The notes under the pieces were generated by a model, which saw only the letters and a program-made list of their open reading frames with translations, searched no databases and had not been told where the DNA came from. The position numbers were made by a program, and so were the translations under genes. 34,661 nt of DNA from an uncultured Flavobacteriales bacterium (GTDB taxonomy: Bacteria; Bacteroidota; Bacteroidia; Flavobacteriales_D; Crocinitomicaceae), in the NCBI GenBank assembly GCA_913056215.1, contig CAJXMN010000021.1, positions 1 to 34,661 of the forward strand. Reading direction: 5' to 3'. Below are positions 1-34,661 of this stretch, piece by piece (position 1 is the stretch's first letter; every line of letters begins with the position of its first letter).

Positions 1-86
1 GGGACACTCCCATCACGAAAAGAGACACTCGAAGGCCAACAAGCCATCAAGACAACCATTAAGAAAACACCGAGTAAAGCCTTCAT
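1..86 (-). CDS. LptE-like outer-membrane lipoprotein, 5' part only
   Basis: Only the first 28 codons lie in the window; the gene runs off the left edge. They read as a lipoprotein signal peptide: Lys at residue 2, a hydrophobic core, and a lipobox L-M-A-C with the acylated Cys at residue 16. The few mature residues (S-V-S-F-R-D-G-S-V-P) resemble the start of Bacteroidetes LptE-family proteins, which place LPS in the outer membrane with LptD. The ATG lies 15 bases after the stop of the sigma-54 activator gene, so it is probably the third gene of the miaB operon. In my recollection an lptE-type gene often follows this activator in Flavobacteriia, which supports the call. The lipoprotein nature is visible; the LptE assignment is inference from a short stretch and context. 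Confidence 0.55.
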   Translation of the reverse strand, partial: MKALLGVFLMVVLMACWPSSVSFRDGSV

Positions 87-101
87 CACTTTAATTACGA
101 A

Positions 102-1376
102 TTATTTTAAGTTATATTCTTTAATCTTTCGATAAAGTGTCCGTTCAGAAATGCCGAGTTCTCGAGCTGCATCTTTTCTCTTGCCTTTATGCTTTTCTAA
201 TGCTTTCTTGATAAATTCTTTTTCCCGTTCTTCCAGTGAAAGTGATTCTTCCACTTCCACATGCTCGTGATAATCACTATCTACAATAGTCGTATCTGCG
301 CTGGAAGTAGCAGATCTAAAGTCCGTTGTTGTGGACGACTCATCCTGCACACCAGACTCGAGCAATTTGCGGCTCTCCTCATTTGATATATCGCTGTAAA
401 CGCGATTCAGTACATCTCGTTGCTTTCCTGTTAAGTCGACCTCTTCATCGCCATTAAGCAATTCAATTACGAGCTTTTTTAATTCGTTCAAATCGCGTTT
501 CATATCGAAGAGAAATTTGTAAATCAATTCGCGATCTGAAAAATCATCCGTTCTTTTTGATTGGTCATTAATAACAGATGGCACCCCCACTTCTCCTTCT
601 TGAGGTAAGTAGTGATTCATGCGTTCCGCATCAATATGACGCTCATTTTCAATGACAGAAATTTGTTCCACAATATTTTTGAGCTGACGTATATTACCCG
701 GCCAGGAATATTTTTCTAGTGCCAGCACTGCATCTTCATCCAACCGTATCGCGGGCATGCGATACTTTTCCGCAAAATCAGCAGCGAATTTCCGAAAAAG
801 CAAGTGAATATCCTCTTTTCGTTCTCGCAAAGAAGGCAATTGAATTGGAACTGTGCTCAACCGATAAAGTAAGTCTTCTCTAAACTTTTCTTTCTTAATA
901 GCCTGCGCCATATTTTCATTAGTGGCGGCTACTACACGCACATTAGTTTTGATTACTTTTGAAGAGCCCACACGAATAAATTCACCCGTTTCCAAAACAC
1001 GTAATAGTCTAACCTGCGTCTGATGCGGCAACTCTGCAACTTCATCCAGAAAAATCGTTCCCTCGTCAGCCTCTTCAAAATAGCCTTTTCTACTTCCACT
1101 AGCACCTGTAAAAGCCCCTTTCTCATGCCCAAAAAGTTCGGAATCTATTGTTCCTTCAGGAATCGCACCACAATTGACAGCGATATAATTTCCATGCTTT
1201 CGTGAGCTCAAATGGTGGATCACTTGAGGGATAATTTCTTTCCCCGTTCCACTTTCCCCTGTTACGAGTACAGAAATATCAGTAGGAGCCACTTGCATGG
1301 ACACTTCTAACGCTCGGTTTAATCCTGGTGAATTACCAATAATACCAAAGCGCTGTTTTATTTGTTGAATGGTCAT
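102..1376 (-). CDS. Sigma-54-interacting AAA+ transcriptional activator without receiver domain
   Basis: This 424-residue protein is a bacterial enhancer-binding protein. The AAA+ domain starts almost at residue 1: Walker A GESGTGKE at 40-47, the sigma-54 contact loop GAFTGA at 87-92, and Walker B GTIFLDE at 106-112. A Fis-type helix-turn-helix fills the last ~40 residues (KDAARELGISERTLYRKIKEY). A low-complexity, Ser/Thr- and acid-rich linker of roughly 120 residues joins them. There is no N-terminal receiver, GAF or PAS domain, so activity is not controlled by a fused sensor. Walker A has Ile-Ile-Pro after GKE where Val/Leu-Ala-Arg is usual; the other ATPase motifs look intact. It follows miaB by 14 bases and precedes an lptE-like gene, so it is likely cotranscribed from the miaB promoter. 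Its target genes cannot be read from this window. Confidence 0.9.
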   Translation of the reverse strand: MTIQQIKQRFGIIGNSPGLNRALEVSMQVAPTDISVLVTGESGTGKEIIPQVIHHLSSRKHGNYIAVNCGAIPEGTIDSELFGHEKGAFTGASGSRKGYFEEADEGTIFLDEVAELPHQTQVRLLRVLETGEFIRVGSSKVIKTNVRVVAATNENMAQAIKKEKFREDLLYRLSTVPIQLPSLRERKEDIHLLFRKFAADFAEKYRMPAIRLDEDAVLALEKYSWPGNIRQLKNIVEQISVIENERHIDAERMNHYLPQEGEVGVPSVINDQSKRTDDFSDRELIYKFLFDMKRDLNELKKLVIELLNGDEEVDLTGKQRDVLNRVYSDISNEESRKLLESGVQDESSTTTDFRSATSSADTTIVDSDYHEHVEVEESLSLEEREKEFIKKALEKHKGKRKDAARELGISERTLYRKIKEYNLK

Positions 1377-1390
1377 ATTGCTTTAAACTC

Positions 1391-2818
1391 CTATTTTACG
1401 ATTTCACCTAAAAGTGACGCTCGCGTACAATCCGTAATTTTCACGTGGACGTAATCACCGATTGCAGCATCCTCCTGATCGAAAATCACCTTGTGATTAC
1501 GATCTGTTCTTCCCATCACCTGCTCATCAGAACGTCGTGATACTTTTTCTACGAGTACCTCTTCTACTTTACCAATCTGTGCTTTATTTATCTTTTCACT
1601 GTGCTGCATCTGCAATTCAATAATCTCTTCCAATCGACGCTGTTTCACCTCTTCTGGCACGTCATCCTCAAATTTTCGCTGAGCAAGCGTCTTGGGTCGT
1701 TCAGAGTACTTATACATGTAAGCCGAATCATATTCCACCTCGCGCATTAGCGATATCGTATCCTGGTGCTCTTCTTCCGTCTCACCACAAAACCCAGCAA
1801 TTATATCTGTCGAAATGCCACAATCAGGAATAATGCGATTAATTGCTGCTACCCTGTTCATATACCATTCTCGTGAGTAACCGCGATTCATACGTTTTAA
1901 CATTTCCGTGTTACCAGACTGCACAGGTAGATGAATATAATTGCAAATATTCTTGTGTTTTGCCATCGCATGCAACACATCATCTGTCATATCTTTAGGG
2001 TGCGATGTAGAAAAGCGAATGCGAAGTTTTGGATGTACAGCTGCCACCATTTCCATCAACTGCGCAAAGTTTGTTGTAGGTTTCGTTTCATCTTTGATTT
2101 TACCTTTACTGGTCATGTTCCAACGGTAACTATCCACATTCTGTCCCAACAAGGTAACCTCCCGATACCCAGCATTAAAAAGCGCAGCACATTCCTGTAC
2201 AATTGTTTGAGGATCTCTACTCCGCTCTCTTCCCCGAGTAAAAGGTACTACGCAAAAGGAACACATGTTATCGCAACCGCGCGTAATACTTACAAATCCA
2301 CTCACGCCATTTTTATCGAGGCGCACTGGATTAATATCGGCATACGTTTCGTCTCTGGAGAGTAACACGTTCACGGCTTTTTGACCGCCTTCAACTTCTT
2401 GGATCAAGTTGGGTAACTCGCGGTAGGCATCAGGCCCGGCAACCAGATCTACCAATTGTTCTTCTTCCAACAATTGCTTTTTAAGCCGTTCTGCCATGCA
2501 TCCCAATACGCCAATCACCATTCCAGGATTATTGCGTTTTGCCTTATTAAACTGTGTCAGACGATTTCTAACGCGTTGTTCAGCATTGTCGCGAATACTG
2601 CAAGTATTGATCAAAACTACATCGGCCTCATCAGAATCTTGTGTAGTAGTAAATCCTTGCTGAATCAATATTGAAGCTACCACTTCACTATCCGAAAAAT
2701 TCATGGCACATCCATAACTCTCGAGGTATAATTTCTTCCCTTTGTGGCCTTCACCCTCCATCTGAATCGCTTCTCCCTGACGCGTTTCATCCATATCTTT
2801 TTCTATAGTAATACTCAT
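1391..2818 (-). CDS. miaB: tRNA-2-methylthio-N6-isopentenyladenosine synthase MiaB
   Basis: MiaB is a radical-SAM methylthiotransferase that adds the 2-methylthio group to isopentenyl-A37 of tRNAs reading UNN codons. All three parts are visible. The N-terminal methylthiotransferase domain carries cluster ligands Cys37 ([10 protein letters not shown]), Cys73 ([12 protein letters not shown]) and Cys107 ([11 protein letters not shown]). The radical-SAM core has the CX3CX2C motif at Cys182, Cys186 and Cys189 ([21 protein letters not shown]). A C-terminal TRAM domain begins near residue 410. The 475-residue length fits the family; the first ~27 residues are a charged extension. It is first gene of a leftward operon with the sigma-54 activator and the lptE-like gene, and has a canonical Bacteroidetes promoter just upstream. 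Divergent from topA. Confidence 0.96.
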
Positions 2819-2845
2819 GTGTTACATTCTTTAAATCACGAGCTG

Positions 2846-2876
2846 CAAAAATAACGTTTATCTGTACGGTGTCAAA
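2846..2876 (-). promoter_or_regulatory. Bacteroidetes-type promoter of the miaB operon
   Basis: On the minus strand TTTG (complement of 2873-2876), 19 bases, then TATTTTTG (complement of 2846-2853). This matches the Bacteroidetes primary sigma factor consensus TTTG-N19-20-TAnnTTTG exactly. Transcription should start near 2840, about 20 bases before the miaB ATG. Confidence 0.7.
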
Positions 2877-3029
2877 ATGTCAGTCGCTTTTTTTTTACAA
2901 ATTATTTATTGCAACGAAAAGCAAAACATTATCGGTTAAAGCAACGAACAATTCACAGAATCAACATGTACATGAGGTACAAAAAACATCGTAAAAAGTG
3001 CATTATCGCAACTTCAATATTTATTCGTA

Positions 3030-3061
3030 TTTGGTTTTCGAATTAATTTAAAGTTATTTTG
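3030..3061 (+). promoter_or_regulatory. Probable topA promoter
   Basis: TTTG at 3030-3033, a 20-base spacer, then TTATTTTG at 3054-3061. It fits TTTG-N20-TAnnTTTG with one mismatch in the -7 box. The start would fall near 3068, leaving a leader of about 45 bases before topA. The rest of the roughly 295-bp miaB/topA divergent gap shows no gene. Confidence 0.45.
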
Positions 3062-3113
3062 CACACGATTTCTTCAAAACACGAAGGAAGCATCGAGAAA
3101 CACTTTAAAGATT

Positions 3114-5447
3114 ATGGCGAAAAATTTAGTAATTGTTGAGTCCCCCGCTAAAGCAAAAACGATAGAAGGTTACTTGGGAAAAGATTTTGTAGTTAAATCG
3201 AGTTACGGTCATGTTCGAGATTTGGCTAAAAAAGGTATTGCCATTGACATAGAAAACAACTTTACACCACAGTACGCAGTAAGCACAGATAAAAAGCAAG
3301 TGATATCAGAGTTAAAGAAACTAGTAAAACAGGCAGAGACTGTGTGGCTCGCGACTGATGAGGACCGCGAAGGAGAGGCTATATCTTGGCACTTATACGA
3401 GACACTTGATTTGGACAAAAAAGAAACAAAGCGAATCACTTTTAACGAAATCACCAAAGTTGCCGTTCAAAAAGCGATCGACAATCCGCGTTCCATTAAT
3501 CGCGAATTAGTTGATGCCCAGCAAGCACGACGCGTATTAGACCGCTTAGTTGGTTTCGAACTATCTCCAGTACTTTGGAAGAAAGTAAAACCCAGTTTAT
3601 CAGCTGGTCGCGTGCAGTCTGTTGCTGTGCGGTTGCTCGTTGAAAGAGAACGTGATATTCAGCAATTTACTCCCAAGAACTACTTTTTAGTGACAGGGCA
3701 ATTTCAAATCGAACAAGATACAATTGAGGCCAAGCTCGCCCACAATCTTCATAAAAAGACAGAAGCGGAGGAATTTTTAGACCAATGTAAGTCCGCTGAC
3801 TTTAAAATAACTGATGTTCAGAAAAAACCAGCAGTCAAAAACCCATCTGCTCCTTTTACAACATCAACATTACAACAACAAGCCAGTTTAAAATTAGGTT
3901 TTAGCGTCTCCCGGACAATGCGTGTAGCACAATCGCTTTACGAAGCAGGACATATCACGTATATGCGTACTGATAGCGTTAATCTCTCAGAAACGGCAAT
4001 CAACGGTGCTAAGGATGCCATCGTCAAGAGTTACGGAAAAGACTACAGCAATCCAAAACGATACAAAGGAAAATCGGCAGGTGCACAGGAAGCACACGAA
4101 GCCATACGCCCCACTAATTTTGACTTGCACGAAGTTAAAAAGGGTAATGATGAATCGCGGCTATACGACTTAATTTGGAAACGCTCAATTGCATCACAAA
4201 TGAGCCAGGCCAAATTAGAACGAACAACCATCAAAATTGGCGCTCCTTCAGTGGACGATTTATTTATCACAAAAGGTGAAGTGGTAAAGTTCGACGGGTT
4301 CCTCAAAGTATATTTTGACTCTAGTCTCGATGAGGAAGATCAGGACCATCCCGTAGATGGTTTATTGCCGGAAGTAAAAGTAGATCAGTCCGCCAGCGCA
4401 AAACAAATTACAGCCAAAGAACGGTTTACCCGACCAGCACCGCGATATGTAGAAGCATCACTTGTCAAAAAACTCGAAGAGCTCGGTATCGGACGCCCTT
4501 CTACTTATGCACCAACGATTTCTACCATTCAGAAACGTGGTTATGTGGAAAAGAAAGAACATGAAGGAACAGAACGCTCCTACACCATTTATAATTTGAA
4601 GGATCAAAATATCACCCAAGAAGAAGCAACTGAAATTACTGGGCGCGACCGCAACAAATTAAGCCCTACCGATATTGGAATGGTTGTAACTGACTTCCTT
4701 ATCGAACATTTCGGTGAGATTATGGACTACAATTTCACGGCCGAAGTAGAGCAACAATTCGATGAAATAGCCCAAGGATTAAAAGAATGGACGGATATGA
4801 TCCAGAAATTTTACGATCCTTTTCACGAAAACGTCGAAGAAACGCTCGAACATTCCGACCGCGCATCAGGTGAACGTTATCTTGGAGAACATCCCAAAAC
4901 GGGAGAAAAAGTCATCGTGCGCATTGGTCGCTACGGCCCTATGGCACAAATTGGTGACAGTGAAGCAGAAAAATCACCACGTTTTTCAAGCTTGCGATCT
5001 CATCAATCCATAGAAACCATCACCTTCGAAGAAGCACTCGATTTATTCAAGCTTCCCCGCGAATTAGGCGAATTTGAAGACAAGGTTGTCAAAGCAAATA
5101 TTGGTCGATTCGGCCCTTATGTACAACACGACGGGAAATTCGTATCGTTGAAAGAAGATGACCCAATGGAGATTGAACTAGAAAAAGCCATTGAACTAAT
5201 CAAGGAAAAACGCGAGGAAGACAAGAAAAAACTCATCAAGACTTTTGATGAAAACGAAGATATGCGTCTTCTTCATGGAAGATGGGGACCCTATTTAAAG
5301 ATTGGTAAGAAAAACTACAAGCTCCCCAAAGATGTTGAACCAGAAGAACTCTCTTATGAAGAATGTATCAAGATCTCCGAAAACCAACCGAAACGTACAG
5401 GGAAAAAGAAAACAACGCGAAAGAAAAAATCAAAAACAAAAAAATAA
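3114..5447 (+). CDS. topA: DNA topoisomerase I (type IA)
   Basis: TopA relaxes negative supercoils by passing a strand through a transient single-strand break. The Toprim domain begins at residue 4 (NLVIVESPAKAKTIEGYLG, metal-site Glu9) and includes Asp82-x-Asp84-x-Glu86 in ATDEDREGE. The catalytic Tyr283 lies in HITYMRTDS, followed by the decatenation-loop/active-site region (QEAHEAIRPT). The C terminus has no Cys4 zinc ribbons of the Escherichia coli type. It has instead at least three copies of a short repeat with G-R-[YFW]-G-P at its core (GRYGPMAQIG, GRFGPYVQ, GRWGPYLKIG), then a very Lys/Arg-rich tail of about 20 residues suited to binding DNA. At 777 residues it is of normal length for Bacteroidetes TopA. 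The downstream arginase-like gene starts 66 bases later and may be cotranscribed. Confidence 0.96.
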   Translation: MAKNLVIVESPAKAKTIEGYLGKDFVVKSSYGHVRDLAKKGIAIDIENNFTPQYAVSTDKKQVISELKKLVKQAETVWLATDEDREGEAISWHLYETLDLDKKETKRITFNEITKVAVQKAIDNPRSINRELVDAQQARRVLDRLVGFELSPVLWKKVKPSLSAGRVQSVAVRLLVERERDIQQFTPKNYFLVTGQFQIEQDTIEAKLAHNLHKKTEAEEFLDQCKSADFKITDVQKKPAVKNPSAPFTTSTLQQQASLKLGFSVSRTMRVAQSLYEAGHITYMRTDSVNLSETAINGAKDAIVKSYGKDYSNPKRYKGKSAGAQEAHEAIRPTNFDLHEVKKGNDESRLYDLIWKRSIASQMSQAKLERTTIKIGAPSVDDLFITKGEVVKFDGFLKVYFDSSLDEEDQDHPVDGLLPEVKVDQSASAKQITAKERFTRPAPRYVEASLVKKLEELGIGRPSTYAPTISTIQKRGYVEKKEHEGTERSYTIYNLKDQNITQEEATEITGRDRNKLSPTDIGMVVTDFLIEHFGEIMDYNFTAEVEQQFDEIAQGLKEWTDMIQKFYDPFHENVEETLEHSDRASGERYLGEHPKTGEKVIVRIGRYGPMAQIGDSEAEKSPRFSSLRSHQSIETITFEEALDLFKLPRELGEFEDKVVKANIGRFGPYVQHDGKFVSLKEDDPMEIELEKAIELIKEKREEDKKKLIKTFDENEDMRLLHGRWGPYLKIGKKNYKLPKDVEPEELSYEECIKISENQPKRTGKKKTTRKKKSKTKK

Positions 5448-5513
5448 TTGTTTGAGGTACTACTAAAGCGTAACAACAGTTACAATTGTAGTGCTGCTAA
5501 TTAAGGTTGCATT

Positions 5514-6662
5514 ATGAAAGATATTTCTTTGTTCTTCCACCCGATTGGTGAACCACAATCAAATGATTCCCTTCAATTAGGGAATACCTTTGAGATTCAC
5601 ACTGCCTCAAACTTTCCAGACTTAGAGAATAAAGGAATAGCTCTCTATTACGTACCCGAGACACGCAATACTGAAGATCAACAACCGCATGATACATTTC
5701 GAAAGGAATTATACAACATGTATAAAGGTAGTTCCTGGAAGGGTAGTTTATATGATCTGGGAATCATACAGCCCGGAGAAAACATCAACGACACCTATCA
5801 TGCTATTAAATCTATCAACGAAGAATTGATTAAAAACGACATCATTCCTTTGGTTATTGGTGGAGGTCAGGATTTAACCCATGCATTATACCAAGCTTAT
5901 GAGGGACTGGAGCAATTTGTCAATTTAACAACTATTGACCACCATCTAGACCTGAACCCCGATCAAAAAGCCATTGATAGCAACAATTGGTTGCAACCAA
6001 TACTACTCCAAAAACCTTGCTTTTTATTCAATTATGCCAACTTAGGAATGCAACGTCACTACAACTCTCCAAAGACTCTTAACTTGTTCGAAGAACTCTA
6101 CTTCGATATCTATCCTCTTGGAGCACTCAAAAGTGATTTAAAAATTGCGGAACCCACCATGCGCAATACGGATATTTTAAGCCTGGATTTAACCAGTATT
6201 TCGTCATCAGCCATGGAAGGCAACTACTACACAGAACCCAACGGGTTTAATGCTTTGGAAATATGTAACCTCATGCGCTACGCCGGTATTAGCGATAAAT
6301 TGACGAGTTTTGGCATCTTTAATTTATCAGATAATGCAGCATCCACTATTACCAATAAACTAATTGGGCAAATAATTTGGTATTTTATAGAGGGTTACGA
6401 ACAGCGCAAAGGAGATTTTCCAATTGGTAGTAAAAAATCCTACAAGAAGTATCGCGTGCACCTGGATGAACTCAATGAAGAAATCGTTTTCAACAAAAGC
6501 AATAAATCGGGAAGATGGTGGATGGAAGTACCATACCCCGGAACAACAAACAGTCGGTTTCTGCGCCATCAAAGCGTACCCTGCACCTACGAAGACTATC
6601 AAGAAGCCATGCGAGGAGAAATACCTGACTTGTGGTGGAAAACTTATCAGAAGTTCATTTAA
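5514..6662 (+). CDS. Arginase/formimidoylglutamase-fold protein with altered metal site
   Basis: 382 residues with the landmarks of the ureohydrolase (arginase) superfamily but changed metal ligands. The usual GGDHS is replaced by GGGQDLTHA, so the ligand His is missing and Asp120 stands near it. The second motif is intact in pattern: Asp142-His-His144-Leu-Asp146 in TIDHHLDLN, equivalent to DAHxD. The third motif SxDxDxxDP is SLDLTS, with Asp225 kept but Thr227 in place of the second Asp. A normal enzyme binds two Mn2+ through these six residues, so this protein may bind one metal, use another chemistry, or be non-catalytic. Homologues in Flavobacteriia are commonly annotated formimidoylglutamase, and proximity to topA is, as I recall, common there. 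No histidine-degradation gene is nearby to support that reaction. Confidence 0.75.
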   Translation: MKDISLFFHPIGEPQSNDSLQLGNTFEIHTASNFPDLENKGIALYYVPETRNTEDQQPHDTFRKELYNMYKGSSWKGSLYDLGIIQPGENINDTYHAIKSINEELIKNDIIPLVIGGGQDLTHALYQAYEGLEQFVNLTTIDHHLDLNPDQKAIDSNNWLQPILLQKPCFLFNYANLGMQRHYNSPKTLNLFEELYFDIYPLGALKSDLKIAEPTMRNTDILSLDLTSISSSAMEGNYYTEPNGFNALEICNLMRYAGISDKLTSFGIFNLSDNAASTITNKLIGQIIWYFIEGYEQRKGDFPIGSKKSYKKYRVHLDELNEEIVFNKSNKSGRWWMEVPYPGTTNSRFLRHQSVPCTYEDYQEAMRGEIPDLWWKTYQKFI

Positions 6663-6809
6663 TCAATAGAAAACAATACTTTTCCACAAGGCCCTACTTT
6701 TTTGTTGAAAACACACATTTCACCAATAAATTGTTTCATTTTTTCATTTTTTTAACTATTTTAGTCGCCTGATGAAAGTCGATAATTCGGCATTTCATCC
6801 AAATAAACA

Positions 6810-7754
6810 ATGAAATTAGTTGCATTTATGAAAAATTACTTACTGATTTTCAGCGCCTTATTGATTTACTCAGCATCCACACATGCTCAGCAAAACAAGC
6901 TTTTGACGCATTTTATTTTTGATAAAATGAGTATTAATCCAGGTGCTACGGGAATGGGAATGAAAGCTCAAGCATGCGGAACAATGATTTATCGGAATCA
7001 ATGGGATAAATTCAATGGTGCTCCAAACTCGGTTCTTGCTAACGCTGAAGCCAATTTATCTCAATATTTCCCGAGTGCAGCGGGTATATCTTTTTACCAC
7101 GATGCTATTGGATTTGCACGTCAAAACAATGTGACTTTAAACTACTCTTACCACCTGCCTATGGAGACAGGTTCGCTTGGTATTGGTTTAGGTTTAGGGC
7201 TTGTAAGTTACGGCATGAGTCCGAATTGGGTGACACCCGATAACAATATGCAAGATCAATCGCTGCCTCAGGCGGTCAGTGAAACAAATTTCGACGCTAA
7301 TTTCGGCGTGTATTATCTTGATATGAGTGGTTGGTATGCTGGGTTATCCTCAACACATCTTCCTGCCATGGAGCTCACACAGCTCAATTTTAATACTGCT
7401 CGTCACTACTATGCGATGGGTGGATATCGTATGGATAAAGCTTTTGACATTAATGAACTGGATTTAGAAGGAAATTTATTAATGCGTACAGACCTCGTTG
7501 CACTGAGTGCAGACATTAACGTTCGTGCTATTTGGGACGATATGTTTTATGGAGGTTTAACATTTCGACCTAACGATGCAGTTGGCATCATGGCGGGAAT
7601 GAATTATGACGCATTTACTTTTGGTTACTCTTATGATATTACAGCTAATCGCTTTTCTGATATATCGACAGGGTCGCACGAGTTAATGGTTCGCTATTGC
7701 TATCCATTACCTCCTATTCCTGTAACTAAAAGTAGAACACCAGTATATTTGTAA
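6810..7754 (+). CDS. PorP/SprF-family type IX secretion outer-membrane protein
   Basis: 314 residues. A signal peptide (NYLLIFSALLIYSASTHAQ) leads into the family's typical opening: LLTHFIFDKMSINPGATG, close to the 'yNP(A)yAG' start of PorP/SprF proteins. The rest alternates hydrophobic and polar residues as in an outer-membrane beta-barrel (for example GSLGIGLGLGLVSYG, YGGLTFRPNDAVGIMAGMNYD). In T9SS such proteins link the GldK/GldN ring or secreted filaments to the outer membrane; F. johnsoniae SprF is needed to export the adhesin SprB. A second in-frame ATG at 6828 gives a more compact signal peptide and may be the real start. It lies immediately upstream of gldK in the same direction, the usual place for a porP-like gene in this locus. 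Family sure, individual ortholog not. Confidence 0.88.
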   Translation: MKLVAFMKNYLLIFSALLIYSASTHAQQNKLLTHFIFDKMSINPGATGMGMKAQACGTMIYRNQWDKFNGAPNSVLANAEANLSQYFPSAAGISFYHDAIGFARQNNVTLNYSYHLPMETGSLGIGLGLGLVSYGMSPNWVTPDNNMQDQSLPQAVSETNFDANFGVYYLDMSGWYAGLSSTHLPAMELTQLNFNTARHYYAMGGYRMDKAFDINELDLEGNLLMRTDLVALSADINVRAIWDDMFYGGLTFRPNDAVGIMAGMNYDAFTFGYSYDITANRFSDISTGSHELMVRYCYPLPPIPVTKSRTPVYL

Positions 7755-7856
7755 AAAAAATTGTAACCATAAGGGAGCGTTTTCCGTTATACTCATCCAA
7801 GAAGAATTGATCCTGTAGAATGTTGATGATGATTCGGAAAGAAAAAACGAGGTAGA

Positions 7857-9401
7857 ATGAAGAAATTAGTAGTATTTAGTTTAATCGGGTTAATACTTGC
7901 ATCTTGTAGTACAAGGTCAGGTCACTTAACGGGTGTGCTTGGTCGTCAAGCTTACTATCCTGAAATACCATTAGGCATGGTATATATACCTTCTGGTTCA
8001 TACACTATGGGGCAAAATGATCAGGATGTACCTTTCTTGCATCAAACCATTGCTAAGACGGTATCCGTACAGGCCTTTTATATGGATCAAACCGAAATTA
8101 CAAATAACGAGTATCGTCAGTTTGTGAATTGGGTGCGCGATTCAATTGCTCGCGAAAAGATCTTTATAGGTTTAGAGGAAGATGAAGAAGCTAGCCGATA
8201 TATCAATTATAAAGATGAATATTTTGATGAAGGTTTGCTCGAATGGGTCGAATATGAACCGAGTGATCGTTTTAGAAACCGCGAAGTGTTCTCATTAAAT
8301 TGGGATCGCCAGTTTTCTTACAGAGATCCTATGCTCGTTCCACTTTTAGCGGACATGTATTACCCGCAACCTCAACGTTTTTACGAACGAAAAGAAATTG
8401 ATACGAGAAAATTGAAATTCCGCTATTATTGGATAGATCTCGTTGAAGCTGCACGTCGCGGTGAAGTACATATCAAACCTGATGGTTACGACAATCAGGG
8501 GAATAAAATTAATCAGGATCACCGTGAACTCCGTACACCAGACCATCCATTTACTGAAGAACCTCAAGGTAAAGACATGGATATGGGATACGTGAACAAA
8601 CTTGGTCAGAATAATGCTATACGTGGTCACGAAAACCGTCAGCGTTTTATCATTGATGAGGTGATTAATGTTTATCCAGATACATTATGTTGGGTACGTG
8701 ATTTTACTTACTCGTTCCACGACCCAATGACGAATATGTATTTCTGGCATCCCGCTTACGACAACTACCCTGTTGTGGGTGTTACGTGGGTCCAGGCCAA
8801 GGCTTTCAATGTTTGGAGAACTCAATTACTCAACAGTTGGTTGCAGTCCATGGGTGAACTTTATGTCAATGATTTTCGTTTGCCGAATGAGGCTGAATGG
8901 GAACGCGCAGCTCGAGGTGACCTCGACCTATCGCAGTACCCTTGGGGGGGGCCTTACATACGTAATGCTGCAGGTTGTTTCTTAGGAAACTTCAAGCCTA
9001 TGCGAGGACGTTATTTTGAAGACGGTGGTTTCCAAACGGTAAAAGCATTTTCATACAACCCAAATGGTTGGGGACTCTACTGTATGGCTGGTAATGTTGC
9101 CGAATGGACTGAAACAGCGTTTGATGAACAAATGTATGAACAGTCTCATGACTTGAATCCAGAATATCGCTATAACGCTATGGATTGGGATCCACCAGCG
9201 ATGAAGCGTAAAGTGATTCGAGGTGGTTCGTGGAAAGATATTGGTTATTATCTCCAAACCTCTACGAGAACTTACGAGTATCGAGACTCTGCTAAGTCTT
9301 ATGTAGGATTCAGAAGTGTTGCAACACACCTTGGACGTGGTGGACGCGACTTCTCCTCAGAGGGTGGTGAAGAGTTGGATCAAGACCTTCAATTGCGTTA
9401 G
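7857..9401 (+). CDS. gldK: T9SS ring lipoprotein GldK/PorK
   Basis: GldK is the outer-membrane lipoprotein that, with GldN, builds the periplasmic ring of the type IX secretion and gliding machine. The 514-residue product starts with a short lipoprotein signal peptide and lipobox L-A-S-C (Cys17). The mature chain shows the formylglycine-generating-enzyme (SUMF1) fold used structurally by GldK: MVYIPSGSYTMGQND near residue 40, YMDQTEITNNEYRQFV near 80, then FRLPNEAEWERAARG, GLYCMAGNVAEWTE and VIRGGSWKDIGYY toward the end, finishing GFRSVATHLGR. A long insert of about 200 residues between the second and third motifs is typical of GldK. First gene of gldKLMN; gldL follows after 73 bases. Confidence 0.95.
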   Translation: MKKLVVFSLIGLILASCSTRSGHLTGVLGRQAYYPEIPLGMVYIPSGSYTMGQNDQDVPFLHQTIAKTVSVQAFYMDQTEITNNEYRQFVNWVRDSIAREKIFIGLEEDEEASRYINYKDEYFDEGLLEWVEYEPSDRFRNREVFSLNWDRQFSYRDPMLVPLLADMYYPQPQRFYERKEIDTRKLKFRYYWIDLVEAARRGEVHIKPDGYDNQGNKINQDHRELRTPDHPFTEEPQGKDMDMGYVNKLGQNNAIRGHENRQRFIIDEVINVYPDTLCWVRDFTYSFHDPMTNMYFWHPAYDNYPVVGVTWVQAKAFNVWRTQLLNSWLQSMGELYVNDFRLPNEAEWERAARGDLDLSQYPWGGPYIRNAAGCFLGNFKPMRGRYFEDGGFQTVKAFSYNPNGWGLYCMAGNVAEWTETAFDEQMYEQSHDLNPEYRYNAMDWDPPAMKRKVIRGGSWKDIGYYLQTSTRTYEYRDSAKSYVGFRSVATHLGRGGRDFSSEGGEELDQDLQLR

Positions 9402-9474
9402 TAATACATAAGTGCGTTAAACAGTAAACAAAACAAATAGTATATAAATCGTTAAACCTTAAAAGTAGTAAACT

Positions 9475-10302
9475 ATGAAACCAGGAAGTAAAAGTTGGAA
9501 AGCCTTTATGGCAAAGTTGTATGGATTTGGTGCAGCCATTGTAATCGTCGGAGCGATGTTTAAAATTATGCACTGGCCAGGAGCGGGAGCAATGCTCGTT
9601 GTTGGTTTGAGTACGGAGGCACTTATATTCGTGTTCTCTGCCTTTGAACCTATTCATGAAGATCCGAATTGGGAACTTGTTTACCCAGAACTCGCTTTGG
9701 GTCATGACGAAGATTTCGATCCGGAAGAACTTCAAGAAGGAAACCGTGGTGGTAAATCTGGAGGAGGTTCAGGTGTGACTGGTGAACTCGACCAGATGCT
9801 TGAAGAAGCACAAATTGACAGTGCTCTTTTGGAACGTCTCGGTGAAGGAATGAAAGCATTGGGTGACAATGCAAACCAATTGAAAGGTGTTACTTCAGCA
9901 GCTGCTGCTACTGACTCTTACGTAGACAGTCTTCAGGCGGCATCTGATAAAGTTTCTCAATTATCTGATTCTTATGAAAAAGCTTCTGTAGCTATTTCTG
10001 GGATGACTTCATCTCAAGAAGAGGGTCAGTCTTTTGGAGAGCAAATGCAAAAAGTATCGAAAAATCTTGCAGCATTAAACAATGTTTATGAATTGCAATT
10101 GAAAGGTTCTTCTGCTCACCTGGAAGCAACAGAAAAATTCCAAGGTCAAGTTACAGATATGATGCAAAATCTTTCGGACTCTGTTGAGGACACTAAGCTT
10201 TATAAAGAAAACATGTCTATGCTTACTAAGAATCTTACTGATTTGAATAATGTATATGGTAACATGTTGAAAGCCATGACTATTTCAAATAACAATGGTT
10301 AA
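9475..10302 (+). CDS. gldL: T9SS motor stator GldL/PorL
   Basis: GldL forms the inner-membrane pentamer that, with GldM, converts proton motive force into rotation for secretion and gliding. The first 60 residues hold two transmembrane helices (about 15-33 and 38-57) joined by HWPGAG, the family hallmark. The second helix contains Glu48 (STEALIFVFSAFEP), equivalent to the protonatable Glu needed for motor function in F. johnsoniae GldL. After EPIHEDPNWELVYPEL comes a cytoplasmic region of about 190 residues: a Gly-rich linker, then coiled-coil-like helices with two similar blocks (NLAALNNVYELQLKG and NLTDLNNVYGNMLKA). Length 275. gldM follows after 62 bases. Confidence 0.95.
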   Translation: MKPGSKSWKAFMAKLYGFGAAIVIVGAMFKIMHWPGAGAMLVVGLSTEALIFVFSAFEPIHEDPNWELVYPELALGHDEDFDPEELQEGNRGGKSGGGSGVTGELDQMLEEAQIDSALLERLGEGMKALGDNANQLKGVTSAAAATDSYVDSLQAASDKVSQLSDSYEKASVAISGMTSSQEEGQSFGEQMQKVSKNLAALNNVYELQLKGSSAHLEATEKFQGQVTDMMQNLSDSVEDTKLYKENMSMLTKNLTDLNNVYGNMLKAMTISNNNG

Positions 10303-10364
10303 TCCATTGAAGATTGAAATAATCGAATTAGGTTTTATTATTAAACTCAAAAATTTAATTTAAC

Positions 10365-12077
10365 ATGGCAGGAGGAAAAGAAACCCCAAGACAGAAGATG
10401 ATCGGGATGATGTATCTCGTACTGACTGCTCTTTTGGCATTGAACGTGTCCAAAGAGATTGTACGAGCCTTCGTTACGATCAACGATAAACTCGATTCCA
10501 GTGGTGAAATCATCTCAGAAGGCACTGGAAGCACGTACGACGAGTTCACGAAAAAAGAACTCGCTATCAAAACTAAGGGTGGTGATTTAGAAACAGTTCA
10601 ATTTTGGAAAGATAAATCCGAAAAACTGAGCGATCGCACCAATCAAAGCATCCACTTCATCCTAAGCGAAAACAATGAGATGATTAAAAAAGCTGAAGGT
10701 GGTAAAAGCTGGATTAAAGAGAAAGATGAGGAAACAGGTCTTATTACTGAACTCGAGTCTTTTATGAAGATATCGGCAATGGATAACTACGATATTCCGA
10801 CCAATCGTTATATCGGTGGTAATCCACAAAAACCGAAGGAAAAAGGAATGTCTATTCGCGATTCGATTCACGCCTACCGTGATTATGTCATGAATCTCAT
10901 GGCGAATTACGAGGCTAATGGAGAGAAATATACATTCGAGAATCCAGAGAGTGTTGATCAATTGGATGAAGCACTCAAGACTTGTAACAAAGAAGATACA
11001 GCGTTTTTGAAGCAATTTTACCTTCAGTTAACAATTCCCGAAAAACTAAAGGTAAAGGATGCTGGACAAGAGAAACCCATGCCGTGGCCTTCAGTGATGT
11101 TTGACCACGCTCCTATTGTTGCCGCCGCAGCGATGCTCACTTCGCTTAAAGTAGATGTCATTAATGCAGAGTCTGCAGCTGCTGACTTCATGTTAAGTAA
11201 AGTGGAGGCTCCTTCATTTAACTTTAATAAAATTGAGCCGTTGGCATTTGCTCGTACAGGATACATCAACGCTGGTGATTCTCTCGACCTTAAAGTAATG
11301 ATTGCCGCATACGATTCTAACGAAGTTAGCAAGATTCGATACGGTATCAATGAGGATACGATCCCGGAAAACTGGAAGGAAACAGAAGGTAAAATTAACC
11401 TTCCTGGAAAGATTGCTGGTGATTACATCGTTAAGGGTCAAATTGGAGTTCGTGAAAAAGGTAAAATGACTTGGAAAGATTGGGACTTCAACTATACTGT
11501 AGGTGAACCTTCTGGAACGGTTTCATTACCTGAGATGAATGTTCTCTACAGAGGATATGATAATAAAGTGAAAGGTGCGGCATCTGGTTTTCCAGATTAC
11601 CGATTATCACCTGGAAAGAATATCTCATCACTTAGTCAGGCTGGTGAATTTTATACCGCAAAGCCTGGTAGTGCACGAGAAGCTTCAATCAGCATATCTG
11701 GTGTAGCAGCTGATGGTAGTGATGCTAGTCTTGGAACGTTTGAATTCCGAGTGCAAGATCTACCTAAGCCGTCTGTAAGTCTCGGTCGTATTTCTGACGG
11801 AGAATCGGCAACTTCAGGACAATTGCGTGCATCACGAAGATTGTTTGCAGGTTACCCGCCATCAATTCCATTGAAAGCTAATTTCTCTGTAGTTTCGTGG
11901 GAGATGACTGTATCTGGTGCACCTCGACCTGCAGAAGGTAGAGGCGCTAACCTCAATGCTGCTGCGCAACGTATGATTTCTGGAGCTGGTTCTGGAGATA
12001 TGATTACGATCGTAACAGAATACCGTGAACCAAGTGGGCGTGTTAAACGTCAGAATGCTGTGTTCAAGGTAAAATAA
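10365..12077 (+). CDS. gldM: T9SS motor shaft GldM/PorM
   Basis: GldM is a bitopic inner-membrane protein whose dimeric periplasmic shaft carries motor torque to the GldK/GldN ring. The N terminus MAGGKETPRQKMIGMMYLVL is the family signature, and a single transmembrane helix spans about residues 12-31 (MIGMMYLVLTALLALNVSKE). The remaining ~540 residues are periplasmic: a helical first domain with long charged helices up to about residue 225, then beta-rich Ig-like domains (for example GTVSLPEMNVLYRGYDNKVK, the start of the third domain). The chain ends VTEYREPSGRVKRQNAVFKVK. At 570 residues it is somewhat longer than the ~515-520 I recall for F. johnsoniae; a Gly/Ala/Ser-rich segment near residues 525-555 may account for part of that. 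gldN starts 17 bases later. Confidence 0.95.
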   Translation: MAGGKETPRQKMIGMMYLVLTALLALNVSKEIVRAFVTINDKLDSSGEIISEGTGSTYDEFTKKELAIKTKGGDLETVQFWKDKSEKLSDRTNQSIHFILSENNEMIKKAEGGKSWIKEKDEETGLITELESFMKISAMDNYDIPTNRYIGGNPQKPKEKGMSIRDSIHAYRDYVMNLMANYEANGEKYTFENPESVDQLDEALKTCNKEDTAFLKQFYLQLTIPEKLKVKDAGQEKPMPWPSVMFDHAPIVAAAAMLTSLKVDVINAESAAADFMLSKVEAPSFNFNKIEPLAFARTGYINAGDSLDLKVMIAAYDSNEVSKIRYGINEDTIPENWKETEGKINLPGKIAGDYIVKGQIGVREKGKMTWKDWDFNYTVGEPSGTVSLPEMNVLYRGYDNKVKGAASGFPDYRLSPGKNISSLSQAGEFYTAKPGSAREASISISGVAADGSDASLGTFEFRVQDLPKPSVSLGRISDGESATSGQLRASRRLFAGYPPSIPLKANFSVVSWEMTVSGAPRPAEGRGANLNAAAQRMISGAGSGDMITIVTEYREPSGRVKRQNAVFKVK

Positions 12078-12094
12078 TTTAAAAGAAGAAGATC

Positions 12095-13108
12095 ATGAAG
12101 AAACTAATTGCAAGTATGATGTTGTTTTCTGCTGTTGGGCTTTTTGCCCAACAACAGGAAATCAATGGAGGACCTGTTAACAGTCGAACTGAAACAGGTG
12201 TAATTGACGGTGTTTACTTGAAAACACATGTACCCACGAAACGACTCATGCCTTATGAACCGATTCGCGAGGCCGATGTAATTTGGAGTAAGCGTATTTG
12301 GAGAGCAATAGATCTTCGTGAAAAAATAAACCGTCCCTTGTATTATCCATTGGACGAATTTACAAATCCAGACCCTGAAACAGGTGAAGTAGAATGGGTG
12401 CGTCACGAAAACAGATGGAGTTTGTGGACGATTATTCGTCAACATATTATATCTGGTGACTTGACGTTATATTCAGATTATAATCCGGTAAGACCGCAAA
12501 TCAAAGATGGTGACCAATTCAAATATCCCGTGTTACCAGAACCGGGTAAAGGTTACTTTACTGATTCTGTTTATCGAAAAGATTTGCTCTTTTATTTGGC
12601 GAAACTAGGTCCTAAGCCACTCGATCCTTATTTAAATCGTTTTGGTCAGGACTCGATTGGTACCGACGGAAATCCAGTTTATCCTCCAAGGGATACATTC
12701 TGGTTTACATCTGAAGACATCATTCAATACCGTCTAAAAGAAGACTGGTTTTTCGACAAAGAGCGTTCGGTTTTGGATGTACGTATCCTCGGTCTAGCAC
12801 CTGTCAAGTATGCTACTGATAATAACGGGAATATTCAGGGAACGCGAACCATGTTTTGGTTGTATTTTCCTACTGATTGTCGTTATGTCTTTAACAACTA
12901 CTTCGTGTACAACGAAGACAATGGGTCACGCTGGATGAGTTTTGACGATCTCTTTATGAAAAGGCGATTCAGTTCGTTTATCTACAAACAAGAGAATGTG
13001 TATGATCGTAAGATTGAAAAATATCAAGTCGGTGTAGATGCTTTACATGAGTCGCGAAAAATTACCGAAGAGATTCGTAATTTGGAGCATGACGTCTGGA
13101 GTTATTAA
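12095..13108 (+). CDS. gldN: T9SS ring protein GldN/PorN
   Basis: GldN is the periplasmic partner of GldK in the T9SS ring and contacts the tip of GldM. The 337-residue product has a cleavable signal peptide (KKLIASMMLFSAVGLFAQQ). Family hallmarks follow: DADVIWSKR-like EADVIWSKRIWRAIDLREKINRPLYYP near residues 60-90, WTIIRQHI, EDIIQYRLKEDWFFDKERSVLDVRILGLAP near 210-240, MFWLYFPTDCRYVF and YDRKIEKYQVGVDALHESRKITEEIRNLEHDVWSY at the end. It closes the porP-gldKLMN run and is followed by a strong hairpin terminator. A hairpin lies inside the signal-peptide coding region (separate entry). Confidence 0.95.
   Translation: MKKLIASMMLFSAVGLFAQQQEINGGPVNSRTETGVIDGVYLKTHVPTKRLMPYEPIREADVIWSKRIWRAIDLREKINRPLYYPLDEFTNPDPETGEVEWVRHENRWSLWTIIRQHIISGDLTLYSDYNPVRPQIKDGDQFKYPVLPEPGKGYFTDSVYRKDLLFYLAKLGPKPLDPYLNRFGQDSIGTDGNPVYPPRDTFWFTSEDIIQYRLKEDWFFDKERSVLDVRILGLAPVKYATDNNGNIQGTRTMFWLYFPTDCRYVFNNYFVYNEDNGSRWMSFDDLFMKRRFSSFIYKQENVYDRKIEKYQVGVDALHESRKITEEIRNLEHDVWSY
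12133..12153 (+). other. Hairpin inside the gldN signal-peptide codons
   Basis: TGTTGGGC (12133-12140), loop TTTTT, GCCCAACA (12146-12153): a perfect 8-bp stem starting 38 bases after the A of the gldN ATG. A further CTG/CAG pairing can extend it past a bulge. The T-run is in the loop, so it is not an ordinary terminator. It may slow early translation or stabilise the mRNA, or may merely reflect codon choice. Confidence 0.5.
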
Positions 13109-13129
13109 ATCACCACATAAGATGAATTA

Positions 13130-13160
13130 GAAAGGCTGCTTTAACGAGCAGCCTTTTTTA
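13130..13160 (+). terminator. Rho-independent terminator after gldN
   Basis: AAAGGCTGCT (13131-13140), six-base loop ttaacg, AGCAGCCTTT (13147-13156) running into TTTTT. A perfect 10-bp, GC-containing stem with a T tract, 22 bases after the gldN stop. It closes the T9SS operon and separates it from the convergent porU. Confidence 0.9.
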
Positions 13161-13593
13161 TTGTTGTCCGTTTATGATCAAGTTTATTCTGGACACATTA
13201 AAAAGTATGGGGAGAACAATTAGAAATCACTAGTTTCCAGTAAAAGTGAAATAAACCTCTCGCGGTACTCGAGGTGACGCAGGGTTTGGATTAATTTCGA
13301 GGTGGTGAGCTTCAGTATTGGAACGCGTTCCAATACTACTTACAATCTAATTTTACTATCATCAAGCACTGCCCTCCTCTATCTATTCATCTCCATAAAA
13401 TGGTTATAAATAATTCTCCGATCAGTTTTCATGCACTTCTCATTCAATAATAGTTGTATTTACTTAACGGCTAATACCTGTACAGCGTATATGAATAGTC
13501 AAATTACTGCCATAAAACTACTCTTGTAAATCGTGTATATGCGTTGGGTTGACCCAAGCGGCATTCATTCATGGTTAAAGAAAGTATGACTGA
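13161..13593. other. Gene-free gap between gldN and porU
   Basis: About 430 bases with no open frame of credible gene length. It holds a perfect 24-bp palindrome (13314-13337), a small hairpin TTGGGT-tg-ACCCAA (13544-13557), and a GC-richer patch (about 13250-13310). That patch reads on the minus strand as a short peptide ending at a stop at 13230-13232, with a PNP-type motif. No T-tract terminator for porU is obvious. Confidence 0.6.
13314..13337. repeat. Perfect 24-bp palindrome
   Basis: The half site AGTATTGGAACG (13314-13325) is followed directly by its exact complement CGTTCCAATACT (13326-13337), with no spacer. It is gene-distal, between the ends of two convergent operons, which is an odd place for an operator. 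It could be a protein-binding palindrome, a recombination core or a remnant of a mobile repeat. Function unknown. Confidence 0.85.
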
Positions 13594-16500
13594 TCATCGC
13601 ATCAAGTACATCTTTCCCCAGTTCTTTTTAAAGTGTTGATCAGCGCCAGAAGAGCGGTGTTTGATTGATTCTCCATCAATTTGCGCTTTTACCCGATACA
13701 GGTAAACCCCATTCGCTAGTGGGTCACCAAATTCATCGCGACCATCCCAGGCATAAGAAGTGATATTTCTACCAATTCGTATCGGTCCCAGTTCATCTTC
13801 GGTGATCTCACGAACGATTTTACCCGACACAGTCATAATTTGAATGATCATTTCATCAGGTAAGCGACTACCTGTTAGAGTAAACACAAACCGCGTCTTA
13901 GTAGAAAATGGATTAGGGTAATTCATCAAATGCGTTATTGACGATTCATGAATCACTTCAAATTCCACTTGATACTCCAGATCACCCGATAAATTGCCTG
14001 CATTATCCGATCCCTGAACAAGTAACTTATAGGTACCAGAGGTTTCAAAATTGGCATTATAAAGAATCTTGAACCGCAAATTGTCTTCATCTGCAGGAAT
14101 CCACTGCATAATCTGATTGCCTTGCCCATCAATAAATGGTATGCGGCGCTGCTCACCATTGGGAGGAGTTAAGAAAACACCGAAATTACTCGTGTCCGCG
14201 TCCTCATTCATCACTAAAAAGGGATTATCATCTTCGAGAGCAATTATCACTTCCGACTTTGGACTCACAATGTCACCATTAAGGATATGTGTTCCATCAA
14301 AAGTAACGTCGAGTATGGGGTTTACATCGTCTTCACTTAACGTAAAAGGAAGCTGTAAAAGGTTATTAAAATGTGCCAATTCAGGTTGATCTTTAAATTG
14401 ATTTTGCGACCCGTTCACATAAGGATTCACCTCCATCCAGAGCGTATTCTTACCAGCCATTCCTACCGTTGAAAATCGTACAGTATCGCGCAACACTTCT
14501 CCTGATCTCAATGAATCCTGTCTATCATATGGAATAGGATGTATATTCTGATCTTCATCAGAAACCCAATAATGGACCAACATGGAATCCATGTCCAGGT
14601 CACTAATATTTTTGACATCAATGGCAAAAGCTTTTTCAACTCCCTCCTGCAATGAATCGGTATCTTCAGGCAGCATAACATAACCATTTGTCCCGTCAAT
14701 TGCGGCCTCTGGTAGCGTTTGATACAACACATGCCAACGATCAATCTGGGCTGGAGTAAAGTCCGTAGAATCAACATAATTTGCTTCCAATCGGAGGTAA
14801 GGATATTGATTGGCGGGAAAGATGTTATTCAAATTCAAAATTGAATCATTCATTGTAAACAACGTGTCCAGCGTATTGATAATATTTTGTTGAGCATCTA
14901 ATCCGTGTAACAGTAACTGAGTAGAATCCATACTGGAAACCTCATCGGGAGACTGCTTCCAAAACAGTGTTTCCCATTCTGCAGCAGGACCGATAATAGT
15001 TGAGCGTTCCACACCAAAGTTGGCGACACCAGTCATTGTTTCGGTAAACGTCAAAAACTCGCCCGGGTTCTGAGCAAAAACTTCCTGTGTCGTAGAAGGA
15101 TCTCCCTTTCTCGTAAAAAATATAAATGCACGATCATCCTGACTACTCGTCATATTTGTAGACCCCAAACTTTGCATCGTGGCAAAAAGAGCAGGATATT
15201 CGCTTTGCCAATTACTGAACATGCCTTTATTAGCTCCGTAGACCAAAATATAGTGACCATTCGGTATTTCGTTGAGCAACATGTTTTCAAAAGCTTGAAG
15301 CTGAGCAGCTGTATTCTGTCGAAAAATAAAGTAATATTCCACGCGATTTCGACAAGCCCCATTATTATTCACATTTCCAAATTGATGGTCGGCATTCGCG
15401 CCGTTGTAATAAGTACCCCAGGGGTCCATCGTAGAAGGATCAATTACAGCCACATGAAGTGAAGGAGCCGTGGAACACAAGTTATATTCGGCCATTTGAC
15501 CATTAATGCTCCATTTTGTGTCATTATACTGTTGATTATTCGAAGCATTATCGTAAACCTGACACTCTATACTCGCCTGAAGCGGGGTAAACAATCGCTT
15601 TCTTGTTGATCGGTCGTATTCGATTCCAGAAAAAGAGCCATTTTTAAATTGGAAAAAGTGATCTTGGCCCCACCCTTTCTTACCTGAAATATACTGGAAA
15701 GAATATTCATTCCAATTGAGAACTGAAGAATCTATTGCTACCCGCCAAAAGCAAACGGTACTATCGGTCAAATTTAAAGGCGCTGACGTTCCATTGCTGG
15801 AACTTGTCCACTCGTCAGGAAAAACCTCATATACCCCACCCATTCCTGATTTTATAGCATAACGATGAAAAGGACTATCAAACGTATCTGTAGTATCTAA
15901 TTCGAATCGATACGTATTAAAGCTTGCCGTCGGATTAATTGTAGACGCCTTGACAACGACGGAGTCATCAGGTACAACTGCATAATTATCGGGTAATACC
16001 GGTAAAATCCCATCAATATCCACAAAGAAATTGATCGTAATCTCGTTATTTCCGAAGTCATCATATAATTCAGGAACAAAAGAAGGTAAATCCGCGGCAA
16101 TTCGAAATTGATTCATGCCCATCCCTATATTTGCTTGAACCGGCATCGTGAAGGAAAAGGTATCCTTGTAGTGCAAACCATTAATAGATTGCTGATATAT
16201 AGAATCAAAACTCGCATTGGGGAAGTCACGTTCAACAACGAGCGAGAACGTATCCGTAATGCTCTTACCTAAATTTGTGAGCACAACGTTCACCGACAAT
16301 GAGTCCGTTTCTAGATTGATATCCTGCGGTTCAAAGAAAACATCCTGTTTAGTGAGGTCTATTTCTGGCTGTCCGTGCCAGTTTAACCTTAGTGCGGGGT
16401 CACCGTGCAACGTCATCTGAGTTACGGTAGCTTCCATGAGAAAATTTGAATTAATACTTTCAACCTCCGCAATGGTATTTTGAACCTGATCTCCCATGGT

Positions 16501-18744
16501 AGATCCATAATCTTCAGGACTCATTTGCTGATACAATAGGTTTGAATATTGATTGAGGTAAGAAGCAAACCCCAGCTTGACAGAGGAAATAAATCCAATA
16601 GCCCCGAGATTTTCAATCAGCACAAAATCTTCTGAAGTAGAAACATTATTCGATTTGAAAATATCCCCCGTGTAACAACGATTGCCGATAACCATCGTGT
16701 ATTTACCGCCGTTATTCCAATTGGCTGGTTCATCGATGCTCTGATCAAAACCGTTGGCTGTAGCATGTCCGAAAAATGTCATGAGAGACACTCCATTCTC
16801 AAGATACTCATTGACCTCTGTAGTCAAAACTGGATTAAAAGGATTCGAAGTTTGTTTGAAATAAGATGTTACAAATCCACCAAACTCCTCTTGTTCAATC
16901 AACCCTTTCATTGTATTCAGGTAATTTCTAAACAAAGCTTGCTCTGAAGCATTAATTCCACCACCAAAATGCAAGACTTGTTTTTGCCATTCCTTATTCG
17001 GTTTATTGTAGACGTCATTTTGATTTTGAGCCAATTCGTAAGATTTCATTTTTTCCAGGTAGAGAAGCAGTTCCTGATTATTATTAGCCGCGATCCGACC
17101 TGTTGGTATGGCCGGTCGCCAACTGTTCGGTGTACCGTCCCATTTTCCTGTGATGCAAACATCTCCCGATGGATAGCCGTAACTTGGCACCAAGTTACGA
17201 GTTGCAACAGAAGGGTTTTTACGTGGGCTTCCACCACTATTGTTGTTCGGATCACTCGCCTCTGTAATCCCTTTACCTGCCAGAAAGAGAGCACGTGGTT
17301 TCGCCGTACTCAAATTGTATATGTAGCGTGCCAACCGCCGAATCCCGAGAATATGTTTGGGTACACCACCTCCAAATTGCATCCAAAGATCACCTACTTC
17401 ACACATAACTACGTTGTAATTTCCCCCTTGCACTGAAGATCGATAACTGGCATACTCAGACGCACTGGTAATCATGGATTCGTTATAGATCAAGATATAG
17501 GCTTCTTCTAAATTTTCTGTTGAGTAATCAATAAATTTACCGTTTCCATTGACCGGAGATAAAGAAGTGATTTGAGTAATCTCTGATGCACTCTGACCGA
17601 ATAGGTTTTGACGATTTGATACAATCGAATTAGGTATCAATCCTTGCCACAATCCTCCACTATTGACAAAAGGTATTTTCCGGGGTACATCTCCTCCTGT
17701 TACATAAAAAGATGGAGAAGATAAGTTAGCATTCTGAAAGTCGACCCGAATTTTGGCTTGCCCTGAATTGTTCACGAGCTGTACCTCAATCGTTGATGCA
17801 TTGTCCATATCAGGTGTGCGCGGGTATTCTAACGAAAGGTAATTCACTGATTGAAAGTCCGTCGCCGCACCTTGATCTCCTATAATTTTGAAATAGACAT
17901 TCGTCGTACCATCATTGAGTTCAGCAATAGAAACCGATTCGTTCACTACAGTTTGACGATAGCCCGTAAAAATTTCGTCGTGTAGTACCAGATTGTTAGA
18001 ACCGATTTCCCATACTAAGTGGTGATTGCCTTGCCCCGTATAGTTCGCGTTGGAATTGGCATTCGATTTGGCATGAAATTCAACAGGGGGAGCTCCTGGG
18101 ACATCGTAGAGGGAGGGGGTTTGCATGGCAATTGTCTTTGTATAATTAGAGGCTCCGTTATAATTCGGGCTTCCCCAACCTTCACCTGGCGAATAATACG
18201 ATGAATATGATTTATTTTGTGAAAATCCACCGTAATAATAGCTATTGTAATCAACCTTTGACGTTTGCCATACATAATCATCTGGCGTAAAAACGGAAAA
18301 GTTAGTCGCCGTTTCTTCTACGAAACGTTCTGTTGCACCCGATGTCCATGTCAGAAAATAATAAAGCGTATCGTTGTACAGCGAATAAGCAGGATTTCCG
18401 ATTTCATCGGGATTGTCGTAAAGCAAGGAATCGAGCCAACCATCATTTCCCTCCGCAATAAACTCAATATAATCACCAGTGTCAAAACTACCATCACCGC
18501 CATCCTCCACATAAAGCGGGACTTCCTCTTCTTTTCCAAAAACCTGATATTGATCTGGTTGGACACTCGAAACAGGAACTCCTGCTTGTTGAAGCGTTGC
18601 ATGAGATATACGGTATATCCCTTTTTCACTGACACCAAACTTGTAATAGGACTGATTGTAATCGACCCACTCATTTCCATAAGGCTGAGCCCTCATAGAA
18701 ATGACCACACCCAAACAAAAAACAAAGGAGAGCAGTCGCATCAT
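13594..18744 (-). CDS. porU: Type IX secretion system sortase PorU
   Basis: PorU is the gingipain-like cysteine protease on the cell surface that cleaves the C-terminal sorting domain of T9SS cargo and attaches cargo to anionic LPS. The 1716-residue chain has a signal peptide (about 20 residues, MMRLLSFVFCLGVVISMRAQ), a beta-rich N-terminal region, then the peptidase C25 domain. The catalytic pair is visible: His660 in TFFGHATANG and Cys690 in IGNRCYTGD, with DPALRLNWHG shortly after. Long Ig-like beta modules follow. The end is a FlgD-like/CTD block (MNYPNPFSTKTRFVFTLTG, then TSYAWDGRDEFGDPLANGVYLYRV). It is noticeably longer than the ~1100-1300 residues usual for PorU, the extra length lying after the protease domain. 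It starts 6 bases after porV, so the two are one operon, convergent to gldKLMN. Confidence 0.93.
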   Translation of the reverse strand: MMRLLSFVFCLGVVISMRAQPYGNEWVDYNQSYYKFGVSEKGIYRISHATLQQAGVPVSSVQPDQYQVFGKEEEVPLYVEDGGDGSFDTGDYIEFIAEGNDGWLDSLLYDNPDEIGNPAYSLYNDTLYYFLTWTSGATERFVEETATNFSVFTPDDYVWQTSKVDYNSYYYGGFSQNKSYSSYYSPGEGWGSPNYNGASNYTKTIAMQTPSLYDVPGAPPVEFHAKSNANSNANYTGQGNHHLVWEIGSNNLVLHDEIFTGYRQTVVNESVSIAELNDGTTNVYFKIIGDQGAATDFQSVNYLSLEYPRTPDMDNASTIEVQLVNNSGQAKIRVDFQNANLSSPSFYVTGGDVPRKIPFVNSGGLWQGLIPNSIVSNRQNLFGQSASEITQITSLSPVNGNGKFIDYSTENLEEAYILIYNESMITSASEYASYRSSVQGGNYNVVMCEVGDLWMQFGGGVPKHILGIRRLARYIYNLSTAKPRALFLAGKGITEASDPNNNSGGSPRKNPSVATRNLVPSYGYPSGDVCITGKWDGTPNSWRPAIPTGRIAANNNQELLLYLEKMKSYELAQNQNDVYNKPNKEWQKQVLHFGGGINASEQALFRNYLNTMKGLIEQEEFGGFVTSYFKQTSNPFNPVLTTEVNEYLENGVSLMTFFGHATANGFDQSIDEPANWNNGGKYTMVIGNRCYTGDIFKSNNVSTSEDFVLIENLGAIGFISSVKLGFASYLNQYSNLLYQQMSPEDYGSTMGDQVQNTIAEVESINSNFLMEATVTQMTLHGDPALRLNWHGQPEIDLTKQDVFFEPQDINLETDSLSVNVVLTNLGKSITDTFSLVVERDFPNASFDSIYQQSINGLHYKDTFSFTMPVQANIGMGMNQFRIAADLPSFVPELYDDFGNNEITINFFVDIDGILPVLPDNYAVVPDDSVVVKASTINPTASFNTYRFELDTTDTFDSPFHRYAIKSGMGGVYEVFPDEWTSSSNGTSAPLNLTDSTVCFWRVAIDSSVLNWNEYSFQYISGKKGWGQDHFFQFKNGSFSGIEYDRSTRKRLFTPLQASIECQVYDNASNNQQYNDTKWSINGQMAEYNLCSTAPSLHVAVIDPSTMDPWGTYYNGANADHQFGNVNNNGACRNRVEYYFIFRQNTAAQLQAFENMLLNEIPNGHYILVYGANKGMFSNWQSEYPALFATMQSLGSTNMTSSQDDRAFIFFTRKGDPSTTQEVFAQNPGEFLTFTETMTGVANFGVERSTIIGPAAEWETLFWKQSPDEVSSMDSTQLLLHGLDAQQNIINTLDTLFTMNDSILNLNNIFPANQYPYLRLEANYVDSTDFTPAQIDRWHVLYQTLPEAAIDGTNGYVMLPEDTDSLQEGVEKAFAIDVKNISDLDMDSMLVHYWVSDEDQNIHPIPYDRQDSLRSGEVLRDTVRFSTVGMAGKNTLWMEVNPYVNGSQNQFKDQPELAHFNNLLQLPFTLSEDDVNPILDVTFDGTHILNGDIVSPKSEVIIALEDDNPFLVMNEDADTSNFGVFLTPPNGEQRRIPFIDGQGNQIMQWIPADEDNLRFKILYNANFETSGTYKLLVQGSDNAGNLSGDLEYQVEFEVIHESSITHLMNYPNPFSTKTRFVFTLTGSRLPDEMIIQIMTVSGKIVREITEDELGPIRIGRNITSYAWDGRDEFGDPLANGVYLYRVKAQIDGESIKHRSSGADQHFKKNWGKMYLMR

Positions 18745-18750
18745 GATTTA

Positions 18751-19848
18751 CTAATCGTCGTTCAATCCAAATTTAAGGGAAATAACATGAGAAAACAACG
18801 CTTCGGACTGATTTCCAATATTTGTGAAGGCGTAATCAAGGGTTACTCCTTTGAAAGTGACGCCCACCCCTACATTGGGTTGAAATACCATATTCTCAGA
18901 ATCGTCAAAATTTTTGACATACTGAAAATTATTGACACCCGTGCGCACTTCCACGATATCTCTCCAACCAATAGAAATGCCCATCAGTGGATCAATACTA
19001 ATGAAGTTCGTTTGGACCAATGTATTTCTGCGACCATCCGTAGTAATTACAGCGTTAACTTCGGGGGTAACGTAAATATCGTGCCAACCTGTATTGATTT
19101 TCCGTTGTGCTGCCAAAATCAATCGCGGGAGGGTTAATTCCAAACCATTCTCCGGAATCTCATTACCAGTCTCTAAAAAAACCTCCTTCATTTCGCTGTC
19201 GAGGGAATAGATCCAGGCGTTAAATGTAGATGTTACGTCGCGAGCCATGAGTCCAAATCTCCAATTGTCATCAGGCTGGTATTGTGCACCTGCATCAATT
19301 CCAAATCCCCAGCTTCTCGCAAAATCACCGGCGCGACGATGAATAATTTTTACGGTTCCCCCAACACTCAACCCTTCAATCGGCATTTCACGTCCGTAAG
19401 AAAATAAAAAGCCGTAATCAGCCGCCGTAAAAAGGGTAATACGATCGTAATCTATATTACCTTCGTTGTTGATCAATTGAGTGGTATTCGGAATATCGTC
19501 TACACCGAAACGAATCGCAGCAAACCCCACTGTACTTTTTTCATCGATGCTATGCGCCAGCCCCAAATAATCATATTTAGCAATACCTGCGAAATATTCA
19601 GAATGCATCAGACCAACGTCCAATTTATTTTTTACCCCTGTGAGTCCTGCCGGATTCCAATATGTCGATGTCACATCATTCACACCAGCCACCATAGCAT
19701 TACCCAGACCAAGCGACTGCGCCCCTACTCCTATTTGCAAAAACTCATTGGAATATTTAGGAGCCACTGTGCCATCATCCTGCCCTAGACTGTATAGTGG
19801 AAGAACAACGACTAGTGTCATTAAGTATTTGGAAACTTGTTTAAACAT
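18751..19848 (-). CDS. porV: Type IX secretion outer-membrane shuttle PorV
   Basis: PorV (LptO) is an outer-membrane beta-barrel of the FadL superfamily. It takes folded cargo from the Sov/SprA translocon by its sorting domain and delivers it to PorU. The 365-residue product has a signal peptide (KYLMTLVVVLPLYSLGQ), then the family's strongly conserved start: FLQIGVGAQSLGLGNAMVAG, VTSTYWNPAGLTGV and LMHSEYFAGIAKYDYLG. Alternating strands follow, ending in the barrel-terminal pattern VISLKFGLNDD. It is upstream of porU by 6 bases, so production of shuttle and sortase is coupled. pssA is divergent, 142 bases away. Confidence 0.94.
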   Translation of the reverse strand: MFKQVSKYLMTLVVVLPLYSLGQDDGTVAPKYSNEFLQIGVGAQSLGLGNAMVAGVNDVTSTYWNPAGLTGVKNKLDVGLMHSEYFAGIAKYDYLGLAHSIDEKSTVGFAAIRFGVDDIPNTTQLINNEGNIDYDRITLFTAADYGFLFSYGREMPIEGLSVGGTVKIIHRRAGDFARSWGFGIDAGAQYQPDDNWRFGLMARDVTSTFNAWIYSLDSEMKEVFLETGNEIPENGLELTLPRLILAAQRKINTGWHDIYVTPEVNAVITTDGRRNTLVQTNFISIDPLMGISIGWRDIVEVRTGVNNFQYVKNFDDSENMVFQPNVGVGVTFKGVTLDYAFTNIGNQSEALFSHVISLKFGLNDD

Positions 19849-19892
19849 TTACCTTCAAAAACTGTAAAATTGCAGAAAAATTGTATAATCCT

Positions 19893-19920
19893 CAAAAATA
19901 ATTGGCCGTGATTTTGCAAG
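19893..19920 (-). promoter_or_regulatory. Candidate porV-porU promoter
   Basis: The minus strand reads TATTTTTG (complement of 19893-19900), an exact TAnnTTTG -7 box about 45 bases before the porV ATG. The only -33 candidate is CTTG (complement of 19917-19920) with a short 16-base spacer, so the site is incomplete. Confidence 0.35.
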
Positions 19921-19990
19921 AATAATCTAAATTCGGTGAAAATGACATTCGACAGCATTCAATACAACCTATTTTTTGTTTCTTTGTGAC

Positions 19991-20851
19991 ATGTTCACAG
20001 TAGCCAATATCTTTACGGGATGCAACCTTTTAGCGGGAGTGCTGAGTATTATATTTACTTTTTCCGGACGATTGGAATGGGCCGTTCTCGCTATTCTTAT
20101 CGGCGCTCTTTTCGACTTTTTTGATGGTTTTATGGCGCGATTACTTAAACAGCCTAGTGAATTGGGAAAACAATTAGATTCTCTCGCAGACCTGGTCACT
20201 TTTGGAGTTGCTCCAGGCTTAATTGTTTTTGTGCTGCTCATTTTGTCTGGCGCCTGGGACATCATTCTCGAACAAGGGGGTACACTGAATGATCTTTGGT
20301 TAGAGGGTACAATGGGATACAGCGTGCATTACTGGGTAAGTGTTTTTCTCAACGATCTGGTGGGCAACCAACATCCAGGTTACATCAATCATTTTTACGG
20401 ATGGTATTATTTCTTGCCCTTTGTAGCGCTCTTCATTCCCTTTTTCAGCATGTTTCGTTTGGCAAAATTCAATATTGATGAGCGTCAATCCACTGGTTTT
20501 ATTGGATTGCCGACACCAGCCAACAGTATTTTCTTCGCTTCTTTTGCCTTGCTGCTCTGGGATGGTTTCGATCAAGATAACTGGAAAGCTGTGATCTCCT
20601 TAACACTTATTAAAGATCAGATACTCATGACTTTTGTGGTGGTCTTTTCTGTTTTATTGATTAGTGAAGTCCGCTTATTCTCTTTAAAATTCACTCATTT
20701 TGGCTGGAAAGGTAATGAATTGCGCTACCTCTTCTTACTCTCGGCTGCAATAATTATTGCACTTTTATATGTTTGGGCTTTACCAATTATTGTACTTTTG
20801 TACCTGATACTATCAATCGTATCCAATTTATTAAAAACGCATAAAAATTAG
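19991..20851 (+). CDS. pssA: CDP-diacylglycerol-serine O-phosphatidyltransferase
   Basis: PssA makes phosphatidylserine from CDP-diacylglycerol and serine, the first committed step to phosphatidylethanolamine, in the inner membrane. The CDP-alcohol phosphotransferase signature D-x2-D-G-x2-A-R-x8-G-x3-D-x3-D is complete: DFFDGFMARLLKQPSELG then KQLDSLAD. The product has several hydrophobic segments (for example LLAGVLSIIFTFSG, IALLYVWALPIIVLLYLIL). I chose the ATG at 19991, giving FTVANIFTGCNLLAG right at the N terminus as in relatives. An upstream TTG at 19976 would only add five residues and has no better ribosome-binding site. 286 residues. purS begins 3 bases after its stop. Confidence 0.92.
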   Translation: MFTVANIFTGCNLLAGVLSIIFTFSGRLEWAVLAILIGALFDFFDGFMARLLKQPSELGKQLDSLADLVTFGVAPGLIVFVLLILSGAWDIILEQGGTLNDLWLEGTMGYSVHYWVSVFLNDLVGNQHPGYINHFYGWYYFLPFVALFIPFFSMFRLAKFNIDERQSTGFIGLPTPANSIFFASFALLLWDGFDQDNWKAVISLTLIKDQILMTFVVVFSVLLISEVRLFSLKFTHFGWKGNELRYLFLLSAAIIIALLYVWALPIIVLLYLILSIVSNLLKTHKN

Positions 20852-20854
20852 ATT

Positions 20855-21115
20855 ATGAAATTCAAAGCTGAAATCGATATAATGCCACAAGATGCACTAT
20901 TGGACCCACAAGGTAAAGCGGTTTCGCACAGCATGAAAACAATTGGTCTTGCTGAGATCACTGACGTGAGAATCGGTCGTCATATTCAATTGTATGTTGA
21001 AGCATCAAACGAGTCTGAAGGAAAAGAAAAAGTGACGGAAGCTTGTAAGAAACTACTAGTGAACCAGGTAATGGAACGTTTTGAATTTACGTTAGAAGCT
21101 GTTGAAATGGCTTAA
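20855..21115 (+). CDS. purS: Phosphoribosylformylglycinamidine synthase subunit PurS
   Basis: PurS is the small dimeric subunit of the three-part PurSLQ FGAM synthase of purine synthesis. The 86-residue sequence fits in full: beta strand KFKAEIDIMP, then LLDPQGKAVSHSMKTIGL (PurS proteins carry D-P-[QE]-G-x-A/T at this point), then DVRIGRHIQLYV and a helix before VMERFEFTLEAVE. It is directly behind pssA with a 3-base gap. This places a purine gene in a phospholipid operon, away from purL and purQ. Many Bacteroidetes have a single-chain PurL; whether purL here is the short, PurS-dependent form cannot be seen. Confidence 0.93.
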   Translation: MKFKAEIDIMPQDALLDPQGKAVSHSMKTIGLAEITDVRIGRHIQLYVEASNESEGKEKVTEACKKLLVNQVMERFEFTLEAVEMA

Positions 21116-21152
21116 GCAACTGACATCTAAGAGCAAAGCTTATTAACAGAAC

Positions 21153-21641
21153 TCATTTAAGGTATTTTTCAATGGTAATGTGCAAATCGAGTCCTCTTAG
21201 CTCGTTACCTTGCGCAACAATATATCCTTCTTCATTAATTAAGAACGAATAAGGGATACTGCGAATGCCATACATTTTCATAACTGATTTCTTGCGATCC
21301 CAGACGTGACTTTCCCACTTCAAATCATCTTGTTTAATGGCTTTTTTCCAGTCCTTCGCTGTTTTGTCTAATGAGACACTGAGGACAACTAATCCATCTC
21401 CATTGACGAAGTCAACATCTTTATACTTGTTATAGGCTTCTACTACATTGGGGTTCTCTTTTCGACAGGGTCCACACCATGAAGCCCAGAAATCTAGCAA
21501 GATCAATTTGCCTTCATAATCAGATAGAGAAATTTCTTGCCCCTTAGTATTCTCCAGTGTAAAACCTATGGCCCGTTGACCATTATCCGGTTGAGCGAAG
21601 TAGATTAACGGAACAAAGAGAAATACACATAATAATCGCAT
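21153..21641 (-). CDS. Secreted TlpA/ResA-like thioredoxin
   Basis: 162 residues from the chosen start. A signal peptide (RLLCVFLFVPLIYFAQ) leads a thioredoxin-fold domain of the AhpC/TSA-redoxin (TlpA) type: IGFTLENTKGQEISLSDYEG, then LLDFWASWCGPCRKENP with the redox pair Cys56/Cys59, and the cis-Pro loop in GIRSIPYSFLINEEG. Such proteins reduce or exchange disulfides in the periplasm; the partner is unknown. A longer frame starts at 21695, but a Bacteroidetes promoter (21660-21690) lies inside that extra part and the shorter ATG at 21639-21641 begins a proper signal peptide. So I take the shorter form. Convergent with purS (37-base gap). Confidence 0.88.
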   Translation of the reverse strand: MRLLCVFLFVPLIYFAQPDNGQRAIGFTLENTKGQEISLSDYEGKLILLDFWASWCGPCRKENPNVVEAYNKYKDVDFVNGDGLVVLSVSLDKTAKDWKKAIKQDDLKWESHVWDRKKSVMKMYGIRSIPYSFLINEEGYIVAQGNELRGLDLHITIEKYLK

Positions 21642-21659
21642 AAGACTAACATTTAATAG

Positions 21660-21690
21660 TAAAGATAAGCAATAATCCTTTGGCTCCAAA
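21660..21690 (-). promoter_or_regulatory. Promoter of the thioredoxin-like gene
   Basis: The minus strand reads TTTG (complement of 21687-21690), 19 bases, then TATCTTTA (complement of 21660-21667). This is one base off TAnnTTTG with ideal spacing. The start would be near 21653, about a dozen bases before the ATG at 21641, which supports that start codon. Confidence 0.5.
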
Positions 21691-21714
21691 TACATAGATT
21701 TTATCAGACCTAAA

Positions 21715-22599
21715 TCATTTGTTCTCCTCCCGATCTACTTTATGTCTCAAAGGAATAGATGAATCGTAGTTCTTTAACTCAACAATTGCAGCTGGCAAAC
21801 TATACCCTTCAGCAAGTAGAGCAGATACTACATCATTCATAACCTGTGACCGAATGCTATAATGAGCCGCACTTTTCTTGATTTTTGAGGTATCAACCCA
21901 AAATTGCACTTTAATATCTATCGTGTTAGGAGCCAACTCATTGATCATAACTGTCGGTTGTCTATCCTGCTGAAGCACACCCTCTGCTTCCATTAATGTG
22001 TCGAAAATAAGTGCTATCGCATCTGTGGGGTTGCTTTCATACGCAATCCCAATTTCAAATTCGTACCTGAGAAAACCGTCGATTGTGTAATTTTGAAGCG
22101 GATTTTTAAGAATTAAACCATTTGGTAAAAATACATCTTTTCCATCGGGTGTTTTTATGAGCGTTTCACGTATACTGATGTCTTTTACAAAGCCGATAAG
22201 ACCATTGATCTCGATCAAGTCATCGAGCTTAAATGGACTCTTAAAAGCGAGAATAATGCCAGCTAAGAAATTTTCTCCAATATCCTTTAACGCAAATCCA
22301 ATCACAAAGGTAAGAATCCCTGCACCTGCTAAAATTTTAGTTGTAAAAGCATTCAATCCGAGTAAATAAAGCGTAATAAATACAATGATTGTTTTCAGTA
22401 GAAAACTAATCATTTGCGAAATAAATGTTGCCGTGATGTGATTAGGGGATTTATGGGTCAAGCGCTTTCTCACTCGCCTTTTAATAAAATTAGCTATTAA
22501 AAATCCAATTAAAAAGAACAGGAGTGTCAACCCCAGGTTGATGTAATTCGCCTGCAAATAGTTCGCAAGCGTATCGTAAAATTCCATGGCGTTTTTCAT
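21715..22599 (-). CDS. Small-conductance mechanosensitive channel, MscS family
   Basis: 294 residues. Three hydrophobic segments at about 16-38, 62-85 and 88-108 are followed by the MscS beta domain. The pore helix region is AFTTKILAGAGILTFVIGFALKDIGENFLAGIILAF, with the family's Gly/Ala packing and the usual L-x-N-F-x-A-G. After it come FKLDDLIEINGLIGFVKDISIRETLIKTPDGKDVFLPNG (typical 'G..G.V..I....T.....D...V..PN') and the C-terminal alpha/beta domain. These channels open on membrane tension and release osmolytes during hypo-osmotic shock. A second ATG five codons in is possible. A tiny open frame precedes it by 10 bases. Confidence 0.93.
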   Translation of the reverse strand: MKNAMEFYDTLANYLQANYINLGLTLLFFLIGFLIANFIKRRVRKRLTHKSPNHITATFISQMISFLLKTIIVFITLYLLGLNAFTTKILAGAGILTFVIGFALKDIGENFLAGIILAFKSPFKLDDLIEINGLIGFVKDISIRETLIKTPDGKDVFLPNGLILKNPLQNYTIDGFLRYEFEIGIAYESNPTDAIALIFDTLMEAEGVLQQDRQPTVMINELAPNTIDIKVQFWVDTSKIKKSAAHYSIRSQVMNDVVSALLAEGYSLPAAIVELKNYDSSIPLRHKVDREENK

Positions 22600-22609
22600 A
22601 ATTTATCGC

Positions 22610-22657
22610 TTATTGGTCTTCGCTGTTATCTTTCGAAGATGGTTTGTAGTTGTCCAT
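22610..22657 (-). CDS. Possible 15-residue ORF between patatin and mscS genes
   Basis: The frame ATG...TAA encodes MDNYKPSSKDNSEDQ, a very polar peptide. It has a TAAGGAG sequence about 10 bases before the ATG, unusual where most genes lack Shine-Dalgarno motifs. The frame stays open further upstream to the patatin stop, with no other usual start. It could be a real micropeptide, a leader for mscS, or chance. No family recognised. Confidence 0.3.
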   Translation of the reverse strand: MDNYKPSSKDNSEDQ

Positions 22658-22702
22658 TTTATACTGCTCCTTATAAGTACTCCCTATAAAAAACGATGGT
22701 TA

Positions 22703-23452
22703 TTATTCGAGCGCCTTTAGCCTTTCCTTTCCTTCGGTATATCCCTTTTTAATGAGTGCTTTAATTTGCCCCATATCCGACCTTTTAAAGGAGGAAAGAT
22801 CTGGTTCGATGGTGAAATCTGCTTTTTGAACATGCAATTTACCAGAGTTCTTGATCAGGAAATGAAAACTATTGAGCAGGACATCCAAGATGTGTTTCGG
22901 TTTCTTATACGTGTGTTTCGCGTTTAGTTCTACACCAATAATATACTCAGCTCCGAGGTCACTCACGGTAGAAATCGGTACATTTTCTACAACTCCACCA
23001 TCCACGAGCATTTTACCATCTAAATCAACAGGGTGAAAGATTCCTGGTATGCACATACTTGCCATGACTGCTCTGGCAACTGAACCACTATTCAAAACGA
23101 CCTTCTCTCCAGTAGAAATGTCTGTTGTGACAATAGCCAATGGTATTTTCGCATCTTCAATTTGCTTATCTCCCAAATACTTTTGAATCAACCGTCCCAA
23201 TTTATCGTTAGATAATAAGCCGTAGCGCGATAAAGAGACTCCACTGATATCCATCCATTTTAATTCCGTGGCAATCGCTTCAATCTCGTCCCAGTCTTTA
23301 CCAAAAGCGTAAAATGAACCCACCAGTGCACCTATGCTCGTACCCGCTACGTATTCCACATCAATTCCATGTTCTTCAATGGCGCGTACAATACCAATAT
23401 GTGCAGCTCCTAACACAGCTCCACCACCAAGTGCTAATCCAATTTTATTCAT
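22703..23452 (-). CDS. Patatin-like phospholipase/esterase
   Basis: 249 residues of the bacterial patatin family (RssA-like). The Ser-Asp dyad is visible: Ser39 in the nucleophile elbow GTSIGA and Asp151 in LVDGGVVENVP. The Gly-rich oxyanion loop is LALGGGAVLGAAHIG; most family members have Arg or Lys in place of Leu14 (GGG-x-[RK]-G), so the loop is a variant. No signal peptide, so the protein acts in the cytoplasm or on the inner face of the membrane. Its substrate is unknown; the family cleaves acyl chains from lipids. Same strand as mscS with about 100 bases between. Confidence 0.9.
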   Translation of the reverse strand: MNKIGLALGGGAVLGAAHIGIVRAIEEHGIDVEYVAGTSIGALVGSFYAFGKDWDEIEAIATELKWMDISGVSLSRYGLLSNDKLGRLIQKYLGDKQIEDAKIPLAIVTTDISTGEKVVLNSGSVARAVMASMCIPGIFHPVDLDGKMLVDGGVVENVPISTVSDLGAEYIIGVELNAKHTYKKPKHILDVLLNSFHFLIKNSGKLHVQKADFTIEPDLSSFKRSDMGQIKALIKKGYTEGKERLKALE

Positions 23453-23475
23453 CGTTCAGTTACATGTAGTATGAT

Positions 23476-23483
23476 CAAATATA
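23476..23483 (-). promoter_or_regulatory. Candidate -7 box for the patatin gene
   Basis: The minus strand reads TATATTTG, an exact TAnnTTTG match, 24-31 bases before the patatin ATG. No clear TTTG lies 18-20 bases further upstream, so the site is only half supported. Confidence 0.35.
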
Positions 23484-23594
23484 AAAATACAATTATTGTG
23501 GAAATTCAAGAAGTCAATATGAGTGAACACTACTTGTATTTTGTTATTTATTGTGAATCTAATTTTTTACCCTCCCGTATACTGTTGAGATTGG

Positions 23595-24335
23595 TCATTT
23601 TAATAACACCTGAAAAAGCATCATTAGCACAATAAAAATGGTTGCAATTGACGCCACATGTTTTTTTTTGGCATTTTCCAAAGCATCAGGCAGGAGATCA
23701 GCAAATACCATCCAAATCATCGCTCCGGCAGCTAAACCTAACCCTATAGCGAGAAATGGTTTAAAAATAGAAACAAAAAGAAATGCAGGTATGGCTAAAA
23801 AAGGCTGTGGTAAACTCGATACAATACTCCACCCTGCCGCTTTCCAGGTACTCATACCTTTAGGGATTAATACCAAACTTATCGCGAGTCCTTCTGGAAT
23901 ATTGTGAACAGCTATAGCGGCCGACATAAAAAGACCAAAATCATCTCCACCCCCGAATGACACCCCCAGACCTACACCTTCCGCGAATGAATGGAGGGTC
24001 ATAACTCCTATAATTAACAATGCTTTTCGCGCATTTGCTCCCTGAAGATTTCCAACCGATAAATCCTTGTGTTTGGTCAACCATTGTTGGCTTAAGCGTA
24101 TAAATACCAACCCGATTATAACACCGATCAATGTTCTGTAGAGGCTGTACTCGATTCCTTCATTGATGAGTCGAAAACTTGCCGCCAACATGATTCCTGA
24201 TGCAACAGCACCAGACCATCCTAACCATTTTTTCTGCATTTTTTTCACAAAAAAGAAAGGAATAGCCCCAAAACCAGTCGTTATCGCAGTAATTAGCGCA
24301 TAAGTGAATACACGAAAAATAGGCTCGTCAAACAT
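23595..24335 (-). CDS. ZIP-family divalent metal transporter
   Basis: 246 residues, nearly all in about seven or eight hydrophobic helices. The two metal-site helices are clear: LHSFAEGVGLGVSFGG (helix 4, H-x3-E-G) and VHNIPEGLAISLVL (helix 5, H-N-x-P-E-G). Together they form the binuclear site of ZIP proteins, which bring Zn2+ and related metals into the cytoplasm. The loop between helices 3 and 4 is short and has no His-rich stretch. It resembles the GufA/ZupT branch. The metal cannot be decided from sequence. No Fur- or Zur-like operator was recognised upstream. Confidence 0.92.
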   Translation of the reverse strand: MFDEPIFRVFTYALITAITTGFGAIPFFFVKKMQKKWLGWSGAVASGIMLAASFRLINEGIEYSLYRTLIGVIIGLVFIRLSQQWLTKHKDLSVGNLQGANARKALLIIGVMTLHSFAEGVGLGVSFGGGDDFGLFMSAAIAVHNIPEGLAISLVLIPKGMSTWKAAGWSIVSSLPQPFLAIPAFLFVSIFKPFLAIGLGLAAGAMIWMVFADLLPDALENAKKKHVASIATIFIVLMMLFQVLLK

Positions 24336-24349
24336 GAATGATTTTCGTG

Positions 24350-24357
24350 CAAAATTA
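24350..24357 (-). promoter_or_regulatory. Candidate -7 box for the ZIP transporter gene
   Basis: The minus strand reads TAATTTTG, an exact TAnnTTTG match, 15-22 bases before the ATG at 24335. No good -33 TTTG is in register. Confidence 0.35.
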
Positions 24358-24514
24358 AAACTATTTCTTTAACCAATGTGATCAATGGATCGGCAGTCCC
24401 TACTTAAAGCAACTGATCTAAGTGATGAACTAAAATCGCGATCAAGAGTATTAAAACGAACAAGTTCTTCAAACCAGAATACTATACGTTTCCGTTCAGA
24501 AAATCAGAAAAAAA

Positions 24515-25096
24515 TTACCAAAGTCCATACTTAATAGAAATAGCTCCAATTTGATCTGCAGAGCAACTTTCGAGTTCATCAAGCGCTTTCACTAATTCAC
24601 GGTACCTTTCTTTTCTATGAAAATTATTAGGATCATCATTTTTGAGTCTGTAATACTCAGCATGTATAGCATTAAGCAGTTTTATTTCAGCTTTAACACT
24701 AGACCTATTAAAAATAGCTGTTATCCATTTCGAATAAGAATTAGCAAAACTTCCATTTACAGAGAGGTCAACATGTTTATAGTGATTATTTGCTCTTAAG
24801 TCACTTTCTACAGCTCTATTTTTTTTGATTAAATAATACTGGTTTTGTTTATTAATAAAGTTTGCATTTTTAATCGAACCCCATGCTTCACTAATCATAT
24901 TGTGATAATAGTCATATTTTGCCTGTCGTGTTCTTAAAGAACCATAGTGATTCGGACGATAATCATAATCACCTCCATTCGAATAATCTATTGTAATCGA
25001 ATATGAAATTATTTCAATTTGATTATAGCTAATGTAACTTTGAGCACTCAGATCAAGGGTGGTCAAAAATATAAGTCCTAGCATATACTTCTTCAT
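24515..25096 (-). CDS. Secreted protein of unknown function
   Basis: 193 residues with a signal peptide (KKYMLGLIFLTTLDLSAQ) and no transmembrane helix after it. The mature part opens with a Tyr- and Ser-rich beta-like segment (SYISYNQIEIISYSITIDYSNGGDYDYRP). It continues as charged, Tyr- and Asn-rich, probably helical sequence (KAEIKLLNAIHAEYYRLKND, RKERYRELVKALDELESC). It has one mature Cys (about residue 179) and no T9SS sorting domain, so it should stay periplasmic. I do not recognise the family. It is more AT-rich than its neighbours. 55 bases separate it from the end of the Trm112-like gene on the same strand, so it may be a separate unit. Confidence 0.7.
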   Translation of the reverse strand: MKKYMLGLIFLTTLDLSAQSYISYNQIEIISYSITIDYSNGGDYDYRPNHYGSLRTRQAKYDYYHNMISEAWGSIKNANFINKQNQYYLIKKNRAVESDLRANNHYKHVDLSVNGSFANSYSKWITAIFNRSSVKAEIKLLNAIHAEYYRLKNDDPNNFHRKERYRELVKALDELESCSADQIGAISIKYGLW

Positions 25097-25151
25097 GCTT
25101 TCGTAGATTAGATTGTTTTTATCATATAATAGTGAGATACGTTTATAGAGT

Positions 25152-25439
25152 TTAGTTGATCAGCTTGGTTTTACTACGTTCATCTAAAACGAAGGAATTA
25201 CTCTGTTCATCGATCATAAGTCCCCATCGTTGTAAGTTTGGCAATTCTAATTGGCGCTCTCTATACTCATCTGGTGTCATAATTGGAATACTGTAAACGA
25301 TTGGATAATAACGTTCGCATTCAGAACAAGTGAGCAATCCTTCATAAATATCTTGATTCTCATCTTCATTGAAAACACTGATCTTCAGGTCGTGCTTATC
25401 AAAAGGACAACAGAGCTTTTCTAATATTTTTCGTTGCAT
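25152..25439 (-). CDS. Trm112-like zinc-binding protein
   Basis: 95 residues of the Trm112/UPF0434 family, small zinc-ribbon proteins that in eukaryotes and archaea bind and activate class I methyltransferases. Two half-sites are visible: CCPFDKHDL at 10-18 (Cys11 and Asp14, the CPxD variant) and LTCSECERYYPIVYSIPIM with Cys38 and Cys41. YYPI-x2-x-IPIM is the family's usual 'Y-P-I-x-[DN]-G-I-P-x-[ML]' with the DG replaced by YS. It starts one base after the stop of the ThiE-like gene and is the last gene of a four-gene operon that begins with a methyltransferase. A role as partner of that methyltransferase is therefore a reasonable inference, but not shown. Confidence 0.8.
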   Translation of the reverse strand: MQRKILEKLCCPFDKHDLKISVFNEDENQDIYEGLLTCSECERYYPIVYSIPIMTPDEYRERQLELPNLQRWGLMIDEQSNSFVLDERSKTKLIN

Positions 25440-25440
25440 A

Positions 25441-26052
25441 CTACCGATTTTTGTGTTGTATTGCGCAAATATAATCTTCTACAGCCTGAGTAGGATCATC
25501 TGCGTCCAAAATCCCTGATATGATGGCCACCCCATCAAAATCAACACCTTCTAAATGACTCGTATTCTCAGGACTCATGCCTCCAGAGAGGAATATGTGG
25601 AGATCGGTGATTTTTCTGGCCGCTTCAATATTTTCTGGCCTGACAATTTCACAGGTATCAACCGAACTAGAAGGAAAGACTGAACAAAAACTAATATATG
25701 CGAGTTTCTGACGATCTGCCCATTTGATCTTGTCCAAGTCATTGCTAACCGTGATACCGATAATCTTACCCTTCAAAACTCCCGCTATATGATCAAAATC
25801 AGTGGGTATCTCGTCAAAATGAACACCATCAAGATCAGCATCCATTGCCATTTCCCAATCCTCATGCATGAGCACAGGCACATCAAATTTCTGACAAAGC
25901 TGCTTCACTTTTCCGAGAAATTCGCTTTTCGATGCAACTGCTACATGATCATCCCAGTGATTCCAAATCTGTACTATGCTTAAACCTCCTTTTAGTGCTG
26001 CTTTCAGTTTTTGAAGCAAAAGTAACCAGTCTCTTTTAGGATCAATGACCAA
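25441..26052 (-). CDS. ThiE-like TIM-barrel (thiamine phosphate synthase family)
   Basis: 203 residues aligning along the whole ThiE barrel: KAALKGGLSIVQIWNHWDD, LMHEDWEMAMDADLDGVHFDE (ThiE: 'ADGVHLGQ'), GKIIGITVSNDLD ('IGVSTH'), AYISFCSVFPSSSVDTC ('YIGVGPVFPT.TK'), LSGGMSPENT ('IGGI.pen') and GVAIISGILDADDP. The phosphate-binding Gly loops are kept. However, the pyrophosphate-side QLRxK is QIWNHW and the Gln of GVHLGQ is replaced, so the substrates probably differ from HMP-PP and thiazole phosphate. The best start is TTG at 26050-26052 with AGCAGGTG just before it; no ATG or GTG gives the expected N terminus. Embedded between a PurM-like and a Trm112-like gene, with no other thi gene here, it is unlikely to be the housekeeping ThiE. 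Confidence 0.75.
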   Translation of the reverse strand: MVIDPKRDWLLLLQKLKAALKGGLSIVQIWNHWDDHVAVASKSEFLGKVKQLCQKFDVPVLMHEDWEMAMDADLDGVHFDEIPTDFDHIAGVLKGKIIGITVSNDLDKIKWADRQKLAYISFCSVFPSSSVDTCEIVRPENIEAARKITDLHIFLSGGMSPENTSHLEGVDFDGVAIISGILDADDPTQAVEDYICAIQHKNR

Positions 26053-26072
26053 ATAAACACCTGCTAATTATT

Positions 26073-27134
26073 TCATGTCCATCCCGCTTTAATCGCTTTG
26101 AAAAATGCCGTCCAATAAGGATCAATTCCGTCAAACGAAAAAGCATCAGTTACTCCGTTTCGAATCATATTTCGTTTTTGATCCTTGCGAAAAGAGCCAA
26201 TTGCTGTAGCTCTAATGCCTTCCTTATTCAGTCCTTCGATAAGTAACTCAACCGATTCCGGTGATACCGCCATTAACATACAGCCGGCACCAACAGAACA
26301 TAACGGATCAATATTGAATAACTCAGCGATTTGTTGTGTCTCCCCTTCGACTGGAATTACGTCGGCATTAATATCAAAGCCAAGTCCAGATGCTTGTGCC
26401 ATCTCATCGATTGCTCCTAAAACGCCACCCTCTGTAACATCGTGCATGGCGTGCAAATCATCGTTAGGAGTTAATAGTTTTACTGCTGCCTGACTTTCCT
26501 CCAGGACCGATAATTTCCAGAAGTTGTTCGCTGCTTTATGTTGTATATCTTCGCCTAATTCTTTCGTCACCTTAGTTGGAAAAGCTCGACTCAAAAGTGA
26601 ACTTGAGGAAAGTGCTGCAGATTTCGTTGCAATGATCACATCACCTGCTTGACAATGATTACTCGTCATTATTTTGCCTTTTGGGGCTGACAAAAACATG
26701 GTTCCACCTCCGGATATGGTGGATTCCTGTCCTGGAACCTGCCCCGTATGTCCACCTGTAATCGCTATGTCCAGGTTATCACAAAGCTGATCAATTTCAC
26801 TCCAGTAGGCATTAAATTGATCCCTCGAAAGACTAGGAGGTAAATTTAAAACGAATTGTGCGTGTTGCGGTGCAAAGCCAGTTGTACACATATCGTATAC
26901 CAACAAATGCACTGATAACCACGCTGAAACCTTCATCCCTAGAGCAGGAATCAAAGAAAGTGGATCACTCGATACCGCGAGTTCTCGGTTATGTCCCAGA
27001 TCTATCACGCTTGTGTCTACACCAAATTGAGGTCCCTCCACAATATCTCCACGTTGTGCTCCCAGTCGATTGAAAAGATCTGCTTTAAAGACTTCAGCAC
27101 TTACCTTTCCTGCTTGATCTTCAAATGCACCCAT
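26073..27134 (-). CDS. PurM/HypE/SelD-superfamily ATP-binding protein
   Basis: 353 residues of the AIR-synthase (PurM) superfamily, which phosphorylates or dehydrates small substrates with ATP. Typical parts: a N-terminal metal/ATP site (GVDTSVIDLG, then VSSDPLSLIPALG), the dimer-forming region KVSAWLSVHLLVYDMCTTGFAPQ, and the Gly-rich loop AITGGHTGQVPGQESTISGGG. The C-terminal domain has HDVTEGGVLGAIDEMAQASGLG, the counterpart of 'D-x-T-x-G-G' in HypE and SelD. It lacks the catalytic Cys/Sec of SelD and the PRIC tail of HypE. It is best called a HypE-related enzyme of unknown substrate. Its ATG shares a base with the TAA of the upstream methyltransferase (TAATG), and the ThiE-like gene follows after about 20 bases: strong coupling. 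Confidence 0.78.
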   Translation of the reverse strand: MGAFEDQAGKVSAEVFKADLFNRLGAQRGDIVEGPQFGVDTSVIDLGHNRELAVSSDPLSLIPALGMKVSAWLSVHLLVYDMCTTGFAPQHAQFVLNLPPSLSRDQFNAYWSEIDQLCDNLDIAITGGHTGQVPGQESTISGGGTMFLSAPKGKIMTSNHCQAGDVIIATKSAALSSSSLLSRAFPTKVTKELGEDIQHKAANNFWKLSVLEESQAAVKLLTPNDDLHAMHDVTEGGVLGAIDEMAQASGLGFDINADVIPVEGETQQIAELFNIDPLCSVGAGCMLMAVSPESVELLIEGLNKEGIRATAIGSFRKDQKRNMIRNGVTDAFSFDGIDPYWTAFFKAIKAGWT

Positions 27135-27862
27135 TAGACATCGTTTAATTTAACATGAAAACCAAAAAAATCACCGTATGGAACGTGCCACTGTTGTTTG
27201 GGAAACCATTTAGGGAGCCCGGTGACATTCCATTCAATCGTGTAGTCACGATCAGGTATCGCTTCTGCAATAAGTGATTTGAGCGATTTAGGTGTATAGA
27301 ATTTTGCCGTCACATAATAGTTGTTTCGACCTACAGCTTGTTGAACTTTTCTTCGCACCAATTTAGGGGTATTTCTATTCATCATACCGAAAATGATCCC
27401 GTACTTTCCTACACGAACAGCTTCACGTATTACCTGTACCGGATTTTTATAGTATTCGAAAGTCGTAACAAAAGCCAGTGCATCAAATGTATGATCTTTG
27501 AAAGGCATGTAATGAGAATCAGCAAGAACCAGATCTCCGCTAAAAAGCTGTCGACCTTGAGCGAGCATAAAAGGAGAAATATCTCCACCAGTGGCATCAA
27601 TGCCAATCTCATCCCACCAACGCGTAAAACGAGTAGTTCCACAACCAAATTCTAATAACGTTTTGACGCGCTTATCTTTCTTGATGAGACCCTCCAGTGT
27701 TCTCTTTTGCCAAACCTCCTGCTCTTTATACGGCCCATCATAATAATCTTCGTAATGGTCGGTATTATCCCGATTAAAGAACCACTCTTTTCTCCCTTGC
27801 CAGTTTCGAAGCTCACCATCATTGGCTAGTTCAAATTTTTTTTTGGTAGAAATTTCACCCAT
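27134..27862 (-). CDS. Class I SAM-dependent methyltransferase
   Basis: 242 residues with the Rossmann methyltransferase order: motif I LLEFGCGTTRF at 69-79, acidic residue at the end of strand 2 (ATGGDISPFML), motif II/III around LVLADSHYMPFKDHTFDALAFVTTFEYY, and post-motif strand KYGIIFGMMNRNTP. It resembles the UbiE/COQ5-like small-molecule group. A 65-residue Trp/Tyr-rich N-terminal extension (RNWQGRKEWFFNRDN, HYEDYYDGPYKEQEVWQ) precedes the fold and may form a substrate lid. The C-terminal segment is also aromatic (GLPKWFPKQQWHVPYGDFFGFHV). First gene of the operon with the PurM-like, ThiE-like and Trm112-like proteins. The Trm112-like protein encoded at the end could be its cofactor. 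Substrate unknown. Confidence 0.85.
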   Translation of the reverse strand: MGEISTKKKFELANDGELRNWQGRKEWFFNRDNTDHYEDYYDGPYKEQEVWQKRTLEGLIKKDKRVKTLLEFGCGTTRFTRWWDEIGIDATGGDISPFMLAQGRQLFSGDLVLADSHYMPFKDHTFDALAFVTTFEYYKNPVQVIREAVRVGKYGIIFGMMNRNTPKLVRRKVQQAVGRNNYYVTAKFYTPKSLKSLIAEAIPDRDYTIEWNVTGLPKWFPKQQWHVPYGDFFGFHVKLNDV

Positions 27863-28297
27863 TGTATCTCATTTTACATTTTATAAAACCCTCAAAGATC
27901 ACTCTTTCTAAATGACTAGTACATCCAGAACGCAACCACTTTTTGCGACAGTCATGTACACCTTTAATATAAATCTTAGTTTTTAAATATATACAAAACT
28001 CTCATTTAAGTAAAATAACTCGTCACTGTTTTTATAAATAGTCACCTACAATCTGATTTGATTTACCATAAGGGAACATCTGTTGATTCTTTAAGTCCGC
28101 AATATGTTCAATGGATCTATTGAATATTCCTTAGAATTGCACTGGTATTCAAAACCTTAAAAATACGGATTCGAACCATTACTTGATAATACACCAAAAT
28201 ACTTGAGTTCGGCTCAACACCATATTTATCCAGATTGTTTTTGATAGACATCCGTTGTTTTTTTTACATCAAAGACAACAGGTACTTTTGACAAGCA
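27863..28297. other. Gene-free, AT-rich gap upstream of the methyltransferase operon
   Basis: About 435 bases between the methyltransferase start and the stop of the SBBP-repeat gene. No credible frame. A small hairpin CGCAA/TTGCG lies near 27932-27948. I did not find a full TTTG/TAnnTTTG promoter for the methyltransferase operon or a T-tract terminator for the upstream cargo gene. Confidence 0.5.
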
Positions 28298-30355
28298 CTA
28301 TTCTATTACCAATCGAATTACCGCTTTTTGATCACCTGATAAAATAGTAATCAAATAAGTACCCGCAGGTTCATTTATGGAAAGATTTAACGTATGCGCC
28401 TGGTGAATTGATTTCGCATCAATTAATCTTCCCGATAAATCGCGAATTGAAACTTTGGCCGTTTTGTGAATGGAACCAAGATCTACAGAGAACTCACCCT
28501 CACGAGTTGGATTAGGATAGACAAGAAATTCATCTCCAAAAGTATTTTCATCTATCCCAACGGTCGTTATAGAGACACAAGAAGTAGTATCAACACAGCC
28601 ATTTTCGGTTAATTGAACAGCGTAATCACCGTTCCCTGATGCTGTAAAGGTTTGTCCCGTTTCACCAGAAATCGGTGTAAAATTATCATTACAATCCAAC
28701 CATTGATACGTTGCATTTGTATTATTAGCGGCTATCGTTAACTCCGACGTTGATGTAGTTAAATCTGACACACTATTGATGGTTAAGTTCAACGTGACTA
28801 CAGAATCACATCCCCCTGAATTAGTGAGCGTCGCAGTATATGTTCCTGTTGAGTTATAAGAATTTCCATTTGCCTGCCATATAAAACTATCGCATGAAGT
28901 AACGGTTTCAGCCCCGGTATTCGGTACACACTGACTCAATTTATGAACATAGATATCAGAATTACCAGCTGATGTTAAATTAGCTACTCCTGGTCCCGGA
29001 TCAAAGTCCGCTGTATTTTCAAAATAACCCGTCGTGTAAACATTTCCCGTACCATCTGTTGTGATGGAATAGCTTTCATCTAAATCTCCACCTCCAATGC
29101 TTTCTGCCCATATAAAATTCCCATTTCCATTGAGCTTTTGAATATAAGCATCATAAAAACCAGCCGTTAAATTGGTTACACCTGATCCAGGATCAAAATC
29201 AACAGTACCTCTAAAGATACCTGTTGAATAGACATTTCCTTGATCGTCTGTTGTTATAGAATAACCTTCATCAATATTTGTGCCCCCCATACTTTTTGCC
29301 CATACAAAATTGCCATTGGCATCCAGTTTTTGAATATAAATATCAAAAACACCAATACCGGCGAGATCAGTCACCCCCACTCCAGGGTCAAAATCCACAG
29401 TATCACCAAAGAACCCCGTTGTATATACATTGTTTGAGCCGTCAATTGTTATGGATATTCCACTATCATCAGCTGTGCCACCTGCTCGGCGTACCCAGAC
29501 AAACCCCCCATTAGGATTGAGCTTTTGGATAAAAATGTCAAAATTACCAGCAGACGTCAAATTACTCACTCCCGAACCAGGGTTGAAATCCGCTGTATTA
29601 CTGTTAAAACGGCCTGTTGAGTATACGTTCCCCATATTATCTGTTGCTATAGAAATTCCTTTTTCGATACTCGTCCCGCCCATACTTTTTGCCCAAACAA
29701 AATCGCCATTAGCATCCAGCTTTTGAATAAAAATATCATAATCACCAGCAGAAGTTAAATTGAATAATCCTGGACCGGGATCGAAATCTACAGTATTACC
29801 CCGAAAAATACCTATTGTATAAACATTCCCTAAGGCATCTGTTGTTATGGATTGTCCCTGATCATTATCTGCTCCCCCCATTCTCTTGGCCCAGACAAAA
29901 TCGCCATTGGCATCTAGCTTTTGAATAAAAACATCATAAATACCAGCGGAGGTCAAATTCGTAATTCCTGGTCCAGGGTCGAAATCTACAGTGCCCCCAA
30001 AGTAACCAGTTGTATAAACGTTCCCAGCGTTGTCAGTTGTAACGAACACTCCCTCATCTATACTTGTACCTCCAATGCTTTTAGCCCATACAAAACCACC
30101 ATTGCCATCTAATTTCTGAATATAAATGTCACGATCACCTTCTGCTGTTAGGTTAGTCACTCCCGAACCAGGGTTAAAGTCTACCGTGTTTTGAAAACTC
30201 CCCGTAGAATAAATATTACCAACGTCATCCGTTGTAATAGACACCCCCTTATCATACCCAATACTCCCGGCACCTTTCACCCATTGAAAACTGGGCTGTT
30301 GTGCAAATAAAAAAGCCGCACTTAAAACACATAAAATTAAAAGCAGTTGTTTCAT
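28298..30355 (-). CDS. T9SS cargo: SBBP-type beta-propeller with C-terminal sorting domain
   Basis: 685 residues, secreted. A signal peptide (KQLLLILCVLSAAFLFAQ) is followed by seven tandem repeats of about 64-66 residues, each with W[AV][KRE]-x-[MI]GG, G-x-S[IV]TTD, GN[VI]Y[ST]TG, VDF[DN]PG-x-G and D[IV][FY]IQKL-[DN]-[AG]NG. This is the SBBP (seven-bladed propeller) pattern, and seven copies make one complete propeller. A Cys-flanked module common in flavobacterial surface proteins follows (TSCDSFIWQANGNSYNSTG ... GGCDSVVTLNLTI). Then comes an Ig-like stretch and a type A sorting domain starting at FLVYPNPTREGEFSV and ending KAVIRLVIE. It should be exported by the T9SS and processed by PorU. 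Binding partner unknown. Confidence 0.9.
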   Translation of the reverse strand: MKQLLLILCVLSAAFLFAQQPSFQWVKGAGSIGYDKGVSITTDDVGNIYSTGSFQNTVDFNPGSGVTNLTAEGDRDIYIQKLDGNGGFVWAKSIGGTSIDEGVFVTTDNAGNVYTTGYFGGTVDFDPGPGITNLTSAGIYDVFIQKLDANGDFVWAKRMGGADNDQGQSITTDALGNVYTIGIFRGNTVDFDPGPGLFNLTSAGDYDIFIQKLDANGDFVWAKSMGGTSIEKGISIATDNMGNVYSTGRFNSNTADFNPGSGVSNLTSAGNFDIFIQKLNPNGGFVWVRRAGGTADDSGISITIDGSNNVYTTGFFGDTVDFDPGVGVTDLAGIGVFDIYIQKLDANGNFVWAKSMGGTNIDEGYSITTDDQGNVYSTGIFRGTVDFDPGSGVTNLTAGFYDAYIQKLNGNGNFIWAESIGGGDLDESYSITTDGTGNVYTTGYFENTADFDPGPGVANLTSAGNSDIYVHKLSQCVPNTGAETVTSCDSFIWQANGNSYNSTGTYTATLTNSGGCDSVVTLNLTINSVSDLTTSTSELTIAANNTNATYQWLDCNDNFTPISGETGQTFTASGNGDYAVQLTENGCVDTTSCVSITTVGIDENTFGDEFLVYPNPTREGEFSVDLGSIHKTAKVSIRDLSGRLIDAKSIHQAHTLNLSINEPAGTYLITILSGDQKAVIRLVIE
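28931..30289 (-). repeat. Seven tandem ~195-bp coding repeats
   Basis: DNA for the seven propeller blades. Phrases such as the codons for DFDPGPG, IQKLDANGDFVWAKSMGG and GNVYTTG recur at about 195-bp spacing. Blades 2, 3 and 4 are closest to each other, suggesting recent internal duplication; blades 1 and 7 are most divergent. Confidence 0.85.
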
Positions 30356-30538
30356 ATTATTTTTATATTACTCCTATCCATTGTATAAAAAAACCAACAT
30401 TTAGTCAATAAAATTCGCCTCACCACCGCTTTAAATTAAGTATAATATTTTAAATGAAGAACTGCACAAAGCATAATTGATCACTTGAATTAAGGTCGTA
30501 GGAGTACTTTAGACATGCTATTTTTCATTTATTAATTC

Positions 30539-31141
30539 TTACAACATAGTGAAAAAAATGACTAATAACGTTCCAGGAAACACAAATACAAATGATGCAA
30601 TGCGAGCAAAGTTAAACATGGGAGTTTGTCGTTTAAAAATAAATGTGATTAAAGGAATCAAAAGGAATAGTTGAAAGAGCGGAAACCAATTAAAGATGGA
30701 TCGTTTCCTTATTTCTTCGTAACTTTTCACCTCCGTTTCATCATATATACTGTCATAATTCAACCGCTTCCCAGTTCTAAAAATGGGAGAATAAGTGATT
30801 TCAAGACTTTTCTCCAATTGATCCCACCAACTCAAATAAGTGGGAGTGAACATATACCCTTCTACGTCGAGCACTACATGGCCCGTATAATCCCAATCTC
30901 TATTTACTTCCCAAGAACTTTCCGTTAGTTTTTTAGTAGGACCATCCACCAAATGTTCAATTGTTGTGATTATGGCCATGATTGTGCAGAAGACGACGAC
31001 AGCTTTAAACAAAAACCATGGTGTTCCGGAGGTTATTCGCTCATAAAACTCATCGTTTTCGCGTTGTTCTTTTTCTTTTTTCTGTCGTACCTTTTCTGCC
31101 GCTATTCTCAGCGACTCTTCCCGATTTCTGTTTCTGGTCAT
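30539..31141 (-). CDS. Membrane protein of unknown function, three predicted helices
   Basis: 200 residues. The first 38 are highly charged (TRNRNREESLRIAAEKVRQKKEKEQREND), likely a cytoplasmic helix. Then come a transmembrane segment at about 46-63 (FKAVVVFCTIMAIITTI), a polar loop of about 85 residues (including the Trp/Tyr-rich RDWDYTGHVVLDVEGYMF and TYLSWWDQL), and two helices at about 150-165 and 178-199. The loop is probably periplasmic. I do not recognise the family. It stands alone between two T9SS cargo genes on the same strand, with gaps of about 180 and 470 bases. Confidence 0.7.
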   Translation of the reverse strand: MTRNRNREESLRIAAEKVRQKKEKEQRENDEFYERITSGTPWFLFKAVVVFCTIMAIITTIEHLVDGPTKKLTESSWEVNRDWDYTGHVVLDVEGYMFTPTYLSWWDQLEKSLEITYSPIFRTGKRLNYDSIYDETEVKSYEEIRKRSIFNWFPLFQLFLLIPLITFIFKRQTPMFNFARIASFVFVFPGTLLVIFFTML

Positions 31142-31426
31142 AACGTTTTACTAAAAAGATGTTGATATAAAAATTGACTTGATGACTAAAATGTGTATTA
31201 AAACAATAACTCAGATGTCAAAATTAACGATATAATTCAAATTGAAGTTTAAGAAAGGATGATTTATCATGTTTCATTAGGTTTAATATTAAGTTGTGCA
31301 TAACAAACCAAACGCTCGTTTTGAATACCTATTATACGTTTATAGCTAGTTATTCAGATGCTTTCAAGTCTTGAAATATTTTTTCAATACAATGCAATAT
31401 AGGTATTCGATTAAACAAAAGCTGAT

Positions 31427-31460
31427 AAAAAACACTTCAAGGCTTTTACAACCTTGAAGT
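31427..31460 (-). terminator. Rho-independent terminator downstream of the ELW-repeat gene
   Basis: Read on the minus strand: ACTTCAAGG, nine-base loop, CCTTGAAGT, then GTTTTTT. A perfect 9-bp stem followed by six Ts. It lies about 155 bases after the stop of the ELW-repeat gene, unusually far, with the attC-like hairpin in between. Confidence 0.75.
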
Positions 31461-31522
31461 ATCTAATCACCAATTTATTAGATGGTAATTCTTTGTAAAA
31501 TATGATTTTTTTACAGCTGATT

Positions 31523-31595
31523 ATAGCTAACACCCTATAAATAAGCCGTATAAAATTTCGTTGAACACTTTAATGAGCTTATCAGTTATGCTAAC
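31523..31595. repeat. Imperfect hairpin resembling an integron attC or repeat site
   Basis: Outer arms TAGCTAAC (31524-31531) and GTTATGCTA (31585-31593) pair apart from one extra T. Inner arms ATAAGC (31541-31546) and GCTTAT (31577-31582) pair perfectly. The right arm, GCTTAT-CA-GTTATGCTA, has the layout of GCTTAT-AT-GTTAGCTA at 33660-33675. Two nested arm pairs in about 70 bases are what attC sites look like, but the cores fit RYYYAAC/GTTRRRY only imperfectly. Confidence 0.4.
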
Positions 31596-31615
31596 TATGC
31601 ATCATTTTTAATGTT

Positions 31616-33193
31616 TTACCTTTTTATGAAACGAGCTGAAATTTCCTGATCTTCACTAGCAATCGTATATATTCCAGGTTCCAATGAAGAGATATCAACT
31701 TGTTCATTTTTCACAGCATCTAAGTGCATAAGCTCTTTCCCCACAACATTGATCACCTTCAAATTATAAGCTCTATCAAGCTTTATTTGAATATAATTAT
31801 CAGCAGGATTTGGAAATAACTTAATCTTCAGCTTATTGTTTTCTGCAATAGAAGTACTCGACTCCTCTTTTACCTTCCAGAGTTCTTCACCATTACTGTT
31901 AAAGTTGGCTTTAAAATAAAGACCTCCATTAAACACAGTTAGTTTATCAACGCCGTCAAGGGGAGCGGAATTAGGAGAAATTGCTGGCTGAATGGTTTGC
32001 GTACCCGCAGTAGTCCCATCTGTAAACCAAAGCTCACGTCCATTGGTACCTTCATTAGCGATAAAAAACAATTTGTTATTGAAAACTGTAAGGTTCTCAG
32101 GTGAAGAATCGCCTCCACTGTTTATGTCTGCAAAGAGTTGTGTACCATTAGTTGTACCGTCCGTAACCCAAAGTTCTTTCCCATTCGTTCCATCATCTGC
32201 CTGAAAATAGAGCTTATTTTGATAAACATTAAATGCTAAAGGCCGAGAATTACCGGTGGGATTTATATCAGCTAACATTAAGGTACCAGCACCTGTTCCA
32301 TCTGTTCTCCATAATTCAATTCCGCCATTTGCTCCATATCCATAGAAATATAAACTCCCATTATATTCACAGGATTGTCTTAGATTCGCAGAAATATTCT
32401 TCACTACCTGTGTACCAGAAGTAGTACCATCACTTTCCCAAAGGTTATAATTGCCTGATCCATCTTGAGCATCAAAAAGAAGCTTATTATTGAAAACGAT
32501 TAAGTCAAAAGGATAATTTGAACCTGAAGGATCAATATCCTTAACCAGTTGCGTACCTGCTGTAGTACCATCAGTTACCCATAACTCGTTGCCATTGGCT
32601 CCATCATCAGCAAAAAAATACAACTTACCGTTATATGCTGTGAAATGTTCTGGTTCAGCATCACCACTAGGATTGATGTCTTTGATCATACTCGTACCAG
32701 AGGTAGTTCCATCACTTACCCATAACTCACTACCATTTGTTCCATCAGACGCCTGAAAATAGACCTTTGAATCATACTTAGTGAAAAACTCCGGTAATGA
32801 CCCTCCTCCTGAATTGATGTCTTGCACCATTTGAGTTCCAGAACTGGTTCCGTCACTGATCCATAATTCCTGGCCATTACTCCCATCATCGGCGGAAAAA
32901 TACACGTTACCATTATGACTCAACATGTCGTGAGGATAACTAGGTCCAGCAGGATTAATATCTATCAGCATTTCCGTATTATTTTCTGTTCCATCACTTT
33001 TCCATAATTCCACCCCATTGGAGCCATCTTTCGCGGCAAAAAACAGCTGCGTATTGGTTGCAATAATTCCCTTTGGGGTTGCATCTCCTGTTGGATTAAT
33101 TTCTTTTACTTGTTCAACGACAAGTTGGCCTTGCACTTGATAAAGTGATGTTAAAATTGTTAGTAATGTAATAGTCGCTCTTCTTATAATCAT
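31616..33193 (-). CDS. T9SS cargo: ELWxxDGT-repeat protein with sorting domain
   Basis: 525 residues, secreted. A signal peptide (RATITLLTILTSLYQVQGQ) precedes eight repeats of about 47 residues and a partial ninth (EELWKVKEE). Each holds DG[ST]NG-x-ELW-x-[ST]DGT-x2-GT near its start and N-x-[LV]-[YF]F-x-A at its end. The blade-like spacing suggests a beta-propeller. Copy 5 has lost the Glu (YNLWESDGT) and copy 6 is also divergent. A type A sorting domain ends the protein: LKIKLFPNPADNYIQIKL through SSLEPGIYTI to SARFIKR. Such proteins are surface-exposed or released through T9SS; the ligand is unknown. An intrinsic terminator lies about 155 bases downstream. Confidence 0.9.
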   Translation of the reverse strand: MIIRRATITLLTILTSLYQVQGQLVVEQVKEINPTGDATPKGIIATNTQLFFAAKDGSNGVELWKSDGTENNTEMLIDINPAGPSYPHDMLSHNGNVYFSADDGSNGQELWISDGTSSGTQMVQDINSGGGSLPEFFTKYDSKVYFQASDGTNGSELWVSDGTTSGTSMIKDINPSGDAEPEHFTAYNGKLYFFADDGANGNELWVTDGTTAGTQLVKDIDPSGSNYPFDLIVFNNKLLFDAQDGSGNYNLWESDGTTSGTQVVKNISANLRQSCEYNGSLYFYGYGANGGIELWRTDGTGAGTLMLADINPTGNSRPLAFNVYQNKLYFQADDGTNGKELWVTDGTTNGTQLFADINSGGDSSPENLTVFNNKLFFIANEGTNGRELWFTDGTTAGTQTIQPAISPNSAPLDGVDKLTVFNGGLYFKANFNSNGEELWKVKEESSTSIAENNKLKIKLFPNPADNYIQIKLDRAYNLKVINVVGKELMHLDAVKNEQVDISSLEPGIYTIASEDQEISARFIKR

Positions 33194-33328
33194 TAAAAAA
33201 ATGTTTTTTGTGTTATTATCTGTTCCGTTTAATTTAAAGAATCATTATGGTCAAGACAAAGCGAATACTGGTTTTATGAGGTCATTTAACATACTTTAAA
33301 AAAAGTGGCTTAAGATTTCAACCAGGAG

Positions 33329-33517
33329 GTGCGGGATACGCGGTTATATAACTCTCTCTTAAATGCCGACGGCAAAACCTATGCTCAAATAGTAGATATT
33401 TTGCAAAAAAACAGGTGTAAACAACAGCAATATTACATTATTGAACCTTCCAAAGCAAGCCCCCCATTCAACACGAATAGAAAAACAAGCTCAATCTGGC
33501 TTACGAAACAGAGCTGA
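33329..33517 (+). pseudogene. Possible remnant of an HTH transposase or DNA-binding protein
   Basis: A GTG-started frame, preceded by AGGAGGT overlapping the start, reads VRDTRLYNSLLNADGKTYAQ and continues IVDILQ. This resembles the first helix-turn-helix of IS630-type transposases (R-x-x-[KR]-x-L..L..-x-G-K-[ST]-x-x-E-I-A-x-x-L). After a run of seven As at 33405-33411 the product loses similarity. Skipping one A opens a second frame, TGVNNSNITLLNLPKQ, that runs to about 33559. Either a frameshifted fragment of a transposase or chance; no element ends or catalytic domain remain. Confidence 0.3.
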
Positions 33518-33659
33518 GTCTATTCAATCCCCATACTTCGATATTCCTCAGTACGAGTAGAGCGCTGATGAACTCGCCACCAGAGGCAGCGTTCAATTCC
33601 GATACTCGAGAACATGGCAGCAAGCATAATGAACTCCCGCCTTTCCGGACGGTATTAGT

Positions 33660-33677
33660 GCTTATATGTTAGCTACA
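33660..33677. repeat. Left inverted-repeat arm of the PadR module
   Basis: GCTTATATGTTAGCTACA. Its last 12 bases (33666-33677) are the exact inverse of 34563-34574. Allowing one indel, similarity extends outward (CTTAT-ATG against CTTA-ATG). It lies 4 bases beyond the stop of the membrane-protein gene. Confidence 0.75.
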
Positions 33678-33681
33678 GCTT

Positions 33682-34101
33682 TTATTCAAAAAGGTCTTCT
33701 TTATCTAAATCATCAATTGAGTTTTTTCTTGCCCATAGATAAAATATAAAGTGTAACGCTATAAAAATTGCCCAATATATGGCAACCGTAATTGATAGAC
33801 TTAATTTTTCATACTTTGAACCAAACCCAAGTCCAATCCACAATAGCGATATTCCGTTGTGGATTAAATAAGTTGTTAAATGAAATCTAAATCCAACATC
33901 AAATATTGGCAAATATCCTCCCTCTTTTCTTCCAAAATACCAACCTGAAGCGAACATAAGTAATCCGTAAATTACTGCTAAAATTGTAATCATAATTCCA
34001 GATTCATTTTCTATCCCATAGCTCAAAAAATATCTAAAAACTATAGTTAATAAGGTTGATGTCAAAGCAAATCTTAATAAGTATGGTGTAATTGTTTTCA
34101 T
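33682..34101 (-). CDS. Small four-helix membrane protein of the PadR module
   Basis: 139 residues with about four hydrophobic segments: near 9-28 (FALTSTLLTIVFRYFLSYG), 35-56 (IMITILAVIYGLLMFASGWYFG), 75-93 (TTYLIHNGISLLWIGLGFG) and 103-124 (ITVAIYWAIFIALHFIFYLW). It ends in an acidic tail (DDLDKEDLFE). No signal peptide cleavage site or catalytic motif seen, and the family is not recognised. The ATG overlaps the TGA of the PadR gene (ATGA, 34098-34101), so the two are translationally coupled. The regulator probably controls this protein, as in other PadR-plus-membrane-protein pairs. Codons are very AT-rich compared with the T9SS genes. Confidence 0.75.
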   Translation of the reverse strand: MKTITPYLLRFALTSTLLTIVFRYFLSYGIENESGIMITILAVIYGLLMFASGWYFGRKEGGYLPIFDVGFRFHLTTYLIHNGISLLWIGLGFGSKYEKLSLSITVAIYWAIFIALHFIFYLWARKNSIDDLDKEDLFE

Positions 34102-34496
34102 TGTTTGTTTAATTTTAAAATGTTTTTGATTTCAGTTGAGAAGAATAGTTTGATATTTCTGTTGACAAATTGATTGAAAAGTTCTTGACCAAGATTTGTC
34201 AAATAATAGTACTTTCTGTCAGGACCTTTATTTCCTTCTTTCAATTCATAAGTGAGAACATCAATATGTTCATATTTTCTTAATGCTCTATATAGACTTT
34301 GTTCTTCGCAACTTATTGTTCCGTCCGATTTCTTTTCAATGAAGTTTTTAATTTCATCAACGTATCTTTTATTTTCTTGAAGTGCCATAAAAATCCAGAG
34401 GGTTAATTGTCCTTTTTTATATGCATTTTCCCAAGAAAGCAATAATTCATTTATTTTTTTATCATCTCTCATTATTACTTTATTTGTATTAAACAT
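34098..34496 (-). CDS. PadR-family transcriptional regulator
   Basis: 132 residues from the chosen start. The PadR winged helix is clear: AYKKGQLTLWIFMALQENKRYVDEIKNFIEKKSDGTISCEEQSLYRALRKYEHIDVLTYEL, then the wing GPDRKYYYLTNLGQELF. A short C-terminal helix follows, as in small (subfamily-2) PadR proteins that dimerise through one helix. The sequence G-P-D-R-K-Y-Y-x-L-T-x-x-G is the family signature. A longer frame opens with TTG at 34529, but the promoter -7 box (34508-34515) lies inside it. So the real start is the ATG at 34494-34496 or the next at 34470-34472 (MRDDKKINELL). Cotranscribed with the membrane protein downstream; likely autoregulated. Confidence 0.85.
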   Translation of the reverse strand: MFNTNKVIMRDDKKINELLLSWENAYKKGQLTLWIFMALQENKRYVDEIKNFIEKKSDGTISCEEQSLYRALRKYEHIDVLTYELKEGNKGPDRKYYYLTNLGQELFNQFVNRNIKLFFSTEIKNILKLNKQ

Positions 34497-34497
34497 C

Positions 34498-34510
34498 TTG
34501 TATAGTACAA
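34498..34510. promoter_or_regulatory. Candidate PadR autoregulatory operator
   Basis: Inverted repeat TTGTA-tag-TACAA, overlapping the promoter -7 box and the expected start point of the PadR gene. A dimeric regulator bound here would block its own promoter. Placement is suggestive; the arms are short. Confidence 0.4.
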
Positions 34511-34537
34511 AGGTAGTAATACATTTCAATAAACAAA
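34508..34537 (-). promoter_or_regulatory. Bacteroidetes-type promoter of the PadR module
   Basis: The minus strand reads TTTG (complement of 34534-34537), 18 bases, then TACCTTTG (complement of 34508-34515), an exact -7 consensus. The start near 34502 leaves a very short leader before the ATG at 34496. Confidence 0.7.
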
Positions 34538-34562
34538 TAAATTTCGAATTTTTCGGTTAAAT

Positions 34563-34574
34563 TGTAGCTAACAT
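34563..34574. repeat. Right inverted-repeat arm of the PadR module
   Basis: TGTAGCTAACAT, exact reverse complement of 33666-33677. The distance between outer ends is 909 bases and encloses both module genes with their promoter. The remaining 87 bases to the window edge show no gene, only a small hairpin CGATT-a-AATCG (34591-34601). Confidence 0.75.
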
Positions 34575-34661
34575 TAAGAATCATTATTGTCCGATTAAAT
34601 CGAAAGCTATTCTGTTTTATACTACTTCCTTTCATTTTTTATTCACGCTTAGTTATTATTT

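Follow-up and report, generated by a model that had tools for sequence, protein, structure and literature searches.

Four adjacent genes of an uncultured Flavobacteriales bacterium, here called MT, PM, TE and TR, are best explained as an operon for thiamine (vitamin B1) salvage that has a TPP riboswitch at its head in nearly all copies, a reading that we consider reasonably probable. That the operon is linked to thiamine is well supported, and the four genes probably provide a novel means of reassembling the vitamin from scavenged fragments. The salvage reading rests on the riboswitch, found in 17 of 18 loci, together with the absence of ThiC, full-length ThiG and any other full-length ThiE-family gene from all 18 carrier genomes; known genes for making the pyrimidine and the thiazole half of thiamine are thus missing from these bacteria. 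The substrates and products given below for the four proteins are proposals made from sequence.

Gene order and conservation

The window (the whole 34,661-nt stretch of DNA that was analyzed) encodes the operon on its − strand. The first gene, MT (27134-27862, 242 aa), specifies a class I SAM-dependent methyltransferase and is followed by PM (26073-27134, 353 aa), a PurM/AIR-synthase superfamily ATPase-like protein; TE (25441-26052, 203 aa counted from a TTG start), a ThiE-like TIM barrel; and TR (25152-25439, 95 aa), a Trm112-like small protein. Spacing is tight, at −1 nt between MT and PM (TAATG), 20 nt between PM and TE, and 1 nt between TE and TR. Pfam families scoring over their curated cut-offs across the four proteins include Methyltransf_11, AIRS with AIRS_C, TMP-TENI and Trm112p; no NCBIfam family exceeded its cut-off for any of them.

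A sequence-only reading of the same DNA had proposed a four-gene operon and named conservation in relatives as a check. The open reading frames lie where it placed them, all on the − strand, and MT, PM, TE and TR occur together, with order and strand constant, in every one of the 18 loci found, which represent five Bacteroidota groups at family level. The surrounding genes mostly differ between these loci. Pairwise distances of the four proteins are correlated (r 0.69-0.89 over the six gene pairs), with none of 2000 permutations reaching the observed value for any pair. Given the conserved order and strand and the correlated distances, the association of the genes exceeds chance. The dN/dS ratios of three close pairs range from 0.011 to 0.145, and are rough because dS is high (0.84-5.0).

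The homology search of 150 genomes returned matches at E ≤ 0.001 in 118, and only the six below 1e-100 were counted. Four same-genus genomes lack the operon and also lack TPK and full-length ThiG while retaining ThiL, so we regard the operon as accessory and count these genomes against the salvage reading. In three genus members, an ABC transporter adjoins the operon and was considered as a candidate thiamine transporter. Its best models are of the 2-aminoethylphosphonate, thiamine (sfuA) and molybdate types, but all score under their cut-offs (sfuA, 59.8 of 93.4 bits), so the transporter does not help to decide the matter. A search of viral contigs for MT gave 22 pattern matches with no relative among them, and MT matched seven plasmid records, none with 80% coverage. 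TE matched 21 plasmid records, at 24-31% identity in the best 20 of the 21, many of them annotated thiE. No description of the MT-PM-TE-TR gene set was found among the matches listed for the open-licence literature.

Riboswitch control

In 17 of the 18 loci, a TPP riboswitch (RF00059) lies on the operon strand, 6-195 nt upstream of the MT ORF; 15 of these exceed the gathering score and two fall just under it (54.0 and 47.8 vs 54.3 bits). The sole exception is the operon copy in the window, in whose leader (27863-28297, − strand) none was detectable, and the window genome contains no TPP riboswitch match at E ≤ 0.001. The sequence-only reading could name no pathway for the four genes; the riboswitches before 17 of 18 copies place the operon in thiamine metabolism. 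Its broader suggestion, that the genes serve to make or salvage a cofactor, is supported, the cofactor being thiamine. Each of the 17 carriers with a riboswitch-led operon has two to four riboswitch matches, and in all six further loci tested (Pfam) the gene after the other site encodes a TonB-dependent receptor. Uptake and the operon thus seem to be under common control.

Thiamine genes of the carrier genomes

ThiC was detected in 0 of 18 carrier genomes. Full-length ThiG is likewise missing from all 18, in contrast to its presence in four of four ThiC-positive controls; weak partial ThiG matches occur in 13 carriers, covering at most 97 of 247 positions, and some of these are over the family's low cut-off. 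All 13 carriers among 395 genomes fall within the 257 that lack ThiC (hypergeometric p 0.003). This statistic ignores kinship, and nine carriers belong to a single family, which shows no ThiC; we count this against the reading. In one genus, five genomes are listed with ThiC and none of these is among the 13 operon matches, the single operon genome being without ThiC.

The operon TE is the only full-length TMP-TENI match in each of the 18 genomes, a count from which 12 partial matches (positions from 107 on) were set aside, although two of these reach or barely exceed the cut-off (27.8 and 27.0 bits). The sequence-only reading had counted against itself a TE that was the only thiamine phosphate synthase of its genome and that complemented a thiE mutant; half of this holds, in that the window genome has no strong ThiE-family gene besides TE.

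ThiD scores over its cut-off in one carrier (G398), and we count that genome against the salvage reading. Six further carriers have weak partial ThiD matches (up to 59.7 of 204.95 bits). The ThiM family was found in none of the 18 carriers and in none of the four ThiC-positive controls, so its absence from carriers says little. Canonical ThiL, separate from the operon in the carriers, was found in each of the 27 genomes tested, all 18 carriers among them. TPK occurs in 11 of 18 carriers, which could therefore subsist on imported thiamine, and this too counts against salvage.

A ThiE-like barrel without its pyrophosphate site

TE scores 85.9 bits against Pfam TMP-TENI (cut-off 27) and falls under the NCBIfam thiE cut-off (89.7 of 145.1 bits). 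Its structural model has a pLDDT of 93.4, and the top Foldseek match in the PDB is thiamin phosphate synthase (2tps_A, E 1.1e-14). In ThiE, we take R59, K61, D93, D112 and K159 to be pyrophosphate and Mg ligands, and Q57, S130, T156, T158 and G188 to be the pyrimidine and thiazole-phosphate residues. The second set persists in 18 of 18 TE sequences (with S130 as T, T156 as S, and T158 as S or T). In the first set, R59 has become W or Y (W in 17/18), K61 is N, H, R or G, D112 is P or C (P in 17/18), and K159 is V or A throughout; D93 is E, N or D, and its retention in five of 18 makes it the sole ligand kept. TE has also gained two invariant cysteines (C123 and C134) and, in all 18 sequences, aromatic residues at positions 30 and 33. 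This comparison bears out the earlier claim that the ThiE-like member is divergent. Its supposed residue losses are confirmed on the pyrophosphate side, whereas the pyrimidine and thiazole-phosphate residues are kept.

The window TE starts at a TTG located 3′ of an in-frame TAA and is without the first residues present in relatives. We count the shortened N-terminus, as well as the missing riboswitch of this copy, against the salvage-operon reading.

Could TE be an ordinary, if diverged, thiamine phosphate synthase that uses HMP-PP, with MT/TR and PM as accessories? None of the 18 genomes has another full-length TMP-TENI gene, the fold match of TE is to ThiE, and one carrier does have ThiD. 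However, the pyrophosphate/Mg residues are replaced in nearly all copies, 17 of 18 carriers have no ThiD over cut-off to make HMP-PP, and TE is under the thiE cut-off, and we judge this very improbable. Equally hard to credit is a role for TE on the thiazole side, as a tautomerase like TenI or otherwise. TenI descends from ThiE and has no synthase activity, and it is the next fold match after the ThiE chains; against this, the TenI profile gives 33.9 bits vs 89.7 for thiE, all 18 sequences retain Q57 and S130 (the latter as T), which are pyrimidine residues in ThiE, and there is no full-length ThiG as feeder.

A different use of the same pockets would be repair, with the operon mending thiamine that is damaged or altered but still joined (oxidized, deaminated or ring-opened). 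TE would bind the whole thiamine phosphate skeleton, PM would activate an oxygen with ATP in the manner of PurM and HypE, and MT would act on the damaged part. Retention of both substrate pockets without the pyrophosphate site agrees with this, as does PurM-superfamily chemistry, which often activates amide-type oxygen; moreover, with ThiD under cut-off in 17 of 18 carriers and ThiM missing from all 18, the separate halves may go unused. Yet we know of no precedent for methyl transfer in thiamine repair, and distribution in genomes without synthesis fits supply better, because makers of thiamine would also need repair. We consider repair unlikely.

The PurM-like protein, methyltransferase and Trm112-like protein

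PM scores low against the NCBIfam models hypE (60.1 of 251.6 bits), selD (48.3 of 125) and thiL (58.1 of 184.15). It has the motifs GGHT and MHD(V/A)TEGG, the former in 18 of 18 sequences where ThiL rows have GGDT, and in a rough tree (excluding two mis-picked ORFs, from loci L010 and L012) it stands apart from SelD, HypE, ThiL and PurL rows. Assignment of PM as SelD or HypE was rejected, as the cut-offs were not reached, and its use as a ThiL stand-in was rejected as a simple answer because of the canonical ThiL in every genome tested. A scan of genome contigs with one PM sequence yielded a single locus, SelD by eye and by tree.

MT is the most conserved of the four proteins, with 103 of 242 positions invariant across 18 sequences; its AlphaFold model is poor (pLDDT 51.8). 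Weak PDB profile matches of MT include BUD23-type methyltransferases, which are known Trm112 partners. TR scores 31.2 bits against Pfam Trm112p (cut-off 22), and is under the NCBIfam Trm112_arch cut-off (65.5 of 77 bits). The closest solved structures, 6zxw_H (E 7.8e-13) and 6f5z_C, are presumably archaeal Trm112 chains. Of the putative zinc-binding cysteines, C10 is found in 18 of 18 TR sequences and C11, C38 and C41 in 17 (the remaining one, from G043, keeps C10 alone); D14 is invariant. The sequence-only reading is thus supported in placing a Trm112-like protein beside a methyltransferase, and the two are candidate partners.

The known substrates of Trm112 holoenzymes are RNA and proteins; among the targets of established partners are tRNA, rRNA and release factors. 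These precedents, and the weak BUD23 matches, would suit an RNA- or protein-methylating holoenzyme that only shares a transcript with thiamine genes, or an accidental cluster. We find either hard to credit, given that the TPP riboswitch precedes MT itself, the first gene, and that all 18 loci keep the gene order and strand in mostly different surroundings.

A possible route to thiamine phosphate

Returning to salvage, the end product of the operon is likely to be thiamine phosphate, which ThiL would convert to TPP. It is plausible, if not quite probable, that TE couples a pyrimidine with a thiazole phosphate using a leaving group other than pyrophosphate. A speculative version, to which we give little credence as yet, starts from aminomethylpyrimidine (AmMP), which arises naturally when thiamine breaks down. 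MT/TR would methylate its amine to make the leaving group, and TE would then couple the product to thiazole phosphate. MT with TR would generate a quaternary ammonium; W30 and W33 of TE could hold it in the pocket left empty by loss of the pyrophosphate site, and Cys123 could assist its displacement. PM would supply the phosphorylated thiazole, a role proposed because ThiM was not found. The operon would use SAM and ATP, via MT/TR and PM, and the AmMP route would need neither HMP kinase nor pyrophosphate. Methylation as the final step, as the sequence-only reading had it, is unsupported.

Microbial salvage capacity is judged from known genes. If the salvage reading is true, some "auxotrophs" could use vitamers that current maps deny them; most aquatic bacterioplankton are said to be incapable of de novo vitamin B1 synthesis (PMC10881298). 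With its four proteins and clear candidate substrates, the operon is also a well-defined system for study. Within it, the leaving group used by a descendant of ThiE seems to have changed, and a methyltransferase of the Trm112 type seems to work in cofactor metabolism.

Comparison with known systems

TE is like Bacillus subtilis ThiE (PDB 2TPS) in its TIM barrel, top fold match and pyrimidine/thiazole-phosphate residues, and unlike it in having lost the pyrophosphate/Mg residues and gained two cysteines and two aromatic positions. TR and MT show profile likeness to Trm112-methyltransferase holoenzymes (archaeal Trm112; BUD23-Trm112), whereas their setting here is thiamine. Relatives of PM outside the operon include "AIR synthase family proteins" of haloarchaea and Acaryochloris and an unannotated one of Acetoanaerobium, at 24-29% identity over 87-97% of PM. 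These haloarchaeal, cyanobacterial and clostridial proteins share GGHT and MHDxTEGG with PM (TGHT and TECG in one haloarchaeal row). Two Haloarcula relatives adjoin thiamine transport genes, and no MT, TE or TR was seen among the annotated neighbors examined.

Bacteroides, of the same phylum as the carriers, has TPP-riboswitch operons that include thiSEGCHF-tenI, OMthi and pnuT-tnr3 (PMC5613172). Riboswitch control is thus shared, and carriers likewise have a riboswitch-led TonB-dependent receptor elsewhere (six loci); in contrast to the Bacteroides operons, carriers have MT-PM-TE-TR instead of ThiC, full-length ThiG and canonical ThiE. TenA-type salvage of AmMP and FAMP is a known route that passes through HMP (PMC10470507). 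The operon would draw on the same thiamine breakdown products if the favored chemistry is right, and differs from that route in that ThiD is over its cut-off in just one of 18 carriers.

Anatomy and distribution of the operon

Judged by eye from its genes, the window is Bacteroidota DNA. Four ORFs lie in a row on its minus strand, encoding a methyltransferase (MT, 27134-27862), a PurM-like ATPase (PM, 26073-27134), a ThiE-like barrel (TE, 25441-26052), and a Trm112-like protein (TR, 25152-25439), with intergenic spacings of -1 (MT/PM), 20 (PM/TE), and 1 nt (TE/TR). Methyltransf_11, AIRS with AIRS_C, TMP-TENI, and Trm112p are among the Pfam families over cut-off, and none of the four proteins reached an NCBIfam cut-off. 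The four-gene anatomy claimed in the sequence-only reading is thus borne out by ORFs, strand, spacings, and Pfam families. An in-frame ATG AAA TAA occurs 5' of the TE start TTG (26040-26080, minus strand). By mechanical start calls, the TE ORFs of relatives start 7 to 24 residues before this TTG, which may reflect a genuinely later start, gene decay, or an error in the sequence of the window's genome. Genes resembling gliding/type IX secretion genes by eye (GldK, GldL, GldM, GldN, PorU-like) occupy 6810-18744.

PM matches below E 1e-100 occur in six of 150 family genomes, all of the window's genus and including the window's genome. Another 112 have weak matches (E<=0.001, best 3.8e-11); the few inspected were PurL-, SelD-, HypE-, or ThiL-like (by eye and tree). 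Searching 395 phylum genomes with the MT profile gave 13 matches (E below 1e-130, the window's genome among them), in families f1, f5, f8, f10, and f24. Combining both searches yields 18 loci (their genomes hereafter carriers), and the order MT, PM, TE, TR on one strand holds in every one. Beyond the operon genes, no gene family is common to more than seven of the 18 neighbourhoods, and the family present in seven (an ABC-transporter ATPase family, from one member tested) varies in place and size. In G056, G067, and G027, all of the window's genus, the operon is followed by genes for an ABC transporter and a trigger factor. This arrangement, with binding protein, permease, and ATPase, lies at L060:2027-7454, L061:1577-7113, and L063:6785-11998; the L060 transporter, the one tested, falls below every NCBIfam cut-off seen, with the thiamine type among the best.

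For all six gene pairs, the protein distances are correlated (r 0.69-0.89), a level reached by none of 2000 permutations per pair, and dN/dS is 0.011-0.145 in three close pairs, with dS high. In the concatenated tree, the window operon groups with the copy in G468, a genome of a different family (support 0.996), and stands apart from four of its five fellow genus members, which suggests that the operon was transferred as a unit.

A riboswitch points to thiamine

The decisive clue, which ties the operon to thiamine, is the TPP riboswitch (RF00059). It reaches the Rfam gathering score in 15 of 18 sources and narrowly misses it in two others (54.0 and 47.8 bits, threshold 54.3). In all 17 cases it is on the operon strand, 6-195 nt 5' of the MT ORF, and each of these genomes has 2 to 4 matches in total. 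A further riboswitch site precedes a TonB-dependent receptor (Pfam) in all six other loci tested, and eight more riboswitch loci look by eye like the same arrangement. The riboswitch was not found in the window operon's leader (27863-28297), and the window's genome has zero at E<=0.001, compared with 2-4 in the 17 other carriers; therefore, the sequence-only reading had no riboswitch to go on.

In G468, which lacks TPK, two genes (L093:1681-2831) adjoin a TPP riboswitch with its TonB-dependent receptor: one is AAA_28 kinase-like and, by eye, resembles NadR, and the other belongs to the NMN-transporter family (PnuC/PnuT-like). The AAA_28 gene is a candidate thiamine kinase.

Thiamine genes in carrier genomes

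ThiC is found in none of the 18 carriers, compared with 138 of 395 genomes in the phylum sample, and all 13 carriers from that sample fall among its 257 ThiC-less genomes (p 0.003, kinship ignored). Within genus g28, the operon is present in none of five genomes listed with ThiC, as judged against the 13 MT-profile matches (G161 is named as searched; the other four are assumed to be in the same sample), and G425, which carries the operon, lacks ThiC. Full-length ThiG is likewise missing from all 18 carriers (weak partial matches in 13), versus 4/4 ThiC-positive controls. ThiD exceeds its cut-off in one carrier (G398); the four controls have near-full-length ThiD matches, two of them below cut-off. 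No ThiM family member was found in the 18 carriers, or in the four controls. The single full-length TMP-TENI match per carrier genome is the operon's own TE. TPK is present in 11 of 18 (missing from the six f1 carriers and G468), and ThiL, the thiamine-phosphate kinase, in all 18 as well as in 9/9 others tested. The carriers are therefore without the known genes for making both thiamine halves, yet they encode ThiL for the final step. TPK and full-length ThiG are likewise missing from four same-genus genomes that lack the operon (G078, G086, G094, G102), all of which have ThiL; thus, the operon is an extra option that such bacteria can do without.

The four proteins

The AlphaFold model of TE (pLDDT 93.4) has thiamin phosphate synthase 2tps as its top match (E 1.1e-14, TM 0.87 by query). 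We compared residues in B. subtilis ThiE numbering, with roles that we take to be on the pyrimidine, thiazole-phosphate, and pyrophosphate sides. Q57, S130 (as T), T156 (as S), T158 (as S/T), and G188 are retained in all 18 sequences, and N92 in 17 (H in the window). R59 is W and D112 is P in 17/18, K61 is N or H in 16/18, K159 is V or A throughout, and D93 is retained in five. Positions 30 and 33 are always aromatic, and C123 and C134 are invariant. By these residues, TE retains the sites for both thiamine halves and has lost the pyrophosphate site.

PM groups with haloarchaeal, cyanobacterial, and clostridial proteins by GGHT and MHDxTEGG motifs (which differ slightly in one of the haloarchaeal sequences), and a rough tree separates it from ThiL, HypE, SelD, and PurL. 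Of seven relatives whose surroundings were inspected (one unannotated, its ORFs read by eye), two, both on Haloarcula plasmids, adjoin genes for a thiamine-binding protein and for a subunit of a thiamine transporter. In both cases (L064:4483-7008, L111:3487-6008), the PM relative is divergent from the other two genes.

MT is the most conserved of the four (103 of 242 positions invariant), with BUD23 methyltransferases among its PDB profile matches. Among solved structures, TR is nearest to archaeal Trm112. In G043 (L062:7536-7811) it has lost three of four cysteines; 6f5z_C likewise keeps one of four over the printed alignment.

A possible salvage route

The plainest reading of the operon is thiamine salvage, because nearly all copies are led by a TPP riboswitch, the genomes lack the known precursor genes, and TE is a ThiE descendant without a pyrophosphate site. 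Vitamers would enter the cell, MT/TR would spend SAM, PM would spend ATP, TE would form or rebuild thiamine phosphate, and ThiL would then make TPP. More specifically, aminomethylpyrimidine (AmMP, a thiamine breakdown product) may be methylated so that a quaternary ammonium, instead of pyrophosphate, serves as the leaving group, with W30/W33 holding the cation, C123 acting as nucleophile, and PM phosphorylating the thiazole alcohol. Thiaminase I uses a nucleophile in this way. We infer every chemical step of the route.

PMC10470507 reports AmMP and FAMP from seawater and describes a culture of a marine Flavobacterium that drew down 20 nM HET and 5 nM AmMP while releasing FAMP.

Comparison with known systems

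Among the matches listed from the open-licence literature, we found no description of the MT-PM-TE-TR set. TPP-riboswitch operons of gut Bacteroidetes serve classical synthesis and uptake (PMC5613172), and a riboswitch-regulon survey sorts TPP-controlled genes as thiamin synthesis or transport (PMC3766115). We regard the operon as a novel form of thiamine salvage; proof that TE uses a new leaving group would add a new type of reaction to B1 metabolism.
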